A stretch of DNA of 64,000 nucleotides from Actinoplanes derwentensis (GTDB taxonomy: Bacteria > Actinomycetota > Actinomycetes > Mycobacteriales > Micromonosporaceae), in contig NZ_LT629758.1 of the NCBI RefSeq assembly GCF_900104725.1, positions 186,001-250,000 on the forward strand, read 5' to 3'. Below are positions 1-64,000 of the stretch, piece by piece; positions within the stretch are counted from its first letter, which is position 1; each line of letters opens with the position of its first letter. The notes under the pieces were generated by a model, which made no database searches, was not told where the DNA came from, and saw nothing but the letters and a program-made list of their open reading frames with translations. Both the position numbers and the translations under genes were made by a program.

Positions 1-399
1 AACGCGGTGGTCTGCGGTGCGCCGGACTCGGCGGCCGACTCGATCAGCGACGTCACGATCACGATGAAGGTCGGCGCCGGAGCCCAGAACGGTCTTCAGC
101 AGATGGCGGTCACGGTCAGCACCACCGACGTCGACGGTTTCATCCAGGACAACTCGGTCCGGGTGCCGATGATGATCTCCGGCACCTCCAACGACGACGG
201 TGATGACGGCAGTGATGACGTCGATGACGGAGACGACGGAGACGACGAACTCCCCACCACCGGCGCACAGGTCACCGGGATGGTGCTGCTCTCCGCCATG
301 CTGACGGCCGGCGGCCTGGGCATCGTCGCGGTGGTCCGCGACAACGCCCCGGTACCGGCCCCGGCGGCCCGGCACCGCGCGGGGCGGCACCGGGCCTGA
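1..399 (+). CDS. C-terminal part of an LPXTG-type cell-wall-anchored surface protein (5' end outside window)
   Basis: The frame is open from base 1, so the true start lies upstream. The visible 132 residues end in a classical sortase sorting signal: an extended Asp/Gly-rich spacer (about residues 64-83), the motif LPTTG, a hydrophobic segment of about 20 residues, and a basic tail (RHRAGRHRA). Sortases cut such motifs between Thr and Gly and link the protein to peptidoglycan. The region before the spacer has a beta-rich look, as in DUF11 or cadherin-like surface domains, but too little is present to name it. The stop codon lies in a short tandem duplication shared with the convergent downstream gene. 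The sorting signal is clear; the biological role is unknown. Confidence 0.8.
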   Translation, partial: NAVVCGAPDSAADSISDVTITMKVGAGAQNGLQQMAVTVSTTDVDGFIQDNSVRVPMMISGTSNDDGDDGSDDVDDGDDGDDELPTTGAQVTGMVLLSAMLTAGGLGIVAVVRDNAPVPAPAARHRAGRHRA

Positions 400-418
400 C
401 GATCAGGCCTGACGGTCA
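393..418. repeat. 13-bp tandem duplication spanning two convergent stop codons
   Basis: Two adjacent 13-bp copies (393-405 and 406-418) differ at one base. The first copy holds the TGA of the upstream plus-strand gene. The second holds the TCA that is the stop of the minus-strand gene. Both copies carry a TGA and a TCA. It is one of four stop-codon duplications in this window. Confidence 0.8.
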
Positions 419-1900
419 GCTCTTGGCCGCCGCCGGCCACTCGTGCACGGGAATGTTGTCGTGCATCAGCGGCAGATAGCGGCGCAACATCTCGTGCAGC
501 GCCCGTTCCCGGTCCTGACCCTGCGCCTCCAGCGCGTGCAGCGTCTCCACCTGCCACGACGCTCCGTTGCGGTGCCGCAGACAGCGCTGCTCGATGATGC
601 CGAGCAGCCGGTCCCGCTGCGCCGGATTGACCCCCCACAGGTCCAGCCCCGCCGCGGCCTGCGGCAGCAGACTGCGCAGCACCAGCTCGGTCACCGGCAG
701 GGTGCCGTGCCCCGGCCAGAACACCGTGGCGTCGATGCCGTGCCGGGCACAGTTGTGGAAGTTCTCCTCGGCGGCCCGGAAACTCATCTGCGTCCAGAGC
801 GGGCGGTCGGATTCGGCGAGCGTACGGACCAGGCCGTAGTAGAACGCCGCGTTCGCGATGGTGTCGGCGACCGTCGGGCCGGCCGGCATCACCCGGTTCT
901 CCACCCGCAGGTGCGGGCGGCCGTTGACGACCGCGTAGATCGGCCGGTTCCACCGGTAGACCGTCCCGTTGTGCAGCCGCAGCTCACTGAGTTCGGGGAT
1001 CTCCCCGCGCTCCAGGATCTCCGCCGGATCGTGGATGTCGCAGATCGGCAGCAGCGCCGGGAAGTACCGGACGTTCTCCTCGAACAGGTCGAAGACGCTG
1101 GTGATCCACCGTTCCCCGAACCACACCCGCGGTCGTACGCCCTGCGCCCGGATCTCCTCCGACCTGGTGTCGGTGGCCTGCTCGAACAACGGGATCCGGG
1201 TCTCGCGCCACAACTCCCGGCCGAACAGCAGCGGCGAGTTGGCGCCCAGAGCCACCTGGATGCCGGCGGTGATCTGGGAGGCGTTCCAGTACGCCGCGAA
1301 CTGCGCCGGGCTCACCTGCAGATGGAACTGGGTGCTGGTGCAGGCCGCCTCCGGCGCGATCGTGTCGGTGGTGATCGCCAGCCGGTCCACGCCGTCGATG
1401 CGGATGTCCAGGTCCTCGCCGCGAGCCGCGAAGATCTGCTCGTTGAGGAGCTGGTACCGCGGGTTCGCGGTGATCGCCTCGCCGGTGAGGTGCTCCCGCC
1501 GCAGTGTCGGCAGGATGCCGATCGTCACCATGTGCGCCCCGGCTGCCCGGGCACGCCGCTCCGCCTGGTTCAAGCTGGACCGCAGGCCACGTTCCAGCTC
1601 GGCGAAATCATCCCCGGCCAGCCTCCTCGGTGGCAGGTTGATCTCGATGTTGAACTGGCCCAGCTCCGTCTGGAAGTCGGGATCGGCGATCGCGCCCAGC
1701 ACTTCGGCGTTACGCATCGCCGGGTCCACCTGATCATCGATCAGGTTGAGCTCGATCTCCATACCGGTCAGAGGCCGTTCGAACTCGAAGCGTGCCTCGC
1801 GCAGCATCGTCGCGAACACGTCGAGACTTCGGCGGATCTTCTGCCGGTAGCGGGTCCGGTCCTCACGGGTGAAATTGGTCTGGTCGACTTTCTCGCCCAC
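416..1900 (-). CDS. Glutamate-cysteine ligase family (GCS2) protein
   Basis: This is a 494-residue cytoplasmic protein of the GCS2 carboxylate-amine ligase family (PF04107), which joins an amino group to the gamma-carboxylate of glutamate or a similar acid. The family look comes from the N-terminal GMEIELNL strand with acidic metal/ATP ligands, the FNIEINLPPR segment, and a central STQFHLQVSP region. The length suits the long actinobacterial members rather than the ~370-residue YbdK form. The GTG start is preceded by AAAGGTGG. Because mycothiol (mshC, 32.1 kb) is the main thiol in this group, a role in glutathione synthesis is unlikely; ergothioneine (EgtA-like) or another amide-bond product is possible. 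No ergothioneine genes are adjacent. The family is secure, the substrate is not. Confidence 0.85.
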   Translation of the reverse strand: MGEKVDQTNFTREDRTRYRQKIRRSLDVFATMLREARFEFERPLTGMEIELNLIDDQVDPAMRNAEVLGAIADPDFQTELGQFNIEINLPPRRLAGDDFAELERGLRSSLNQAERRARAAGAHMVTIGILPTLRREHLTGEAITANPRYQLLNEQIFAARGEDLDIRIDGVDRLAITTDTIAPEAACTSTQFHLQVSPAQFAAYWNASQITAGIQVALGANSPLLFGRELWRETRIPLFEQATDTRSEEIRAQGVRPRVWFGERWITSVFDLFEENVRYFPALLPICDIHDPAEILERGEIPELSELRLHNGTVYRWNRPIYAVVNGRPHLRVENRVMPAGPTVADTIANAAFYYGLVRTLAESDRPLWTQMSFRAAEENFHNCARHGIDATVFWPGHGTLPVTELVLRSLLPQAAAGLDLWGVNPAQRDRLLGIIEQRCLRHRNGASWQVETLHALEAQGQDRERALHEMLRRYLPLMHDNIPVHEWPAAAKS

Positions 1901-2078
1901 CGCGCACCACCTTTCGAGCCGTCAGAGACGGAGGGGATCGCGCGGCGCCGTAGCCGTCATCCCCCCGGCCATATGATGACCGCTGTCAATGGCGGCGCGC
2001 CTCAGGCCGGACGTCCATTCGCACCAGGACGGCAATGGATCTTTCATGGCGGGCTTTTCTACCCACCCGGCGGGAAAA

Positions 2079-2600
2079 TCATCCCAGCCAGACCGCGATC
2101 ACCGCGCCGGCCACGAAAACCCCCACTGCCGCCTGGAGCAACATCACCGGGCCCATGTGTGACCACTGGGTCGGGATCCGTGGCGTCAGCGGCTGCATCG
2201 TCGTCAGGTTCACCACCTGCATCAGCCGGACCGGTAGTTGCGGATCGGCCTGCGGCTGGGTGCGGACCTGCACCAGATCGCCCCGGTGCAGCGCCGACTG
2301 CGGCAACTGCCCGTGCATCTCGATCTCGTAGGTCTGCCCCAGGTCGTCGCGCAGCCGGACCGGCGTCACCAGGAACTCCGGTCCCTTGCGCAACTCCTTC
2401 AGCGACCGCCGGGCCGGTTTCATCCGGAACAGCGAGGCCAGCAGTTGGGCGATACCAGCCGTCAGGAAGACGGCGATCGCCACCGGGCGGCCGATGCGCA
2501 CTTCGCGGGTGTACGACGTCTGAAAGCCGACGAATCGGCCGGTGATGATCGGACTGACGTGCCGGAGGATCCGCTCGCGGTGCAGCTCGGTGTCGTCCAT
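2079..2600 (-). CDS. Hypothetical membrane protein with two transmembrane segments
   Basis: I do not recognise the family. The 173-residue protein has a hydrophilic N-terminus of about 35 residues, a hydrophobic segment near residues 40-58, a polar central domain of about 85 residues that may be a small beta-barrel, and a C-terminal hydrophobic segment of about 22 residues ending the protein. I chose the ATG at 2600 because AAGGAGG lies 8 nt upstream; a GTG three codons earlier would overlap that ribosome-binding site. It is transcribed alone, between the GCS2 ligase and the large repeat protein. Codon use is typical for the window. The central domain could face the cytoplasm and bind ligand or protein, but nothing in the sequence shows which. 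Confidence 0.7.
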   Translation of the reverse strand: MDDTELHRERILRHVSPIITGRFVGFQTSYTREVRIGRPVAIAVFLTAGIAQLLASLFRMKPARRSLKELRKGPEFLVTPVRLRDDLGQTYEIEMHGQLPQSALHRGDLVQVRTQPQADPQLPVRLMQVVNLTTMQPLTPRIPTQWSHMGPVMLLQAAVGVFVAGAVIAVWLG

Positions 2601-2877
2601 AGGGGTCACCTCCTTGGATGTTCTTCAATGCTACGGAGAGAACGCGCTTCAACACCGTGAGTGAATTTCCACTCACTGCATACCGCCTGCCCCGCCCCGC
2701 TGCCGGAAGATCGCCGCGATTACCCGCGCACGCTCCGGCGATCTACACGGATCTGCGGAAATCCCCCCTAAGGGGACCCCCGAAGGGGTGAACTGAAGCG
2801 GAGCCGGGAGACAACCCGGCCGGTTCTGTCATGCCGTCCCGGCACGTGGACAGGCCGGGAATGGGGGTGCGAAACCG

Positions 2878-5800
2878 GTGGCATCAACGTACGTAAAACC
2901 GGAGAGTGTGCTGGCGCGAACCGCGACCAAGATGGTGGAGGCGCACGGCGGCGGACTCGGCCCACACGACGGAACCACCGAATGCCCGGTCTGCGGCGAA
3001 ACACTCCCGTGCCGAACCGGCCAGGCCGCCGCCCAGGTCCTGGCCGCCGCCGGCCTGGCCGAAGAATCCGGCCTGGTAGCCGCCACCCGCCCCGCCTGGT
3101 CCCCACCACCTCCGGGCCCGGCCGCAGCGACCCCGTTGATGCCGTCCGCGCTGCCCGAGCCCCCCACCCCACAGCCCATCTCGCCGACCGACCCGCTGTC
3201 GGTCCCGGCGTCGGCGTCCCTTCCGGAATCCGTTTCCCCGGCCCTTGCGGCGTCCGCTTCACCGCCTCTTCCGGCACCTGCGTCGCCGGCCTCTACGGAG
3301 TACGCTTCGCCGGCCCTCGCGACGTCCGTTCTGTCGGCCAGTGGGCCGTCCTTCGGTGCCGAAACGCCTGACCTCGTCTCACCGGACGTCCTCCCTCCGG
3401 ACCCGACCCCACTGCCGACTTTCGGCTCGCTCCACGCCACCCCGGCCGAACCGTCCACCGCCCCACCCGCACCCGTCGGTCACGGTGACCCGGGAACACC
3501 GCGACATGGCGCAAGCGCGACCCCCATCGTCCAAGGCCCCGCCATCGCGCCGGCCCCCCAACCACCCGCGAGCGCCCCGTTCTTCCGGCCAGGCGCCCCC
3601 AAAAACCCCGACGATCACCCCCTTGCCGGTACGGGTGACCAACTCCCCGCCCTCACCACCGCCCCTTTCCGGACATCTCGTGCCAGCGCACCCGACCCAG
3701 GACTCGCGGCTCTCTCCACCCCATCCAGTCCTCACCCGTCCCCGAGTCCTCACCCGTCCAGCAGCCCTCAGCCGGCTACGAGTGCCCACCCGTCCATCGA
3801 CGGCGGCCCCGATGACACCGGTATGGCTCCCGGAGGGCGAGAAGCCTCACCACCGAGCCGAACCCCCGGAACCTGGCCGGTAAACCCCGACGTCCAACCG
3901 GCCCCCAGCGCTCCTGTGCTGGGCTCGTCCGCTCTGGGTTCCTCCATCCCGGGTTCGTCCACCGCGGGTTCGTTCAACTCGGGCCTGTCCCTCCCGCCGT
4001 CCTCAACCCAGGCGCCATCCGCGCTGCCGTCAGCTGCTTCTGGCCCGTTCCCCGAGGATTCGCCATCCCACGGCTCGGCTCCCGGAGGAGACCGGCTACG
4101 CCCCTGGCCCCCTACCGACCCCGCAGCCCAACAGCCATCACTCCCCGAACCGGCCACCCCGACCTGGACCATCGATCCGTCCACCCCGAGCTGGTCTTCA
4201 GAACCGTCCGCGCAGAGCTGGTCTTCGGAACCGTCCACCCCGAACCGGGCCACCGAACAGTCCGGCTCCTGGTCCGCGTCAGTCATCCGCGGTCCGAGCC
4301 CCGCCGAGGGCTACCGCCCGCCTTGGCTGACCAACGACAACGACTCCGCGAACAAGGCCCCTGATCCTTACGCCCCCACCGCATCCGGAACGTCCCCAGC
4401 CTCGGCAGCCCCTTTCGCGAGCCCTTCGCAGCCCGGTTCGGCAGCCCTCGGCAGCTACTCGACACCAGGAAGCCCCGCAACCTTCGAAAGCCGCCCCACC
4501 CACGAGGCGCCCGAAACCCGAACCCCCCACGCCACCTGGGAAGATCACGTCACCGCGGAAGGTCACGCCGGCTCGGGAGGTCACGCCGCCCCAGAAGGTC
4601 ACGCTTCATCCGGCAGCCACACCGCCCCCGGAGGTCACGCCGCTTCGGGAAGCCATGCTGCCTCCGGAAGCCACGGCACCCATCAGTCACCCGGAAGCCA
4701 CGGCGTGTTCGGCGGCCACACCAGCCACGGTGTGGCGTCCCACGGCCTTGCGTCCCACAGCCTCTCCGCCCCATCCGGCCGTAGCGGCCCGCACCCACCG
4801 AGCTTCGGAGCAGCGGGCCTGTCCACCCTGAATCTAGGAACCAGCGGCACCCCCGGCACAGCCCTGACGGCCGGAAGCACCACTCCCGGAACCAGCCCGG
4901 ATCCCGACTCCGCTCCGGCCGGAAGACCCTTGCTGAACCCTTTCCCGAACGAGTCCACGCCGGCCGACCCCACCCACAGCGCCGCCAGCCGCCCGTCCCA
5001 CTCAACAGCCGAAAACGATCATCGATCCCAGTCCGGTCCAGCCCAGTCCGGTCCAGCCCAGCCCGGGTTCGGCCAATCAGGGCTCGGCCAGCCAGGCCTA
5101 GGACTTTCCGGCCTAGGACTTTCCGGCCTAGGTCAGTCAGGCCTCGGGCAGCCCGGTCCAGGGCAATCGGGCCTAGGCCGAACAGGCCTGGAACTGTCAG
5201 GGCTCGGATCGGCCGGCCAAGGACAACCCGGCCAGGGTGATCTCGCCGTCAGCGGAACCAGCCACGGCGGCGGAGTGTTCGGTAATCGCGCCTTCCCGAA
5301 CGCAACCGCTGGTGTATCCCGTCCGGGCGAAGTCTCGTCGGCCGGCGCCCATGACGACGCTCCCCAGAGCGGACTGAGGCCCGGACTCTCAGCGCCCTTC
5401 AGCGGCATGTCGGCACCAGGCGGCTACCAGCCGGCCGATCCCACCACACCCGGCCTTGGAACGTTCGGCGCGGGAACAGCAGCTCCCAGCACTCACTTCC
5501 AGGATCAGTCCGGCCTCCAGGATCAGTCCGGTTCACCCGGCTTCGGCACTGAGAACACCGCTCCCAGCGGCCCCAACCGCGGCTTCGGAACAGCGAGCCC
5601 CGGCGCGTTGACCCTGGGTGGTGCGGCAACCGGCAATGCCGGCCCCGGCATCTCCGGCCGACCGGGAAACGCCGGTCCGGGCTTTTTCAGCCCGGAGGCC
5701 GGCACGAACGAACCCGCCACCGGTTCGTTCGGCGCTGAGGACTCCGGTACCTGGAACACCGGCTCATGGACCACATCTCAGGGCGACCCCGGCCAGAGGA

Positions 5801-7509
5801 ACGACGGCCAGGGACAGCCGGGCCAGGGCCAGTCGAGCCAGGGAGAAGCCGGTCAGGGGCCCGCTGGTCAGGGAAACGTCGGATCCGGATGGGCAGCTTC
5901 GCCGCTTGGTGCGAGTTCCTTCGGGCCGGGAAACGCCGGTCCAGGATGGGCGGCTTCAGGCACGACAGGCCCGGGCCCCATCGGCCCGGGGAACACCGGG
6001 CCGGGTCCAGCCGGAGCACCCGGTTTTGAGGGGCAGTCATCTACCGCGCCGGGTATCGCTGGATCGGGCCCAACCGGGCATGGCCCGGCCGGTCAGGCCA
6101 CCGGTTGGGCGGGAACCACAGGCCAGGAGCCCGTCGGCCCGGGAATCGCCGGTCCGGGATCGATCAGGCGCGGTGACTCCGGTCCGGGCACGGTCGGGCA
6201 CGGCGACTCCGGGCTGGGAACTGCTACGCCGGGAGTCGCTGGAGCCTGGGGCGGCGGGCATGGGGATCCTGGCCATGGTTCCTCGGGTGCGGAGACCAAC
6301 GGTCCCGGGTCGGCCGGTTTCGGCGTGGGTCATCCGAGCGCGAATGCTGTGGTCAACGGTGAGACGGACCAGTTGATGCGGCGGCCGCCGGCCTACAGCC
6401 AGCAGAACAGCCCTTTGGACGCACCCCGCTTCACGCGCTCATCCCGTCCGGCACAGGCGGAGACGTCTCCCTCAGCTTTCGGCGGCTTTCCCGCCGGGCC
6501 GCCGTCCCCGGCCTCGGGTGGGTTTCCCGCGAACCCGCCAGTCGCGGCTGGTGGCGGGTTCGCCACTGGTTCACCCGCGGCACCGGCCGGCGGGTATCCG
6601 AGCGGGATGCAGTCCGCGTCCACTGGTGGGTATCCCGGCGGGCACCCGGCACTGCAAGCGCCGGAACTCGGCCGGCACGGGCAAGTGGCGGGCAATGAGA
6701 TGACCGAGATGCAGCAGCCTTCGGGCTACCAGCCGCCTGGTTCGCCGTCCGGTTTCAGCGGGGCTGGGTTGCCGGCCGGTCACCATGGGTCCGGATCGCC
6801 GTCCGACTACCTTGGACCTGGATCGCCGTCCGGCCATGACGCTCCGAGTTCGGTGACGGGATACAACGGGCCGGGCCAAATGACCGGTTTCGGTCAGGCC
6901 GGTGGGCGACCGTCGTTGCAGGCTCCCGACATGGGTCAGCACAATGCCCCGCGTACTCCGTTGCAAGCACCGGATCTCGGCCAGAACACGTCCATGCAGG
7001 CTCCACCGGCTGGATACGACCCGTCAGCCCAGGGTGCAGCCGGCTACCACATGCCGGGTGCGGCGGGCGGACATGGAACGCCGGGTGCGGCGGGCGGGTA
7101 TGGCGCACCCGGTGCGGCGGGTGGTCACAGCGCGCCGGATTCGGCTGGGGGATACGGCGGACCGGGTGAGGCGGCAGGGTATGGGGCCGCCGGCTGGCAG
7201 GGTGCCAACAACGCGGCGGAGCAGTCGGTTGGGCACCACGCACAGGCGCCGGGTGCCGGTGGTTATCCGCAGGTACCCGGTGGCGGGAGTTACCCGCAGG
7301 CACCTGGTGGCGGGAGTTACCCGCAGGCACCTGGTGGCGGTGGTGGCTCGCCGGAGGGTGCTCCGACGGCTGACGAGAACGTTCCGTCGGGTCTGCCGTC
7401 CCGGGCGGGTGCCGCTTCGCACCGGCCGGTGCCGGTGGCGGCCGCTGCCCCGGAGTCGCCGCAGGATCCGTCCCAGACTCCGAGCGGACTGCCGACCCGC
7501 CGCCCCTAG
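2878..7509 (+). CDS. Very long Gly/Pro/Ser-rich low-complexity protein with N-terminal Cys motif
   Basis: The 1543 codons are uninterrupted, with strong G/C at third positions, so this is very likely a real gene. The first ~60 residues are ordinary protein and carry CPVCGETLPC, a possible zinc knuckle. After that the protein is almost entirely disordered: a Pro/Ser-rich stretch (~60-520), a His-rich stretch with repeated GH/SH units (~565-625), a run of five-residue GLGQS/GLGQP-like repeats (~720-785), collagen-like GPG repeats (~880-1150), and Gly/Tyr/Pro repeats at the end. No signal peptide or membrane segment is visible, so it is probably cytoplasmic. The start is GTG at 2878; the Shine-Dalgarno is weak. 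A strong hairpin follows the stop. Possible roles include condensate formation, scaffolding or a mechanical role. The sequence does not decide between them. Confidence 0.75.
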   Translation: MASTYVKPESVLARTATKMVEAHGGGLGPHDGTTECPVCGETLPCRTGQAAAQVLAAAGLAEESGLVAATRPAWSPPPPGPAAATPLMPSALPEPPTPQPISPTDPLSVPASASLPESVSPALAASASPPLPAPASPASTEYASPALATSVLSASGPSFGAETPDLVSPDVLPPDPTPLPTFGSLHATPAEPSTAPPAPVGHGDPGTPRHGASATPIVQGPAIAPAPQPPASAPFFRPGAPKNPDDHPLAGTGDQLPALTTAPFRTSRASAPDPGLAALSTPSSPHPSPSPHPSSSPQPATSAHPSIDGGPDDTGMAPGGREASPPSRTPGTWPVNPDVQPAPSAPVLGSSALGSSIPGSSTAGSFNSGLSLPPSSTQAPSALPSAASGPFPEDSPSHGSAPGGDRLRPWPPTDPAAQQPSLPEPATPTWTIDPSTPSWSSEPSAQSWSSEPSTPNRATEQSGSWSASVIRGPSPAEGYRPPWLTNDNDSANKAPDPYAPTASGTSPASAAPFASPSQPGSAALGSYSTPGSPATFESRPTHEAPETRTPHATWEDHVTAEGHAGSGGHAAPEGHASSGSHTAPGGHAASGSHAASGSHGTHQSPGSHGVFGGHTSHGVASHGLASHSLSAPSGRSGPHPPSFGAAGLSTLNLGTSGTPGTALTAGSTTPGTSPDPDSAPAGRPLLNPFPNESTPADPTHSAASRPSHSTAENDHRSQSGPAQSGPAQPGFGQSGLGQPGLGLSGLGLSGLGQSGLGQPGPGQSGLGRTGLELSGLGSAGQGQPGQGDLAVSGTSHGGGVFGNRAFPNATAGVSRPGEVSSAGAHDDAPQSGLRPGLSAPFSGMSAPGGYQPADPTTPGLGTFGAGTAAPSTHFQDQSGLQDQSGSPGFGTENTAPSGPNRGFGTASPGALTLGGAATGNAGPGISGRPGNAGPGFFSPEAGTNEPATGSFGAEDSGTWNTGSWTTSQGDPGQRNDGQGQPGQGQSSQGEAGQGPAGQGNVGSGWAASPLGASSFGPGNAGPGWAASGTTGPGPIGPGNTGPGPAGAPGFEGQSSTAPGIAGSGPTGHGPAGQATGWAGTTGQEPVGPGIAGPGSIRRGDSGPGTVGHGDSGLGTATPGVAGAWGGGHGDPGHGSSGAETNGPGSAGFGVGHPSANAVVNGETDQLMRRPPAYSQQNSPLDAPRFTRSSRPAQAETSPSAFGGFPAGPPSPASGGFPANPPVAAGGGFATGSPAAPAGGYPSGMQSASTGGYPGGHPALQAPELGRHGQVAGNEMTEMQQPSGYQPPGSPSGFSGAGLPAGHHGSGSPSDYLGPGSPSGHDAPSSVTGYNGPGQMTGFGQAGGRPSLQAPDMGQHNAPRTPLQAPDLGQNTSMQAPPAGYDPSAQGAAGYHMPGAAGGHGTPGAAGGYGAPGAAGGHSAPDSAGGYGGPGEAAGYGAAGWQGANNAAEQSVGHHAQAPGAGGYPQVPGGGSYPQAPGGGSYPQAPGGGGGSPEGAPTADENVPSGLPSRAGAASHRPVPVAAAAPESPQDPSQTPSGLPTRRP
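7279..7332 (+). repeat. 27-bp in-frame tandem repeat inside the low-complexity gene
   Basis: Two perfect 27-bp copies (7279-7305, 7306-7332), followed by a partial third, encode GGGSYPQAP units. A diverged copy precedes them. The pattern indicates recent repeat expansion by replication slippage near the 3' end of the gene. Confidence 0.85.
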
Positions 7510-7520
7510 TGGTTTTCGAA

Positions 7521-7558
7521 GTCGCGAGCCGGGACGGCCTTCCGTCCCGGCTCGCGAC
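7521..7558 (+). terminator. Strong hairpin after the low-complexity gene
   Basis: A perfect 17-bp inverted repeat (7521-7537 and 7542-7558) with a 4-nt CCTT loop starts 11 nt after the stop codon. No T-run follows, as is usual for actinobacterial terminators. Confidence 0.85.
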
Positions 7559-7741
7559 TGGTTTCGCGAAGACCTCGCCGATGCGACCACCGCGGATACG
7601 CCGCCTGCCGCCAGGTGAGCGCGCTCGGCGGGCACCGGCTCAAGGAGACCGACCAGGCGTTCGGCGAACCGGTCGGCGCACCGCTGGTCGGCGCACCGGT
7701 CGACGAACGGGTTGGAGCACCGGGCGGCGTGCCCGGCGGCA

Positions 7742-8160
7742 TCCCCGCAGGTCCGGGGCCAGGGCCTGGACCTCCCTCTCGCCGTACGACGCCTGGCGCG
7801 CCTCGTCGAGCTGCTCCTCGTCCACATCGGTGGCGTAGATCTCGACCCGTTCCTTGAACCGGTCGATTCCCAGCATCTCGGCCGGCACCATGGCCAGGGT
7901 GCAGGTCTCCTCACCGGACGCGCACCCGGCCTACCACGCCCGGATCGCCGAGCCGGCCGATTTGGCGGCCACCATCTGCTCCAGCACCTCGGCGCGCAGG
8001 AAGTCCCAGGCGCCGGTGTCCCGGAAGAACGCCGTCACGTTGATCGGACCAGACCGGATCGCTGGTAACCGGTGAAGTCGAAGCCCCGGGACTCCTTCAG
8101 ATGAGTCAGCAGCGCTTCGAACTGCGGGTCGGTCGCCAGCACGATCCGCAACGCTACCGC
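7742..8160 (-). pseudogene. Decayed cheR-type chemotaxis methyltransferase remnant
   Basis: Reading the minus strand gives three blocks of CheR-like protein in order. First, around 8060-8150, FEALLTHLKESRGFDFTGY, the CheR N-terminus. Then, from about 8043, INVTAFFRD leading to an in-frame TAG at 7931-7933 just before AGCASGEE (the SAM-binding motif). Then, from 7891, RVEIYATDVDEEQLDEAR. Between the first two blocks roughly 60-80 residues are missing and the frame changes, so a deletion removed the middle of the N-terminal domain. The similarity fades after about 7742, and the C-terminal half is absent. The remnant sits directly behind the STAS-HATPase gene and was probably co-transcribed with it. 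Three independent lesions make function very unlikely. Confidence 0.8.
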
Positions 8161-8179
8161 ACGGACGTCCCGGCGGCGG

Positions 8180-8899
8180 TCAGGCCGTCGCGGTGCTGAG
8201 CTGGGACCACACCACCTTGCCGTCGGTCACCGGCAGGACCCCCCACGCGTCGGCGAGGTCGTCGACGAGCCGCAGGCCGCGGCCCCCGGCGTCGGTGACG
8301 TCCGGATCGAGGGTACGGGGCATCCGGCGGCTGTGATCACGAACGGCCAGGATCACCCGGCCGTCGCGCAGCCGGAGGGTGAAGTCCATCGTGGTGCGGG
8401 CGTGCCGGACCACGTTGGCGACGAGTTCGGTGGCGATCAGGGCCGCGGTCGCGGTGCTGTCCGAGCGCTGCCAGGCGGCACAGGTCTGGGCGACCAGGCC
8501 GCGGACCTGACGGCATGCCTCGGGGACCGGGCGCAGCCTCACCCGTACGACATCGCCGGTCCTCTGCTTCTCGGCCTCGGCCAGGGATTCCCGGTAGCCG
8601 GCGGACAACCGGACCTCGGCGCACCGGGGATCCGCCGCCAGGGCCGCCCGGGTCTCCGCGTCCGCTCCGAAGACCACTATCGGGACCGCCGGGAACTCCG
8701 CGCCCAGCACGGCGGTGGCCGCCGGATCGCCGAGCCGTAGCCGGGTGAAGTCGAGCAGCACCCGGTCCGGCTGCCCGGCGAGGCTGCGGCGCACCGCGGC
8801 ACCCAGCGCGCCTTCGGTCATCCGGTCCAGAGTGCCGCTCACCGTCAGTACCGTCACCGGGAGGTCCTGCTCCGGCCGGCAGACGAGCTGGCTGGGCAT
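8180..8899 (-). CDS. STAS-HATPase fusion regulator (anti-sigma factor/antagonist type)
   Basis: This 239-residue protein joins two domains that usually occur on separate partner-switching proteins. Residues ~10-105 look like an STAS domain (VTVLTVSGTLD, then RVLLDFTRLRLGDPAATAVL), the fold of anti-anti-sigma factors. Residues ~115-235 are an RsbW/SpoIIAB-type HATPase (ATELVANVVRHA as the N box, DAGGRGLRLVDDL as the G box). A Ser/Thr phospho-acceptor is not obvious in the STAS part. The ATG has GGAGGAG upstream. The next gene downstream is a broken cheR, so the signalling unit it belonged to has partly decayed. It probably controls a stress sigma factor or a related response, but no sigma factor gene is adjacent. 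Confidence 0.8.
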   Translation of the reverse strand: MPSQLVCRPEQDLPVTVLTVSGTLDRMTEGALGAAVRRSLAGQPDRVLLDFTRLRLGDPAATAVLGAEFPAVPIVVFGADAETRAALAADPRCAEVRLSAGYRESLAEAEKQRTGDVVRVRLRPVPEACRQVRGLVAQTCAAWQRSDSTATAALIATELVANVVRHARTTMDFTLRLRDGRVILAVRDHSRRMPRTLDPDVTDAGGRGLRLVDDLADAWGVLPVTDGKVVWSQLSTATA

Positions 8900-9059
8900 T
8901 CGGTCTCCTCCCCATGGTCCGGACGTACGACAGGCTCACAGATGCCCACCATCCGGCCGGGGCAAACGCGACCCGGCGGGTCACCTCGGATCACCTTGAT
9001 GAGGAGCGCACGGGAGTCCGGCGCCTGAGCGCGGGCAAAATGAAGTACCGTTGCGCGCC

Positions 9060-11351
9060 ATGGGTGTGTCGCAGCGGCTGAAGAGCCGGTTTCGCAAGTT
9101 TCTCCAGCGTCCGGGCACGACGGTGGATCTGGGGCCGCTGTCGAAGCGGCTCCCTGCCATCGAGGCGCGCGAGGACGCGCTGAAGGAGCTGGACGACGCC
9201 GCGCTGACCGAGGCGGCGCTGGAGGCGCGGGAGCACGCCGAGATCTGTGCGCTCGGCCGGGAGGCCTCCCGGCGGGCGATCGGCCAGCGGCCGTACGACG
9301 TTCAGCTGCTCGGCGCGATGGCCCTGCTGGACAAACGGGTCGCCGAGATGGCCACCGGTGAGGGCAAGACCCTGACGGCGACGATCGCGGCGTACGGGCA
9401 CACGCGCCTCGGCAACGGCCCGGTGCACATCCTCACGGTCAACGACTACCTGGCCAAGCGGGACGCCACCTGGATGGAGCCGATCTACACGCTGCTCGGC
9501 CTCACCGTCGGCTGGGTGACCGAGTCGATGACCCAGGAGGAACGCCGCGAGGCGTACGCCTGCGACGTCACGTACGTGTCGGTCAGCGAGGCCGGTTTCG
9601 ACTACCTGCGCGACCAGCTCGTCACCGACGTGGCCGACCGGGTGCAGCGCGACCTGGCCACCTGCATCGTCGACGAGGCCGACTCGATCCTGATCGACGA
9701 GGCCCGGGTGCCGATGGTGCTGGCCGGCAGCACGACCGCCGAGAGCAACCCGGTGAACGAGGCCGCCGCCCTGATCAAGGACCTGCGCAAGGGCTTCCAC
9801 TACGAGGCCGCCGAGGACGGGCGCAGTGTCGCCTTCACCGAGGACGGTCTGAAGGAGCTGGAGGAGAAGCTCGGCGGCATCGACCTCTACGCCGACGACC
9901 AGGTCGAGCACCTGTCCGCGGTGAACGTGGCGCTGCACGCGCACGCCCTGCTGCGCCGCGACGTCGACTACATCGTCCGCAACGGCAGCGTCGAGTTGAT
10001 CGACGAGATGCGCGGCCGGGTGGCCCAGCGCCGCCGCTGGCCGGACGGTCTGCAGGCGGCGGTCGAGGCCAAGGAGGGCCTGACCGCCACCCAGGAGGGC
10101 GAGGTCCTCGACACCATCACGGTCCAGGCGTACATCGCGCTCTACCAGACCGCCTGTGGCATGACCGCGACCGCCGTGCACGTCGGTGAGCAGCTGCGCG
10201 AGTATTTCAAGCTCGAAGTGGCGGTCATCCCGCCGAACACCCCGAACATCCGTGAGGACGACGTCGACCGGATCTACTCGGCGCACGACATGCGCGACGA
10301 GGCCCTGGTCGAGGAGATCAAGATCGCCCACGAGTCGGGGCGGCCGGTGCTGATCGGCACCCTGGACGTGAAGGCGTCCGAGCGCCTGGCGAGTCAGCTC
10401 GAAGCGGCCGGTGTGCCGTGCAGCGTGCTGAACGCGAAGAACGACGCCGAAGAGGCCACCATCATCGCGGAGGCGGGCGCGCTCGGCGCGGTCACCGTCT
10501 CCACCCAGATGGCCGGCCGTGGTGTCGACATCCGCCTCGGCGGCAGCGACGAGAAGGACCGCGACGCGGTGGTCGAGCTGGGCGGGCTCTACGTGATCGG
10601 CTCCGGCCGGCACGACAGCCGCCGGGTCGACGACCAGCTCCGCGGCCGGGCCGGCCGGCAGGGCGACCCGGGCCGCTCGGTCTTCTTCGTCAGCCTCGAG
10701 GACGAGCTGGTCTTCCGGCACGCCGGTGACATCCTGCCGGCCTCGCCGCGGATGGACATCGACGGCGTCGTGCACGACTCCCAGGTGGAATACGCCGTGG
10801 AGCACGCCCAGCGGGTCGCCGAGGGGGTCAACCACGAGATCCACAAGAACACCTGGCGCTACAGCGTGGTGACCGAGCAGCAGCGCCTGCTGCTCGCCGA
10901 GCGCCGTGAGCGGCTGCTCACCTCCGAGGTCGCCGCGATCATGCTGCTGGAGAAGTCCAAGGAGAAGGCTGAGGAGATCGACGAGGACGTGCTGTCCGAG
11001 TCGGCCCGCGCGATCGCCCTCTTCCACCTGGACCGCCTCTGGGTCGACCACCTGGCGTTCCTGTCCGAGGTCCGGGAGGGTGTGCACCTGCGCGCGCTCG
11101 GCAAGCTGGACCCGCTCGACGAGTTCCACCGGGCGGCGGTGCCGGCCTTCCAGGAGCTGCTGACGCAGGTCGAGTCGCGGACCATCGCGACGTTCGACGA
11201 GGTCGACCTGGAGGACGGCTGGGTGCCGGAGCGGGCGGAGATCGTCCGGCCGAGCGCCACCTGGACCTACCTGGTGCACGACAACCCGTTCGGTTCCGAG
11301 CTGGACCGGCTCATCGCGGCGGTCGGCCGGCGGCTCACCTCGGGCGGCTGA
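9060..11351 (+). CDS. secA2: Accessory Sec translocase ATPase SecA2
   Basis: This is a 763-residue SecA-family motor that powers export through the membrane channel SecYEG for a subset of proteins. Visible features include MATGEGKTL (Walker A, near residue 100), VDEADSIL (DEAD-box Walker B, near residue 205), STQMAGRGVDIRLGG and QLRGRAGRQGDPG (motifs V and VI). It is shorter than a housekeeping SecA (~900+) and lacks the C-terminal Cys/His zinc tail, as actinobacterial SecA2 does. I preferred ATG 9060, where family-like sequence begins; TTG at 9051 is an in-frame alternative. No accessory SecY2, Asp proteins or glycosyltransferases are nearby, so its substrates cannot be read from context. 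A hairpin follows the stop. Confidence 0.92.
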   Translation: MGVSQRLKSRFRKFLQRPGTTVDLGPLSKRLPAIEAREDALKELDDAALTEAALEAREHAEICALGREASRRAIGQRPYDVQLLGAMALLDKRVAEMATGEGKTLTATIAAYGHTRLGNGPVHILTVNDYLAKRDATWMEPIYTLLGLTVGWVTESMTQEERREAYACDVTYVSVSEAGFDYLRDQLVTDVADRVQRDLATCIVDEADSILIDEARVPMVLAGSTTAESNPVNEAAALIKDLRKGFHYEAAEDGRSVAFTEDGLKELEEKLGGIDLYADDQVEHLSAVNVALHAHALLRRDVDYIVRNGSVELIDEMRGRVAQRRRWPDGLQAAVEAKEGLTATQEGEVLDTITVQAYIALYQTACGMTATAVHVGEQLREYFKLEVAVIPPNTPNIREDDVDRIYSAHDMRDEALVEEIKIAHESGRPVLIGTLDVKASERLASQLEAAGVPCSVLNAKNDAEEATIIAEAGALGAVTVSTQMAGRGVDIRLGGSDEKDRDAVVELGGLYVIGSGRHDSRRVDDQLRGRAGRQGDPGRSVFFVSLEDELVFRHAGDILPASPRMDIDGVVHDSQVEYAVEHAQRVAEGVNHEIHKNTWRYSVVTEQQRLLLAERRERLLTSEVAAIMLLEKSKEKAEEIDEDVLSESARAIALFHLDRLWVDHLAFLSEVREGVHLRALGKLDPLDEFHRAAVPAFQELLTQVESRTIATFDEVDLEDGWVPERAEIVRPSATWTYLVHDNPFGSELDRLIAAVGRRLTSGG

Positions 11352-11373
11352 TCGCACCCACCACTCGCCTGCC

Positions 11374-11406
11374 GCGGGGGTGTCGCCTTGACGGCGGCAC
11401 CCCCGC
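11374..11406 (+). terminator. Rho-independent-type hairpin after secA2
   Basis: A 14-bp stem (11374-11387 with 11393-11406, one G-T wobble) and a 5-nt loop lie 22 nt after the secA2 stop, followed by a pyrimidine-rich tract (TTCTCATTTCC). Confidence 0.8.
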
Positions 11407-11603
11407 TTCTCATTTCCTTAATGCGACTGACGGAAATCGTTCCCAGAATGCATTTGTGTGATGAACGACAATATGGAACTGTGTTCCCACACTGTGGATC
11501 GTTGACTTGACCCGCTAGCCTGAGGGCGGGAATTATCGGCCCCGCATTACGCACAGTGATCAGTCGTATTCGCTTGCCGCAGCAAATTCTGGGGGATGAA
11601 TCA

Positions 11604-12185
11604 ATGCCGGTCCGCGCATTGTCGTCACGTGCAGATCGTCGTTCCGCAGGCCCGGGCCGGGGGGCCGCCCGACGTGCCGCCGAGCCCGCGCTGACCGTGA
11701 CGCTCGCCATCCCGCTCACCGGGGACGCCGTCTCCCCGCAGGCGCACCGCCTGCTCGCCGCGGTCCGTGAGCTGGTCGAACTGAGCAAGGGCACGGTCAC
11801 CGTCGAGCAGGCCCCGCCCGTTGCGGATCAGGTCCCGGCCGACGCCGACGCTGACGCGGCCGCTGAGGTCGTTCCGGACGGCCCGGAGGTCCGGTTGCAC
11901 ACCTCGTCGCGCCAGGCCGTCCTGGACGGTGTGGCGCTGCCGCTGACCCGTCTGGAGTTCGACCTCCTGCAGTTCCTCGCCGAGCGGCCACGCCGGGTCT
12001 TCACCCGTGGGCAGCTGCTCGCGGCCGTCTGGGGTTACGAGCGGGCCGGTGAGCGCACCGTGGACGTGCACGTGCGGCGGCTGCGGCTGAAGCTCGGCGG
12101 CAGTGTCCCGTTGGTCACGACGGTCTACGGCGTGGGTTACCGGCTGGCCGACGACGCCAACATCCTGATCCTGCCGCACGACTGA
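11604..12185 (+). CDS. OmpR/PhoB-type winged-helix transcriptional regulator without receiver domain
   Basis: The last ~95 residues are a complete Trans_reg_C domain: LDGVALPLTRLEFDLLQFL, RVFTRGQLLAAVWG, the recognition helix ERTVDVHVRRLRLKL, and the C-terminal wing TVYGVGYRL. The first ~95 residues are not a receiver: there is no phospho-acceptor Asp or DD pair, only a basic start, a segment TVTLAIPLTGDAVSPQ with a following helix, and an Ala/Asp linker. I chose ATG 11604 because GGGGGA lies 8 nt upstream; the longer GTG start at 11556 has none. The upstream 200 bases are visibly AT-richer than the window and probably hold the promoter. It likely responds to something other than a histidine kinase, or acts constitutively. 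The target is unknown. Confidence 0.8.
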   Translation: MPVRALSSRADRRSAGPGRGAARRAAEPALTVTLAIPLTGDAVSPQAHRLLAAVRELVELSKGTVTVEQAPPVADQVPADADADAAAEVVPDGPEVRLHTSSRQAVLDGVALPLTRLEFDLLQFLAERPRRVFTRGQLLAAVWGYERAGERTVDVHVRRLRLKLGGSVPLVTTVYGVGYRLADDANILILPHD

Positions 12186-12186
12186 C

Positions 12187-12206
12187 GATCCCCCGGCCGG
12201 GGGATC
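12187..12206. terminator. Perfect 20-bp GC palindrome after the winged-helix gene
   Basis: A self-complementary block (GATCCCCCGG and its mirror) starts just after the stop of the upstream gene and ends 8 nt before the next start. It could be a terminator stem without a proper loop, or a protein-binding site. Confidence 0.45.
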
Positions 12207-12214
12207 ATGGACAC

Positions 12215-12847
12215 ATGCGCGTTCGTCCCGTCTCCCTGGAAAAACTCGTCGAGGAAATCGCCGACCGGCTCGCGAGTCGGGAATCCGACAATCGTCTGCG
12301 GGTGGCTCTGGACGGCGCTCCGGCGGCCGATCCGGGCCGTCTCGCGGATGCTCTGGTGGACCCGTTGCGGGTGCGCGGCCGCCCGGCGATCCGTGTCGAC
12401 ACCAGCGATTTCCTGCGCCCGGCCTCGGTGCGCCTGGAGTTCGGGCGGACCGAGCCGAACTCGTTCTACACCGGCTGGTTCGACGAGGCCGGGCTGATCC
12501 GCGAGGTGCTGGCCCCGGCGGGACCGGACGGTTCCGGCCGGATCCTTCGCCGACTGTGGGACGCCGGCGTCGACCGGGCCGCCCGGGAGCCCTACCAGGA
12601 CCTGCCGGCGGGCGCGATTCTGCTGGTCAGCGGCCCGCTGCTGCTCGGTTCCGGACTGCCGTTCGACTTCTCCGTCCACCTTGAGGTGTCCGCCGCCGCG
12701 CTGGCTCGCCGGACCTTGCCGGAGCTCGCGTGGACCCTGCCGGCCTACCGCCGCTACCGCGACGAGGTGGCCCCGGAAACCTTCGCTGACGTGGTGGTTC
12801 GCCTCGACGACCCACGCCGTCCAGCGGTTGTCGAGGGGGGCCGGTGA
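12215..12847 (+). CDS. Uridine-kinase-like protein with degenerate P-loop
   Basis: The 210-residue protein aligns by pattern with P-loop uridine/cytidine kinase-like proteins: a first strand RVALDGAP where a GxxGxGKS/T loop belongs, then ADPGRLADAL, a second strand with IRVDTSDFLRP, a lid region with ...EPYQDL, and AGAILLVSGPLLLG as the Walker-B-like strand. The Gly-Lys-Ser/Thr of the P-loop is missing, so ordinary ATP-dependent phosphate transfer is doubtful. I infer either a non-catalytic relative that binds nucleotides or an enzyme with altered chemistry. It starts 29 nt after the winged-helix gene with no clear Shine-Dalgarno (GATCAT lies 6 nt upstream, as for a leaderless start). It could share control with its neighbour. 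Confidence 0.65.
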   Translation: MRVRPVSLEKLVEEIADRLASRESDNRLRVALDGAPAADPGRLADALVDPLRVRGRPAIRVDTSDFLRPASVRLEFGRTEPNSFYTGWFDEAGLIREVLAPAGPDGSGRILRRLWDAGVDRAAREPYQDLPAGAILLVSGPLLLGSGLPFDFSVHLEVSAAALARRTLPELAWTLPAYRRYRDEVAPETFADVVVRLDDPRRPAVVEGGR

Positions 12848-13047
12848 CACCGGGCACGAGACCCGAATGCCGAGTCCGTGGCGGATTCGACCACTGACAG
12901 TTATGCTCCGGTTACTTTTTTGCGGGGGTCCCGTTTGGGATCTTCGGCGGTGGGTATCGTCCGGCTCCACAAAGTGGGGCCGAGTCGGGACGAGGGTGAC
13001 CCGGGGGATCCCACCGGCTGGGGCTGAGTGAAGGGCAGGGGGACTGC

Positions 13048-13473
13048 ATGCTCGTCAACGGAGCGGTTGTCGCAGGCAAGGGCGCGAGCGCGGTCAAGGG
13101 GCTGCGTTCGACCGATGAGATCGACCAGATCCGAGTGATCCTGCAAGGCCGATTCGAGGAACTCAACAGTGAGTACGAAGAGGCCGTCGCCCAGAACACC
13201 CGTCTTCGGCTGGTGGAGATCGGCGACGCGGCCGGCGACGACCAGGCCGACAGTGGTTCCAAGACGGCCGAGCGCGACGCGGCGACCTCGCTGCTGAAGA
13301 CGCTGCTGGACCGCCGGACGCAGGCTGAGCACGCCATCGCGCGGCTCAACGACGGGACGTACGGCAACTGCGAGGGTTGCTCGAAGCCGATTCCGGTCGA
13401 GCGGCTCGAGGTGTTCCCGTCGGCGACGGCGTGTGTGAACTGCAAGTCGGTGCGCGAGCGCCGGGCCAGCTGA
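13048..13473 (+). CDS. TraR/DksA-family C4 zinc-finger protein
   Basis: The 141-residue protein has an N-terminal coiled-coil region (~20-100, with RFEELNSEYEEAVAQN and later AERDAATSLLKTLLDRR) and a C-terminal DksA-type zinc finger: NDGTYGNCEGCSKPI ... PSATACVNCKSV. The four cysteines (CEGC and CVNC) are intact. DksA-type proteins insert their coiled coil into the RNA polymerase secondary channel and alter initiation. Actinobacterial members often lack the acidic tip and their effect is less clear. Start ATG 13048 follows a purine-rich AGGGCAGGGGG. It stands alone, between two divergent blocks. Family assignment is firm; the exact effect on transcription is inferred. Confidence 0.88.
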   Translation: MLVNGAVVAGKGASAVKGLRSTDEIDQIRVILQGRFEELNSEYEEAVAQNTRLRLVEIGDAAGDDQADSGSKTAERDAATSLLKTLLDRRTQAEHAIARLNDGTYGNCEGCSKPIPVERLEVFPSATACVNCKSVRERRAS

Positions 13474-13624
13474 CGACACGCTTTTCCGGCGGCGAGGATA
13501 TCCACACGGCGAAATCGCCGCCGGGAGAGCGACATATCCATTACTGAACAACTGTTTATTCGATGTCGGTGAAATCCGCGGAACCGGCCGCCTCTCGGGT
13601 CGGGATACCGGTAGAACGGCAGGT

Positions 13625-13774
13625 ATGACCGACACCGTGGACGAACCCGAAGACAACACCGGCGGCGACTACGAGTACGACGAGGCCCACGGCGGCAACG
13701 ACGACGGGCCCGACGTCCCGGCGGCCCTCCTGCAGGAGGCCGCCCGCCACCGGGAGATGAGCCCGCCGGCCTGA
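13625..13774 (+). CDS. Small acidic hypothetical protein (49 residues)
   Basis: The short frame encodes a strongly acidic protein (MTDTVDEPEDNTGGDYEYDE at its start) ending in HREMSPPA. Codon third positions are mostly G or C, and AGGCAGG-like purines precede the ATG at a short distance. I do not recognise the family. The stop codon sits in a 37-bp tandem duplication, so the last six residues and stop are present twice in diverged form. Whether it is translated is uncertain. Its plus strand runs towards the convergent FtsK-like operon. Confidence 0.5.
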   Translation: MTDTVDEPEDNTGGDYEYDEAHGGNDDGPDVPAALLQEAARHREMSPPA

Positions 13775-13827
13775 CGCCAGGCCGATCGGGGAGATGGCCC
13801 CGCCGGCCTGAAGCTAGGCCGACTGGG
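13754..13827. repeat. 37-bp tandem duplication across a stop codon
   Basis: Copies 13754-13790 and 13791-13827 match at 31 of 37 positions. The first holds the stop of the small acidic gene. The second includes the TAG stop (13814-13816, minus strand) of the convergent membrane-protein gene. Confidence 0.75.
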
Positions 13828-14521
13828 CGACCTGCACGGCGGTGAAGAGCAGACCCGCGGTCACCAGCCCGGTGACCAGCACGGTCACCGTCGACGCCGT
13901 GTCGAGCCCGGTCCCGCGCCGGTCACCGATCAGTTTCGCGGTGATCGCCGCCAGGATCGGGAAGAAGAGCAGCACCAGCAGGGCGACCACCGGCGCGGCC
14001 TGATGCCAGTCGCCGCCCGCGGCCTCCCCGGTCCGCCGGACCAGCAGGTTGCCGACCACCCCCAGCACCCCACCGATCAGCCCCAGGACACCGAAGAGGA
14101 CTTTGGTGCCGAAGGTGATCGGCCGGGCCGGCGGGGTGTACTTGACCCGGTTCTCGACCTCGTCCAGGTAATCGCGGGCGGCGCGTTCCTCGGTCCGCTG
14201 ACGGGGGATGCTGGCCGCCGGCAGGGTGCGCCCGTACCGTTCGGCGGCCGGGCCCACCCGGTGCACGAAGTCCGACCACAGCCCGGCCGCCCGCGCGTCC
14301 ACCTGCTCCAGGTCACGTTGCGCGTCCCGGACCGCCCGGTCGGCCTCGGCCAGTTCCGCGGTGGCGTCCGCGACGGCCGTGTCGGCGGCGGCCACCCGTT
14401 CGGTGTACCAGCTCTCAGCCTCGGCCCGCAGACCGGCCGCCTTGTCGTCGAGAGTGGTCAGCCGGTGCAGCACCACCCGGTAGTCGGCGCGATCCAGGTC
14501 GGCCGGTTCCAGTTCACTCAT
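13814..14521 (-). CDS. Coiled-coil membrane protein, last gene of the FtsK/EccC-like operon
   Basis: The 235-residue protein starts with about 30 residues ending in a helix (YRVVLHRLTTLDDKAAGL), then a long charged coiled coil (~35-80, with VADATAELAEADRAVRDAQR), a linker, and three hydrophobic segments in the C-terminal half: LFGVLGLIGGVLGVVGNLLV, APVVALLVLLFFPILAAI, and VTVLVTGLVTAGLLFTAV. I do not recognise a named family. Its ATG overlaps the stop of the ATPase gene as ATGA, so the two are translationally coupled. The longer frame upstream is a shadow of the ATPase gene. By position and topology it could be the membrane anchor of the ATPase. Confidence 0.75.
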   Translation of the reverse strand: MSELEPADLDRADYRVVLHRLTTLDDKAAGLRAEAESWYTERVAAADTAVADATAELAEADRAVRDAQRDLEQVDARAAGLWSDFVHRVGPAAERYGRTLPAASIPRQRTEERAARDYLDEVENRVKYTPPARPITFGTKVLFGVLGLIGGVLGVVGNLLVRRTGEAAGGDWHQAAPVVALLVLLFFPILAAITAKLIGDRRGTGLDTASTVTVLVTGLVTAGLLFTAVQVAQSA

Positions 14522-17265
14522 GCGTTTCCATACGGGATGATCACTTCGGCGCCCCGATGCACCGAACGGTCGAAATGCAGGGCCCGCCACGGGCGCGGGT
14601 ACCAGTTCGGCGCTCCCTGGCCCGGGTAGTACGGCGACAGCTCGCTGCCGTGCACGTCCAGGGCCACCCAGGCGCCGATCGAGTCGGTCCGGGACGCGGG
14701 CCCGCCCAGCGACTCCCGCAGCAGCGCGGCACCGCGCCACCAGCCCAGCACGTGCAGCCGCCGTTCCGGCCCCTGCTGCAGGATGGTCCGGAGCTGGTCG
14801 CCGGCCGCCTTGCCACCGGGCAGTGCGTCGGCCGCGTAGATCAGGATGAAGTGCGGCCGGTCCGCCGGCCAGGACGCGGTCGCCTCGGTGGCGGCGTCCT
14901 CCAGGAGCCAGTTCAGGCCCTCGGCGTCGTACCAGCCGCTGCCGGGGATCCGGGCGTGCAGCGCCTCGGCAGCGGCCCGCGCGTCCGGGTCCAGGCAGAC
15001 CACCGAGAACCGGGCGCCGTCCGGGCCGAACTGGGCGGCCAGCGACCGGCCCGCGGTGGCCAGGATCGCGCAGGCCTCGTCCATCCGGGTGCCGATCACC
15101 GCCAGGTTGCGGCCGGGAGCGCGGCGCAGCACGGTCCGGGCCGACCGGGACTCCACGTCGATGGTCTCGCCGAGCAGGGCGATCGGCGCGGCCGGCGACT
15201 CGGTGGCCTGCATCTCCCGGAAGTCGGGGCTGTCGGCGAGTTTCGGGATCACGTCGCCGTCGAAGAGCCGCGGCGGCCCCTGCCCGTCCGGGCGGCGCCG
15301 CCACAGCCGGTGCTGCAGCGAACTCCACTGCTCCCGGTCCCCGGCGGCCGGCACCCGGACCACCCGGTTGGCCTCGACGGCACCGGAGTCGGCGTTGACC
15401 ACCGCGTGGTAGCGCGGCAGCGAGTCGGCGGCCGCGTTCGTCTCGGCCAGCACCCGCCGGGCCCGGGGCAGCGCGATCCGCAGGCTGAACTGGGCGACCA
15501 GCGCGGGCCGCCCCCACAGCGCCTCGATGCCGGACACGTCCTGGCTGGCCAGGATCAGATGGATACCCTGCGAACGGCCCCGCCGGGCGAGGTCCTCGAG
15601 CAGGTCGACGGCCTCACCGGACACCGCGTCGCGCCCGGACAGCAGCACCTGGAACTCGTCGACGACCGCCACGATCCGCGGCCACGACCCGTCCGGGTCC
15701 TCGGCGCGCAACTCGGCCAGGTTCGTCACCTCGTGCTGTTTGGCCGCGTCGGCCCGGCGCCGCAACTCGCCGCCGAGGAACCGCAGCAGCGCCAGCCCGA
15801 ACTCACGGTCGGTGTTGACGTTCACCCCGACCAGACGGACGTGCGGCAGCCAGCTCGGGTCCCGCCGCCCCGGCGCGAACCGGGCGAACGACACGCCCTC
15901 CTTGAAGTCGAGCAGGTAGAAGGCCAGTTCATCGGGGGAGTACCGGGCCGCTAGCGCGCCCATCCAGGCGTAGATGAAGTTGGTCTTGCCGGTTCCGGAC
16001 GGCCCGGCGATCAGTGCGTGCGGCGGATAGTCGCTCAGCGTCACCATCACCCGTGGGCCCTGCGGGCTGTCGCCGAGCGGAGCGGTCACTCCGGTCGCCG
16101 AACTCTCCCGCCACTCCGATCCCGCCTCGGGCAGCAGGCTGTCCAGTGCCACCGGGGCCGGGCCCGCCGCGACGGCCTCCGCGATCCGGCGGCACGTCGC
16201 CGTCACCACGGACGGACCGGGAGCGGGATCCAGTTGTACGGGTAACGCGCCCGCGCTCTGGATCCGGGCGTCCGCACCGGGCGCCGCCAGCACGAACTCG
16301 ATCCCCGGCCCGGTCGGCACCGGCAGCCCGCGGATCACCAGGTGCACCCCGCAGGCCGCGCCGGTCCGCAGCAGACGGTCCAGTTGGGACCGCTCGTGCC
16401 GGGACAGTTCCGGGCCGCCGAGCAGCACCGCCACCCGCCACGGTTCGGGCCGCCGCCGGGTGGCCAGGTGCAGCTCACGCAGCGAGCTGTACTCCCCGGC
16501 GAGGACCGTCTCGTTGATCCGCCGGACGTGCCCGACCAGGTCATCGAGCAGCTTGTCCAGTCCGCCCGGCCCGACGAAGGCGAGCACCCCGGCCGGGGCG
16601 AGCGGCGCGAACCCGGCCAGGCCGCCACCGAGGTTCTCCGGGTCGTACCCGACGATCTGGACCGCGCCCGGCACGCTGGTGCCCAGGGCCCGCAGCAGCA
16701 GCCCGGCCACCACCGCGTCGGCGGACCGGTGGTCGTCACCCTCGACCACGATGTGCCCGTGGTCCAGCAGTGCGACCAGGGCCGGCACCTCCGGAGGGGT
16801 GTCGTCGAGCCGTGGTTCCGGTGCGGCCTCGCCGGGGCGCGACGCCCAGGCCCCGGCCGCCCGGTCACCGCTGTCGTCGTCACCGGCCCGGGCCGGCACC
16901 GGGGCCTCCGGCAGGATCAGCCGGCCCACCCGTAGTTCCGCCGGGCGGTCCAGCGGGGTCGCCTCCCAGCGGTGCCAGGGTTCCCCGGCGGCACCCGGCG
17001 CGGCCCGGTCGGCGGCGGCCGCCGCGACTCCCACCAGGGCGGCCAGTTCGCCGTCGTGCCAGGCGGTGATCTCCACGGTGCGCCCGTCGCGGGCATCGGC
17101 CAGTTTCCGCTTACGGGCTTTCGCGGCAGCGGTCACCCGCCTGTACCGGGCCTCGGCCGCCTCCGCCGCGTCCTGCGCCCGGTGCAGGGCGATCTGTGCG
17201 GCGCCGAGCGCGTGGGACAGCCCGGCGCGGATCTCCATCACCCGGTTCTTGGTGGATTCAGGCAT
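14518..17265 (-). CDS. FtsK/SpoIIIE-type ATPase with EccC-like multi-domain layout
   Basis: A 915-residue motor protein. Residues ~10-95 form a coiled coil. Residues ~160-320 look like a degenerate RecA-like domain (HIVVEGDD, then WRVAVLLGGPELSRHERSQL). The central domain is the intact ATPase: Walker A GPSGTGKTN near residue 421, YLLDFKEGV, and Walker B RIVAVVDEFQVL near 530, with LILASQDVSGIEAL following. A third, degenerate domain (RNLAVIGTRMDEACAILATAG, then PHFILIYAADALPGG) fills the C-terminus. There is no N-terminal membrane segment and no DNA-binding gamma domain, so it is not a chromosome translocase. The chain of one active and two inactive modules recalls EccC of type VII secretion, but here the active module is central. 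It is coupled to the membrane protein downstream and lies 24 nt after the helical protein gene. Confidence 0.85.
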   Translation of the reverse strand: MPESTKNRVMEIRAGLSHALGAAQIALHRAQDAAEAAEARYRRVTAAAKARKRKLADARDGRTVEITAWHDGELAALVGVAAAAADRAAPGAAGEPWHRWEATPLDRPAELRVGRLILPEAPVPARAGDDDSGDRAAGAWASRPGEAAPEPRLDDTPPEVPALVALLDHGHIVVEGDDHRSADAVVAGLLLRALGTSVPGAVQIVGYDPENLGGGLAGFAPLAPAGVLAFVGPGGLDKLLDDLVGHVRRINETVLAGEYSSLRELHLATRRRPEPWRVAVLLGGPELSRHERSQLDRLLRTGAACGVHLVIRGLPVPTGPGIEFVLAAPGADARIQSAGALPVQLDPAPGPSVVTATCRRIAEAVAAGPAPVALDSLLPEAGSEWRESSATGVTAPLGDSPQGPRVMVTLSDYPPHALIAGPSGTGKTNFIYAWMGALAARYSPDELAFYLLDFKEGVSFARFAPGRRDPSWLPHVRLVGVNVNTDREFGLALLRFLGGELRRRADAAKQHEVTNLAELRAEDPDGSWPRIVAVVDEFQVLLSGRDAVSGEAVDLLEDLARRGRSQGIHLILASQDVSGIEALWGRPALVAQFSLRIALPRARRVLAETNAAADSLPRYHAVVNADSGAVEANRVVRVPAAGDREQWSSLQHRLWRRRPDGQGPPRLFDGDVIPKLADSPDFREMQATESPAAPIALLGETIDVESRSARTVLRRAPGRNLAVIGTRMDEACAILATAGRSLAAQFGPDGARFSVVCLDPDARAAAEALHARIPGSGWYDAEGLNWLLEDAATEATASWPADRPHFILIYAADALPGGKAAGDQLRTILQQGPERRLHVLGWWRGAALLRESLGGPASRTDSIGAWVALDVHGSELSPYYPGQGAPNWYPRPWRALHFDRSVHRGAEVIIPYGNA

Positions 17266-17289
17266 GACCCGCCGGCATCGTCGCAGTTG

Positions 17290-18204
17290 TCATTTCTTGT
17301 CCTCGGCCTGCTCCGGGCGGGGGCGGACCGGCTCCGGGGTGCTCGGATCCAGGGTGCCGGCGTCCCGGCCGAGCCGGGCCAGCAGCACCCCGGTCAGCAC
17401 ACTCGCGGTGACCGCGGTGTCGGCCGGGTGGCCGGCCGGCTGATCGCCGCGTTTCTGCTGCTGTTGCTGGACCGGCACCCGGCAGATCCGGTCCAGCAGG
17501 GTCTCCAGCACGTGCGGTTCGGTGCCCGGCAGCAGCGCTTTCACCCGGCCCTCGGCGGCGGTGCGCAGCCGGGGCACGTCCTCCGGCCGCGGGTCGTGGC
17601 CGAGCAGGTCACCGGCGAGCCGGTGCAGCACGGCCGGGGTGACCGCGGACAGACCCAGGCCGGTGGACGCGTTCACCCCGTGCAGCTCGCGGCCCAGCCG
17701 GGCCCGGTCACCGGCCCGCACCCCGGCGGCGACCCGGCGCAGCAGCTCGGAGGTGTCGCCCGGCTCCCCGGTCTTGCCGGCCTGCTCGCTGGACGGGGCC
17801 TCACCGGTCAGCTTGGCGACCCGCTGCTGCCACCACGGGCCGAGGGCCTCCGGTTTCTGCGGGGCGTCCGTCGGCTGCTCCGGGCGCGGCTGGTCGGTCT
17901 CGCGCCGCAGGGCGGTGCGCCACTCCTGGCCGGGCGCGGCACCCGGGGTGGCGCCGATGCCCAGCACCGCCAGGTAGCGCTCGATCGCGTCCTCACAGGC
18001 GCGCAGCGCGGCCGCGGCGTTCTCGGTGTGCTCGGTGGCGTGGCCGATGCGGACGACTCCGATGTCCTGGCTGGACTCCTCCTGGACCCAGCGGAGCAAC
18101 TCGGCGGCGCTCCGGAGCTTGTTCATCGCGGCGGCCACCTCACCGGTGGGTAGACCGTCGGCGGCGGCGCGGAGCTGGGCGCCGAGATCCTGCAGCAGCG
18201 ACAT
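17290..18204 (-). CDS. Uncharacterised helical protein of the FtsK/EccC-like operon
   Basis: The 304-residue protein begins MSLLQDLGAQLRAAADG with several amphipathic helices (to ~residue 95). A central acidic/Pro-rich linker with a Trp pair (PWWQQRVAKL) follows, then a helical domain (~150-250) containing RRVAAGVRAGDRARLGREL and VLETLLDRICRV, a run of five glutamines, and a short tail rich in Pro, Glu and Arg. No catalytic motif, signal peptide or membrane segment is seen. I place the start at ATG 18204, where the family-like helix begins, 4 nt after the small helical gene; the longer frame upstream overlaps that gene. It may be a scaffold or adaptor between the small helical protein and the ATPase. 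That is inference from operon position only. Confidence 0.7.
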   Translation of the reverse strand: MSLLQDLGAQLRAAADGLPTGEVAAAMNKLRSAAELLRWVQEESSQDIGVVRIGHATEHTENAAAALRACEDAIERYLAVLGIGATPGAAPGQEWRTALRRETDQPRPEQPTDAPQKPEALGPWWQQRVAKLTGEAPSSEQAGKTGEPGDTSELLRRVAAGVRAGDRARLGRELHGVNASTGLGLSAVTPAVLHRLAGDLLGHDPRPEDVPRLRTAAEGRVKALLPGTEPHVLETLLDRICRVPVQQQQQKRGDQPAGHPADTAVTASVLTGVLLARLGRDAGTLDPSTPEPVRPRPEQAEDKK

Positions 18205-18208
18205 CGTG

Positions 18209-18469
18209 TCAGAGGTTCGCCGTGTAGTTGTGAGCCTGCTCGACCGCCGCCAGGGTCGCGGTGAACGAATCCTCCAGCTGCTGCTCGGCCTGCGACAGCG
18301 AGGCGTGTGCGGCTCCGACGGCGTCGCTGGCGCTGCCGTCGAGGGCGGCGGCGAGGCTCTGCTGGGCCTCGCCGATCTTCTCGCGCGCCGCCTGGATCGC
18401 CTGCTGCCCCTCCGTGACCTGCTGAAGCGCGGCCTCCACGGCAGCTCTGAGTTCGGCGACACTGGCCAC
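18209..18469 (-). CDS. Small helical-hairpin protein (WXG100-like size), first gene of the operon
   Basis: The 86-residue protein is almost all alpha-helical with a break at DGSASDA near its middle, so a two-helix hairpin like ESAT-6/WXG100 proteins is likely. There is no W-x-G motif; the turn carries DGSAS instead. The C-terminus reads HNYTANL. GTG start at 18469 has AGGAGG nine bases upstream, the best ribosome-binding site of the operon, consistent with higher expression than the genes behind it. Gene order (small helical protein, helical protein, FtsK-type ATPase, membrane protein) suggests it is the substrate or a subunit of the machine. No secretion signal can be proven. Confidence 0.75.
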   Translation of the reverse strand: MASVAELRAAVEAALQQVTEGQQAIQAAREKIGEAQQSLAAALDGSASDAVGAAHASLSQAEQQLEDSFTATLAAVEQAHNYTANL

Positions 18470-18712
18470 CCGGGCAGCCTCCTGTGCGGGTTTACGACTT
18501 GCGGTCCCAGACTACCGCCCGGTTGTCGCCGGGGCGTCCTCCGGTGCCCTGTTTCGACGCACCGTGCCGACTGTGACACGACGCCCGTTTTCTCGGGGGA
18601 CCCGACGATCCCCCTGGTGGAATCGTATCCGAAAATGATCCACTATGGACTCGCTAGTCCCCTCGGGGTCACCTGGTGCGGTAATGAACAGCGGCGCGGC
18701 GGAGTGACGGGC

Positions 18713-19153
18713 TCAGCGCGGAACCGCGGACGGGCCGCGCACCTCGGCGCCCAGGGCGGTCACCCGGTCCCGCAGGCCACGGTCGGCGGTGATCACGACC
18801 GTGCGCCGGGTGGGGGCCGTCACCCGTACCAAATCGACGATCTTGTCATCGCCGGAGCCGGTGGCGCGCTCGATCCGCACCCCACCGGGGCCCGGCGGGA
18901 CGTCCCGGGCCCGGCCCTCGACCACCAGGACCACCTCGACCGGCGCCGCCAGGCCGGGCAGGCCCGCGGCGGGGACCACCGCCAGGTTGTCGCGGAGCCG
19001 TGCCGCCGCACCCGCCCGGTCGCGCCACCAGCCGTCCGGGACCGAACCGACGACGTTCGCCCCGTCGACGATCACGACCGGTGGGCCCGGGGTGGCCGGT
19101 TCCGGCTCCTGGAAGTCCGGCGTGAGGGAGGGTGGTTCCTGGGACACCGCCAT
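18713..19153 (-). CDS. NYN/PIN-like domain protein (putative RNase)
   Basis: The 146-residue protein has the NYN/PIN fold pattern: strand VVIVDGANVVG with the first acidic residue, WWRDRAGAAARLRDNL, VEVVLVVEGRARDV, a conserved GSGDDKIVDLV with an Asp pair, and TVVITADRGLRDRV with the last Asp. These acidic residues bind metal in the related RNases (YacP, NYN). The ATG at 19153 is chosen because TACACT lies 7 nt upstream, typical of a leaderless start, and the protein begins just before the domain; an earlier GTG at 19213 would add 20 residues. It is divergent from clpC, and its -10 box overlaps the HAIR-like operator, so both genes may respond to protein stress. Confidence 0.75.
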   Translation of the reverse strand: MAVSQEPPSLTPDFQEPEPATPGPPVVIVDGANVVGSVPDGWWRDRAGAAARLRDNLAVVPAAGLPGLAAPVEVVLVVEGRARDVPPGPGGVRIERATGSGDDKIVDLVRVTAPTRRTVVITADRGLRDRVTALGAEVRGPSAVPR

Positions 19154-19154
19154 G

Positions 19155-19179
19155 AAGTTGAGTGTAGTCGTGTCAACTT
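19155..19179. promoter_or_regulatory. HAIR-like inverted repeat (probable HspR operator) between NYN gene and clpC
   Basis: Seven-base arms AAGTTGA (19155-19161) and TCAACTT (19173-19179) are separated by 11 nt. The HAIR consensus CTTGAGT-N7-ACTCAAG also gives TTGA-N11-TCAA, and here TTGAGT is kept on the left. The site overlaps the -10 box of the NYN gene and lies 95 nt before the clpC start. HspR binding is inferred. Confidence 0.6.
19161..19166 (-). promoter_or_regulatory. -10 box TACACT of the NYN gene (leaderless)
   Basis: On the minus strand TACACT lies 7 nt before ATG 19153, spacing that puts the transcript start at or next to the ATG. Confidence 0.5.
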
Positions 19180-19273
19180 TTTTCGCGATCCGGGAATCGC
19201 CGGCGAGGTTCACACGCTGTTGACAACCAGGCGGCGCGAGTTTGCCGCCCAGGTTTCAGGAGAAGAGGAATCA

Positions 19274-21790
19274 ATGAGCATCGGACCGTTCGGGCCGGCT
19301 GGGCCCGGTCAGTGGGACGACCTGTTCGCCCGCTTCTTCGGTGCGGCCGAGCCGCGCCGGTCGGCGCAGCGTTTCGACATCGCCCGTTACATGAGTAACG
19401 ACGCCCGTCAGGTGCTCGGCGACGCCGCGCGCCGGGCCGCCGAAGTGGCCGGCGGGGGCCGCTCGCTCGCCGACCTCGACACCGACCACCTGCTCTGGGC
19501 GGTCCTGCAGCAGGAGCCGATGAAACAGACGGTCCGGCGTGCCGGTGCCGACCCGGACCGCCTGCTCGCCGAGATGGGCCGGCCCGAAGCCGCCGCCGGT
19601 GAACTGCCGGAGAGCATCGCGCTGACCCCGGCCGCCAAACGCGCGCTGCTGGACAGTCTGCAGATCTCCCGCGCGGTCGGCGCCTCCTACATCGGCCCCG
19701 AGCACATCCTGATGGCGCTCGGACTGAACACCGACTCCGCGGCCGGCCGTCTGCTGGCCGGCCGGATCGTCGACCCGCGGACCATGCCGCACCACAGTGA
19801 GCTGCCCAAACCCAACAGTGGCGGGCCGCACGCGCAGCTGGCGCCGACGCCCACGCTGGAGCAGTTCGGCGTGGACCTGACCGAGTCCGCCCGGCGCGGT
19901 GAGATCGACCCGGTGATCGGCCGGGCCGACGAGATCGAGCAGGCCGTCGAGATCCTGTCCCGGCGTACCAAGAACAATCCGGTCCTGATCGGTGAGGCCG
20001 GGGTCGGCAAGACCGCCGTGGTGGAGGGGCTGGCCCAGCGGATCGTCGACGGCGAGGTGCCGCTCACCCTGCAGGACAAGCGGGTCATTCAGCTCGACCT
20101 GGCCGGGCTGGTCGCGGGCACCAAGTACCGCGGCGACTTCGAGGAGCGCCTGAAGAAGGTGATCGAGGAGATCAAGGCGTCCGGCGACCAGCTGATCGTC
20201 TTCCTCGATGAGATCCACACCCTGGTCGGCGCGGGTGGCGGCGGTGAGGGCGGCGGCATGGACGCCGGCAACATGCTCAAACCGGCCCTGGCCCGCGGGC
20301 AGCTGCGGGTGATCGGCGCGACCACCCTGGACGAGTACCGCAAGCACATCGAGAAGGACGCGGCCCTGGCCCGGCGTTTCCAGCCGGTGGTGATCGGCGA
20401 GCCGAGCGTCGAGGACACCGTCGCGATCCTGCGGGGGTTGCGAGACAACTACGAGGCCCACCATCAGGTACGGATCACCGACGCCGCCCTGGACGCGGCG
20501 GCCGTGCTCTCCGACCGGTACATCACCGACCGTTTCCTGCCGGACAAGGCGATCGACCTGATCGACCAGGCCGGCGCCCGGGTCCGGCTGCGTACCAAGA
20601 CCCCGGACGCCAACCGTCGCGAGATGAACCACCGTCTCGAACAACTGTCCCGCGACCGGGACCAGGCCGTTGCCGCCGAGCACTACGAGCAGGCGTCCGA
20701 ACTGCGCGACCAGATCAACTCGCTGCGGCAACAACTCGCGGGGGGTCCCGCCGGAGCCGGGGTGCCGCAGGTGACCGAGGAGGAGATCGCCGAGGTCGTC
20801 TCCCGTGCCACCGGGATCCCGGTGGCCCAGCTCACCGAGGCCGAGCGGGACCGCCTGCTGCGTCTGGAGGAGCACCTGCACACGCACGTCATCGGACAGG
20901 ACGACGCGGTCGAGGCCGTCGCCGAGGCGGTGCGCCGCTCCCGGGCCGGGCTCGGTGACCCGGACCGGCCGGTCGGCAGCTTCCTGTTCCTCGGCCCGAC
21001 CGGAGTCGGCAAGACCGAACTGGCCCGTTCCCTGGCCGGGGCGCTGTTCGGCGACGCGGACCGGATGATCCGGCTCGACATGAGCGAGTTCCAGGAACGG
21101 CACACCGTGTCGCGGCTGGTCGGGGCGCCGCCCGGGTACGTCGGGTACGACGAGGCCGGGCAGCTCACCGAGGCGGTGCGGCGCCGGCCGTACAGCGTGG
21201 TGCTGCTCGACGAGATCGAGAAGGCCCACCCGGACGTCTTCAACATGCTGTTGCAGGTGCTCGACGACGGGCGGCTCACCGACAGCCAGGGGCGCACGGT
21301 CAGCTTCAAGAACACCGTGCTCATCATGACCAGCAACCTGGGGTCGGACCTGATCAGCGGCACCACCCGCAGCGTCGGCTTCGGCGGTTCCTCGTCACCG
21401 GACGACGACCTGCGGGCCCGGCTCGACAAGCGGCTCAAGGAGCAACTGCGGCCGGAGTTCATCAACCGGATCGACGAGATCATCATCTTCCGGCAACTGG
21501 AGAGCGACCAGCTCCACAAGATCACCGAGATGATGCTCGCCGACACCCGGCGCCGCCTGGACGCTCAGGACGTCAAGCTGGAGGTCACCCCGGAGGCGGT
21601 GGACTGGCTGTCCGAGCGGGGCTTCCAGCCAGAGTTCGGGGCCCGGCCGCTGCGCCGGACCATCCAGCGGGAGCTGGACAACCGGCTGTCGAAGATGCTG
21701 ATCGCGGCGGATCTGGCACCGGGCCGGACGGTCCGGGTCGACGCCCGGGACGGCTCACTGGTCTTCGACGTCGCGATGTCGGCGGTCTGA
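19274..21790 (+). CDS. clpC: ClpC-type ATP-dependent unfoldase (Clp protease ATP-binding subunit)
   Basis: The 838-residue AAA+ protein unfolds substrates and feeds them to ClpP. After an N-terminal extension and a Clp_N repeat domain (~50-170) come two ATPase modules with Walker A motifs GEAGVGKTA (near 240) and GPTGVGKTE (near 580). The first is followed by [14 protein letters not shown], the second by [20 protein letters not shown]. The middle region is short and has a UVR-like helix pair ([12 protein letters not shown]), and the second module has the VGF loop (TRSVGFGG) used to dock on ClpP. Both features identify ClpC rather than ClpB. The ATG at 19274 has GAAGAGGA upstream. The HAIR-like operator suggests heat/HspR control, which is better known for clpB and dnaK. 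A housekeeping clpC elsewhere is likely, so this may be a paralogue. Confidence 0.88.
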
Positions 21791-21812
21791 GTCTTGTCGG
21801 CGGTCTGAGTTT
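21777..21812 (+). repeat. 18-bp tandem duplication across the clpC stop codon
   Basis: Copies 21777-21794 and 21795-21812 match at 17 of 18 bases. The period is six codons, so the second TGA (21806-21808) is in frame with the first and acts as a back-up stop. Confidence 0.8.
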
Positions 21813-21842
21813 GCAGGAGGGCGCCGGGCGGCGCCCTCCTGC
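21813..21842. terminator. Bidirectional hairpin between convergent clpC and LysR genes
   Basis: A perfect 13-bp stem (21813-21825 with 21830-21842) and GGGC loop fill the gap between the two convergent genes. Confidence 0.85.
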
Positions 21843-21844
21843 TG

Positions 21845-22810
21845 TCAAGCGGCGGCGAGATGCTGCGGCTGGGAGCGGATCCACTCGGTGTACGGTCCGT
21901 TGCGCGCCAGAATGTCGATGTACGCCTCCTGCGCGTGATCCATCAACTTGGACGCGCTGCGGGCCGCCGGGGAGTCCGGATGCCAGCCCAGCACCAGCCG
22001 CCAGCGCAGCGGGGCGCCGCGCAGCGGACGGCTGACCAGCCCGGCCGGCGGCCGGAAGGTCGGCTGGCAGAGCCCGATGGCCAGGCCCAGCTCCACCATG
22101 TCGACGCAGTTGCGCACGTCCGACTCCAGCACCCGGCGCGGGGCGAACCCGGCACGGGCGCATGCTGCGGCGAAGCAGTCGGCGAAACAGCCGTCACCGG
22201 CGCCCGCCACCCACGCCTCGTCGGCCATCTCGGCCAGGTCCACCTCGATGTTCTTGGCCTGCGGGTGGTCCTCCTTCATCAGGACACAGACCGCGTCCAC
22301 GCCGATGGTCTGCCAGACCAGGCCGTACTCCGCGGAGGGCAGGGCGTCGCCGCAGACACCCACCTGCGCGTAGTCCAGCTTGCCGGCCAGGACCATGCCG
22401 GCGATCTCGGAGATGTAGTACGACGCGTGCGTGGAGATCTGAGCATCCGGCTGGGCCTCGGACAGGCGGTGCACCAGATGAGCGACGACCGGGCCGCCGA
22501 CGGCACCGATCCGGTACCGGCTCATCGTGTCCTGACCGCCACCGGCGGCCAGTCTGGCTGCTTCGTCCTGCAAGCCCTTCATCGCGGGCAGCAGCACCCT
22601 GGCGCGGGAGAGCACCAGTTCCCCCAGTGCCGTGGGGCGGGCGCCCCGGCGGTCACGGTCGAACAGCGGGCCACCCAGCGTGCGCTCGATCCGCTGAAGT
22701 TGTGCGGTGAGCGCAGGCTGGGCAAGGCCGAGTTGTGACGCGGCCTTGGTCACGCTGCCGGTCTCCGCGATGGCGCAGACCACCTTCAGATGCCGCAGCT
22801 CGAGGTTCAT
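21845..22810 (-). CDS. LysR-family transcriptional regulator
   Basis: The 321-residue protein has the N-terminal LysR winged helix (ELRHLKVVCAIAETGSVTKA, then LGLAQPALTAQLQRIERTLG and LFDRDRRGARPTALG) followed by a periplasmic-binding-protein-like effector domain from about residue 95. LysR proteins bind as tetramers and change activity with a small co-inducer. Its ATG is preceded on the minus strand by TAACGT at 6 nt, consistent with a leaderless transcript. Directly upstream is a perfect 7-bp inverted repeat (22823-22850), a likely autoregulatory site. No metabolic gene is divergently adjacent; the next gene upstream is a hemerythrin on the same strand, so the regulon cannot be deduced from context. 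The effector domain contains several Cys residues (CGD, CFADCFAAAC, CVDMVE) that could be redox-sensitive. Confidence 0.9.
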   Translation of the reverse strand: MNLELRHLKVVCAIAETGSVTKAASQLGLAQPALTAQLQRIERTLGGPLFDRDRRGARPTALGELVLSRARVLLPAMKGLQDEAARLAAGGGQDTMSRYRIGAVGGPVVAHLVHRLSEAQPDAQISTHASYYISEIAGMVLAGKLDYAQVGVCGDALPSAEYGLVWQTIGVDAVCVLMKEDHPQAKNIEVDLAEMADEAWVAGAGDGCFADCFAAACARAGFAPRRVLESDVRNCVDMVELGLAIGLCQPTFRPPAGLVSRPLRGAPLRWRLVLGWHPDSPAARSASKLMDHAQEAYIDILARNGPYTEWIRSQPQHLAAA

Positions 22811-22816
22811 AGCGTG

Positions 22817-22822
22817 ACGTTA
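22817..22822 (-). promoter_or_regulatory. -10 box TAACGT of the LysR gene (leaderless)
   Basis: TAACGT on the minus strand lies 6 nt before the ATG at 22810. Confidence 0.5.
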
Positions 22823-22850
22823 GGACTAGAAAGGGATCGAACGCTAGTCC
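22823..22850. promoter_or_regulatory. Inverted repeat upstream of the LysR gene (autoregulatory site)
   Basis: GGACTAG (22823-22829) and CTAGTCC (22844-22850) are perfect mirror arms with a 14-nt spacer. The left arm touches the -10 box, so bound protein would cover the promoter. Confidence 0.6.
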
Positions 22851-22935
22851 ACGAGACATGGAATGATCGGCATCCTGTGACAAACGTATGAACGAACAGG
22901 ACGTACGTTACTTGCCGCTAGTAACCGGCATTTAG

Positions 22936-23550
22936 TTACAGATCTCGCATGTATGTCTTGCGGGCGGTGACCGCGTCCCGAACCTTGTCGAGTACCCCGA
23001 CCAGCGGATCGACCACCTTGTTCCAGGGCGGTGTGGCCGGTGTCGACGGGTGCGGGCGGGTCGGCGCGGCCTCCTCGGCCATCTCGAAACGATTCCCGAG
23101 CCGGATCAGATCGTCAGCCGACGCCATCCGCTCCAGCAGAGGCAACAGCTCCTCGGCGTCCGCCGCGACGTGCCGGCGGATCGACTCGGTGATCTTCGTC
23201 GCGTCCGAGCCGCGTTCCAGGCCGCCGAGTGACTTCAGCAACTCCTGGTCCTCGGCCAGCTCGCGGTCGGCGATCCGGTCGCCGTCCGGCACCACGATCC
23301 GGACCGCGGGATAGAGGTACTGCTCCTCGGCGCACAGGTGCCGGGAGAGAGTGGCCACCAGAACCGAGGCGACCTGACGGTCATCCGGGGCGGTGGACAG
23401 CCGGTCAGCCAGGGCGATGATCTCCCGGTGCTGTTCGGCGACGACGTCGACGATGCTGCGCCCCGAGATCTCGCCGCCGACCGGCGGCAGCGGGGGAAGG
23501 TTCACGTCAGAAGACACGGCCGTCCCGGTACCCTGCACCGGCCCGCCCAC
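22936..23550 (-). CDS. Hemerythrin HHE-domain protein
   Basis: The 204-residue protein carries an HHE cation-binding domain at about residues 35-140: VAEQHREIIALADRL, then SRHLCAEEQYLYPAV with the H-x-x-x-E pattern, and SIRRHVAADAEELLPLLERM. These His/Glu residues bind a di-iron centre in hemerythrins, which sense or carry O2 or reactive species. A Pro-rich linker and a short helical C-terminus (VVDPLVGVLDKVRDAV) follow. The GTG start at 23550 has AAGGGGG three bases upstream, somewhat close; an internal GTG about ten codons later is an alternative. It is divergent from the M20 peptidase gene and probably has its own promoter in the 35-bp gap. The role in oxygen or nitrosative stress is inferred. 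Confidence 0.85.
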   Translation of the reverse strand: MGGPVQGTGTAVSSDVNLPPLPPVGGEISGRSIVDVVAEQHREIIALADRLSTAPDDRQVASVLVATLSRHLCAEEQYLYPAVRIVVPDGDRIADRELAEDQELLKSLGGLERGSDATKITESIRRHVAADAEELLPLLERMASADDLIRLGNRFEMAEEAAPTRPHPSTPATPPWNKVVDPLVGVLDKVRDAVTARKTYMRDL

Positions 23551-23585
23551 AAACCCCCTTTACAAGATGCTGATAAGAATGGCCA

Positions 23586-24893
23586 ATGACGACCACCGCC
23601 GAGAACGAGGTCGTGGACCTGTGCCGCGACCTGCTCCGCATCGACACCACCAACACCGGCGACCCGCTGACGACCGTGGGGGAGCGGGCCGCCGCCGAGT
23701 ACGTCGCGGAGAAACTGGGCGAGGTCGGCGTCACGTCCCGGCTGCTCGAATCGGCTCCCGGGCGCGCCAACCTGATCGCCCGCATCCCCGGCGCCGACTC
23801 CAGCCGGGGCGCGCTCCTGGTCCACGGGCACCTCGACGTGGTGCCGGCCGACGCCAGCGAGTGGTCGGTGCACCCGTTCGCCGGTGAGGAGAAGGACGGC
23901 TACCTGTGGGGCCGCGGCGCCGTCGACATGAAGGACTTCGACGCGATGGTGCTCGCCACCGTCCGGGAGTGGCAGCGGACCGGCTACACCCCGCCGCGTG
24001 ACATCGTGCTGGCGTACACCGCCGACGAGGAAGCCGGCATGGAGTTCGGCTCCCAATGGCTGGTGCAGAACCACGCCGACCTGTTCGAGGGGTGCACCGA
24101 GGCCATCGGTGAGGTCGGCGGTTACTCGTACACGGTCAATGACGATCTTCGTCTTTATCTCGTCCAGACCGCCGAGAAGGGGCTCGACTGGCTGCGGCTG
24201 CACGCCACCGGCCGGCCCGGCCACGGCTCGTTCATCCACGACGACAACGCCGTCACCGCCCTCGCCGAAGCCGTCGCGCGGATCGGTCGGCACCGCTTCC
24301 CGACCGTCGTCACCCCGACCGTGCGGGCCTTCCTGGAACAGGTCAGCGACGCGCTGGAGATCGACCTCGACCCGGAACAGCCGGAACTCGCGGTTTCCAA
24401 GCTGGGCCCGATCGCCAACCTGATCGGCGCCACCCTGCGCAACACCGCCAACCCGACCCGGCTCGCCGCCGGTTACAAGGACAACGTCATCCCGGGCAAG
24501 GCGTCGGCCACCATCGACTGCCGGACCCTGCCCGGACACGCCGACGCGTTCCTGCGCGAGCTGCGGGACGTGATCGGGCCGGACATCGACATCGAGCACG
24601 TGCACCAGCAGCCCGCCGTGGAGACCGCCTTCGACGGTGACCTGGTCGCCGCGATGGGCGACGCGCTGCGGGCCGAGGACCCCGGAGCGCGTACGGTGCC
24701 GTACCTGATGTCCGGTGGCACCGACGCCAAGGCCTTCTCCACCCTCGGCATCCGCTGCTTCGGCTTCGCGCCGCTGCGGCTCCCGCCCGACCTCAACTTC
24801 AGTGCGCTCTTCCACGGCATCGACGAGCGAGTTCCGGTGGAGGGACTAAAGTTCGGCGTGCGTGTGCTCGACCGTTTGCTCCGAAACAGCTGA
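23586..24893 (+). CDS. M20-family metallopeptidase/amidohydrolase
   Basis: The 435-residue cytoplasmic enzyme has the M20 (ArgE/DapE/dipeptidase) signature: VHGHLDVVPAD (first His and the catalytic Asp), GRGAVDMKDF (bridging Asp), and YTADEEAGMEFG (catalytic Glu pair), with a dimerisation insert (~190-320) that includes ATGRPGHGSFIHDDNAV. A late SGGTDAKAF supplies the last metal ligand region. Such enzymes use two zinc ions to hydrolyse peptide or N-acyl bonds. The start is ATG 23586; no convincing Shine-Dalgarno precedes it, though TAAGAA lies 6 nt upstream. The next gene begins 23 nt after the stop and is probably co-transcribed. The substrate is not evident from context. Confidence 0.9.
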   Translation: MTTTAENEVVDLCRDLLRIDTTNTGDPLTTVGERAAAEYVAEKLGEVGVTSRLLESAPGRANLIARIPGADSSRGALLVHGHLDVVPADASEWSVHPFAGEEKDGYLWGRGAVDMKDFDAMVLATVREWQRTGYTPPRDIVLAYTADEEAGMEFGSQWLVQNHADLFEGCTEAIGEVGGYSYTVNDDLRLYLVQTAEKGLDWLRLHATGRPGHGSFIHDDNAVTALAEAVARIGRHRFPTVVTPTVRAFLEQVSDALEIDLDPEQPELAVSKLGPIANLIGATLRNTANPTRLAAGYKDNVIPGKASATIDCRTLPGHADAFLRELRDVIGPDIDIEHVHQQPAVETAFDGDLVAAMGDALRAEDPGARTVPYLMSGGTDAKAFSTLGIRCFGFAPLRLPPDLNFSALFHGIDERVPVEGLKFGVRVLDRLLRNS

Positions 24894-24916
24894 ATTCTCG
24901 GAAGGACCCCCATCCC

Positions 24917-25603
24917 ATGACCGACCAGAACGCCGAACTCGATGTCGCCCTGGACCGGGTGATCGAGGCGACGCGGGCGCACCTCGCGGCCGTCAAGGCG
25001 GCTGCCGGCCGCATCGACGACGACGACGTCTGGCAGGCGTACGTCGACCTGAACAACGCCTCGTACGCGTACGACGAGAAGCTGCTCGACGCTTACGGCG
25101 AGGTCACGCCGTGGGACGTCGAGGCGATCGACCCCGACGAGGCGGACCGTCGTTTCGGCCAGGTCTCCGAGGACGGCGCCGCCGCCGGTGCCGACCCGTA
25201 CAAGCAGGTCGTCTCGGTCCGTCAGCGCCGCGACTACCGGGTCCCCAGCGTCTCCGCCCTGCTGCGGGTCGCCGAGACCGCACGCCGCAGCTCGGTCCCC
25301 GACGACGAGGACGCCGGCCCGGTCGAGTCGGTCGGTGAGGCCGTGCTCGAACTGCTGCAGGCCGGCGACGGCTCGCTGGCCTCCCTGGACGTGCCCGAGC
25401 TGGAGCCGCTCGACGGTCTGCTCACGGTGACCGAGGTCGCCGAGCCGCTGGACCTGGAGGCCTTCGACGACGCGGACGGCTCCGGCCCGTTCGCCCCCGT
25501 CGAGACCGACCTGCTGGTCGGCCGTCTCGACGAGCACCCCTTCATGCCCGACGACGACGACGATCACGACCACGATCACGACCACGCCGGGCACCAGCAC
25601 TGA
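24917..25603 (+). CDS. Hypothetical acidic protein with His/Asp metal-binding-like tail
   Basis: I recognise only the general type, a conserved actinobacterial hypothetical protein. The 228 residues start with a helical segment (~5-50, containing VIEATRAHLAAVKAAAGRI). A segment WQAYVDLNNASYAYDEKLLD follows, then VSVRQRRDYRVPSVSALL and a long acidic region. The last ~16 residues are DDDDHDHDHDHAGHQH-like, alternating Asp and His, which would bind Zn, Ni or Co. The ATG has GGAAGG nearby. It lies 23 nt after the M20 metalloenzyme and is followed by a hairpin, so the pair forms a two-gene unit. A role in metal supply to the peptidase is conceivable but unproven. Confidence 0.7.
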   Translation: MTDQNAELDVALDRVIEATRAHLAAVKAAAGRIDDDDVWQAYVDLNNASYAYDEKLLDAYGEVTPWDVEAIDPDEADRRFGQVSEDGAAAGADPYKQVVSVRQRRDYRVPSVSALLRVAETARRSSVPDDEDAGPVESVGEAVLELLQAGDGSLASLDVPELEPLDGLLTVTEVAEPLDLEAFDDADGSGPFAPVETDLLVGRLDEHPFMPDDDDDHDHDHDHAGHQH

Positions 25604-25609
25604 GCACCG

Positions 25610-25636
25610 GGCCCGTCCGCTTCGCGCGGGCGGGCC
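25610..25636 (+). terminator. Hairpin after the His/Asp-tail gene
   Basis: An 11-bp stem (25610-25620 with 25626-25636, one wobble) with a TTCGC loop begins 6 nt after the stop. Confidence 0.7.
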
Positions 25637-25646
25637 TCCTCAGCGC

Positions 25647-25683
25647 CGCGGTCAGTAACTGAAGTGACGCGGTCAGTAACTGA
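25647..25683 (-). repeat. Tandem duplication across the DUF5703 stop codon
   Basis: Two identical 16-bp copies (25647-25662 and 25668-25683) have a 21-bp period. On the minus strand each encodes Ser-Tyr-stop in the same frame, so the gene has a duplicated terminus. Confidence 0.8.
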
Positions 25684-25864
25684 GGCCGGGCTGCGGCGTC
25701 GTCTGCACCCGGCGGCGGAGCATGACCTTGCGCGTGCCGTCGGCATAGAGCTGAACCCGGGCCAGCTCCCACCCGGAGAACTCCGCCTGAATGGCGAGCT
25801 GAGCCGCGGCCGCAAGCCGATCGACATTCGAAGGCAGCCGCAGGGGCGCGTATTCGTAGTCCAT
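25673..25864 (-). CDS. DUF5703 family small protein
   Basis: The 63-residue protein matches the pattern I know for actinobacterial DUF5703: MDYEYAPLRLPSNVDRLAAA at the start, QAEFSGWELARVQLYADGTR in the middle, then KVMLRRR. The fold is probably a small alpha/beta domain. Function is unknown. CATATT lies 7 nt before the ATG on the minus strand, a near match to the leaderless -10 pattern of this window. Its terminus is tandemly duplicated. It is convergent with the M20/His-tail unit. Confidence 0.8.
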   Translation of the reverse strand: MDYEYAPLRLPSNVDRLAAAAQLAIQAEFSGWELARVQLYADGTRKVMLRRRVQTTPQPGLSY

Positions 25865-25926
25865 GAGATCTAATATGCGCCAGCCGTCCGCCGGGAGACC
25901 AGACCTGCTTCGTCACCCGGAGCCGT

Positions 25927-26226
25927 TCACGGCGCGAACTGGACCATCTCCCGCACCCACTGCACGCCGAGGCTGAGAACGACGAACAGCACCACCGTGG
26001 CCATCCGGCACCACGGAAAGCTGTCGAGCTCGCGGTCGGCCGCGATGGAGACTCCGATCCCCACACAGCTGACCAGCATGAGGCACATGAACAGGGTTAG
26101 GGCGTGCCATGCGGTGTTGTCGACGGTGGACCACAGCAGGTAGGCGCCACCCACCGTCGCCATCAGGAAGACACCGGGAAGGACGATGAACGGCGAGGCG
26201 ATCTGCAACCGAAGCCAGGTACTCAC
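25927..26226 (-). CDS. Small membrane protein, last gene of the W-x-G operon
   Basis: The 99-residue protein has three hydrophobic segments (about 10-32, 40-60 and 73-92), so it is an integral membrane protein. I know no family for it. Its GTG overlaps the stop of the upstream gene by four bases (GTGA), showing translational coupling in a four-gene operon (27544 to 25927). Being the only clearly membrane-bound member besides the hydrophobic part of the W-x-G protein, it may anchor the others or serve as an immunity or export partner. These are inferences from position only. Confidence 0.65.
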   Translation of the reverse strand: MSTWLRLQIASPFIVLPGVFLMATVGGAYLLWSTVDNTAWHALTLFMCLMLVSCVGIGVSIAADRELDSFPWCRMATVVLFVVLSLGVQWVREMVQFAP

Positions 26227-26513
26227 GACGCGGCACCCACGCCCTCGCCCGACGCACTGCGAAGACGGGCGGCACCTTCCTCGATCGCCGCGAGTCGTTC
26301 CGAGGACATCCGGCTCAGTTCCGCCCGCCCCTTCTCGACCGCCTCGGTCAGGCCTTCCTCGAGCCAGCTGCTGCGGAGAAGCTCCCGACTAGGCGACCCG
26401 CCGTCCAGCAATCCCTTGGCGAGCGCGCCGATCGGATCGTCGTCCCCTCGCTCCTGGGCGAGGTGCCGCAGTAGCGCCTCGGCCACCGGGGCGTCGGTGA
26501 TCCCGCCGCTCAT
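26223..26513 (-). CDS. Small charged helical protein of the W-x-G operon
   Basis: The 96-residue protein is hydrophilic and helical with two charged stretches (EALLRHLAQERGDDDPIGAL and EAVEKGRAELSRMSSERLAA). No signal, Cys pair or catalytic motif is visible. I chose ATG 26513 because GGAAGGA lies about 8 nt upstream; the longer frame has no ribosome-binding site. It follows the W-x-G protein gene by 22 nt and is coupled to the membrane protein gene behind it. Size and position would fit a chaperone or immunity-like partner for the W-x-G protein, as seen beside type VII substrates, but no direct evidence exists. Confidence 0.6.
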   Translation of the reverse strand: MSGGITDAPVAEALLRHLAQERGDDDPIGALAKGLLDGGSPSRELLRSSWLEEGLTEAVEKGRAELSRMSSERLAAIEEGAARLRSASGEGVGAAS

Positions 26514-26535
26514 CGTTTGGTCCTTCCCGTCTTGG

Positions 26536-27408
26536 TCAGTTTCCGGCAATCCGGTACGGCTCGATACTCGGCAGCTCCGTGAGGTCGGCAGACGCCTTGA
26601 GCGCGGCCATGGACCCGCCGATCGCCTTCAGTGCGTTCTCGGCGTGGGTGGAGGCGTTCGACATCTCCTGGTAGAGGTCGACCGCGTAGACGGCGTAGCT
26701 CAACGCCACCGAATAGCCGATCACGGACCCGGCCAGTGTGGCGATCATGGCGGTTCCGCTGGCGCGGCCGATGCTCACCCCCAGCAGTGCATCGACCATC
26801 TTGACGATGAACCCGCTGATCACATCGTAGAAGTTCTTCACGCATTCGGCCGACTCCCGGTACAGGGTGTTGAAGGTGTCCCCGAGCTGCTGGAGCGATC
26901 TCGCTGCGACGGCGAGTCTCAGTTCGTACTCCTGGAAGTTCTCGGCCGCGTTGCCCCGCCACACCGACGGCACCGCGACAGCTCCGGCGGCCAGGTTGTC
27001 ACCGATGGAACCGGCGGCGGCACCCGCGTTCGCCATGGCGACCCCGGCCAGGATGTACGAGTCCCAGTCGCCGGCGAACCACTCCGTCCACAGTTCGAAC
27101 GGGTCGTGATGGAAGACCCAGATCGCCGCCTGCCGCAGATAGGCGAACGGGCTGATCAGGTCGACCATCGGATTGAAGGACCAGAATTCGGCCTGCGGAT
27201 CCCGGGGTGTCACCAGGCGATCGACCGGCTCGCCGACGTCCGAGAACGGGGAATGGCCGGCCGGTAGCCGCAGACGCTCCTGGGTCAGGGTGTTCGCCAG
27301 GATGTCAGGGTCCGCCGCGCCCCGGCCGCGTGACGTCCAGGTCGCGGGCGGCTCGCAGCTCCTCCCGCGAGTATTCGACCTGTGCGATGTTGACTTGAGT
27401 GGCCGCAT
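26536..27408 (-). CDS. WXG100-like protein with C-terminal hydrophobic helices
   Basis: The recognisable part is a helix-turn-helix hairpin around the W-x-G motif: AVPSVWRGNAAENFQEYE, followed by a second helix (LAVAARSLQQLGDTFNTLY). This resembles long ESX/type VII substrates such as LXG or PPE-like proteins. Before it lie about 130 residues with aromatic-rich FWSFNPMVDLISPFAYLRQ. After it come hydrophobic helices (GFIVKMVDALLGVSIGRA; GTAMIATLAGSVIGYSVAL) like the C-terminal parts of secreted or membrane-active proteins. The true start is unclear: ATG 27408 overlaps the preceding gene by 104 bases, and no ATG or GTG lies at the overlap end; GTG near 27215 is another option. No T7SS core genes are in the window. 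Confidence 0.6.
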   Translation of the reverse strand: MRPLKSTSHRSNTRGRSCEPPATWTSRGRGAADPDILANTLTQERLRLPAGHSPFSDVGEPVDRLVTPRDPQAEFWSFNPMVDLISPFAYLRQAAIWVFHHDPFELWTEWFAGDWDSYILAGVAMANAGAAAGSIGDNLAAGAVAVPSVWRGNAAENFQEYELRLAVAARSLQQLGDTFNTLYRESAECVKNFYDVISGFIVKMVDALLGVSIGRASGTAMIATLAGSVIGYSVALSYAVYAVDLYQEMSNASTHAENALKAIGGSMAALKASADLTELPSIEPYRIAGN

Positions 27409-27544
27409 TCCGGGTCAGCCCCCGAAAGCGGGACAGCGCCGTGGTCATCTCGTGGTAGGCGACCTCGTGCGGCGTGAAAGCCTGAGTGAAAAGGCCCTGT
27501 TGAACCCGGCTCAGGTTGCCATGCCGCCCGATGTAGGCCGACAT
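27305..27544 (-). CDS. Small helical protein, first gene of the W-x-G operon
   Basis: The 79-residue protein begins MSAYIGRHGNLSRVQQGLFT and is mainly helical, with a basic C-terminus. It lacks W-x-G but has the size of a WXG100-type partner. ATG 27544 is preceded by GGGAG/GAGAGG and is preferred over an earlier in-frame start. It overlaps the next gene, the W-x-G protein, if that one starts at 27408. I infer a partner pair, as EsxA/EsxB-like proteins are typically encoded side by side. Function is otherwise unknown. Confidence 0.6.
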   Translation of the reverse strand: MSAYIGRHGNLSRVQQGLFTQAFTPHEVAYHEMTTALSRFRGLTRNAATQVNIAQVEYSREELRAARDLDVTRPGRGGP

Positions 27545-27604
27545 GTCCTCTCCCTCTTCACGAACCGCCGTCACGATGACGTACCGCCGTGCCGGTCGTG
27601 GGGT

Positions 27605-28594
27605 TCAGCCCTCCGGGTAGTTGGAGCCCTCGCGTTCCGGGTAGCCGACCTCGATCGCCGACACGTCCTCCAACGCCATCGCGATCTCCATCGGCAGCGT
27701 CAGCTGTTCGGAGCGCAGCGCGCCCTGCAACTGCCCGGCCGTGCGGGCGCCCAGCACCGCCGCTGCCACCCCGGGCCGGTCGCGGATCCAGGACAGGGCC
27801 ACCTCCACCGGGGCCACCCCGAGTCCGGCGGCGGCGATCACCACCGCCTCGACGATGCTGGAGCTGCGCGGTTCCAGGTAGGTGCGGGCGAACGCCCCCA
27901 TGTGCTCGGACGCGGCCCGGGAATCCACCGGCCGCCCGTTGCGGTATTTGCCGGTGAGCACGCCCCGCCCGAGCGGCGACCAGGCCAGCACGCCGAAGCC
28001 GAGGGCTGCCGCGGACGGCAGGATCTCCCGTTCGATGCCGCGTTCGAGTAGCGAGTATTCCATCTGGGCGGCCACGATCGGGGCCCGTCCGGGGTAGGCG
28101 GCCTGCCAGGTGGCGGCTCGGGCGGTCTGCCAGGCGGCGAAGTTGGAGACACCGCCGTAGCGGACCTTGCCACTGGCGACGGCATGATCGAGAGCGGACA
28201 GGGTCTCCTCGAACGGGGTCTGCGCGTCATACCCGTGGATCTGCCACAGGTCGACGTAGTCGGTGCCGAGCCGTCGCAACGACGCGTCGAGGGATCGCAG
28301 CAGGTTGCCGCGGGAGGCGTCGCGGTGCCGGTAGCCGTGCGGGGTGAGGCCGGCTTTGGTGGCGATCACCACTTCGTCGCGGGGGACCAGGTGGTCGAGC
28401 AGCGAGCCGATCACCGCTTCGGCGTCGCCGTCCCCGTACACGTCGGCGGTGTCGATCAGCGTGCCGCCGGCCTCCAGGAAGATCTTCAGCTGGTCCGCCG
28501 CGTCGTCGGGGTCGGTGTCCCGGCCCCAGGTCATGGTGCCGAGTGCGAGCCGGGAAACCGCCAGCCCGCTGCGGCCGAGCGGTCGCTGATGCAT
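27605..28594 (-). CDS. Aldo/keto reductase
   Basis: The 329-residue enzyme belongs to the NADPH-dependent aldo/keto reductase superfamily (TIM barrel). Motifs seen: LGTMTWGRD, GGTLIDTADVYGDGDAE (catalytic Asp and Tyr), VVIATKAGL (catalytic Lys), LWQIHGYD (catalytic His), and GVSNFAAW. The C-terminal NADPH pocket has VLGARTAGQLQ. It matches the YajO/Tas-like group that reduces aldehydes and ketones of broad range. TAAGGT lies 6 nt before the ATG on the minus strand, so the transcript is probably leaderless. It is divergent from the LLM oxidoreductase with a 124-bp gap. Confidence 0.92.
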   Translation of the reverse strand: MHQRPLGRSGLAVSRLALGTMTWGRDTDPDDAADQLKIFLEAGGTLIDTADVYGDGDAEAVIGSLLDHLVPRDEVVIATKAGLTPHGYRHRDASRGNLLRSLDASLRRLGTDYVDLWQIHGYDAQTPFEETLSALDHAVASGKVRYGGVSNFAAWQTARAATWQAAYPGRAPIVAAQMEYSLLERGIEREILPSAAALGFGVLAWSPLGRGVLTGKYRNGRPVDSRAASEHMGAFARTYLEPRSSSIVEAVVIAAAGLGVAPVEVALSWIRDRPGVAAAVLGARTAGQLQGALRSEQLTLPMEIAMALEDVSAIEVGYPEREGSNYPEG

Positions 28595-28600
28595 GAGTGA

Positions 28601-28606
28601 ACCTTA
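28601..28606 (-). promoter_or_regulatory. -10 box TAAGGT of the aldo/keto reductase gene (leaderless)
   Basis: TAAGGT on the minus strand lies 6 nt before ATG 28594. Confidence 0.5.
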
Positions 28607-28718
28607 TTCAGACTCCCTGCTCAGCGAAATGCCGCGGCGTCTGCCGGGTGGGTCGGTTACCGGACCGAAACACCTCAGTAGGCTTGCCAGCGGACAATCC
28701 AAGATCTCGGGAGGGCCA

Positions 28719-29771
28719 GTGCGCCTCGGACTCAGCCTCGGCTATCAGACGGCGTGGAGCACCCCCGCCGATCATCTCGCGATGGCGCGGGAGGCGGACC
28801 GGCTCGGCTACGCGGTGGTCTGGGCGGCGGAGGCGTACGGCTCGGACACCGTCAGCATGCTGGCCTGGATCGCCGGCCAGACCGAACGGATCGACCTCGG
28901 CGCCGCGGTCATGCAGATCCCGGCGCGGACTCCGGCGATGACGGCGATGACCGCCGCGACCCTGGACACGCTCTCCGGCAAGCGGTTCCGGCTGGGCCTC
29001 GGCGTGTCGGGACCCCAGGTCTCCGAGGGGTGGCACGGGGTGCGGTTCGCCAAACCCCTTGCTCGTACGAGGGAGTACGTCGACGTGGTCCGCATGGCAC
29101 TGTCGCGTCAGGCGGTGTCCTACTCCGGCGAGTTCCACGAGCTGCCGCTCCCGGGCGGGGCCGGCAAGCCGCTGAAACTGGGCTTCCGTCCCGCTCGTAC
29201 CGACATCCCGGTCTATCTCGCCGCCGTCGGCCCGAAGAACCTGGAGCTGGCCGGGGAGATCGCCGACGGCTGGCTGGGCATCTTCGTGGCGCCGGACGCC
29301 GCCGCCGACCAGTTGCGCCACATCGCGACCGGCCGGGCGAAACGGGGCCTCGGGCTGGACGGGTTCGACGTGGTCGCCTCGGTGCCGGTGGTGCTCGGCG
29401 ACGATCTGGACGCGTGCGCCGACGTGGTCCGGCCGTACGCCGCTCTCTATGTCGGTGGCATGGGCAGCCGCGAGCAGAACTTCTACAACGGCATCGCGGT
29501 CCGGATGGGCTATCCGGACGAGGCCAAGCTGGTCCAGGACCTCTACCTGTCGCGTCAGCCGCGTGAGGCGGCCGCGGCGGTGCCTCGCGAGTTCATCGAG
29601 AGAACCTCCCTGATCGGTACGCGGGACCAGATCACCGAGCGCATCAGGGAGTACGCGGCGGCCGGCGTCGGCACTCTGTCGATCAGCCCGTACGTCGGTG
29701 ACCTGCAGAGCGGCCTGGAGACGCTGCGCGTGGTCGCCGAGGCGTTCGCCGACTCGGGTGTGGCGAGCTGA
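28719..29771 (+). CDS. LLM-class F420-dependent oxidoreductase
   Basis: The 350-residue protein has the luciferase-like monooxygenase TIM barrel of actinobacterial F420 enzymes: LGLSLGYQT, AREADRLGYAVVWAAEAYGS, GTL/IPARTPAMTAMTA, RFRLGLGVSGPQVSEGWHG, then PVYLAAVGPKNLELAGEIAD. This subgroup (MSMEG-type N5N10-methylene-H4MPT reductase-like) uses deazaflavin F420 for hydride transfer. The GTG at 28719 is chosen because GGGAGGG lies 4-5 nt upstream and the protein then starts at the first strand. Its TGA overlaps the ATG of the histidine phosphatase (TGATG), indicating co-translation. The substrate is unknown. Confidence 0.9.
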   Translation: MRLGLSLGYQTAWSTPADHLAMAREADRLGYAVVWAAEAYGSDTVSMLAWIAGQTERIDLGAAVMQIPARTPAMTAMTAATLDTLSGKRFRLGLGVSGPQVSEGWHGVRFAKPLARTREYVDVVRMALSRQAVSYSGEFHELPLPGGAGKPLKLGFRPARTDIPVYLAAVGPKNLELAGEIADGWLGIFVAPDAAADQLRHIATGRAKRGLGLDGFDVVASVPVVLGDDLDACADVVRPYAALYVGGMGSREQNFYNGIAVRMGYPDEAKLVQDLYLSRQPREAAAAVPREFIERTSLIGTRDQITERIREYAAAGVGTLSISPYVGDLQSGLETLRVVAEAFADSGVAS

Positions 29772-30451
29772 TGGCCACCGTCCTGTTGATGCGCCACGGG
29801 CGTACCACCGCGAACGCCTCCGGCGGGCTCGCCGGCCGGCAACCGGTCGAACTCGACGACACCGGCCGCGGCCAGGCCACCCGAGCCGGTGAACGACTGC
29901 GGGTCCTGCCCCTGGCAGCGGTGGTCAGCAGCCCGCTGATCCGCTGCCGGCAGACCCTGGACCTGGCCCTGCCCGGCACCGAACCGGTCCTGGAGGACGG
30001 GCTGATCGAGTGCGGGTACGGGGACTGGGAGGGCCGCCCGCTCAAGGAGCTGGCCAAGGAACCGCTCTGGCCGGTCGTGCAGCAGCACCCCAGTGCCGCG
30101 GTCTTCCCCAACGGGGAGGCGATGGCCGACATGTCCGCGCGTGCGATCGCCGCGGTCCGGTTCTGGGACGCGAAGGTGACGGCCGAGCACGGGGACGGCG
30201 CGATCTGGCTGGCGTGCAGCCACGGTGACGTGATCAAGGCCATCGTCGCCGACGCGCTCGGGCTGCACCTCGACCAGTTCCAGCGGATCGTCGCCGACCC
30301 GGCATCGATCACCGTGATCCGGTACACCCCGACCAGACCGTTCGTGGTCAGGGTCAACGAGACCGGTGAGCTGGCCTCGCTCGTGCCGCCGAAAAGTGAT
30401 GCCGGGGGCAGTGACGCGGCGGTCGGTGGCGGCGCCGGCGGTGGCTCCTGA
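29771..30451 (+). CDS. Histidine phosphatase family protein (MSMEG_4193-like)
   Basis: The 226-residue protein starts with the catalytic LMRHGRTTANASGGLAG motif (RHG). It continues with SSPLIRCRQTLDLAL (conserved Arg), LIECGYGDWEGRP (acid), and WLACSHGDVIKAIVADALG (second catalytic His). These are diagnostic of the phosphoglycerate-mutase-like phosphatases. The position directly before DUF3090 and a SCO1664-family gene and near mshC is a conserved actinobacterial neighbourhood, from which this subgroup takes its name. The overlapping TGATG with the LLM gene indicates an operon. The natural substrate is not known; the C-terminus has a Gly/Ala-rich tail. Confidence 0.9.
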   Translation: MATVLLMRHGRTTANASGGLAGRQPVELDDTGRGQATRAGERLRVLPLAAVVSSPLIRCRQTLDLALPGTEPVLEDGLIECGYGDWEGRPLKELAKEPLWPVVQQHPSAAVFPNGEAMADMSARAIAAVRFWDAKVTAEHGDGAIWLACSHGDVIKAIVADALGLHLDQFQRIVADPASITVIRYTPTRPFVVRVNETGELASLVPPKSDAGGSDAAVGGGAGGGS

Positions 30452-30547
30452 CAACGCAGTGTGATCGGTGGATCGTCGCTGCGTATACCCCGTTGCGCCC
30501 TCGGCGAACCCGCCATGGTGACCCGCGCGGATATCCCTGCGGGTGGC

Positions 30548-30553
30548 TAGGGT
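30548..30553 (+). promoter_or_regulatory. -10 box TAGGGT of the DUF3090 gene (leaderless)
   Basis: TAGGGT lies 7 nt before ATG 30561, and no Shine-Dalgarno precedes the ATG. Confidence 0.55.
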
Positions 30554-30560
30554 TGGTTTC

Positions 30561-31166
30561 ATGACCCACCAAGTGCATGCCTTCGAGCCGCCGGAGCGGT
30601 TCGTCGCCGGGACGGTGGGCGAGCCGGGTGACCGCACTTTCTTCCTCCAGGCCCGCGGCGGCGGCCGGGTGATCAGCGTCGCGCTGGAGAAGGTCCAGGT
30701 GTCGCTGCTCGCCGAGAAACTCGAGGAACTGCTGCTGGAGGCGAGCAAGCGGTTCGGGGTGTCCCTGCCGGACGTGCCGCTGGTGGCCGTGCACGACAAC
30801 GAGCCCCTCGACACTCCCGTCGACGAGGAGTTCCGGGTCGGCACCCTGGGCCTGGCCTTCGACGTCGACACCGGCACCGTCGTGATCGAGGCGATCGAGG
30901 CCGGTGAGCCCGAGACCGATTCGGGCCTGGAGGACTCGCCGCTCGACGACGCCTCACTCGACGACGACGAGGACGAGGAGGACGACGAGGAGCCCGATGA
31001 GGACCTCGACCGTCTCCGGGTCCGGCTCACCCCCGACGCGACCCGTGCCTTCATCGACCGGGCCCGCCGCGTGGTGGCGGCCGGGCGGCCCCCGTGCCCG
31101 CTCTGCGGCCAGCCGCTCGACCCGGCCGGTCACCTCTGCCCCCGGCACAACGGTTACCACCGGTGA
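30561..31166 (+). CDS. DUF3090 family protein
   Basis: The 201-residue protein matches DUF3090: an N-terminal beta-rich domain starting MTHQVHAFEPPERFVAGTVG with TFFLQARGGGRVISVALEK, an acidic low-complexity insert (~115-155), and a C-terminal knuckle CPLCGQPLDPAGHLCPRHNG whose Cys/His residues can bind zinc. The family is always found beside the SCO1664-family gene in actinobacteria and is likely its partner. ATG 30561 is chosen because a leaderless -10 box lies 7 nt upstream. Its TGA overlaps the next GTG (GTGA). The biochemical role is unknown. Confidence 0.88.
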   Translation: MTHQVHAFEPPERFVAGTVGEPGDRTFFLQARGGGRVISVALEKVQVSLLAEKLEELLLEASKRFGVSLPDVPLVAVHDNEPLDTPVDEEFRVGTLGLAFDVDTGTVVIEAIEAGEPETDSGLEDSPLDDASLDDDEDEEDDEEPDEDLDRLRVRLTPDATRAFIDRARRVVAAGRPPCPLCGQPLDPAGHLCPRHNGYHR

Positions 31167-31978
31167 CAGCGGAGCCCACGTCCGTGCTGGCCGAGGCCGA
31201 CGCGCTCACGCTGCTGGAGCGGGGCGGCATCGAGATAGAGGGGCGTCTCGTCGACGCGTCCAACACCACACTGCGCGCCGAGATCAGCCTGGACGGGTTG
31301 ACTCGGCGTTGTGTGTATAAACCGGTCCGCGGTGAGCGCCCGCTGTGGGACTTCCCCGACGGCACCCTCGCCGGCCGGGAGGTGTCCGCCTACCTGGTCT
31401 CCCGGGCCACCGGATGGGACCTGGTGCCGCCCACCATCCTGCGGGACGGGCCGCTCGGGCCGGGCGCGGTGCAGCTCTGGATCGACGAGCCGGAGGAGGC
31501 GCCGTCGCTGATCGGTTTCGTCCCAGCCTACGACGTGCCGGACGGCTGGTTCCCGGTGGCGTCGGCCCGCGACGAGGACGGCGACGCCTTCGCGCTGGCG
31601 CACGCCGACGACGTCCGCCTGGCCCGGCTCGCGGTCTTCGACGCGGTCATCAACAACGCCGACCGCAAGGGCGGCCACGTGCTCTACCCGGCGAGCGGCG
31701 GGGTGCACGGTGTCGACCACGGCGTCAGTTTCCACGTGGAGAACAAGCTGCGTACGGTGCTGTGGGGCTGGACCGGCGAGCCACTCCCGGAGGAGGCGGT
31801 TCTCGTTCTGGAACAGCTGCTATCGGATTTGTCCGGTCCGCTCGGTGATTCGCTGGAAGAGCATCTGACCATTTCCGAGGTGCAGCACGTCACGCTCCGG
31901 GCGAGACGGCTGCTGCGGACGGCCCGGTTCCCGCAGCCACCCACCGACTGGCCCGCCATTCCCTGGCCACCGATCTGA
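31163..31978 (+). CDS. SCO1664 family protein (PI3/4-kinase-like fold)
   Basis: The 271-residue protein belongs to the SCO1664 family (TIGR03843 type), seen as RCVYKPVRGERPLWDFPDGT near residue 50, GREVSAYLVSRATGWDLVPP, and RLAVFDAVINNADRKGGHVL near residue 155. The pattern Lys, Asn-x-Asp-x-K and HGVDHG resembles the ATP- and Mg-binding residues of PI3/4-kinase-like or HipA-like kinases, so a kinase is plausible. GTG 31163 overlaps the DUF3090 stop by four bases, so the two are co-translated. The neighbouring mshC suggests a link to thiol metabolism, but this is only contextual. Confidence 0.85.
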   Translation: MTAEPTSVLAEADALTLLERGGIEIEGRLVDASNTTLRAEISLDGLTRRCVYKPVRGERPLWDFPDGTLAGREVSAYLVSRATGWDLVPPTILRDGPLGPGAVQLWIDEPEEAPSLIGFVPAYDVPDGWFPVASARDEDGDAFALAHADDVRLARLAVFDAVINNADRKGGHVLYPASGGVHGVDHGVSFHVENKLRTVLWGWTGEPLPEEAVLVLEQLLSDLSGPLGDSLEEHLTISEVQHVTLRARRLLRTARFPQPPTDWPAIPWPPI

Positions 31979-32050
31979 CCGGTGGGTATTCCCCAGCCTT
32001 CGATCTAGAGGTTTAGCTCACGCTCCGAGACTGCCCCCGGCACGGCTGGT

Positions 32051-32056
32051 TAGGCT
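32051..32056 (+). promoter_or_regulatory. -10 box TAGGCT of mshC (leaderless)
   Basis: TAGGCT lies 6 nt before ATG 32063. No ribosome-binding site is seen. Confidence 0.55.
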
Positions 32057-32062
32057 CCCAGC

Positions 32063-33307
32063 ATGGATGCATGGACCGGTCACGACGTTCCCACCCTGCC
32101 GGACTCGCCGGGGCGGTCCCCGCTGGGCCTTTACGACACCGCGCGCGCGTCGGTGCTGGCCAGCACGCCCTCCGGCGCCGCCTCGATGTACGTCTGCGGC
32201 ATCACCCCGTATGACGCCACCCACCTCGGCCACGCCGCCACCATGATCACTTTCGACCTGGTGAACCGGATGTGGCGCGACACCGGCCTCGACGTCCGCT
32301 ACGTGCAGAACGTGACCGACATCGACGACCCGCTGCTGGAGCGCGCCACCCGCGACGGCGAGGACTGGATCGTCCTGGCGATGCGGGAGACCGCCCTGTT
32401 CCGCGAGGACATGGAAGCGCTGCGGATCATCCCGCCGGCCCACTACGTCGGCGCCGTCGAGTCCATCCCCGCGATCGTCACGCACGTCTCCTCGCTGTTC
32501 TCCTCGGGCGCGGCCTACCGTCTCGAGGACGGCACCGGCGACGTCTACTTCTCGGTGGCGTCGGCCCCTCGGTTCGGCTACGAGTCACACCTGTCCCGCG
32601 CCGAGATGCTGGTGCTGTCCGCCGAACGCGGCGGCGACCCCGGCCGGGAGGGCAAACGCGACCCGCTCGACCCGCTGCTGTGGCGCGGCGCCCGCGAGGG
32701 CGAGCCGGTGTGGGACGGCGGCGACCTGGGTCCCGGCCGCCCCGGCTGGCACATCGAATGCGCCACCATCGCGCTGGGCCTGCTCGGCGACACCATCGAC
32801 GTGCAGGGCGGCGGCAGCGACCTGCTCTACCCGCATCACGAGTGTTCGGCCGCCCACGCCGAGGTGCTGACCGGCGTGTCCCCGTTCGCCGCCCACTACG
32901 TGCACGCCGGCATGATCGGCCTGGACGGCGAGAAGATGTCCAAGTCCCGCGGCAACCTGGTCTTCGTGTCCCGCCTCCGCGGCGACGGCATCGACCCGAT
33001 GGCGGTCCGCCTGGGCCTGCTGACGTCCCACTACCGCAGCGACCGCGACTGGACCGACGACGTACTGAAAGCCGGCCAGCAACGCCTGTCCCGCTGGCGC
33101 GAGGCGGCGTCAGCTCCGTCCGGCCCGTCCGGTGCGGGCCTGCTCGCCGCAGTCCGCGAGGCCCTGGCCACCGACCTGGACGCCCCCACCGCACTGTCCC
33201 TGGTGGACGCCTGGTCCGAGGCGGCCCTGGCCGGAGCCGGTGACGACCCTGCCGCCCCCGAACTGATGTCCCGCACCGTCGATGCTCTCCTAGGCGTCCG
33301 CCTGTAG
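32063..33307 (+). CDS. mshC: Cysteine:GlcN-Ins ligase (mycothiol biosynthesis)
   Basis: This 414-residue enzyme joins L-cysteine to 1D-myo-inositol 2-amino-2-deoxy-alpha-D-glucopyranoside using ATP, the third step of mycothiol synthesis. It is a class I synthetase fold: the zinc-binding start [28 protein letters not shown] (HIGH-like), [27 protein letters not shown] (zinc ligands), and EKMSKSRGN. It resembles cysteinyl-tRNA synthetase but is shorter at the C-terminus and lacks the anticodon domain. Downstream of DUF3090 and SCO1664 as in other actinobacteria. Start ATG 32063 fits the family and the leaderless promoter. Confidence 0.95.
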
Positions 33308-34161
33308 CCCTCCCGCCTCAGGCACCTTCTCCTAGGCGAGGAGGCCGACGGCGCCGGTCCGGCCCGGTTCGGGCTCCCCCCGGCACACCTGGACCGCGCG
33401 GTCCCCAGCACAGGTCCGCGCGGTCCCCACCCCTGCTCCGGCGAGGTCGCTACCAGAGGCTCCGCGGTTCCAACGCCCGGTCATGCGTCGCCGCGCCAGG
33501 TCTCGCGTTCCCGCGCCAGGTCTCGCGTTCCCGCGCCAGGTCCCGCGCGATTCCTGCCAAGAGGTCTGCCCGCCCGTTTGCGCCTGCCCGCCCATCAGTT
33601 GCCTGCCAGCCGCGGGCTGCAAGGCTTGTTGCCTGCCGCTCCTCTGCTGCCTGCCTTCCTGGTGCCGCCCCCTGCTGTCCACTTGTCTGTGGCCCGCTGT
33701 CCCTGCCACCTACTCGCCTGCGGCGCCCTCTTGTTGTCTACCGTCTGCCGCCTGGCGTTCCGGTCAGGTCAGGCCCACCGGGAAGCGCGTACCCGGCTGG
33801 CATGTTGTTCCATGACTGCTCGGGTTTCGTCGTGACATCGCGCCCGCATTCCTGCGCGTGTCGCATTCTCTGATCTGCCCGAGATCGGTACTTCTCCGGT
33901 GACCCGGCGACGTTATGCCAGCTCAGAGTCGTTTAAATTACATTGCCAATCGATTTGCCGTACGGCCACCGCAGACCTGAAATCTGTTCTTCCTAGCAAA
34001 AGGCCGGAATCGCCCGCCAGACCTTAACGCGAATGTCCTGAATTCACATATTTTTCCACGAAAAGGTGAAATCAGCCGTGTTCTGCCCGTAAATAGCCGT
34101 GAAATGCGCGCCCGCAGTCCAGACTTTCTCGCAAGCAACCAACCGCTTGAAAGGAAACATC
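33308..34161. other. Gene-poor interval before the small secreted protein
   Basis: I see no credible gene here. The first ~600 bases are GC-rich with short repeats (a 20-bp tandem array and many TGCCTGCC-like words). The part from about 33900 to 34160 is visibly AT-richer than the rest of the window and leads into the secreted protein gene with a good Shine-Dalgarno (AAAGGA). A promoter for that gene probably lies in the AT-rich part, perhaps with a long 5' leader. Confidence 0.6.
33491..33550. repeat. 20-bp tandem array (2.5-3 copies)
   Basis: Units start at 33491, 33511 and 33531. The first two are identical (CCGCGCCAGGTCTCGCGTTC) and the third diverges in its second half. It lies about 185 bp after mshC in non-coding DNA. 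Confidence 0.85.
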
Positions 34162-34512
34162 ATGCGTCGTGCAGCCCTGTACCTCGGTGGCCTCTTCTTG
34201 GCCACCGGCGCAACGCTGGCGATGGCCGCTCCCGTCCAGGCTGCTCCCGCCGGATGCCGCGACATCTACGGATACGGCCAGAACATCATCCTGGTGCAGG
34301 AACTCCACACTGTCGCCTGGGTTCGGCCCTACATCGTCGACGGCTACGCTTTCCGCAGCCGCGGCATCTACGACTCGTACTACTCGGACAGCCCGTACTT
34401 CGAGAACAACCAGTACATCGCGAACAACTCGTTCAACACGGTCGACTCGTACAACACCGGCTCGTACAACACGTACAACTCGGTGCTCGACCTGGGTGGC
34501 CTTCTCGGCTAG
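34162..34512 (+). CDS. Small secreted Asn/Tyr/Ser-rich protein
   Basis: The 116-residue protein begins with a Sec signal peptide (MRRAALYLGG, hydrophobic core, likely cleavage after APVQA near residue 27). The mature part has one Cys (GCRDIYGYGQN), a middle segment with repeated Tyr, and a C-terminal stretch rich in Asn, Ser, Thr and Tyr (NNQYIANNSFNTVDSYNTGS and following), ending VLDLGGLLG. There is no Lys or Trp-rich domain and no known family. The composition recalls amyloid-forming or surface-coat proteins such as chaplins or rodlins, but it does not match their motifs. The ATG has AAAGGA at 8 nt. It stands alone between two long gene-free regions, in AT-richer DNA, and is followed by a strong terminator, which suggests high expression. 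Confidence 0.75.
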   Translation: MRRAALYLGGLFLATGATLAMAAPVQAAPAGCRDIYGYGQNIILVQELHTVAWVRPYIVDGYAFRSRGIYDSYYSDSPYFENNQYIANNSFNTVDSYNTGSYNTYNSVLDLGGLLG

Positions 34513-34568
34513 CACTGGTTCGCCGACAGAAGGATCACGGCGGGGTCGGAAACGACCATGCCAGTGAC

Positions 34569-34608
34569 GACTGACGCCCGAGGCACTCCCGTGCCCCGGG
34601 CGTCAGTC
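34569..34608 (+). terminator. Strong terminator after the small secreted protein
   Basis: A 12-bp perfect stem (34569-34580 with 34597-34608) continues inward with AGGCAC/GTGCC pairing, and a TTTCC tract follows. It is about 55 nt after the stop codon. Confidence 0.85.
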
Positions 34609-35544
34609 TTTCCATTCAGCCCGACCCCGCCCGGCCCGGCTCGCTGTGCTGCAGCCTGGCCGGCCGACTCCGGTCGCCGCATGCTCCGCCGACGTTCGTC
34701 CGCAAGCATGTCCTCGTACTCCGCTTGGCCTCCGCCCGTGCCCCCGTGTTTCGCTTGACATCAGTCCTTAGCTGCACCTTTCTACTTCGCCCAGCGTCCG
34801 TCCGTAGCCGCGATCCTGCACCTCTGCTCGGCGTGCGGCGGTGGCTGTTCCTATGTGCTTCGACTCGTGCCGTGGTCCTCCGTGACCCGGCCTGCAAATC
34901 TGCCGTCACGTGCCGACCCCGATGACGGCAGCTGTGCAGCGGTTCCGGTCGTTGCCTCTGAAATCAGTCGAGGAGAGCATCGATCTCGCCGCCTCACCGG
35001 GCATCGAAAGTGCGGAAGATCGCCGACCGATGACCAGTCGATCTGAAACGCTTACTGCGCGGCTGGCCCGCTGTCGGCGGGAGAGCAGTCTGCATAAGCG
35101 CCCTGTGTGATGCGAATCCGTACAGATTCACGTTCCCGCGAGGATCCAATCCCTAGCGGTGCCGCCTTTGCGGCGTACTCCCTGAATGATCAAGGTGTCC
35201 TCGATTCATGTGTTCTCCTAAGTTCACCGCCTCGGCGTAAAGTATCCGAAAAGTAATGTTCAACGTGCGCATGTATGTGACCTGGGCATATGCAGAGGCA
35301 TACCTTTCCGATCCAGCCAACAGGCCACTCCTCTCGGTGCACCGGCTCAATCATTCGGGTTTCGCCAGCAGGCCCGGAGGATTGCGGAGTCACACCGCCA
35401 CCCACCTGAACCCCGCCGGATCTGCCGGAATATCGCCGGATTTACTTTGCCCTCGCGGACCTCGCGGACCTCGCGGACCTCGCGGACAGGCAGCCAAACG
35501 ACGGCCGGTCCCGGCCCGTGGCTATTTGGTTTGGCCCGCGACGG
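34609..35544. other. Gene-free interval with a short tandem array
   Basis: I see no supportable gene in these ~940 bases. Short open frames exist on both strands, but none has a ribosome-binding site plus a recognisable protein. The base composition is mixed and AT-richer around 35170-35300. Confidence 0.55.
35452..35487. repeat. 9-bp tandem array, four copies
   Basis: CTCGCGGAC is repeated four times without change (35452, 35461, 35470, 35479), about 60 bp downstream of the response regulator gene on the minus strand. Confidence 0.9.
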
Positions 35545-36195
35545 TCACAGCAGCTCCGCGTCGTGGACGAGCAGGGCGATCTGGACCCGGTTGTTCAGAT
35601 CGAGTTTGCTGAGCAGCCGCGAGACATGGCCCTTGACGGTCGGGAGGCCCATGCGGAGCAGAGTGGCGATCTCCGCATTGGAGTGACCGTGACCGACGTG
35701 GATGGCGACCTCGTTCTCTCGTTCGGTGAGGGCGGTGAGGCGAGACCGGGCGCGCGCCCGGCGCGAACTCGCCTGCGGATCGGCGACATGATCGATCAGG
35801 CGCCGGATGAACATCGGAGAGAGGATGGCAGCACCGGCCGCGACCGACCGCACCGCTGACAGGATCTCCAGTGGCGCGGTGTCCTTCAACAGGAACCCGC
35901 TGGCCCCGCTCCGAAGCGCCTCCAGCACATACTCGTCGGCCCCGAAAGTTGTCAGCACGATCACCTGGGGTGCCCTGGCCCGGCTGCGGATACGGCGTGT
36001 CGCGGCCAGCCCGTCGACGCCTGGCATGCGGATGTCCATGAGGATGACATCCGGCCGGTAAGCGTCAGACGCGGTCACCGCCTTGGCCCCGTCCTCGGCC
36101 TCGGCCACCACCTCGATGTCAGCCGAGCCACCGACGAGGATCCGCAATCCAGCCCGAACCAGTGCGTCGTCGTCGGCGATCAGCAACCTGATCAC
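35545..36195 (-). CDS. NarL/FixJ-family response regulator (pairs with upstream kinase)
   Basis: The 216-residue protein has a receiver domain (VIRLLIADDDALVRAGLRIL with the Asp pair, DVILMDIRMPGVDGL with the phospho-acceptor Asp, VIVLTTFGADEYV, and GFLLKDTAPLEIL with the conserved Lys) and a C-terminal LuxR helix-turn-helix (LTERENEVAIHVGHGHSNAE, then GLPTVKGHVSRLLSKLDL). I chose GTG 36195, with GGAG eight bases upstream and the usual first strand. However an ATG at 36348 overlaps the kinase stop as ATGA and is in frame, which would add 51 residues of low-complexity sequence. The kinase gene lies immediately upstream, so they form a two-component pair. The signal is unknown. Confidence 0.85.
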   Translation of the reverse strand: MIRLLIADDDALVRAGLRILVGGSADIEVVAEAEDGAKAVTASDAYRPDVILMDIRMPGVDGLAATRRIRSRARAPQVIVLTTFGADEYVLEALRSGASGFLLKDTAPLEILSAVRSVAAGAAILSPMFIRRLIDHVADPQASSRRARARSRLTALTERENEVAIHVGHGHSNAEIATLLRMGLPTVKGHVSRLLSKLDLNNRVQIALLVHDAELL

Positions 36196-36344
36196 CCGCC
36201 GATCTCCGCCGATCCCACCGTCCGTGACCCTGCTGTCCGTGATCTGACCAACCGTGCCGCCGCGGTCCGTGGTCCCACCGCGCGCGACACCGAGGTCCGC
36301 GGCGGCGGTGCTGGCCAGGGGGCGCGGGCCGAGTCGAGTGGGAA

Positions 36345-37511
36345 TCATGTCGGCCACGGGAGGTCGGCCTCCAGACGGAACTCGTCGTGTGCCGGGCCAT
36401 GGGTCACCCGGCCACCGGCCAGGGCCACACGCTCGCCGATGCCGACCAGGCCTCGGCCTCCGGACGGGGGAGTGCCAGCATCCGTCCCGGGCGTCCCGTG
36501 GAAGGGATTGGTGACGATGATGCGGAGGCCCCGGCCGGCCGCGCCGAACAGATGGACGGAGGCGAACGGGCCGGTGCCGTGCTTGCGAGCGTTCGTCAGA
36601 CACTCCTGGACGATGCGGTAGGCGGTGCGACCCAACTGCGGCGGCGGGTTGTCCGGGGAAAGGCTGTTCTGATAGTCGACCGTCATGCCGACAGCCCGCG
36701 CACTGATGATCAGATCAGACATGTCCGTGAGCCCGGGCTGGGGTGGCTCTGGCCGGCCACTCGGGACACCGACCACGGTGCGCAACTCCTCCAAGGCATC
36801 GTGGGCACTGCTGCGAATGGCTCCCGCGGCGATCGAGCGCTCCTCCGGCGAGGCGTCCGCCCGTACTTCCAGGGCGCCGGCATGCAGGCTGATCAGGGAC
36901 ATCCGATGGGCCAGCACGTCGTGCATCTCCCGGGCGATGCGAGCGCGCTCGGTGGACCGGGCCCGCTCCTCGCGCAGTTGTTGCTCGGCCTCCAGCCGGG
37001 CGGCACTGTCACGTAGCGATGTGGTGAGCCGCCGGTAGGCCTGCACGAACAGCCCCCACCCCAGTGCCACCCCGCTGACCAGGCCGCGCATCAGTAGATC
37101 CAGCCAGACCCCGTACTCCGGATTGGCGTGCAGGAGAAAATAGACCGCCGAGGTGCCGACGTTGATCGCGCCCAGCAGCAGCACCAGCGGTAGCCGGTGG
37201 CGGATCGCCACGGTGAACAGCGCCACGACGATCGGGCCGGTCGCGGTCACCGAGACCGCCCCGAACGGCAGCAAGGCCCCGGCGACTGCGAGGGGGAACC
37301 TCCGGCGCATGAGCAGAGCACCGGCGCAGGCCACCCCTAGTGCAAGGTCAGTTTGCCAGGGGATCGCCGCGCCGGGCCGTGTCGCATCGCCCAGCACCAT
37401 CATCACCGTCCCGTAGGACAGGGCGACCACGACCGCCACGGCATCGGCGACCCGGTCGCGCACCGCGGTCCGGGCGCCACCGGGCTCGGGGACCAGGAGC
37501 GCGAGAAGCAT
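36345..37511 (-). CDS. Sensor histidine kinase (HisKA_3 type)
   Basis: The 388-residue membrane kinase begins with hydrophobic helices (~5-150, about four to six membrane segments), then a coiled coil, the dimerisation/phospho-acceptor helix REMHDVLAHRMSLISLHAG with its His, the N box ECLTNARKHG, and the G box GRGLVGIGERVALAGG. These are the HisKA_3/HATPase features of NarX/DesK-like sensors. TACTCT lies 6 nt before the ATG on the minus strand, so the operon transcript is likely leaderless. Its stop overlaps ATGA at 36345-36348. The divergent gene at 37621 encodes a membrane hydrolase and could be a target. The ligand is unknown. Confidence 0.9.
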   Translation of the reverse strand: MLLALLVPEPGGARTAVRDRVADAVAVVVALSYGTVMMVLGDATRPGAAIPWQTDLALGVACAGALLMRRRFPLAVAGALLPFGAVSVTATGPIVVALFTVAIRHRLPLVLLLGAINVGTSAVYFLLHANPEYGVWLDLLMRGLVSGVALGWGLFVQAYRRLTTSLRDSAARLEAEQQLREERARSTERARIAREMHDVLAHRMSLISLHAGALEVRADASPEERSIAAGAIRSSAHDALEELRTVVGVPSGRPEPPQPGLTDMSDLIISARAVGMTVDYQNSLSPDNPPPQLGRTAYRIVQECLTNARKHGTGPFASVHLFGAAGRGLRIIVTNPFHGTPGTDAGTPPSGGRGLVGIGERVALAGGRVTHGPAHDEFRLEADLPWPT

Positions 37512-37517
37512 GGCGCA

Positions 37518-37523
37518 AGAGTA
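37518..37523 (-). promoter_or_regulatory. -10 box TACTCT of the sensor kinase gene (leaderless)
   Basis: TACTCT on the minus strand lies 6 nt before ATG 37511. Confidence 0.5.
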
Positions 37524-37620
37524 GAAGGAACAGAGCCCAGCGGGGAGCTACCAAAGTACTGGTTCTGAACATGCCAAGGATCGATGTGGACGACGCCCTC
37601 GGCAGCGCATCCTTCCCGGC

Positions 37621-39009
37621 ATGACAGATCTCGTCCGACACCTTCCCGCCCGGGCGGCCGGCGCTCTGCTCGTCTCGGCGGCCTGGGGCGTGGCCGTGGC
37701 TCTCTGGACCCCGCGCGGCCCGCAGACCGGCGCCGAGGCACTGTGGTCGATCGTGATCAGCGCTGGCGTCGGCGTCCTGGCCGGCTGGGCGACGCGCTCA
37801 CGGTGGGCGATTCCCACAACCCCTTTGTTGTACGTGGTGGCCCTGGAGCTGGCGCGCATCAACGTTTCCGGTCCTTCCGTGGACCCGCCGGAGCTGAGTC
37901 CGATCGGCATCGTCGTGCTGGTCACCGGTCGTTTCCTGCACGGCTGTCTGGCGTTGCTGCCGATGGCGGCCGGCGCTGCCTGGGCCCACCGTCGTCCAGC
38001 CCGCACCAGGTTCCGTCAGGTCACCGGCCGGACCGTGGCCGGCCTGGCTACGGCCCTGACGGTCGTGCTGGCGGCGGCTGTCGCGGTGCCGGCCCGGACC
38101 GAGGCGATTCCCGGCGGGGTCGCCGAGCTGACCAGCGTCGACGGCCTCGGCGTGATGATCCGCGGCCGTTCCACCACGCTGCCGGTGCTGCTGTATGTGC
38201 CCGGTCCACCCGGCGCATCGGACACCGGGATGATGCGCACCCGGTTGTCCGCGCTGGAGGATCACTTCGTGGTCGCAACTCTTGATCGGCGCGGTGGCGG
38301 GGCGTCCTATCCGGCCCTGGGCGACGAGGTCACTCTGGACTCCGAGGTCACCGATGTCATCACCGTCGCCGATCGTCTGCGGCAGCGTTTCGGCCGGGAC
38401 CGGATCGTGCTGCTCGGGCACTCCGGCGGTTCGATACCGGCGATCGTGGCCGCACACCGGCATCCGGAGAGGTTCAGCGCCTACGTCGGCACCGGTCAGG
38501 CGGTGGACCTACGGGCCGGGGACCTGATCTTCTACGAGGACGTGCTGGCCTGGGCGCGTGCCGGTGGGCGTCGCGAGCTGGTGGAGCGCCTCGAGGGCCA
38601 GGGGCCACCGCCGTGGCCGGATGTCTACGACTACGAGCCGTTCCAGCTCTACGCCAACCAGGCGTACGGGCTGCCGGACCCGCCGTTCGACCTGGGAGTC
38701 CCGGAGTACACGGTGTTGCAGAAAGCCCACACGATGGTCGCGATGCTGGACACCTGGGACGAGTTGTATCCCCGGCTGCAGAGCGTCGACCTGCACCGTG
38801 ACGTGCCGGAGCTGACGATTCCGGCTTACTTCGTGCAGGGCGAGCGGGAGACGCGCGGCCTGGCCGTCCCGTTCGCCTCGTGGTATCAGGCGCTCCGTTC
38901 ACCGGACAAACGGCTGGTGACCATCGCGGGAGCCGGTCACCGGCCGATGTCCGAGACCCCGGAACAGTTCATCAGCACCCTGACCACCCTGCTCCGGAGC
39001 GAACGATGA
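37621..39009 (+). CDS. Membrane-anchored alpha/beta hydrolase
   Basis: The 462-residue protein has four or so hydrophobic segments in its first ~165 residues. After that comes an extracytoplasmic alpha/beta hydrolase domain: LDRRGGGAS, IVLLGHSGGSIPAIVAAHRH with the nucleophile elbow GHSGG (Ser near residue 265), and a late GAGHRPM with the catalytic His. The length is ordinary for such fused proteins. It lies divergent from the two-component operon with a 109-bp gap that holds both promoters, so regulation by that system is plausible. Family S33-like peptidase or esterase activity is possible; the substrate is unknown. The start ATG has no clear Shine-Dalgarno (CATCCT at 7 nt). Confidence 0.82.
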   Translation: MTDLVRHLPARAAGALLVSAAWGVAVALWTPRGPQTGAEALWSIVISAGVGVLAGWATRSRWAIPTTPLLYVVALELARINVSGPSVDPPELSPIGIVVLVTGRFLHGCLALLPMAAGAAWAHRRPARTRFRQVTGRTVAGLATALTVVLAAAVAVPARTEAIPGGVAELTSVDGLGVMIRGRSTTLPVLLYVPGPPGASDTGMMRTRLSALEDHFVVATLDRRGGGASYPALGDEVTLDSEVTDVITVADRLRQRFGRDRIVLLGHSGGSIPAIVAAHRHPERFSAYVGTGQAVDLRAGDLIFYEDVLAWARAGGRRELVERLEGQGPPPWPDVYDYEPFQLYANQAYGLPDPPFDLGVPEYTVLQKAHTMVAMLDTWDELYPRLQSVDLHRDVPELTIPAYFVQGERETRGLAVPFASWYQALRSPDKRLVTIAGAGHRPMSETPEQFISTLTTLLRSER

Positions 39010-39086
39010 CGCCGGCGAGAGCGGCGAGAGAGGTTGGAGATGGTCGGGCGAGGACGCTGATGGCGGTGAACGGGGACGGGAGAGGC

Positions 39087-39878
39087 TCAGGCGAGGGCCA
39101 TGCCCGGGTCGGGGTCCGGGTCGGGGGTGGGGGCCGGGATGCGGTACTCCTCGGTCAGCGTCGTCATCGGGCCGGGCCAGGTCGCCTGGGCCACCTCGAT
39201 GGGCTTGCGGGTCTCGTCGAAGGCCACGTGCAGCAGGTGCAGGACCGGGGTGTCCGGCCGGATCTGCAGGATCTCGGCCTCTTCGCGGCTGGGCTGCCGG
39301 GCGCTGATGGTGTCGGTGGCGGTCGTGTAACGACGGTTCAGCACCTCCTCGGCCTCCTGGTAGAGGGGCCGGCCGAAGGCTTCGTGGCGTTCCAGGGAGG
39401 TGCCGCTCGCGTCGACCACCCGGAACCAGGAGGCGCCGACCTCGACGGTGGCCTCGTCGGCGCGCACCAAGTGCCGGCGGACCAGCATCTCGGTGCCGTC
39501 GCGGACTCCGAAGGCGTCGGCCACCTCGGGTGGTGCGGCTTCCCGGCCGACTCCGGTGAGCTGCTGCCGGTAACGGGCGGCCAGGTCGGCGTGGTACCCG
39601 CGATGGGCGCCGTAGCGGCCACGGGAGAGACGGTTGAGGCGGCGGCGGGTGCCTCGGACGTACGTACCGGAACCGGGTTTGGTGATCAGAATGCCTTCGA
39701 CCCGCAGCTGGTCGACGGTCCGCTGCACGGTCTGTTTCGCCACGCCGAACATCTCCGCCATGGCGGGGATGGACGGCAGCCGCTCGCCCGGCTGCCAGTC
39801 GCCGCGCCGGATGCGCTCGCGCAACTGGGCCGCGATCTGCCGATGCGGGAACTCAGCGGCGCCCGGATTGATCGTCAT
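39087..39878 (-). CDS. GntR-family regulator with UTRA domain
   Basis: The 263-residue repressor has the N-terminal GntR helix-turn-helix (PHRQIAAQLRERIRRGDWQP, then LPSIPAMAEMFGVAKQTVQR and GILITKPGSGTYVRG) and a C-terminal UTRA ligand-binding domain (~90-250, with ARQPSREEAEILQIRPDTPV and LLHVAFDETRKPIEVAQATW). ATG 39878 has GCAGGAGG five bases upstream. The operator-like palindrome at 39894-39912 covers its promoter, indicating self-regulation. Adjacent genes do not reveal the effector. Confidence 0.9.
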   Translation of the reverse strand: MTINPGAAEFPHRQIAAQLRERIRRGDWQPGERLPSIPAMAEMFGVAKQTVQRTVDQLRVEGILITKPGSGTYVRGTRRRLNRLSRGRYGAHRGYHADLAARYRQQLTGVGREAAPPEVADAFGVRDGTEMLVRRHLVRADEATVEVGASWFRVVDASGTSLERHEAFGRPLYQEAEEVLNRRYTTATDTISARQPSREEAEILQIRPDTPVLHLLHVAFDETRKPIEVAQATWPGPMTTLTEEYRIPAPTPDPDPDPGMALA

Positions 39879-40217
39879 CCTGCCTCCTGCACACTAGGAG
39901 CTAGGTTCCTAGGATGCGGCAGACCCAGCGGTCGGCGCCATAGCGACACGCTGATCCGCACTCATCAGCCGAGGCGCCCGAGGCGCCCTGGGCGCCGGCA
40001 CTTCGCTGACCACCGAGATGGCAGGTGTGGCGTCACACCGGAGCTGCACCGCCGGCCGTCACGGCAACCCGGAGTCAGGACGCGGAAAGCCATTGCCAAA
40101 CGGCCGGTCAGGACGTCGAAAGCCACTGCGAAACGGCCGGCGCGGGCGGCCCTGGGACAGGGGCGTCGCTGTACGGAAGGCGAGACGGGCGTTCAGGCGC
40201 GACGCCCGTCTCTCCGG
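39879..40217. other. Intergenic region with operator and a 33-bp direct repeat
   Basis: Apart from the GntR operator I see no gene. Bases 40074-40106 and 40107-40139 are adjacent 33-bp copies matching at 29 positions, close to the 3' end of the PAC2 gene. Confidence 0.6.
39894..39912. promoter_or_regulatory. GntR operator-like palindrome
   Basis: CTAGGA and TCCTAG are mirror arms with a 7-nt spacer that itself contains CTAGG. It lies 15 nt upstream of the GntR start. Autorepression is inferred. Confidence 0.55.
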
Positions 40218-41087
40218 TCACCAGGAGCCGGCGGTGGGGCCGGCCGAGCCGCCGCGACGGCGCAGGTACTTCTCGAACTCGCTGGCGATCTCGTCGCCGG
40301 TCAGCGGCTGGATGCCGGCGTCGCCGACTCGTTCCTCCAGCTCGCGGACGTACTCGCCGAGCTCGGCGTCCTGTTCGGCGGCAGCGCGGACCCGCTTCTC
40401 CCAGTCGTCGGCCTGTTCGGCCAGGTCGGCCATCGGGACCGGCAGGTCGAGGACGTCCTCGATGCGGCTGAGCAGGGACAGCGTCGCCTTGGGGCACGGC
40501 GGGTTGTTGGCGTAGTGCGGGACGTGCACCCAGAACGACAGGGCGTCCACGTCGGCGCGGGTGGCCGCCTCCTGGAGCACGCCGACGATGCCGGTGGGGC
40601 CGTCGTACCGGGTGGGGACGACCTTGTACTTCTCGGCCATGTCGGGGTCGCTGGCGGAGCCGCTGATCGGGAGGGGCCGGGTGTAGGGCACGTCGGCCAG
40701 CAGGGCGCCGAGCAGGACGATCCGGTTGACCTCGAGGCTGTGACAGATCTCCAGCACCGACTCGCAGAAGGTGCGCCAGCGCATGCTCGGTTCGATGCCG
40801 CGGATCAGGACGACGTCACGGTCGGCTCCGGGCGGGCTGGCCACCATGAACCGGGTGGTGGGCCATTCGATCTTCCGGGTCTCGCCCTCGGCCATGGTGA
40901 TGGTGGGCCGGCTGACCTGGAAGTCGTAGAAGTCCTCGGGATCGATGCTGGTGACCTCGCGGGCCTCCCACACCTGTTCGAGATGTTCCACGGCCGCGGT
41001 CGAAGCGTCCGCAGCATCGTTCCAGCCCTCGAAGGCGGCGATGGCCACGGGAGAGCGGAGCAGCGGAAGGCCGTCGAACTCAGTCAT
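40218..41087 (-). CDS. PAC2 family protein
   Basis: The 289-residue protein belongs to the PAC2 superfamily (proteasome assembly chaperone 2-like fold). Seen: AIAAFEGWNDAADASTAAVEHL near the start, PTITMAEGETRKIEWPTTRF, and NRIVLLGALLADVPYTRPLP. It continues with GPTGIVGVLQEAATRADVDA, FWVHVPHYANNPPCPKATL, and a C-terminal coiled coil. Actinobacterial members are widespread but their role is not established; a link to the proteasome genes about 10 kb away is only suggested by the fold. TAGGCT lies 7 nt before ATG 41087 on the minus strand, so it is probably leaderless. It is divergent from a small membrane protein. Confidence 0.85.
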   Translation of the reverse strand: MTEFDGLPLLRSPVAIAAFEGWNDAADASTAAVEHLEQVWEAREVTSIDPEDFYDFQVSRPTITMAEGETRKIEWPTTRFMVASPPGADRDVVLIRGIEPSMRWRTFCESVLEICHSLEVNRIVLLGALLADVPYTRPLPISGSASDPDMAEKYKVVPTRYDGPTGIVGVLQEAATRADVDALSFWVHVPHYANNPPCPKATLSLLSRIEDVLDLPVPMADLAEQADDWEKRVRAAAEQDAELGEYVRELEERVGDAGIQPLTGDEIASEFEKYLRRRGGSAGPTAGSW

Positions 41088-41094
41088 GGCACAC

Positions 41095-41100
41095 AGCCTA
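41095..41100 (-). promoter_or_regulatory. -10 box TAGGCT of the PAC2 gene (leaderless)
   Basis: TAGGCT on the minus strand lies 7 nt before ATG 41087. Confidence 0.55.
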
Positions 41101-41212
41101 CGTGCGGGCAGGGGAACGTACCCGGTGGCCGCGCCGGGGTCCTCGGCCGATCGATCGGGCTCGCTGTCGATACCGGCCACCAAGTCGCATATATCTGGGC
41201 ATAATGATGCAT

Positions 41213-41767
41213 ATGGCCGATCACGTGGATCAGGTTCTCGGGCCCACCGACGACACCGTCAGCTTCTTCCAGGATCGCGGGATGGTCTACGTGACCGCCC
41301 TGTGGGTGCTGGCCGCGGCCTGGTTGCCGATGCTGCTGATCACCCTGCTGATCCGGATGGCCGCCGGGTATCGGCCGGTTGCCGCCGACATCGTGGTGTA
41401 CGCGGAGTTCACCCTGATCGTTCCGGCGGTGCTGGCGGCCGTGGCGCTGCTGATCGCCTGGCGGCGGCTCGGCTGGCTGCACACCTCGGTGCACGGGCTG
41501 GACTTCGCCGCGACCGGGCGGCGGCCGGTGCATCTGCCCTGGTCCGGCATCGCCGCGGTGGCTCTGCACGGGCGTGGGCCGTTCACCGAGCTGGTGATCA
41601 CGCCGATCGCCGAGGACTACGCGACCGAGCTGGCCGGGGCCGGTGGTCCACCGCGGGTGCGGCGACGGGGTGGCGAGTACTCGTACATCATCGATGTTGG
41701 TCTGATGTCGCCCGGCCCCGAGGTCCTCCTGGCCGAGTTGCACCGGCGTCTCCCCAGCAAGGTTTGA
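41213..41767 (+). CDS. Hypothetical membrane protein (PH-like C-terminus)
   Basis: The 184-residue protein has two hydrophobic segments (about 25-45 and 60-85) followed by a soluble beta-rich domain (LGWLHTSVHGLDFAATGRRP, HLPWSGIAAVALHGRGPFTE and EYSYIIDVGLMSPG). That arrangement recalls bacterial PH-like (bPH) domains that sit behind two membrane helices; the match is by pattern only. Three nearby ATGs (41204, 41207, 41213) are in frame; I chose 41213 because CATAAT lies 7 nt upstream, as for a leaderless start. It is divergent from PAC2 and precedes the ArsR operon by 55 bp. Confidence 0.65.
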   Translation: MADHVDQVLGPTDDTVSFFQDRGMVYVTALWVLAAAWLPMLLITLLIRMAAGYRPVAADIVVYAEFTLIVPAVLAAVALLIAWRRLGWLHTSVHGLDFAATGRRPVHLPWSGIAAVALHGRGPFTELVITPIAEDYATELAGAGGPPRVRRRGGEYSYIIDVGLMSPGPEVLLAELHRRLPSKV

Positions 41768-41789
41768 CACGGGCCGAGGGCGCAGCTAA

Positions 41790-41823
41790 CTTAACCTCAC
41801 CGTTAATTAACCGGGAGGTTAAG
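41790..41823 (+). promoter_or_regulatory. ArsR operator: perfect 9-bp inverted repeat
   Basis: CTTAACCTC (41790-41798) and GAGGTTAAG (41815-41823) are perfect mirror arms with a 16-nt AT-rich spacer containing TTAATTAA. The right arm covers the Shine-Dalgarno GGGAGG and the first base of the GTG start of the ArsR gene, so bound repressor would block it. Confidence 0.75.
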
Positions 41824-42149
41824 TGACCGACCGGCTCAGTGTGATTTTCGCGGCCCTCGCCGACCCGACGCGCCGCGCCATCCTGGCCCGGCTCGCTGAG
41901 GGTGAGGCCACCGTCACCGAGCTGGCCGAACCGTTCGACATCAGTCTTCCGGCGATCTCCCGTCACCTGAAGGTGCTGGAGAACGCCGGCCTGATCTCCC
42001 GCAGCCGGTCCGCCCAATGGCGGTCCAGCCGCCTCGAAGCCGAACCGCTGCGCGAGGCCACCGCCTGGATGGAGCGGTACCGCCGCTTCTGGGACGACAA
42101 CTTCGCGCGTCTCGACGCCCACCTCAAACGTATGCAGGAGGACCAGTGA
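41823..42149 (+). CDS. ArsR-family regulator (paired with AHSA1 protein)
   Basis: The 108-residue winged-helix repressor shows the ArsR pattern: VIFAALADPTRRAILARLAE, EATVTELAEPFDISLPAISR (recognition helix), HLKVLENAGLISRSRS, and a C-terminal helix EATAWMERYRRFWDDNFARL. There is no CxC metal site, so it is of the non-metal, PadR-like subgroup that is typically found with an AHSA1 gene. GTG 41823 has GGGAGG upstream inside the operator. Its stop overlaps the GTG of the AHSA1 gene (GTGA), so the pair is co-translated and self-regulated. Related ArsR/AHSA1 pairs respond to small hydrophobic ligands. Confidence 0.88.
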   Translation: MTDRLSVIFAALADPTRRAILARLAEGEATVTELAEPFDISLPAISRHLKVLENAGLISRSRSAQWRSSRLEAEPLREATAWMERYRRFWDDNFARLDAHLKRMQEDQ

Positions 42150-42586
42150 CCGACCTCGTCATCACCCGGATCTTCGACGCCCCGCGTCACCTCGTCTACC
42201 GGGCCTTCACCGACCCCGACCAGCTCGCGGCCTGGTTCGGGCCGATCGGCTGGACGGTGCCCCGGGACACCGTCGACATGGACGTCCAAGTCGGCGGCCA
42301 CCAGCGTTTCACCATGATCAACGACGAGGACCCGTCGCAGACCTCACCGGCGAACGGCACCTACGTCGAGGTGATCGAGAACGAACTGCTGGTCGGCGAG
42401 GAGTCGGTGGCCCACATCCCGGCCTTCGGCACCGACGTCATGCGGTTGCGCCTGGAATTCTTCGACGAGGATGGCGGCCGGACCCGGCTCGTGCTCACCC
42501 AGGGCCCATTCCCCGAACAGTGGGCGAGCGGCGCGCGGGAGGGTTGGGGCTCCAGCTTCACCAAACTCGACAAGGTGCTCGCCTGA
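42146..42586 (+). CDS. SRPBCC/AHSA1 family protein
   Basis: The 146-residue protein has the START/SRPBCC fold of Aha1-C-like proteins: DLVITRIFDAPRHLVYRAFT, PDQLAAWFGPIGWTVPRDTV, DVQVGGHQRFTMINDE, RLRLEFFDEDGGRTRLVLTQ, and WASGAREGWGSSFTKLDKVL. The fold forms a hydrophobic pocket that can bind lipids or aromatic ligands. It overlaps the ArsR gene by four bases. It may bind the same ligand the regulator senses. No catalytic residues are evident. Confidence 0.88.
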   Translation: MTDLVITRIFDAPRHLVYRAFTDPDQLAAWFGPIGWTVPRDTVDMDVQVGGHQRFTMINDEDPSQTSPANGTYVEVIENELLVGEESVAHIPAFGTDVMRLRLEFFDEDGGRTRLVLTQGPFPEQWASGAREGWGSSFTKLDKVLA

Positions 42587-42649
42587 GGACAGCGCAGAGC
42601 CCCGGTCGCGGCTTCGGTCTAACGTGGAAGCCCCGCCCTGGAGGACCGC

Positions 42650-43363
42650 ATGCTCGTTCGACCGGCACCGATCCTTGCCCTTCTCACCGTTCTCGTGCTG
42701 CTGGCCGGTTGCGCCCCCACGGCGCCCGGCCGGCAGAGCACCCCGCCCGACCGGGCCGCCGACCCGACCGTCACGATCACCGGCAGCGTCGACCCCGACG
42801 GCACCGACACCCCGGAGGAGTTCGCGAAGGACATGCGGGGATCCCAGATCATCGCCGAGCAGTACTGGGAGCAGCGCCTCGGCGGTTCGTTCCAGGCGAT
42901 CCGGGAGGTCATCCCGTACGAGCAGGATGGTGAAGTGGACTGCGGCGGTCAGCCGCTGCCCCGCAACAACGCGGTCTACTGCTCCGCCGGGGACTTCATC
43001 GCGTACGACGTGAACTGGGCCTTCGCCGCCTTCCAGCAGATCGGTGACGCCTTCGTCTACTACCTGCTCGGCCATGAGTACGCGCACGGCGTCCAGGCCC
43101 GCCTCGGCATACGCAAACAGTTCACCATCGAACAGGAACTGATGGCCGACTGCATGGCCGGGGCGTTCATCGGCGACATGGCCCGTCAGCAGGTCCTCAC
43201 CATGCAGGACGGCGATACGAAGGAACTGGCCGACGGGCTCGCGGCGGTCGGCGACGACCCGGGCCAGCCGTGGTTCGCGCCCGGCTCGCACGGCACGCCC
43301 GAACAGCGGTTCCAGTCGTTCGCCGACGGCTACGAACGGTCCCTGGACGCCTGCGGTCTCTGA
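42650..43363 (+). CDS. Neutral zinc metallopeptidase, lipoprotein
   Basis: The 237-residue protein starts with a lipoprotein signal (hydrophobic core, lipobox LLAGC with Cys near residue 21), so it is anchored outside the membrane. The catalytic zinc motif HEYAH (YYLLGHEYAHGVQARLG) is followed by EQELMADCMAGAFIGDM, which gives the third ligand. This is the Zn_peptidase/YpfJ-like neutral metallopeptidase pattern (PF04228). ATG 42650 has GGAGG at a good distance; TAACGT at 42620-42625 may be the -10 box of its promoter. It lies between the ArsR unit and HAD genes with no obvious partner. Confidence 0.88.
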   Translation: MLVRPAPILALLTVLVLLAGCAPTAPGRQSTPPDRAADPTVTITGSVDPDGTDTPEEFAKDMRGSQIIAEQYWEQRLGGSFQAIREVIPYEQDGEVDCGGQPLPRNNAVYCSAGDFIAYDVNWAFAAFQQIGDAFVYYLLGHEYAHGVQARLGIRKQFTIEQELMADCMAGAFIGDMARQQVLTMQDGDTKELADGLAAVGDDPGQPWFAPGSHGTPEQRFQSFADGYERSLDACGL

Positions 43364-43417
43364 GGGCACCGTCACAAACGGTCGGCGTGCGGCCCGGTCG
43401 CCGCCCAGAATGGGCCG

Positions 43418-44071
43418 GTGAAACCTGCCGCGGTCCTCTTCGACATGGACGGGACACTGGTCGACAGCGAGCGCGTCTGGGGCCTGGCTCTGGCCGAACT
43501 CGCCGTCCACGCCGGTGGCGTCCTCTCCGACCGTGCCCGCCTCGCCATGGTGGGCACCAGCATGGGCACCAGCATGCAGCTCTTCCGTGACGATCTCGGC
43601 CTGCCGGACCGGCCCGAGGAGCCGGACGTGCGATGGCTGACCGAGCGGGTCCGCGCACTGTTCGCCGAGGGGCTGGTCTGGCGACCAGGGGCGATGGAGC
43701 TTCTTGCGGCCGTACGGGCGGCAGGGATCCCGACGGCCCTGGTCACCTCCACGGGGCGCAGCCTCGTCGAAGTGGCGCTGAAGACCCTCGGCCCGGCGAA
43801 CTTCGACGTCGTGGTGTGCGGCGACGAGGTTCAGAGACCCAAACCCGACCCCGAGCCGTACGTGACGGCCGCAGCCCTGCTCGGCGTCCCCATCACCGCC
43901 TGTGTAGCCGTCGAGGACTCACCCAGCGGCGTGGCCAGCGCAGTAGCGGCGGGCGCCCGGGTGCTGGCGGTACCGGCCGAACTGGAGCTGGCCCCCGTCG
44001 ACGGCGTACACCTGCGCACGACCCTGACCGGCGTCGACCCGGTCTTCCTGGCCACCCTGCTGACCGTCTGA
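43418..44071 (+). CDS. HAD-family hydrolase (beta-phosphoglucomutase-like)
   Basis: The 217-residue protein has all HAD motifs: DMDGTLVDSE (nucleophile and acid Asp), TALVTSTGRS (Thr/Ser), KPDPEPY (Lys, motif III), and VAVEDSPSGVASAVAAGA (motif IV). The cap domain is alpha-helical, as in phosphoglycolate phosphatase and beta-phosphoglucomutase relatives. The GTG start has CAGAAT 6 nt upstream, close to the leaderless pattern here. The substrate is unknown. Downstream, a second HAD gene is convergent. Confidence 0.88.
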   Translation: MKPAAVLFDMDGTLVDSERVWGLALAELAVHAGGVLSDRARLAMVGTSMGTSMQLFRDDLGLPDRPEEPDVRWLTERVRALFAEGLVWRPGAMELLAAVRAAGIPTALVTSTGRSLVEVALKTLGPANFDVVVCGDEVQRPKPDPEPYVTAAALLGVPITACVAVEDSPSGVASAVAAGARVLAVPAELELAPVDGVHLRTTLTGVDPVFLATLLTV

Positions 44072-44103
44072 CCCCGACCGGTCACGGCCTGGACGGGCTC
44101 GCG

Positions 44104-44739
44104 TCAGGAAGTGGGGACGAGGCGCAGCGCGGTGACGATGTCCTCGGCGACGTGTGCGGGCTGGTAGCCGGACTCGGTCCATCGGCGGCCGTTGGCGACC
44201 CAGATACTGGTCAGCCCCAGACCCGCAGCGCCGGCGATGTCGGCGTGGGCGCTGTCACCGATCATCCAGGCGCCGTCCAGAGAAGCTCCGACCGTTGCCG
44301 CGGCAGCGCGGAAGATCTCCGGTTCGGGCTTGCGGTGGCCGGCCTGTTCGGAGATCACCCAACCGTCCACGAGCCGGTCCAGCCCGGTGTTGACGATCTT
44401 CGCCCGCTGCTGGGCGGTGCGACCATTCGTGACGATGACCGTGGTCCAGCCGGTCAATCGCCGCAGCTCGTCGGCGACCTGCGGGGCGAGGACCACCCGA
44501 TTCGCGGCACCGGTGTCCAGGAGCCCCCGGATCGCGGTCGACGAGACATGCGGGAAACGGGCGTTCATCGCGGCAGCGACCGCAGCCCGCGAGGTGAAGC
44601 CCCCGCCGTCGGCCGCCATCACCCAAGGCAGATCCCCGGCGGGCAGACCGCGCTCATCCAGGAACCCGGCCACGGCGTCACCGAAGGCCGCATCCCGGTC
44701 GATCAGCGTGTTGTCCAGATCCATCAGCAGCAGTCCCAC
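44104..44739 (-). CDS. HAD-family hydrolase
   Basis: The 211-residue protein shows HAD motif I DLDNTLIDRD, motif II TVIVTNGRT, motif III with KPEPEIF, and motif IV AWMIGDSAHADIAGAAGLGL. A helical cap lies between motif I and II. It is similar in type to the neighbouring HAD gene but clearly not a recent duplicate. The convergent arrangement leaves a 32-bp gap. The start is GTG 44739, with CAGACT 6 nt before it on the minus strand. The substrate is not known. Confidence 0.88.
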   Translation of the reverse strand: MGLLLMDLDNTLIDRDAAFGDAVAGFLDERGLPAGDLPWVMAADGGGFTSRAAVAAAMNARFPHVSSTAIRGLLDTGAANRVVLAPQVADELRRLTGWTTVIVTNGRTAQQRAKIVNTGLDRLVDGWVISEQAGHRKPEPEIFRAAAATVGASLDGAWMIGDSAHADIAGAAGLGLTSIWVANGRRWTESGYQPAHVAEDIVTALRLVPTS

Positions 44740-44827
44740 AAGCCCAGTCTGGCGGGTCGAGCCTGGCCGAGGGGATCCCGGGCCTTGATGAAGGGGCGGG
44801 CGGTTCCGGCTTTCGCCCGGTCGGTGG

Positions 44828-45637
44828 TCAGTGTTGCGGGCGGACCAGGCCGGTCTCGTAGGCCAGGATCACGGCCTGGGTGCGATCCCGGAGACGTAGT
44901 TTGGTGAGGACGTGGCCGACATGCGTCTTCACCGTGGTCTCGCTGACACCCAGGGCTTCGGCTATCTCACTGTTGCTGCGGCCTCGTGCGACGTGGACCA
45001 GAACCTCGCGTTCACGGCCGGTGAGCGGGGCCAGACGAGACAGAGCGTTCGTGTCCGGCACTGCGGAAAGCGCGGTGGCCAGCCGGTCCAGCACCCGGGC
45101 GAGCACCTGCGGGGCGATGACCGCGCCACCGGAGGCGACGGCGTGAACGGCTGCCACCAGTTCGTCCGGTGGGGAATCCCTGCAGAGGTAACCGGCGGCA
45201 CCGGCCGACACCGCGGCGACCACCTCGTCATCGGTGTCGGCGCTGCTCAGGACCAGCACCCGAACCGCGAGCCGAGCCTCGGCGATCGCCCTGGTGACGG
45301 CCAGACCGTCCATCCGGGGCAGGGCCACATCGGTGATCAGTACGTCCGGCAGCAACCGCCGGGCCAGATCGACCGCCTCCACGCCATCACCGGCCTCCCC
45401 GGCGACGACGATCTCCCGCCGTCCGCCGACCGGGCTGTCCGCTTCCCCGGTGGTGGCATTCTGCTGGTTGTTCACCTGATCGCCGGTTTCGTCGGGGAGT
45501 GGGAACGCCCGGCGATCGGCTGTCCGGACACCGCGGGGGTGAGCCGGTGACCGGTGACCCTCGGTGAGTACCGCCCGCAGGCCGGCCCGTTGCAGGGGCG
45601 TGGCATCCGCGATCAGAACCCGCAGCGGCCCTGTCAT
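44828..45637 (-). CDS. Orphan LuxR/NarL response regulator with insertion in the receiver domain
   Basis: The C-terminal part is normal: [20 protein letters not shown], then [18 protein letters not shown] (LuxR DNA-binding helices). The receiver starts with [20 protein letters not shown], lacking the usual second acidic residue of the DD pair. About 48 residues of polar low-complexity sequence are then inserted before the next strand, [19 protein letters not shown]. The phospho-acceptor region [15 protein letters not shown] and VLVLSSADT are present. So the receiver is altered and may not be phosphorylated in the usual way. No kinase gene is adjacent. At 269 residues it is longer than the usual ~215. 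A start at ATG 45637 includes the complete first strand. Confidence 0.82.
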
Positions 45638-45854
45638 CGGGTGCTGCCTGAGAAGCGATCAGTTGGCGATGGTCCATGAACCGCCGACACTGCGGCACCA
45701 GGATTCCGTCGGACGCGGTGAGTGACCGCCGGAGTGCTCATAATGCCGCATATTCCCATATCTTTACCCATACGGGACGGTCTTCCGGTACGTAGCAAGG
45801 GCGGCGGACAGGACGCCCCCACCGAGGGAGCGGACAGTCGGTGGCCGGGTGGGG

Positions 45855-47357
45855 TCAGCCAAGGGGGTCGTCCCGGAGGAGGGTGCCGGGACGGGCTGGT
45901 TCGGTATCGGGGGTGAACGGGGCGATGGTGATCGTCTGGGGGTAGGGGGGTGGGGTGCCGCCGAACTCGGGGCACCGGGACTGGTGGCTGCACCAGCCGC
46001 ACAGGCGGCTCGGCTTCGGGCGGAAGTCCTCGTTCTGCTTCGCTCGTTCGATGGCCTGGGAGAGGGCCAGCAGGGTGCGCTCGAAACGCTCCAGCTCGCC
46101 CTGGTCGGGGCTGTAGTCGAGGGCCTCGGCGTCCTTCAGGTAGAGCAGTCGCAGGGCGCGGGGGACCACGCCGCGGGTGCGCCACAGGACGAGGGCGTAG
46201 AACTTCAGCTGGAACAAGGCCCGGCCCTCGAACGCCTCTCGAGGGGCGCCTCCGGTCTTGTAGTCGACCACCCGGAGGTCTCCGGCGGGGGAGATGTCGA
46301 GGCGGTCGATGTAGCCGCGCAGCAGCAGTTCGCCGTCGCCGATCATCGTGGAGATCAGGGTCTCCCGCTCGGCGGGCTCCAGGCGGCGCGGGTCCTCCAC
46401 CGCGAAATAGCCGCCCAGCAGGTCACGGGCGCTCGTCAGGAACGCGGCGATCCGGGCTGCCTCGGCCTCACCGTCGGGAATGTCGATCAGCGTGGCCTGG
46501 CCGGTCGCGTCGGCCTCCGCGGCGTCGGCCGCCGGATCGCGGACCAGCTCACCGCCAGCGGGGGCGTTGTCCGCGCCGGTGCCGGAAAGCGGGACGCTGG
46601 AGGGCGAGGTGTCGGCAGAAGCGGTCCGGGACGGCGACATGCTGGGAGACGAAGCGTCGGCGATGGGCAGGCCGGAGGGCGATACGTCAGCGGCGGAGAC
46701 GCTGAGAGGTGAGGTGTCGGCCGGGGGCGGGCCGGTGACGGCTGGGCCGGTGGCCGGGGAAGTGCCGTCGGTGGTGCGGGCGCGGGGGGACGGGGCCGGG
46801 CGGCCCCGGGGTGTTGGCTCGGTGGCGAACAGGCCGGACAGGCCGGGCTCCTCGACGAGCAGGCGCTCCCAGGAGGGGGTGACCAGGGCGACGGCTGCCT
46901 CCGGGGTGCGGTCGGCGGCGGGCAGGTCGAAGAGCCGCTCCAGGACGGCATGGACCAGCGTGCCGCGGACCTGGTCGGCTGACGGGATTTCGGGCAGCTT
47001 GTCGATGCTGCGGAAACGGAACAGCAACGGGCAGGTCTTGAAGTCGGCGGCCCGGGACGGCGACAGCGACGGGCCGGACGGTGCCTCGGGCCGCGGCCCA
47101 CGTCCGGCGGGAGCGGTCGCGGCGCCGGTGACGGCCTGGCCTGAGCCGGGGACCGGGGGGAGCGCCTGGGCTGAGCCGGAAGGCGCGGGGGTGAGCTGGG
47201 CCGAGGTGGAAGGCGCGGGGGTGGGCTGGGCTGGGGCGGAGGGGGTCTCGGGTGCGGCAGTGGCGGCCGGGCCCGGAACGGGGGCGGTGGCCGCCGGGTC
47301 GGCGGGCTGCGGGGGCGGAGACACCGGCTGAGCCGCCGTGGGGGAGAGCGCCGTCAT
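45855..47357 (-). CDS. RecB/Cas4-like PD-(D/E)XK nuclease with Fe-S cluster
   Basis: The conserved domain is split by low-complexity inserts. The core is PSRAADFKTCPLLFRFRSID, TLVHAVLERLFDLP, RGYIDRLDISPAGDLRVVDY with the Asp and KTG of the PD-(D/E)xK site, and then CGWCSHQSRCPEF, whose cysteines with an earlier one (TCPLLF) form a [4Fe-4S] cluster. That is the AddB/Cas4-type RecB nuclease family. The first ~110 residues are Ala/Pro-rich, and another ~110-residue Ser/Pro/Thr-rich insert lies near 200-300, which is unusual. ATG 47357 is chosen because TAGCCT lies 7 nt upstream on the minus strand. It is divergent from the M50 protease. The domain is normally placed next to TrmI and ARC in actinobacteria. 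Confidence 0.82.
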   Translation of the reverse strand: MTALSPTAAQPVSPPPQPADPAATAPVPGPAATAAPETPSAPAQPTPAPSTSAQLTPAPSGSAQALPPVPGSGQAVTGAATAPAGRGPRPEAPSGPSLSPSRAADFKTCPLLFRFRSIDKLPEIPSADQVRGTLVHAVLERLFDLPAADRTPEAAVALVTPSWERLLVEEPGLSGLFATEPTPRGRPAPSPRARTTDGTSPATGPAVTGPPPADTSPLSVSAADVSPSGLPIADASSPSMSPSRTASADTSPSSVPLSGTGADNAPAGGELVRDPAADAAEADATGQATLIDIPDGEAEAARIAAFLTSARDLLGGYFAVEDPRRLEPAERETLISTMIGDGELLLRGYIDRLDISPAGDLRVVDYKTGGAPREAFEGRALFQLKFYALVLWRTRGVVPRALRLLYLKDAEALDYSPDQGELERFERTLLALSQAIERAKQNEDFRPKPSRLCGWCSHQSRCPEFGGTPPPYPQTITIAPFTPDTEPARPGTLLRDDPLG

Positions 47358-47364
47358 GGGAAAG

Positions 47365-47370
47365 AGGCTA
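47365..47370 (-). promoter_or_regulatory. -10 box TAGCCT of the RecB-like gene (leaderless)
   Basis: TAGCCT on the minus strand lies 7 nt before ATG 47357. Confidence 0.55.
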
Positions 47371-47421
47371 GGCCAGGGGTATGACGAAAAACGCGGGGTG
47401 GGTCCCGCGCCCGGTGGTCCG

Positions 47422-47427
47422 TAGCAT
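47422..47427 (+). promoter_or_regulatory. -10 box TAGCAT of the M50 protease gene (leaderless)
   Basis: TAGCAT lies 7 nt before GTG 47435, which I therefore take as the start. Confidence 0.5.
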
Positions 47428-47434
47428 CGAACGT

Positions 47435-48586
47435 GTGGACGACAGCCGGGCGATGACGCCGCTGCCACCGGGGCGGGGGCGGCCGGTGGGGCGGGTCGCG
47501 GGCATTCCGGTGTATGCGAGCGCGTCGATGCTGCTGCTCGCGGTGCTGGTCACGATCGTGTACGGCGACTACGCCCGGGAGGAGCTGGGCCTGGCGCAGC
47601 CGTGGGCGTACCTGCTGGGATCGGGTTTTGTGGTGTGTCTGATCGGTTCGGTGTTGTTGCACGAGCTGGGGCACGCGCTGATCGCCCGCCGGTTCGGCAT
47701 CGGGGTGCGCCGGATCACTCTGGAGTTGCTGAGCGGGTGGACGGAGATGGACCGGGACGCGCCGACGCCGCGGGTGGACGCGCTGGTGTCGCTGGCGGGG
47801 CCAGCGGTCTCGCTGCTGCTGGGCGGGGCGGCCACGGCGGTGATGCTGGTGCTGCCGGAGCGGGCGCTGACTCGGGAGGTGGCGTTCCAGTTGGCGTTGA
47901 GCAACGTGCTGGTGGCGTTCTTCAACGTGTTGCCGGGGCTGCCGCTGGACGGTGGCCGGGCGTTGCGGGCGCTGTTGTGGGCGGTGCTGCGGGACCGGAA
48001 CCGGGCTACCGTGGTGGCCGGCTGGGCGGGCCGGGGGCTGGCGGTGGTCACCGCGGCGGTGGTGCTGCTCCTGCAGCAGCTGGGTGTCGTCACCATGTTG
48101 GGGCTGATCTTCGTGCTGCTGGTGGTGCTGACCCTGTGGCAGGGCGCGGGGCAGTCGATCCGGCTGGGCCGGATGACCGGGCGTTTCCCACTGATCGATC
48201 TCGGCGCGCTGGCCCGGCCGCTGTTGACGGTGCCGGCCGGCACGCCGTTGGGGGAGGCGCAGCGGCGCCGGGCGCAGGATCCGCGGCCGGACGTGGTGCT
48301 GGCGGTCGCCGACGCGGCGGGTAGCCTCACGGCACTGGTCGATCCGGTCGCCGCCGAGCGGGTGCCGGTCGGCCGGCGTCCCTGGGTGAGTGTGGAGAGC
48401 GTGGCCCGGTCCCGTGACGCGCTGACCGTGCTGCCTCTCGGGCTGACCGGTGAGCAGGTGGTCCGGGCGCTGCAGGCGCACCCGGGTGTGCAGTACCTGG
48501 TGACCGCAGGCGAGGATGTCGTGGGCGTCCTGCGGGTCGCCGACGTGGCCGCCGTGCTGGAACCCCGGCGCGCGAGCCGGAATTAG
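47435..48586 (+). CDS. Site-2 protease family (M50) membrane metalloprotease
   Basis: The 383-residue integral membrane protein carries the zinc motif HELGH (LLHELGHALIARRFGIGV), and NVLPGLPLDGGRALRALLW supplies the third ligand (LDGG). About six hydrophobic segments are seen. The C-terminal ~120 residues form a CBS-like domain pair (VPVGRRPWVSVESVARSRDA, then VVGVLRVADVAAVLEPRR). Such SpoIVFB-type proteases cut membrane-bound regulators. The GTG start is preferred over an earlier ATG because of the leaderless -10 box. It lies 21 nt before trmI, so may be co-transcribed. The substrate is unknown. Confidence 0.88.
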   Translation: MDDSRAMTPLPPGRGRPVGRVAGIPVYASASMLLLAVLVTIVYGDYAREELGLAQPWAYLLGSGFVVCLIGSVLLHELGHALIARRFGIGVRRITLELLSGWTEMDRDAPTPRVDALVSLAGPAVSLLLGGAATAVMLVLPERALTREVAFQLALSNVLVAFFNVLPGLPLDGGRALRALLWAVLRDRNRATVVAGWAGRGLAVVTAAVVLLLQQLGVVTMLGLIFVLLVVLTLWQGAGQSIRLGRMTGRFPLIDLGALARPLLTVPAGTPLGEAQRRRAQDPRPDVVLAVADAAGSLTALVDPVAAERVPVGRRPWVSVESVARSRDALTVLPLGLTGEQVVRALQAHPGVQYLVTAGEDVVGVLRVADVAAVLEPRRASRN

Positions 48587-49579
<993 letters not shown>

Positions 49580-49642
49580 CGCTCGCCTCTGGGTTCCGGT
49601 AGGTTCCCTCGAGGGTCAGCGATCGGAGACAGGAGTGGCGCG

Positions 49643-50233
49643 ATGAGTTCTCCGCCGTTCGGCGGCAGCAACGAGATGCCGGCGGTCTTCCCGGACTGGT
49701 CGCCCTATCCGGATCTGGACTCGGCGGCCCGTGCCTACCTGCGTGATCCGGAGGTTGCTCTGGAGGCGCTGTTCGGGGTGTTGCGCGGGGCCTCGGTGCT
49801 GTGTTTCACCCTGGAGCGGTTCGTCAACGAGGTGAACGGGGTGTGGCAGGAGGTCGTCGTCTGTGACGGCAGCCGCCTGGTGCTCTGGCATGGCGAGGAC
49901 GTGGCGCCCGGTGACGGTCCGGTCGGTGCGATGACCTCGTCGTTGCGGGTGGTGCCGTTGTCCACGGTGACCGAGGTGGGCTGCCGGCGGCGGCTCACCC
50001 GCACCCCGAACGGGCAGGCCCGGGTCGACAGCATCGACGTCTACCTGCTGCTCAGTTCGGTCGACGACGCGGTGCCGCCGCCCGGTGTGGGCGAGGAGGA
50101 GGGCCGGGCGCCGCTGCGGCACGACGCGCTGCGGTTCGGCAAGACCCTCGACGACGGCGGTCCGGGACAGATCGCCCGTCTGGAGGAGTTCTCCCGGGTG
50201 GTGGCGTCTCTGGTGGGCCGTCCCACCCTCTGA
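49643..50233 (+). CDS. Conserved hypothetical protein upstream of the proteasome ATPase
   Basis: The 196-residue protein has no Cys motif or membrane segment. It looks alpha/beta: [20 protein letters not shown] at the start, [20 protein letters not shown], a beta stretch [30 protein letters not shown], and a final helix [18 protein letters not shown] gene of this size is often present between trmI and arc in actinobacteria (DUF5998 in streptomycetes), and it may be a distant relative, but I cannot show that. ATG 49643 has CAGGAG at 9 nt. It is likely co-transcribed with trmI. The function is unknown. Confidence 0.65.
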
Positions 50234-50571
50234 GCTCACTCCGATTCACTCCGAGTACTTCCGGCCGACTCGCCCGTGTGGTCTTTCGCATAGGCGGGCC
50301 GGCCGGTGGCCGTTCGGCCCGGCTCCAGCTCTCCGAAAGAACCGGCGCAGTGGTCGCCGTCGATGCGTTTGCGCAGCTCACCAGTGTCAGTGCTGACGCC
50401 CGCCTCGCACAACCCGCCAGGACCGCCAGGGCCCGAACTCTGTCCGACCGGCTCATCGGTGGTCGCACCAATCGATCAAGAGTCGGTGACGAGGGTGTTG
50501 CATGGGTCGAAAACCGCTTCGCAACGGTTAGTGTTATCCCAAGACGTTCGAGCCCCCCGGGGAGGTGGGAC
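50234..50571. other. Promoter region of arc
   Basis: No gene is supported in these 338 bases, although an open frame runs through into arc. A short inverted repeat (50512-50529) and TTAGTGTTATC just after it look like a promoter and operator, about 40 nt before the arc start. Confidence 0.5.
50512..50529 (+). promoter_or_regulatory. Inverted repeat in the arc promoter
   Basis: AACCG (50512-50516) and CGGTT (50525-50529) are mirror arms with an 8-nt spacer, directly followed by TAGTGT, a possible -10 box. Binding protein unknown. Confidence 0.35.
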
Positions 50572-52353
50572 GTGGCACGTAGCGACGAAGCGGACTCCCG
50601 CGCCGCGCGAGCGGAGAAGGAAGTCAACGATCTCTCGAGTCAGGTCGCGTTTCTGCAAGAGGAACTCGCTCTGGTCCGGCGGAAGTTGACCGAGAGCCCC
50701 CGACACGTCCGGCAGCTTGAGGAACGGCTCGCGGCAACGCAGGCGCAGCTATCCCGAGTGACCGAGAACAACGAGCGGCTCGTGGCGACCCTCAAGGAAG
50801 CCCGCGCCCAGATCGTCACTCTCAAAGAAGAGATTGACCGGCTCGCCCAGCCGCCCAGCGGTTACGGCGTTTTCCTGGCAGCCCACGAGGACGGCACGGT
50901 GGACGTGTTCACCGGCGGCCGCAAGCTGCGGGTGGCGGTCTCGCCGTCTCTCGCGGCCGACGAGCTCCAGCGGGGCCAGGAGGTCCTGCTGAACGACGCG
51001 CTCAACGTCGTCGACGCGTTCGGGTTCGAGCGCACCGGCGAGGTCGTCTCGCTCAAGGAGGTCCTGGACAACCCGTCCGGCGGCCCTCGCGACCGGGCAC
51101 TGGTGACGTCGCACTCCGACGAGGAGCGCATCGTCTTCCTCGCCGACTCGCTCGACGTCAGCAAGCTGCGCGCCGGCGACTCGCTGATGATCGAACCCCG
51201 TTCGGCGTACGCCTACGAGCGGATCCCGAAGAGCGAGGTCGAGGAACTCGTCCTCGAGGAGGTCCCCGACGTCGACTACACCGACATCGGTGGTCTGCAC
51301 TCCCAGATCGAGCAGATCCGCGACGCGGTGGAGCTGCCCTTCCTGCACGCCGACCTGTTCCGGGAGCACCAGCTGCGCCCGCCGAAGGGGATCCTGCTCT
51401 ACGGCCCGCCCGGCTGCGGTAAGACCCTGATCGCCAAGGCGGTGGCCAACTCGCTGGCCAAGAAGATCGCCGAGCGGCGTGGCGAGGAGAAGCACACCAG
51501 CTACTTCCTCAACATCAAGGGCCCGGAGCTGCTGAACAAGTACGTGGGCGAGACCGAGCGGCACATCCGCCTGGTCTTCCAGCGGGCCCGTGAGAAGGCC
51601 AGCGAGGGCACCCCGGTCATCGTGTTCTTCGACGAGATGGACTCGATCTTCCGGACCCGTGGGTCAGGCGTCTCCAGCGACGTCGAGAACACCATCGTCC
51701 CGCAGCTCCTGAGCGAGATCGACGGTGTCGAGGGCCTGGAGAACGTGATCGTCATCGGCGCCTCCAACCGGGAAGACATGATCGACCCGGCCATCCTGCG
51801 CCCCGGCCGTCTCGACGTGAAGATCAAGATCGAGCGCCCGGACGCCGAGGCGGCGAAGGACATCTTCGCCAAGTACATCCTCTCGGAACTGCCGTTGAGC
51901 TCGGACGATCTGACCGAGCACGACGAAAACCGGGCCGCTACGGTCGCCGCGATGATCGAGGCGGTCGTGCTGCGGATGTACACCGAGACGGAGGAGAACC
52001 GCTTCCTGGAGGTCACCTACGCCAACGGTGACAAGGAGGTCCTGTACTTCAAGGACTTCAACTCCGGCGCGATGATCCAGAACATCGTCGACCGCGGCAA
52101 GAAGATGGCGATCAAGGAGTTCCTCACCTCCGGCAAGAAGGGCCTCCGGCTGCAGCACCTGCTCGACAGCTGCGTCGACGAGTTCCGGGAGAACGAGGAC
52201 CTGCCGAACACCACCAACCCCGACGACTGGGCCCGCATCTCCGGTAAGAAGGGTGAACGGATCGTCTACATCCGTACGCTCGTCTCCGGCGGTAAGGGTG
52301 CCGAGGCCGGCCGGTCCATCGAGACCGCGAACAACACCGGTCAGTACCTGTAA
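50572..52353 (+). CDS. arc: Proteasomal AAA+ ATPase ARC (Mpa)
   Basis: The 593-residue ring ATPase recognises Pup and threads pupylated proteins into the 20S proteasome. In order: an N-terminal coiled coil (~5-90, [19 protein letters not shown]) that binds Pup, two OB-fold domains (~95-240), and the AAA module (Walker [10 protein letters not shown] near residue 280; Walker [10 protein letters not shown] near 345, with arginine-finger region [17 protein letters not shown]). The extreme C-terminus NNTGQYL matches the gate-opening C-terminal motif of this family. GTG 50572 is chosen because GGGGAGG stands 7 nt upstream and the coiled coil begins there. A hairpin follows, separating it from the acyltransferase. 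Confidence 0.97.
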
Positions 52354-52367
52354 CGACATCACGGCAC

Positions 52368-52398
52368 ACGGGCGCGGGAGATCATCTCCCGCGCCCGT
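52368..52398 (+). terminator. Strong hairpin after arc
   Basis: A perfect 14-bp stem (52368-52381 with 52385-52398) with a TCA loop lies 15 nt after the arc stop. It splits arc from the rest of the proteasome block. Confidence 0.85.
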
Positions 52399-52451
52399 TG
52401 TCGTCCCGAGGCAGGCCGGGTCCCCGCCGGACCCGGCCTCGTTCAACCCGT

Positions 52452-53687
52452 GTGACAGCAACCCGCCTCGCTTGGCTCGACGCCCTCCGCGGCTGGGCCG
52501 CAGCCGTCGTCGCGCTCTTCCACCTCAGCCCGGTGGTCCTCGGCTCCGAACTGCACCTGCGGATCTTCCACGTCATCGACCTCGGCAAGTACGGCGTCCT
52601 GCTCTTCTTCCTGGTCAGCGGTTACGTCATCCCGATGTCCCTGGAACGGCACGGCGACCTGCGCCGGTTCTGGGCCGGGCGGCTGCTGCGGATCTACCCC
52701 GCCTACCTGCTCGCGATCGCCGTCAGTCTGGCCCTCGGTGCCGCCGGAGTGCTGCGCCTGCCCGGCCAGCTCGCCGAGGAGACCACCACCAGCGTTCTCG
52801 GGCACCTGACCATGCTCCAGGACCTGCTCGGCACCCAGGGCGCGCTCCGGCCCTTCTGGACACTCACCTACGAGATGATCTTCTACCTGGTGGTGGCCGG
52901 GATCTTCGTCTGGGGACGGCACCTGCGGCGCCCCACCGCACCGGGGACACCACGGCGCCGCCCGGCGGTGGCGTGGTGGGCCACCGGGCTGACCGCCGTG
53001 GCCATCCTGGACCTGCCCGGCGACCTGCTGGGTGCCACCGCCGCCGAACGCCGGATCAGCGCGATCGTGGTGACCGCGCTGATGGTGACCGCGCTCGGTG
53101 CGTACACAATCGGCTCGAAGGTCGTCGTTCTGACCGCCGGGGCCGCCAGCCTCGCCCTTCTCGCCCTGCCGCTGGTCAACGGCCATGCCACCGAACAGGT
53201 GACCAGCGCGTCGTCGGCCCAGGCCACCCAGATGCTCGCGGTGATGTTCGCCGGCACCGTGATCCACCGCGCCCAGCACCGGCGGATCGGCCGGCCCGCC
53301 GCCCTCGTCGTCCTGCTGATCGTCCTCGGCGGAACCGCCGTCACGATCGGACCCGTCGTCGGGGCGGCCGTCGCCGGCACCTGCACACTCGGCCTGGCCC
53401 TGCGCGCTCGGCGGATCCCGGTGGCCCTCACCTGGCTCGGCACCGTCAGCTATTCGCTCTATCTGCTTCACATCCCGGTCCTGGTCCTGGTCCGGCAGGT
53501 CACGGGGCAACCGCTGCTCGTCGCCGCCGCCTTCGTGACCGGCTCTCTCACCGCAGCGTGGGCGTGTCACCGATGGGTGGAACGGCCCGCACAAGCCCTG
53601 GCCCGGCGCGTCCCGGTGAGAAAAGTCGCCACGGAAGGTACGGGCGCGTGCACGGGCAGCTTCGGAAAGCGCTACGAGAGCGTCTAG
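52452..53687 (+). CDS. Acyltransferase 3 family membrane protein
   Basis: The 411-residue protein has the OafA-type acyltransferase 3 pattern: [20 protein letters not shown] with RG and the conserved His, [32 protein letters not shown], and about ten membrane segments. It transfers acyl groups, often acetyl, to extracellular sugars or lipids. It sits between arc and dop, where most actinobacteria have nothing, and is flanked by a terminator on its 5' side. Its TAG stop codon forms the first half of the TAGGCT box that appears to drive dop. Start GTG 52452 lies before the first helix; no strong Shine-Dalgarno is seen. A link to proteasome function is not evident. Confidence 0.82.
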
Positions 53688-53690
53688 GCT
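53685..53690 (+). promoter_or_regulatory. -10 box TAGGCT ahead of the dop leader ORF
   Basis: TAGGCT overlaps the TAG stop of the acyltransferase gene and lies 6 nt before ATG 53697, so the transcript probably starts at that ATG. Confidence 0.5.
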
Positions 53691-53696
53691 CGATAC

Positions 53697-53738
53697 ATGA
53701 GCAGGCGCAGCTTCGTGGCGGACAGGGTGGTCGCATGA
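53697..53738 (+). CDS. Putative 13-residue leader peptide overlapping dop
   Basis: The ATG at 53697, placed 6 nt after TAGGCT, opens a frame encoding [13 protein letters not shown] and stopping at TGA 53736-53738. The stop overlaps the dop ATG as ATGA. A leaderless transcript would therefore start by translating this peptide and reach dop by coupled re-initiation. Alternatively the peptide is not made and the ribosome binds directly at dop, for which only a weak GGACAGGGTGG purine tract is available. No similar peptide is known to me. Confidence 0.4.
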
Positions 53739-55252
53739 GCGTTCGCAGGATTATGGGTACTGAGGTCGAGTACGGCATTTCGGTCCCCGGTCAGCCCGGT
53801 GCCAATCCGATGGTCACGTCCTCCCAGGTGGTCAACGCCTACGGCGCCCGCCCCGAGCTCAACCGCAACGGCCGTGCCCGCTGGGACTACGAGGAGGAGT
53901 CGCCACTGCGCGACGCCCGCGGGTTCACCTACTCCGGAGCCGCCTACGACCCCGCCGAAGCCCTCGCCGACGAAGACCTCGGTCTGGCCAACGTGATACT
54001 GACCAACGGCGCCCGGCTGTACGTCGACCACGCCCACCCCGAGTTCAGCACCCCCGAGGTCACCAACCCGCTCGACATCGTCAAGTGGGACAAGGCCGGC
54101 GAGCGGGTGATGGCCGAGGCGTCGCGCCGGGCCGCCACGATTCCGGGCACCCACCGCATTCAGCTTTACAAGAACAACACCGACAACAAGGGCGCGTCGT
54201 ACGGTGCCCATGAGAACTATCAGATGCGGCGGCAGACCCCGTTCGCCGACATCGTCGCTCACCTGACCCCGTTCTTCGTCACCCGGCAGATCTTCTGCGG
54301 AGCCGGCCGGGTCGGCATCGGGCAGGACGGCAGCGGCGCCGGTTTCCAGATCTCGTCCCGGGCCGACTTCTTCGAGGTCGAGGTCGGGCTGGAGACCACG
54401 CTCAAGCGGCCGATCATCAACACCCGCGACGAGCCGCACGCCGACGCCGACAAGTACCGCCGGCTGCACGTGATCATCGGCGACGCCAACCTGTCGGAGA
54501 TCTCCACCTACCTCAAGGTGGGCACCACCGCCATGATCCTCAACATGATCGAGGAGAAGGTGTTCACCGGCGAGCTGGGCATCGCCGACCCGGTCAGCGA
54601 GCTGAAGAACGTCAGCCACGACCCGTCGCTCAAACACCTGATGCGGCTGCGTGACGGCCGCCGGCTGACCGCGCTCGACCTGCAGTGGGCGTACTTCGAG
54701 CGGGCCCGCCAGTTCGCCGACGACCGGTACGGCGCCGACATCGACGAGCAGACCGCCGACGTGCTGGACCGTTGGGAGGACGTCCTCGACAAGCTGGGGC
54801 GCGACCCGATGATGCTCTCCGACAGTCTCGACTGGGTCGCCAAGTTGCGACTGCTGGAAGGCTACCGGGACCGGGAGAACCTCGGCTGGTCCTCACCGAA
54901 ACTCCAGCTCGTCGACCTGCAGTACTCCGACGTGCGCCCGGACAAGGGCCTCTACCACCGGCTGGTCGCCCGCGGCTCGATGAAGACGCTGCTCGACCCG
55001 GAGCAGACCCAGGCCGCGATGTACGACCCGCCGGAGGACACCCGGGCCTACTTCCGGGGCCGTTGCCTCGCGCAGTACGCGTCCGAGGTGGTCGCCGCCA
55101 GCTGGGATTCGGTGATCTTCGACGTGGGCCGGGAGTCGCTGGTCCGGGTGCCCATGATGGAGCCGGAGCGAGGTACCAGGAAGCATGTCGGGGCGCTGTT
55201 CGACAAGTGTGAGAGCGCCAAGGACCTGCTCGAGGTGATCACGAGCCGGTAA
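53735..55252 (+). CDS. dop: Depupylase/deamidase Dop
   Basis: The 505-residue enzyme is the carboxylate-amine ligase-like hydrolase that removes Pup from substrates (and in other species deamidates Pup-Gln). It begins [18 protein letters not shown], with the Mg/ATP-binding Glu residues, and has the characteristic Dop insertion after [27 protein letters not shown] carries the catalytic Asp. [17 protein letters not shown] and [18 protein letters not shown] follow. It is longer than PafA (452), as usual for Dop. ATG 53735 overlaps the leader frame. Since Pup here already ends in Glu, depupylation is expected to be its main role. Confidence 0.96.
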
Positions 55253-55353
55253 TAAAACACCCGTTCCGGCGGGCCGTTTCGTCATAGGTGCGAGGTAGGT
55301 TTTTCCCAACCCGATGTTGCAGGACTTCGGGTGGCTTCTGAAGGGGGACATCC

Positions 55354-55569
55354 ATGGCAACCCGAGACACCGGTGGTCAGTCGCAGAGCAGCAAGGGCTC
55401 CAGCGACCAGGAGATCGAGGACGTCACCGTCGAGGCCAATCCCGAGGTCGCCGAAAGGCATGCGGAGATCACCGAGGACGTCGACGACCTGCTGGACGAA
55501 ATCGACAGCGTCCTCGAAGAGAACGCCGAAGAGTTCGTGAGAGGGTACGTGCAAAAAGGCGGAGAGTAG
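55354..55569 (+). CDS. pup: Prokaryotic ubiquitin-like protein Pup
   Basis: The 71-residue protein is disordered at the start and helical at the end ([20 protein letters not shown]). It finishes with [13 protein letters not shown]. The last residue is Glu, so PafA can activate its gamma-carboxylate directly, with no need for deamidation as in GGQ-ending Pup. The central and C-terminal region binds the ARC coiled coil. ATG 55354 has AAGGGGG at 8 nt, a strong ribosome-binding site in keeping with a need for excess Pup. It is followed by a hairpin before prcB. TAGGTT at 55296-55301 is a possible own promoter. Confidence 0.97.
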
Positions 55570-55592
55570 ACCTTTTGTCCGTTTTTGGGTGA

Positions 55593-55620
55593 CCGGGCGC
55601 TGCCGATGGGCGGCGTCCGG
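55593..55620 (+). terminator. Attenuator-type hairpin between pup and prcB
   Basis: A 12-bp stem (55593-55604 with 55609-55620, two wobbles) with a GATG loop is followed by CATTTCTTC. A second possible promoter (TAATGT, 55675-55680) lies between it and prcB. This would let Pup be made in excess of the proteasome. Confidence 0.65.
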
Positions 55621-55712
55621 CATTTCTTCAAGACATGTCGATGGCATTGATCGCACCCGCAGGCATCGGCGGGATAATGTGCTTCAACTGCACGTACCTT
55701 GAAAGGAACCAC

Positions 55713-56552
55713 GTGGCGACGGGCTTTGATTCATCCGGGCGTCTACCGGATTTCTTCACCACTACGGGGACGTCCTCCTTCACGCAGTTCCTGAGTCAGG
55801 CCGCGCCGGAGTTGCTTCCGGGCCGGCGGCCGCTGCCGCCGGGGCTGTCCGCGGACATCGCACCGCACGGGACCACGATCGTCGCCATCGCGACGGCTGA
55901 GGGTGTGGTGATGGCCGGTGACCGCCGGGCGACCATGGGAAACCTCATCGCCAGCCGGGACATCAAGAAGGTCCACCCCGCTGACTCCTACTCGCTGATC
56001 GGCATCGCCGGCACCGCCGGCATCGGCATCGAGCTGATCCGCCTGTTCCAGGTCGAACTGGAGCACTACGAGAAGATCGAGGGGACGATGCTCTCCCTCG
56101 ACGGTAAGGCCAACCGCCTCGCCGCGATGGTGCGCGGCAACCTCGGCGCGGCGATGCAGGGCCTGGCCGTGGTCCCGCTGTTCGCCGGGTTCGACCTGGC
56201 TCCGGTCGACGGGGCGCGGGCCGGCCGGATCTTCAGCTTCGACGTCGCCGGTGGTCTCTACGAGGAGACCGGCTACGAGGCGATCGGTTCGGGTTCGCTG
56301 TTCGCCAAGTCGGCGCTGAAGAAGCGGTACCGGACGGGTGTGAGCACCGAGGACGCGATCAACCTGGCGGTCGAGGCGCTGTACGACGCGGCTGACGACG
56401 ACACCGCGACCGGTGGCCCGGACGTCATCCGCAAGATCTACCCGGTGGTGATGTCGGCTACCGCGAACGGTACCCACCGGCTGAGCGACGAAGAGATCAC
56501 CACGGTGGCCGAGCGGGTCGTCGCGGGCCGCGCGGAGAACCCGGGCGGTTGA
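55713..56552 (+). CDS. prcB: 20S proteasome beta subunit (catalytic)
   Basis: The 279-residue precursor has a 53-residue propeptide that must be removed to expose Thr54 (APHG then TTIVAIAT), the active-site nucleophile. The mature chain has the expected [20 protein letters not shown] with catalytic Asp/Arg, [20 protein letters not shown] (Lys33 equivalent), and a late [18 protein letters not shown] segment. GTG 55713 is chosen because GAAAGGA lies 5 nt upstream; an earlier ATG at 55677 lacks one. With PrcA it forms the 28-subunit barrel. It is separated from prcA by 40 nt, with a Shine-Dalgarno for each. Confidence 0.96.
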
Positions 56553-56592
56553 TCCGCATGACCCGCATCCCTCAGGAACAGGAGTAGTCACC

Positions 56593-57399
56593 GTGGCCAT
56601 GCAGTTCTACGCATCACCGGAGCAGGTTCAGCGGGATCGCTCCGAGTACGCCCGCAAGGGCATCGCCCGCGGGCGCTCGGCCGTGGTGCTGACGTACGAG
56701 GGCGGCATTCTGCTCGTCGCCGAGAACATCACCACCCTTCGCAAGATCAGCGAGATCTACGACAAGATCGCGTTCGCCGCGGTGGGGCGGTACAACGAAT
56801 TCGAGGCGCTGCGGCGCGGCGGTGTGCGGATGGCCGACATGATCGGTCTCAGCTACGACCGCCGGGACGTGACGGCCCGGGCGCTGGCCAACACGTACAC
56901 GCAGACGCTGGGTGCGATCTTCTCCGAGACGCAGAAGCCGTACGAGGTGGAGATCTGTGTCGCGCAGGTCGGGGCGACACCGGAGGCCGACGAGTTGTAC
57001 CGGATCACCTATGACGGTTCGGTCATGGACGAGCCGGGGTTCATGGCGATGGGCGGCCAGTCCGAGGCGATCGCGACGGTCCTGCGGGACCGGCACGACG
57101 GGTCCGCCGAGCTGACCGCAGCCCTGACGCTGGCGGCGGAGGCCCTGGGTAGTGTCGGCGGGGAGAACGGGCAGCCCCGGGTCCTGACGCCGAAGCAGCT
57201 CGAGGTGGCGGTCCTGGACCGGCGGCGGCCGGGCCGGGCGTTCCGGCGGCTCGCCGGAGCAGCGCTGACCACCCTGCTGGGGCACGAGTCGGTGCCGGAG
57301 GCCGAGCTGGGCGATGTGGACGCGGCTCCGCCGTCGCAGGCGGAGGGCAAGCCGGTCGTCTCGGCAGCGCCGGAGACCGACGAGGACCCACAGAAGTAA
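56593..57399 (+). CDS. prcA: 20S proteasome alpha subunit
   Basis: The 268-residue protein forms the outer rings and gate. The start [20 protein letters not shown] is the gating N-terminus, followed by [20 protein letters not shown] and [20 protein letters not shown] (typical alpha-subunit strands). The ~45-residue acidic C-terminal tail is longer than needed for the fold. GTG 56593 follows AGGAACAGGAG; ATG two codons later is an alternative start. It is the last gene before a strong hairpin, so prcBA form one transcriptional unit. Confidence 0.96.
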
Positions 57400-57400
57400 A

Positions 57401-57441
57401 TGATTGCGGGGCGTGGTCGATGGATTCACGCCCCGCAATCA
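57401..57441 (+). terminator. Terminator after prcA
   Basis: A perfect 15-bp inverted repeat (57401-57415 with 57427-57441) with an 11-nt loop begins right after the prcA stop. Confidence 0.85.
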
Positions 57442-57464
57442 TGGAAACCCTCAGTTCTAGCCAG

Positions 57465-57470
57465 TAGTGT
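57465..57470 (+). promoter_or_regulatory. -10 box TAGTGT of pafA (leaderless)
   Basis: TAGTGT lies 6 nt before ATG 57477. It is downstream of the prcA terminator, so pafA has its own promoter. Confidence 0.6.
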
Positions 57471-57476
57471 TCGGAC

Positions 57477-58835
57477 ATGGAACGGCGAATTTTCGGCCTC
57501 GAGACCGAGTACGGAGTCACGTGCACCTATCGGGGGCAGCGGCGGCTGTCTCCGGACGAGGTGGCCCGCTACCTGTTCCGCCGAGTGGTGTCCTGGGGAC
57601 GCAGCAGCAACGTTTTCCTCCGTAACGGCGCCCGTCTCTACCTCGACGTCGGTTCCCACCCCGAGTACGCGACCCCCGAGTGTGACTCCGTCACCGATCT
57701 GGTCGCTCACGACCGGGCCGGCGAGCGGATCCTGGAAGGCCTGCTCGTCGACGCGGAGAAGCGTCTGCACGACGAGGGCATCGCGGGGGAGATCTACCTC
57801 TTCAAGAACAACACCGACTCGGCCGGCAACTCGTACGGGTGTCACGAGAACTACCTCGTGTCGCGACATGGGGAGTTCGGGCGTCTCGCCGACATCCTCA
57901 TCCCGTTCCTGGTGACCCGGCAGCTGATCTGCGGTGCCGGCAAGGTGCTGCAGACCCCGCGCGGCGCGGTCTTCTGCCTCTCGCAGCGGGCCGAGCACAT
58001 CTGGGAGGGTGTCTCCAGCGCCACCACCCGGTCCCGGCCGATCATCAACACCCGGGACGAGCCGCACGCCGACGCCGAGCGTTACCGGCGTCTGCACGTG
58101 ATCGTCGGTGACTCGAACATGAACGAGGTCACCACCCTGCTCAAGGTGGGCAGCGCCGACATCGTGCTCCGGATGATCGAGGCCGGGGTGGTGATGCGCG
58201 ACCTGACTCTGGAGAACCCGATCCGGGCGATCCGTGAGGTCAGCCATGACATCACCGGCCGCCGCAAGATCCGGCTGGCCAACAACAAGGAGGTCTCCGC
58301 GCTGGAGATCCAGCAGGAGTACCTGTCGAAGGCCACCGAGTTCGTCGAGCGCCACGGTGGTGACCCGGTGTCGAAACGGGTGATCGAGCTGTGGGGCCGG
58401 GTGCTCAACGCGATCGAGTCGGAGAACCTCGACCCGGTCGCGCGCGAGATCGACTGGGTGTCGAAGTACAAGCTGATCGACCGTTACCAGGCCAAACACG
58501 AGATCCCGATGTCGCACCCGAGGATCGCGCAGCTCGACCTGGCGTACCACGACGTGCGCCGTGGCCGTGGGCTGTACGCCTTGATGGAGAAGCGCAAGAC
58601 GGTCGACCGGATCGCCAACGACCTGCAGATCTTCGAAGCGAAGGAGACGCCACCGCAGACCACCCGGGCGCGGTTGCGAGGTGAGTTCATCCGGCACGCG
58701 CAGGAGAAACGGCGCGACTTCACCGTCGACTGGGTGCATCTGAAGCTCAACGACCAGGCGCAGCGCACGGTCCTGTGCAAGGACCCGTTCCGTGCTTACG
58801 ACGAGCGGGTGGAACGCCTGATCGCCAGCATGTGA
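57477..58835 (+). CDS. pafA: Pup-protein ligase PafA
   Basis: The 452-residue ligase attaches Pup through its C-terminal Glu to substrate lysines, using ATP. It starts [20 protein letters not shown] (Glu residues for Mg-ATP), has [18 protein letters not shown] (catalytic Asp), and [22 protein letters not shown]-terminal domain follows with [15 protein letters not shown] and [17 protein letters not shown] (Pup-binding region). It is the paralogue of Dop but lacks its long N-terminal loop. ATG 57477 with the leaderless -10 is the natural start. It has no Shine-Dalgarno. Confidence 0.97.
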
Positions 58836-58844
58836 CCGACCGGT

Positions 58845-58850
58845 TAGGCT
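58845..58850 (+). promoter_or_regulatory. -10 box TAGGCT of the small membrane protein gene
   Basis: TAGGCT lies 9 nt before ATG 58860, slightly longer than the other leaderless examples. Confidence 0.45.
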
Positions 58851-58859
58851 GGCCGGATC

Positions 58860-59060
58860 ATGAGTGATCCTGGCCAGCCTGAACCGCTTGAGCGTTCCGA
58901 GTACGAGGTCCGTAACGGGCGGATGGACCGCCGCCGTGAGCGGATCTATCAGCAGATCCAGCGGGACCGGGCCGGTGGCCACAAGGTGCCGACCTGGGTG
59001 CTGGCCGCGATCCTCGTCCTGATGCTGGCCGGCTGGGGCTATCTGATCTTCGTCGCCTGA
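58860..59060 (+). CDS. Small single-pass membrane protein downstream of pafA
   Basis: The 66-residue protein has a charged cytoplasmic N-terminus (MDRRRERIYQQIQRDRAGG) and one C-terminal membrane helix (PTWVLAAILVLMLAGWGYLI). I know no function for it. A gene like this is often found after pafA in actinobacteria. TAGGCT 9 nt upstream suggests a promoter within the gap. It precedes the methyltransferase by 45 bp. Confidence 0.7.
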   Translation: MSDPGQPEPLERSEYEVRNGRMDRRRERIYQQIQRDRAGGHKVPTWVLAAILVLMLAGWGYLIFVA

Positions 59061-59105
59061 CCGCCGGGGCAGACGTGAGCGCTGGTTCTGGGGCAGGGTG
59101 GTGGG

Positions 59106-59753
59106 ATGGCTGACATCATCGATCCCGCGGTGGGCGACTATCTGCTCGACCATTGCACACCCGCCGACGACGTGTTGCGTGACCTCGCGGCCGAGACCCG
59201 GGCGACGTTCTCCGGGGCCGCCGGGATGCAGGTATCGCACGACGAGGGTGCGCTGCTCACCATGCTGGTGCGGCTGACCGGGGCGGAGTTCGCGGTCGAG
59301 GTCGGGACCTTCACCGGCTACTCGTCGATCTGCATCGCGCGCGGGCTGGGCAAAGGCGGCCGGCTGCTGGCCTGTGACGTGTCCGAGGAGTGGACGTCGG
59401 TGGCGCGCCGTTACTGGGAGCGGGCCGGGCTCACCGACCGGATCGAACTGCGGATCGCCCCGGCGATCGAGACGGTTCGCGCCCTGAGCCCGGAGCCGGT
59501 GATCGACTTCGCGTTCGTGGACGCTGACAAGACCGGCTATCCGGACTACTACGCCGAGCTGGTGCCCCGGTTGCGGCCCGGTGGGCTGCTGGTCCTGGAC
59601 AACGTGCTGCGCGGCGGACGGGTCCTGGCGCCGGGCGATGCCGCGGACCGGGCGGTGGCCGGGCTCAACGACCTGATCGTGACCGACGACCGGGTGGAGT
59701 CGGTGATGCTGCCGGTCCGCGACGGGGTCACGCTGGTCCGGCGCAAGGGCTGA
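59106..59753 (+). CDS. SAM-dependent O-methyltransferase
   Basis: The 215-residue protein matches the class I O-methyltransferase family 3 (caffeoyl-CoA/catechol type): FAVEVGTFTGYSSICIARGL (SAM-binding loop), GRLLACDVSEEWTSVARRYW, IDFAFVDADKTGYPDYYAEL (metal-binding Asp), LRPGGLLVLDNVLRGGRVL, and a late DGVTLVRRKG. It methylates catechol-like or small hydroxyl substrates with Mg2+. The ATG is preceded by CAGGGT at 6 nt. Its substrate is not known. Confidence 0.9.
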   Translation: MADIIDPAVGDYLLDHCTPADDVLRDLAAETRATFSGAAGMQVSHDEGALLTMLVRLTGAEFAVEVGTFTGYSSICIARGLGKGGRLLACDVSEEWTSVARRYWERAGLTDRIELRIAPAIETVRALSPEPVIDFAFVDADKTGYPDYYAELVPRLRPGGLLVLDNVLRGGRVLAPGDAADRAVAGLNDLIVTDDRVESVMLPVRDGVTLVRRKG

Positions 59754-59796
59754 ACGACCTTTCCGCAACCGTACGGGAACTCGCCCTGTCCCTGAG

Positions 59797-60011
59797 ATGG
59801 GGTGTCCTGGACGTGTGTCGGAACAGGGGCGGTCCATGCGACGGTGGCCGTGCTCGCCGTCATCGGGTACGAGTTCCTCCCACCGGGGCTGGTGGCAGAC
59901 GGCCGGCCAGGTGGCGATCGGCTGGTCCGGCGTCGCGGCGATCCTGATCGGTGCCCATCGGATGCCACGCCGGGAGCAGCCGCCCTGGTGGCTACTGGTG
60001 GCCGGTCGCCG
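59797..60011 (+). pseudogene. Remnant of a multi-TM sensor (diguanylate-cyclase/kinase N-terminus)
   Basis: Two frames together give a short piece of membrane-sensor-like sequence. In one frame, from about 59820, AVHATVAVLAVIGYEFLPPG looks like a first membrane helix. In another frame, from about 59890, WWQTAGQVAIGWSGVAAILI and GAHRMPRREQPPWWLLVAG look like the second and third helices, as in the conserved N-terminus of many actinobacterial GGDEF/EAL and kinase sensors. The frame change lies between the two. The rest of the gene is missing, cut off by the convergent DUF3866 gene. It is not functional in this form. Confidence 0.55.
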
Positions 60012-60015
60012 CGGA

Positions 60016-61098
60016 TCAGGTCAGCAGCGTGGCCGCGTGACGGCCGGCCGCGGCGGCGGCCAGGAAATACCCATGATCCTGGTCCAGTTTGCGGCCCATG
60101 GTGGACAGCGGGACCGGGCTGTCGCGCAGCGCCCGGTCCAGGCCGTCAGTGGCGACGCGGACGATGCGGTGCCGCGCGGCGAGCGGGGCGAGCGCGGCGT
60201 CGACGGCGGCGGCCAGGCGGGGCTCCAGGCCGTCCGGCACGGGCAGGTCGGCGCGGGCGAGAGCGACTTTCCCGTACGCGGTCAGGCTGTGATGTGACAC
60301 TCCACGATGCCGGTCGCGGCCGTCCGCGTCGGAGATCCGCAACGACCCGACCGGGCGGCCACCGAGCACCGCCACCGCGTTGACCGCCTCGCCGAGGGCC
60401 ACGCCGGAGAATCCCCAGGGTGTGCCGGTACCCAGGTTGCCGGGTCCCTGCGCGACGATCGTCACGTCGGCGCCGAGCACGTGCCGGGCGGCCAGCAGCC
60501 CGGTGTGCACGGTACTGGCCTCCAGGTCGCCGCCGAACGCCTGCCCGGTGGTGACCGTTCCGGCCAGGTGGTCGCGCAGGCCGTCGAGAGTGCGGGAGAA
60601 CCAGGCCGGCAGCGCCCCGCCGTCGGTCATCAGATAGGCGACCCGCACTCCGGGACGGCCGTCCCGGATCCCGGCCAGGATCGCGGGCAGTGCCGAATGC
60701 AGGTCGGCGGTCACCACCGGCATCCCGTCGAGCGACTCGGCCGACTCCATCACCGCACGGTGCGGGGAGGCCTCCTCGTCGACACCGAGCAGGATCGCCT
60801 GCAGCGGGGTGTAGCGGGCTTTGACCAGGTGGCCGCCGTCGCGGGAGGTCCCGTCGTCGGCGGGGTCGGCGGGCAGCCGGTCGGGCAAGGCCACGACCAG
60901 TGCGTACCCTCCGGTGCCCAGGCCCATCACCAGTGCGCCCACGTTCAGCAGCACCCGGTCGCCGGGCTCCGGCACCCCGACCAGTTCGGGGTAGGCGAGG
61001 GCCCGCAGCGGGCCGTCGCCGGTGGTCACGTCGAGTTCGACGGCACCGTGCCAGCTCCGCCGTACCGCCTGAACCGTTCCCGACCGCCAGCGCACCAT
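60016..61098 (-). CDS. DUF3866 family protein
   Basis: The 360-residue protein is of the DUF3866 type: MVRWRSGTVQAVRRSWHGAV at the start, PEPGDRVLLNVGALVMGLGT, GGHLVKARYTPLQAILLGVD, DLHSALPAILAGIRDGRPGV, and DVTIVAQGPGNLGTGTPWGF, with a late HRGVSHHSLTAYGKVALA. It looks like a soluble alpha/beta enzyme; the role is unknown. ATG 61098 is chosen because TAGGGT lies 7 nt upstream on the minus strand. It is divergent from pafB across an 87-bp gap. This arrangement with pafBC is common in actinobacteria. Confidence 0.82.
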   Translation of the reverse strand: MVRWRSGTVQAVRRSWHGAVELDVTTGDGPLRALAYPELVGVPEPGDRVLLNVGALVMGLGTGGYALVVALPDRLPADPADDGTSRDGGHLVKARYTPLQAILLGVDEEASPHRAVMESAESLDGMPVVTADLHSALPAILAGIRDGRPGVRVAYLMTDGGALPAWFSRTLDGLRDHLAGTVTTGQAFGGDLEASTVHTGLLAARHVLGADVTIVAQGPGNLGTGTPWGFSGVALGEAVNAVAVLGGRPVGSLRISDADGRDRHRGVSHHSLTAYGKVALARADLPVPDGLEPRLAAAVDAALAPLAARHRIVRVATDGLDRALRDSPVPLSTMGRKLDQDHGYFLAAAAAGRHAATLLT

Positions 61099-61105
61099 GC
61101 GGCGA

Positions 61106-61111
61106 ACCCTA
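61106..61111 (-). promoter_or_regulatory. -10 box TAGGGT of the DUF3866 gene (leaderless)
   Basis: TAGGGT on the minus strand lies 7 nt before ATG 61098. Confidence 0.55.
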
Positions 61112-61171
61112 CAAGCCGCCACCGGCGTCCCCCGTGGCAGTGACGGATGACGGTCCTCGCGGGCGGGCTGC

Positions 61172-61177
61172 TAGCGT
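61172..61177 (+). promoter_or_regulatory. -10 box TAGCGT of pafB (leaderless)
   Basis: TAGCGT lies 8 nt before GTG 61186. Confidence 0.5.
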
Positions 61178-61185
61178 TGCGTCTC

Positions 61186-62175
61186 GTGTCGCGCACTCGC
61201 ACCGAGCGCCTGGTAAACCTGGTCATCTGTCTCCTGTCCACGCGACGGTTCCTCACCGCCGCGCAGATCGCCCTGACCGTGCCCGGTTACGAGCACGACC
61301 CCTCCGATCCACGTGATCACGAGGCGTTCCAGCGGAAGTTCGAGCGGGACAAGGCGGAGCTGAGGGAACTCGGCGTGCCGCTGGAGACGGGCACGGCGAG
61401 CATCTTCGACCAGGAGCCCGGTTACCGCATCGCCCAGCGGGAGTACGCGCTTCCCGACATCCTGCTCGAACCGGACGAGGCCGCCGCCGTGGGCATCGCC
61501 GCCCGGTTGTGGCAGCACGCCGGACTGGCCGCCGCCGCCTCGTCCGGGCTGGCAAAACTGCGGGCCGCCGGAGTCGAGGTGGACCCGCAGGCCACCCTCG
61601 GGGTGGAACCGGTCGTCACGGTCGACCCGTCGTTCGGCCCGCTCACCTCGGCCGCCCGCGAGCGTCGCGCGGTCACCTTCAAGTACCGGGTTCCCGAAGT
61701 CGACGAGCCCAGCACCCGCCGCCTGGAGCCGTGGGGTGTGGTCTGCTGGCGCGGCCGGTGGTACGTGGTCGGTCACGACCGGGACCGGGACGCCACCCGC
61801 TGTTTCCGGCTGTCCCGCATCGTCGGTGACGTGCGTGCCGGTGGTCCCCTCGGTGCTTTCGAACCGCCCGCCGGGGCCGACCTGATCAGTCACGTCGCCC
61901 GTTCGTCCGGTCCGGTCGCGCGGACCGGCCGGGCCACCGTCATGGTTCGTCCCGGCCGGGCCGCCGGGCTGCGCCGGATGGCCGCCGAGGTGACTCCCGG
62001 GCCCGACGGCGACCGCTTGACCATCAACTTCGGTGACGTCGACTGGCTGGCCGCACGGATCGCCGGGTACGGGCCGGACGCTCGCGCCGACGGCCCGCCG
62101 GAGCTGCGCGAAGCCGTGATCCAGCATCTCAAGGAGCTGATCGTGCGCCACGACAGTCCGGCGGTGACGGCATGA
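61186..62175 (+). CDS. pafB: WYL-domain transcriptional regulator PafB
   Basis: The 329-residue protein has an N-terminal winged helix (RTRTERLVNLVICLLSTRRF, then LTAAQIALTVPGY), a middle helical part (DILLEPDEAAAVGIAARLWQ), and a WYL domain (AVTFKYRVPEVDEPSTRRLE, GVVCWRGRWYVVGHDRDRDA). PafB works with PafC as an activator of LexA-independent DNA-damage genes. GTG 61186 starts the family-like sequence and has a leaderless -10 box. Its stop overlaps the pafC start as ATGA, coupling the two. The genes are next to the Pup system, but their own regulon is DNA repair. Confidence 0.94.
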   Translation: MSRTRTERLVNLVICLLSTRRFLTAAQIALTVPGYEHDPSDPRDHEAFQRKFERDKAELRELGVPLETGTASIFDQEPGYRIAQREYALPDILLEPDEAAAVGIAARLWQHAGLAAAASSGLAKLRAAGVEVDPQATLGVEPVVTVDPSFGPLTSAARERRAVTFKYRVPEVDEPSTRRLEPWGVVCWRGRWYVVGHDRDRDATRCFRLSRIVGDVRAGGPLGAFEPPAGADLISHVARSSGPVARTGRATVMVRPGRAAGLRRMAAEVTPGPDGDRLTINFGDVDWLAARIAGYGPDARADGPPELREAVIQHLKELIVRHDSPAVTA

Positions 62176-63137
62176 GTGTTCCGCGTACGCCGTCCGGGGA
62201 TCGCCTCGGCCGGCTGCTCAACCTGGTGCCGTACCTGCTGGCCCGTCCGGGGATCTTGATCTCCGAGGCCGCCACCGATCTGGGTGTCACCGGCAAGCAA
62301 CTGCGCGAGGACCTGGAACTGCTCTGGGTCTGTGGCCTGCCCGGGTACGGTCCCGGTGACCTGATCGACATGGCCATCGACGGTGACCATGTCACGATCA
62401 GTCACGACGCCGGCATGGACAAGCCGCTGCGGCTCAACCCCGACGAGGCGCTCGCCCTGATCGTGGCGTTGCGGATGCTCGCCGAGACCCCCGGCATCGG
62501 CACCCGCGACGCGATCGAACGGGCCCTCGCGAAGATCGAGAACGCGGCGGGTGAACTGGCCGGGACGCCGGTCGCGGTGCGGCTGCCGGCCAACCAGAAG
62601 CGGCTCACCGCGGTCCGGACCGCTGTCGAATCCGGGCACGCGCTCCAGCTCACCTACTACACGCCGTCGCGGGACGAGTCCACCGACCGGGTGGTCGACC
62701 CGATGCGGATGCTGATGGTCGGCGGTTTCAACTACCTGGAGGCGTGGTGCCGCCGGGCCGAGGCGACCCGGCTGTTCCGGATCGACCGGATCGACGCGTT
62801 CACCGAACTGGACGAGCCGTCCGCGCCGCCGGCCGCCGCTGTGCCGCACGACATGAGCACCGGAGTCTTCCGGCCCGGACCTGAACTTCCGCTGGTCACA
62901 TTGCGGGTCGGCCGGGGTGGCCGGTGGATCACCGAGTACTACCCGGTCGAGCAGGTGGTCCGGGACGGCGCCGAGTGGCAGGTCACCATGCGGGTCACCG
63001 ATCTGGGCTGGGCGCAGCGTTTCCTCGCCGGTCAGGGCCGCGACGTGACGGTGGTCGGCCCGCCGGAACTGCTGGAACGGATCCGGGCCCAGGCCGTCGC
63101 GGCCCTCGACCAGTACGCCTCGCCGGCCGCCGGTTAG
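62172..63137 (+). CDS. pafC: WYL-domain transcriptional regulator PafC
   Basis: The 321-residue protein mirrors PafB: an N-terminal helix-turn-helix (RLLNLVPYLLARPGILISEA, then LGVTGKQLREDLELL), a linker domain, and a WYL domain (ALQLTYYTPSRDESTDRVVD, FNYLEAWCRRAEATRLFRID). A C-terminal WCX-like extension ends at DQYASPAAG. It overlaps pafB by four bases. It forms the PafBC complex that binds RNA polymerase and promoters of DNA-damage genes after a signal. Its TAG stop is the first part of the TAGGGT box of the next gene. Confidence 0.94.
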   Translation: MSVPRTPSGDRLGRLLNLVPYLLARPGILISEAATDLGVTGKQLREDLELLWVCGLPGYGPGDLIDMAIDGDHVTISHDAGMDKPLRLNPDEALALIVALRMLAETPGIGTRDAIERALAKIENAAGELAGTPVAVRLPANQKRLTAVRTAVESGHALQLTYYTPSRDESTDRVVDPMRMLMVGGFNYLEAWCRRAEATRLFRIDRIDAFTELDEPSAPPAAAVPHDMSTGVFRPGPELPLVTLRVGRGGRWITEYYPVEQVVRDGAEWQVTMRVTDLGWAQRFLAGQGRDVTVVGPPELLERIRAQAVAALDQYASPAAG

Positions 63138-63140
63138 GGT
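63135..63140 (+). promoter_or_regulatory. -10 box TAGGGT of the small membrane gene, overlapping the pafC stop
   Basis: TAGGGT lies 6 nt before GTG 63147; its first three bases are the pafC stop codon. Confidence 0.5.
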
Positions 63141-63146
63141 TACCGG

Positions 63147-63395
63147 GTGCTGATGTGGGTCTGGATCGCTGTCGTGGCGATCGCGCTGATCGTGCTGTCC
63201 GCCGTCGCCATGAAGGTTCTCGGCCGCCTGCACGGCCTGGAACGTGCCGCCCGCAAGCTTCAGCACCGGCAGGAGGAGGCACTCGAACTGCAGGCCGGTG
63301 CCGAGCGCCTGCAGGTGACTCTCGAAGCCCTTCAGGAACGGGCTGAGCTGGCCCACGACCAGGTGGAGCAGATCAAGGCCGGCCGCGGCCGCTGA
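63147..63395 (+). CDS. Small membrane-anchored coiled-coil protein
   Basis: The 82-residue protein has an N-terminal membrane helix (MWVWIAVVAIALIVLSAVAM) and then a coiled coil to the end (LERAARKLQHRQEEALELQ, LEALQERAELAHDQVEQIKA). It is not TatB; that lacks this start. Genes of this kind are common between pafC and tatA in actinobacteria, and the role is unknown. GTG 63147 follows the leaderless box. Confidence 0.7.
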   Translation: MLMWVWIAVVAIALIVLSAVAMKVLGRLHGLERAARKLQHRQEEALELQAGAERLQVTLEALQERAELAHDQVEQIKAGRGR

Positions 63396-63529
63396 GCCGG
63401 GTGGTTCCCGACCTGTTGTCCCGACCTTCGCGAAGATCATAAGAAACCGGAAGGTTCCGAAGGCCGACTTCGGCGGGATCCGCACGTACGATGGACCCCG
63501 CAACCGATCCGACCGACTGGAGTCTTTCC

Positions 63530-63907
63530 ATGGGCGTCCTCAAGCCATGGCACATCATCGTCCTCGTTGTTGTGCTGATCCTGCTCTTCGGCGCCAAGCG
63601 ACTTCCCGACGCGGCGCGTTCTCTCGGACGCTCGTTGCGCATCATCAAGGCGGAGACCAAGGGCCTCGTCGACGACGACAAGGACAACCTCGCGGACAAG
63701 GCGGACGCCAATCATGGCTACTCGCCGTTGCAGGGTGAGGTTCAGCAGCCTTACCAGCAGCCCGGCTACCAGCAGGCGCCGCCGCCCGGTTACCAGCAGC
63801 CGCAGCCCGGTTTCCAGCAGGCGCCGCCGCCCGGTTACCAGCAGCCGGCCGCCCCGCAGTCCCAGCCGTTCGTGGACCCGGTGCAGCACCGCACCAACGA
63901 CCGCTGA
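63530..63907 (+). CDS. tatA: Twin-arginine translocase subunit TatA
   Basis: The 125-residue protein has the TatA layout: a short N-terminus, one membrane helix ([20 protein letters not shown]), the hinge, and an amphipathic helix ([18 protein letters not shown]). Its C-terminal tail has repeats of [10 protein letters not shown] type, which are longer and more regular than in most TatA. TatA forms the pore-like assembly that moves folded proteins across the membrane with TatC. ATG 63530 is preceded by GGAG at 8 nt. It precedes tatC by 9 nt, so both are one operon. Confidence 0.93.
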
Positions 63908-63916
63908 TCCGGGCCG

Positions 63917-64000
63917 ATGGCACTGAGCCTGCGTAAGAAAAAGGGGCCCACCAAGTTCGAGCAGGCGTCCGACGGCTCGATGACGCTGATCGAGCACGTC
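63917..64000 (+). CDS. tatC: Twin-arginine translocase subunit TatC (5' end, cut by window edge)
   Basis: The visible 28 codons read MALSLRKKKGPTKFEQASDG and then SMTLIEHV, ending at the window edge. The SMTLIEH segment is the conserved start of TatC, which normally continues with the first membrane helix and acts as receptor for twin-arginine signal peptides. ATG 63917 lies 9 nt after tatA. Confidence 0.85.
   Translation, partial: MALSLRKKKGPTKFEQASDGSMTLIEHV

Follow-up and report, generated by a model that had tools for sequence, protein, structure and literature searches.

A conserved actinobacterial operon pairing an EccC/EssC-related ATPase with putative helical-hairpin proteins

Gene order and composition of the operon

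The analysed window, a stretch of 64,000 nucleotides from Actinoplanes derwentensis, carries four minus-strand genes (13814..18469), each a single open frame, which encode proteins of 86, 304, 915 and 235 amino acids in this order. Their successive junctions are a gap of 4 nt, a gap of 24 nt and an ATGA overlap at 14521-14518, and the four-gene set, with the ends and junctions given for it in the initial annotation, was confirmed from the DNA letters. A ribosome-binding site, AGGAGG (18478..18483, minus strand), lies 8 nt upstream of the GTG start codon of the first gene at 18469. In comparisons with eight other loci, none of the four genes exceeded a dN/dS ratio of 0.65 at any of the eight, and the genes are therefore more than chance open frames. 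A scan of positions 13500-19300 recognised no sigma-70-like promoter, which is a weak indicator in an actinomycete with 70% G+C. Type VII core proteins are absent from the ten flanking open frames on both strands between 8180 and 22810 (Pfam), and neither EccB, EccD, EccE or mycosin nor EssA, EssB or EsaA was found in the operon itself (Pfam, NCBIfam); the reported lack of EccB/D/E and mycosin thus holds for the operon as well as for the ten flanking frames. Nor was any nuclease or TerY-P gene recognised in the window's operon.

The third gene (14518..17265, minus strand) encodes a 915-aa ATPase of the FtsK/EccC superfamily, as indicated by Pfam, NCBIfam and PDB matches. Its Walker A (GPSGTGKT, residues 421-428, 15982-16005) and Walker B (VAVVDEF, residues 532-538, 15652-15672) motifs each occur once in the protein, and both lie in the central RecA module (residues 385-655, 15301..16113), which agrees with the central position previously claimed for the active module. 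The number of degenerate modules beside it, put at two in the same account, stands in part. The N-terminal module (residues 157-345, 16231..16797), which has no P-loop, gives a profile match of 57% (P 1e-4) to the central module and of 75% (P 2.4e-5) to EccC module 2, but of 10% to EccC module 1, to which the central module itself matches at 99.6%. The C-terminal region (residues 690-912, 14530..15198) is possibly a second degenerate module and matches the central one weakly (22%, P 9e-4), so that the description of three modules is less secure than that of an ATPase active only in the middle. A single P-loop is indeed found in 53 of the 54 family ATPases and none in the remaining one, that of the window's protein being the central one. 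Inspected by eye, the ATPase N-terminus appears helical.

The ATPase stands closer in sequence to EccC and EssC than to FtsK, as results from searches of HMM libraries and of the PDB. The best NCBIfam matches are EccCa (90.7 bits), EssC (64.0 bits) and EccCb (59.0 bits), all three far below their curated cut-offs (509 for EccCa), and the FtsK model reaches 18.1 bits (cut-off 1566). FtsK_SpoIIIE is the sole Pfam family above its cut-off, no FtsK gamma domain was detected by the Pfam scan, and EccC and YukB chains outscore FtsK chains in the PDB search (2iuu, an FtsK, with E 1.2e-6). In a tree that left out EccC D2 modules, FtsK, one integrative-element-like ATPase, near-copies and the paralogue L071 (tree 2), the branch dividing the family from EccC module 1 received support of 100/99, with no resolution of the order within the family, and the family side of this branch includes WXG100-associated ATPases such as that of a Caballeronia plasmid. 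With FtsK and EccC module 2 included (tree 1), the family retained a branch of its own (91/58), and the genome's FtsK adjoined it weakly (74/65), on a long branch and with 28% of columns filled. The window's ATPase shows no membrane segment by hydropathy at a threshold of 1.6; weak segments (1.61-1.99) in 18 of the 49 family ATPases scanned are taken for buried strands. A phage origin was set aside, as none of the 27 matching phage records covers more than 80% of the ATPase.

The small helical domains and the fourth protein

The first gene (18209..18469, minus strand) encodes a small helical protein of 86 aa that probably folds as a helical hairpin and belongs to a family, here called HP, with members of 86 or 83 aa. 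Its residues 43-45 (LDG) align with the W-x-G (WEG) of PDB chain 4lws_A (E 0.0078), and the 86-aa type of the family keeps its turn glycine in register with the WxG glycine. The W-x-G motif itself, already noted as missing from the small protein, occurs in 0 of 74 non-redundant HP sequences. Its absence alone leaves kinship to WXG100 possible, because PF06013 members over the cut-off in the same genome can lack it too (e.g. L143). The small protein scores 12.9 bits against PF06013 (gathering cut-off 27.3) and lacks a YxxxD/E consensus at its C-terminus, where Y is followed by xxxL instead. In profile comparisons the HP family matches true WXG100 proteins at 41.9% (P 2.7e-4) and the WXG100-like proteins encoded next to other ATPases of the operon's family at 7.9%, or 0.6% with a narrower alignment; kinship to WXG100 is, on such sequence comparisons, only suggestive. 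Five leads of the small protein, among them DUF6244 (16.8 bits), the exonuclease VII small subunit and a spike-protein construct (E 2.1e-5, though every single stretch has E 4 or more), were read as chance helix matches. Solo copies of HP exist elsewhere.

The product of the second gene (17290..18204, minus strand), initially described as a helical protein, is more fully a combination of an HP domain and a conserved C-terminal domain, as judged from profile matches and conservation. Residues 1-86 (17947..18204) repeat the small domain, with a profile match of 93.9% (P 1.6e-7), compared to at most 1.9% for unrelated helical proteins and at most 0.7% for 20 column shuffles; the match is 78.5% with the narrower HP alignment, and that of the same N-terminal domain to WXG100 is 3.2%. 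This second HP domain is encoded by a separate gene in Pseudonocardiales. The C-terminal domain (residues 121-280, 17365..17844) is of unknown fold, with no match in the PDB or Pfam, and has W124, W125, R128 and V129 conserved at 90% or more. The 120 matches listed out of 395 (self included) cover at least 96% of the length of the 304-aa protein, and an identity as a polymorphic toxin was dropped because the protein is conserved end to end.

The fourth gene (13814..14521, minus strand) encodes a 235-aa protein with an N-terminal part free of membrane segments, followed by three segments predicted by hydropathy (residues 135-153, 175-193 and 211-229; 13835..14119), in agreement with the number originally proposed; exactly three are found in 20 of 20 cluster members, the window's included. 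In contrast, hydropathy gives no membrane segment for the protein at the fourth position in any of the 36 Pseudonocardiales loci (36/36). A predicted membrane protein is thus a part of the operon in Micromonosporaceae, not a universal component, its Pseudonocardiales counterpart being a predicted soluble protein.

Distribution, paralogues and known relatives

Among 81 Micromonosporaceae genomes, the ATPase and the small protein occur together in 62, neither in 16, the ATPase only in one and the small protein only in two. All four genes are present in 18 of the 19 Micromonosporaceae loci of one scan, and the 19th (L022) begins inside the ATPase gene. In the loci taken from 40 of the 63 matching genomes, the small protein was found in 37, the second gene in 38 and the membrane protein in 29; at five of the loci (L235, L236, L238, L243 and L262) the nearest small-protein match, to judge from its distance, probably represents the start of the second gene, and the respective genomes have a separate upstream copy. 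The gene finder used was a simple one of our own, which missed the small gene of L104 placed there by the genome search, and L078, a 4.4-kb contig, was left out before counting. Synteny in relatives, named beforehand as a test, is therefore observed within Micromonosporaceae. In a further 36 loci, all from Pseudonocardiales with one record filed as Nocardia, a tandem pair of small genes precedes the ATPase without exception. As for paralogues, no small gene was seen at the nearest one in the same genome (L071, 53% identity), only the ATPase and the small protein are visible at another (L073), and the small gene is present in only 6 of 20 paralogue loci of relatives. Same-family ATPases elsewhere have WXG100-like neighbours with PF06013 as the best Pfam match in five of five tested, at 20.9-25.5 bits and thus under the 27.3 cut-off. 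In one plasmid relative, a coiled-coil protein with a WHH nuclease end is encoded beside an SMI1/KNR4 gene, an arrangement that by analogy resembles exported toxin-immunity pairs.

The operon cannot be called uncharacterised in kind, as it had been, since surveys of stand-alone or mobile type VII-like operons already report ATPases whose middle module alone is active and which stand next to WXG100 proteins (PMC3482391, PMC11090510). Zhang 2012 (PMC3482391, Table 1, footnote 6) lists a stand-alone WXG100/EssC-like (YueA-like) operon, and Bell 2024 (PMC11090510, section 10, citing Anantharaman 2012) treats the same kind, with one of the two WXG100-like partners lacking WxG at the loci concerned. 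No bench test of such an operon was encountered in the literature searched, outside which most subscription papers lay. The operon described here has in common with this kind a middle-active ATPase without membrane helices, the lack of any noted EccB/D/E, and a small helical partner of the right place and length; an N-terminal coiled coil is a further ATPase feature listed for the stand-alone operons. It differs in its 86/83-aa partner family without any WxG, in having, in Micromonosporaceae, a predicted membrane protein as its fourth product, in its chromosomal and syntenic setting with no nuclease or TerY-P recognised, and in its actinobacterial hosts, which are missing from the footnote 6 list (PMC3482391). 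With EccC/EssC of ESX and T7SSb systems it shares an FtsK-superfamily ATPase adjoining small helical proteins, which frequently come in tandem pairs. EccC carries membrane helices of its own, whereas the present ATPase has none, possesses a single central P-loop and is not accompanied by EccB, EccD, EccE or mycosin. The HP proteins, in turn, resemble WXG100 (PF06013) in length (~86 aa), helicity as judged from sequence, tandem pairs, solo copies and the register of the turn glycine of the 86-aa type, and depart from it in the score, motifs and profile match given above. On the sequences compared, what is new is an actinobacterial branch whose ATPase partner is a helical family without W-x-G, the second HP copy that opens gene 2 or stands as a separate gene in Pseudonocardiales, and the distribution in Micromonosporaceae together with the membrane versus soluble fourth protein between lineages. 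Of the minimal EccC-like machine proposed in the initial annotation, the kinship, the synteny and the central module thus stand, and the novelty of kind does not.

Possible modes of action

The gene set and its order, their conservation, the single active module and the second small-domain copy are read directly from the sequences, and their best reading is an Esx-like motor that would bind a hairpin pair, which the ATPase pushes or remodels at the membrane. We infer that the two HP domains, one being the 86-aa protein and the other the start of the 304-aa protein, fold as Esx-like hairpins and probably join in a heterodimer, and that the ATPase, with the central module alone active, probably forms a ring and binds this pair. 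As the ATPase itself lacks EccC-type membrane helices, a separate tether is proposed: the 235-aa protein would probably anchor it to the membrane and so replace the helices that EccC carries itself. Driven by ATP hydrolysis, the hairpin complex would then be pushed into the membrane or through it, the C-terminal domain of the 304-aa protein being the putative cargo. Whether the operon is such a stand-alone, reduced EccC/EssC-type motor moving a hairpin complex into or across the membrane we consider evenly balanced. Its Esx-like habits (tandem small genes, fusion to a further domain, solo copies) argue for it, as do the EccC/EssC kinship, the conserved operon and the WXG100-like neighbours of sister ATPases, and, by analogy, the WHH nuclease and SMI1/KNR4 pair of the plasmid relative. 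Against it speak the weak HP-WXG100 matches (41.9%, 7.9% and 3.2%) with neither W-x-G nor YxxxD/E, the soluble fourth protein of Pseudonocardiales, the paralogue loci with two genes (L073) or lacking the small gene (L071 and most of the 20 in relatives), and the conservation of the 304-aa protein throughout, unlike in polymorphic toxins.

The main rival, possible albeit on the doubtful side, is a cytosolic stress or defence machine in which the ATPase would remodel or assemble the hairpins as sensors, adaptors or filaments, with no secretion involved. This would suit the Pseudonocardiales partner free of membrane segments, and also the neighbours of some related ATPases, namely genes for Hsp70, a J-domain-TPR protein and GrpE (L188), a J-domain-TPR protein (L127), a DnaK-like protein (L128, by eye), CARF, vWA, PP2C and kinase proteins (L189) and TerD (L191). 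Two paralogues in the genome of A. derwentensis, the genome whose neighbours PADLOC covered, likewise adjoin a PglW gene in one case and genes for an N6-methylase and an AAA ATPase with mad2/mad3 scores in the other. The fourth gene of Micromonosporaceae, however, encodes a predicted membrane protein, and the link to defence does not seem to extend to the family at large, since at the 8 of 20 paralogue loci in relatives whose large neighbours were inspected by eye no defence gene was recognised, two of these neighbours looking like glutamate synthase genes.

The ATPase and its hairpins might instead dock, as a helper motor of a true ESX system, on EccB/EccD complexes encoded elsewhere, and EccB is indeed present in 80 of the 81 Micromonosporaceae genomes, including all 63 with the ATPase. 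However, of the 18 genomes lacking the ATPase, 17 have EccB as well, and ESX therefore does not need the ATPase; considering, in addition, the missing EccC-type membrane helices and the occurrence of one relative on a plasmid of Helicobacter, to our knowledge a group without ESX, we regard such a role as improbable. More improbable still is a translocase that moves chromosomal or plasmid DNA, comparable to FtsK or to the septal SffA of Streptomyces, even though FtsK_SpoIIIE is the Pfam assignment, 2iuu is matched, tree 1 sets the genome's FtsK weakly beside the family, and SffA, itself an FtsK-like ATPase, likewise has a small partner (PMC4255298). The Pfam scan shows no gamma domain, EccCa outscores FtsK, and EccC/YukB chains rank above those of FtsK. 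Moreover, the review dealing with the pair presents SmeA as a membrane protein at sporulation septa, unlike the small HP protein, and SmeA-SffA as limited to streptomycetes, Kitasatospora and Catenulispora (PMC4255298).

To return to the Esx-like motor, we consider it rather unlikely that the operon represents a third widespread type VII-like kind in actinobacteria, defined by a coreless motor, a hairpin heterodimer devoid of W-x-G and a separate, exchangeable membrane anchor. The operon bears on how Esx motors move their substrates and on which parts they truly require. An assembly with a single active module, a pair of hairpin domains and a small membrane protein would make a tractable test case, its ATPase and small protein being present in 62 of the 81 sampled Micromonosporaceae genomes and absent from 16. 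If the operon did represent such a third kind, it would display the smallest set of parts for a working Esx-type motor and would imply that Esx pairs can become conserved housekeeping components in the course of evolution. Under the motor reading, a number of the actinobacterial proteins named 'cell division protein FtsK', a name seen in examples of database records for ATPases of this family, would be type VII-like motors.

Layout and distribution of the operon

The minus strand of the window carries four open frames encoding proteins of 86 (18209..18469), 304 (17290..18204), 915 (14518..17265) and 235 amino acids (13814..14521), which bears out the four-gene operon of the initial annotation together with its junctions (gaps of 4 and 24 nt, then an ATGA overlap). 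An AGGAGG motif lies 8 nt 5' of the start codon of the first gene, and dN/dS, estimated against eight other loci, is at most 0.65 for each of the four genes. The A. derwentensis genome measures 10.65 Mb, and the closest relatives of its 915-aa ATPase come from Actinoplanes.

Homologues of the ATPase occur in 54 of 394 actinomycete genomes (E 1e-50) and in 63 of 81 genomes of the family Micromonosporaceae (E 1e-100), with the small protein found in 64 of the same 81 (E 1e-5). Both are present in 62 genomes and neither in 16, one genome (G416) having the ATPase alone and two (G395, G435) the small protein alone (Fisher P 7.5e-14, a statistic that ignores the kinship of the genomes). EccB is found in 80 of the 81 genomes, a distribution that speaks neither for nor against ESX dependence. 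Loci from 40 of the 63 ATPase-bearing genomes contain the small protein in 37 cases, the second gene in 38 and the membrane protein in 29; the ClpC neighbour of the window recurs within the fetched flanks in just ten, so the operon is maintained in varying surroundings.

The class-wide analysis of neighbours covered 39 of the 65 ATPase places from the 394-genome search. In 23 places a small-protein match some 86 aa long lies within five genes, in six a WXG100-like protein and in seven a 201-aa protein with marginal scores; three have neither, and for one of these (L104) a later genome search located the small gene. Among more distant paralogues, a small gene accompanies the ATPase in 5 of 20 (once at 3.8 kb), and a second scan added a sixth (L280). 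Of the paralogue loci in the same genome, L074 has a small gene, L072 and L073 carry 86-aa genes of a type of their own, and the locus scan found no small gene at the nearest paralogue, L071. Members of the 86-aa family also occur solo or in tandem in Micromonosporaceae (L283-L289, L295-L302), with at least one copy in 15 of the 20 places fetched for them, among which the family ATPase was seen in L302 only; L298 has three copies in a row, the last of 218 aa with a C-terminal extension.

Affinity and modules of the ATPase

Residues 389-578 of the ATPase match FtsK_SpoIIIE (Pfam). The best NCBIfam models are EccCa (90.7 bits), EssC (64.0) and EccCb (59.0), with FtsK at 18.1; all these scores fall far below the curated cut-offs, so the protein is a relative rather than a member. 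The first PDB match, 4nh0, bears the title 'Cell division FtsK/SpoIIIE', and we take it to be T. curvata EccC; YukB and EccC5 come next, and FtsK chains rank lower (2iuu, E 1.2e-6). The initial annotation envisaged one intact and two degenerate RecA-like modules. The intact module stands: the sole P-loop is central, exactly one P-loop is present in 53 of 54 family members (none in the other), and the central module matches module 1 of the EccC from the same genome at 99.6% in profile comparison. The degenerate N-terminal module is supported by matches of 57-75%, though it reaches 10% against EccC module 1, and the C-terminal one is hardly supported (22%).

In a first tree of the central module, which included EccC module 2 and the FtsK of the genome, the family branch received 91/58 and FtsK adjoined the family on a long branch (74/65). 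A second tree set the family apart from EccC module 1 with 100/99 on the dividing branch, and no order emerged for the WXG100-bearing versus W-less state. The scores thus favour a probable affinity to EccC/EssC, with which the trees are consistent while leaving the place of FtsK unsettled.

The small, second and fourth proteins

The small protein has 204 database matches within the searched range of 0.55-1.75 times the query length, of which the 120 listed measure 83 (n=64), 86 (n=55) or 147 aa (n=1). As initially annotated, it lacks W-x-G, which is absent from all 120 listed homologues; W-x-[GDS] is absent from 74 non-redundant members. Most members start M-A-S-[VI]-x-E-V-[KR] and end in Y-x-x-x-L (Y in 48/74, L in 62/73), and the 86-aa type has a middle G (48 of 53 members with that column) that the shorter type lacks. 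The feature YxxxD/E is described in Poulsen 2014 (PMC3935865). DUF6244, a weak Pfam lead for the small protein, had no mention in the literature searched.

Compared by profile with WXG100 proteins encoded in this genome, the family scores 41.9% (P 2.7e-4), the alignment keeping register across 68 columns and placing G on G. Unrelated helical stretches of the same loci reach at most 2.5%, and 20 column shuffles, run against a pooled WXG100 profile (37.1% unshuffled), at most 2.1%. When only the WXG100-like proteins encoded beside sister ATPases are compared, the value is just 7.9%, which counts against such kinship, and narrower alignments give 31.4% and 0.6%, respectively. Setting aside a spike-protein construct, the PDB chain that matches best is 4lws_A, presumably an actinobacterial Esx protein (E 0.0078); the G of its W-E-G aligns with that of the family. 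These matches suggest that the small family may be akin to WXG100. Elsewhere in the genome, three PF06013 members above cut-off (L143, L149, L150) have the W of W-x-G replaced by Y, as judged by eye; within a few kb of them are FtsK-family frames 1472-1496 aa long.

Residues 1-86 of the 304-aa protein match the small family end to end (93.9%, P 1.6e-7, collinear; no helical control exceeds 1.9% and no shuffle 0.7%), with 3.2% against WXG100. In Pseudonocardiales, two tandem small genes precede the ATPase in 36 of 36 loci (one record, L045, is filed as Nocardia sp.), and no comparable fusion was seen in any of them. A conserved domain spans residues 121-280, for which Pfam and the PDB gave no match. 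The three membrane segments ascribed to the fourth protein are confirmed by hydropathy in 20 of 20 cluster members, including that of the window; the protein in fourth position in Pseudonocardiales has membrane segments in 0 of 36.

Neighbourhoods and a possible mechanism

Sixty-six plasmid records match the ATPase, and six were examined. A Caballeronia plasmid encodes vWA, WXG100, a coiled-coil-like protein, the ATPase, CARF, vWA, PP2C and a kinase; a Helicobacter plasmid operon (L190:5128-9530) combines a WXG100-like gene with those for a protein that ends in a WHH nuclease, for SMI1/KNR4 and for a middle-active ATPase. One Rhodococcus plasmid (L188) has Hsp70, J-domain-TPR and GrpE genes upstream of the ATPase, plus an 86-aa member of the small family of the window; a second has a WXG100-like protein and TerD genes. 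A Deinococcus plasmid has a weak WXG100-like gene, and none was seen on a Rothia plasmid. Of the six WXG100-like neighbours from the class-wide analysis, five were scanned, and PF06013 was the best match of all five, just below cut-off (20.9-25.5 bits). A J-domain-TPR gene also lies upstream of the ATPase at L127, and at L128 a DnaK-like protein (by eye), whose adjoining J-like protein gave a weak TPR match only.

In A. derwentensis itself, the ATPase and 86-aa genes at L073 (~6.11 Mb) and L072 (~5.43 Mb) are divergent from genes for PglW (PADLOC, 1589 bits) or an N6-methylase plus an AAA_21 ATPase; the L072 ATPase gene has an in-frame stop. At L074:11367-12996, a paralogue operon lies divergent from genes for a weakly WXG100-like protein of 104 aa (17.1 bits) and for a WXG100_2 protein of 331 aa (36.6 bits). 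In the window, a weak WXG100/EspA-like piece (26539-26973, minus strand; E 0.03-0.05) lies ~8 kb from the operon, and a SecA-type ATPase of 763 aa (9060-11351, plus strand) lies near it, its cluster having 12 members in the fetched flanks (that of the window and 11 from 55 loci).

Operons in which an ATPase with activity in its middle module alone adjoins WXG100 proteins were noted by Zhang et al. 2012 (PMC3482391, Table 1 footnote 6). In passages on CoCoNuT loci, Bell et al. 2024 (PMC11090510) also describe middle-active ATPases, with an N-terminal coiled coil and without transmembrane domains, next to a coiled-coil nuclease and two WXG100 proteins, one of them lacking WxG; their reference for stand-alone operons is Anantharaman 2012. 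Passages on Kaur-Aravind-type conflict systems (PMC7159879) name FtsK domains solely as inactive effectors.

Our preferred reading, to which we give an even chance, is a membrane-held motor: the hairpin pair would bind the ATPase, which the membrane subunit would hold in place, and the middle module, by hydrolysing ATP, would act at the membrane to push both this pair and the C-terminal domain of the second protein. A pure export role is opposed by the lineage-specific membrane subunit and by a cargo domain that is not toxin-like. The chaperone or defence genes around some ATPase relatives likewise count against it and point to a cytosolic remodelling machine, an alternative that we consider less likely. 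The operon is real and conserved, has been glimpsed earlier in the literature, and offers a clear experimental handle.
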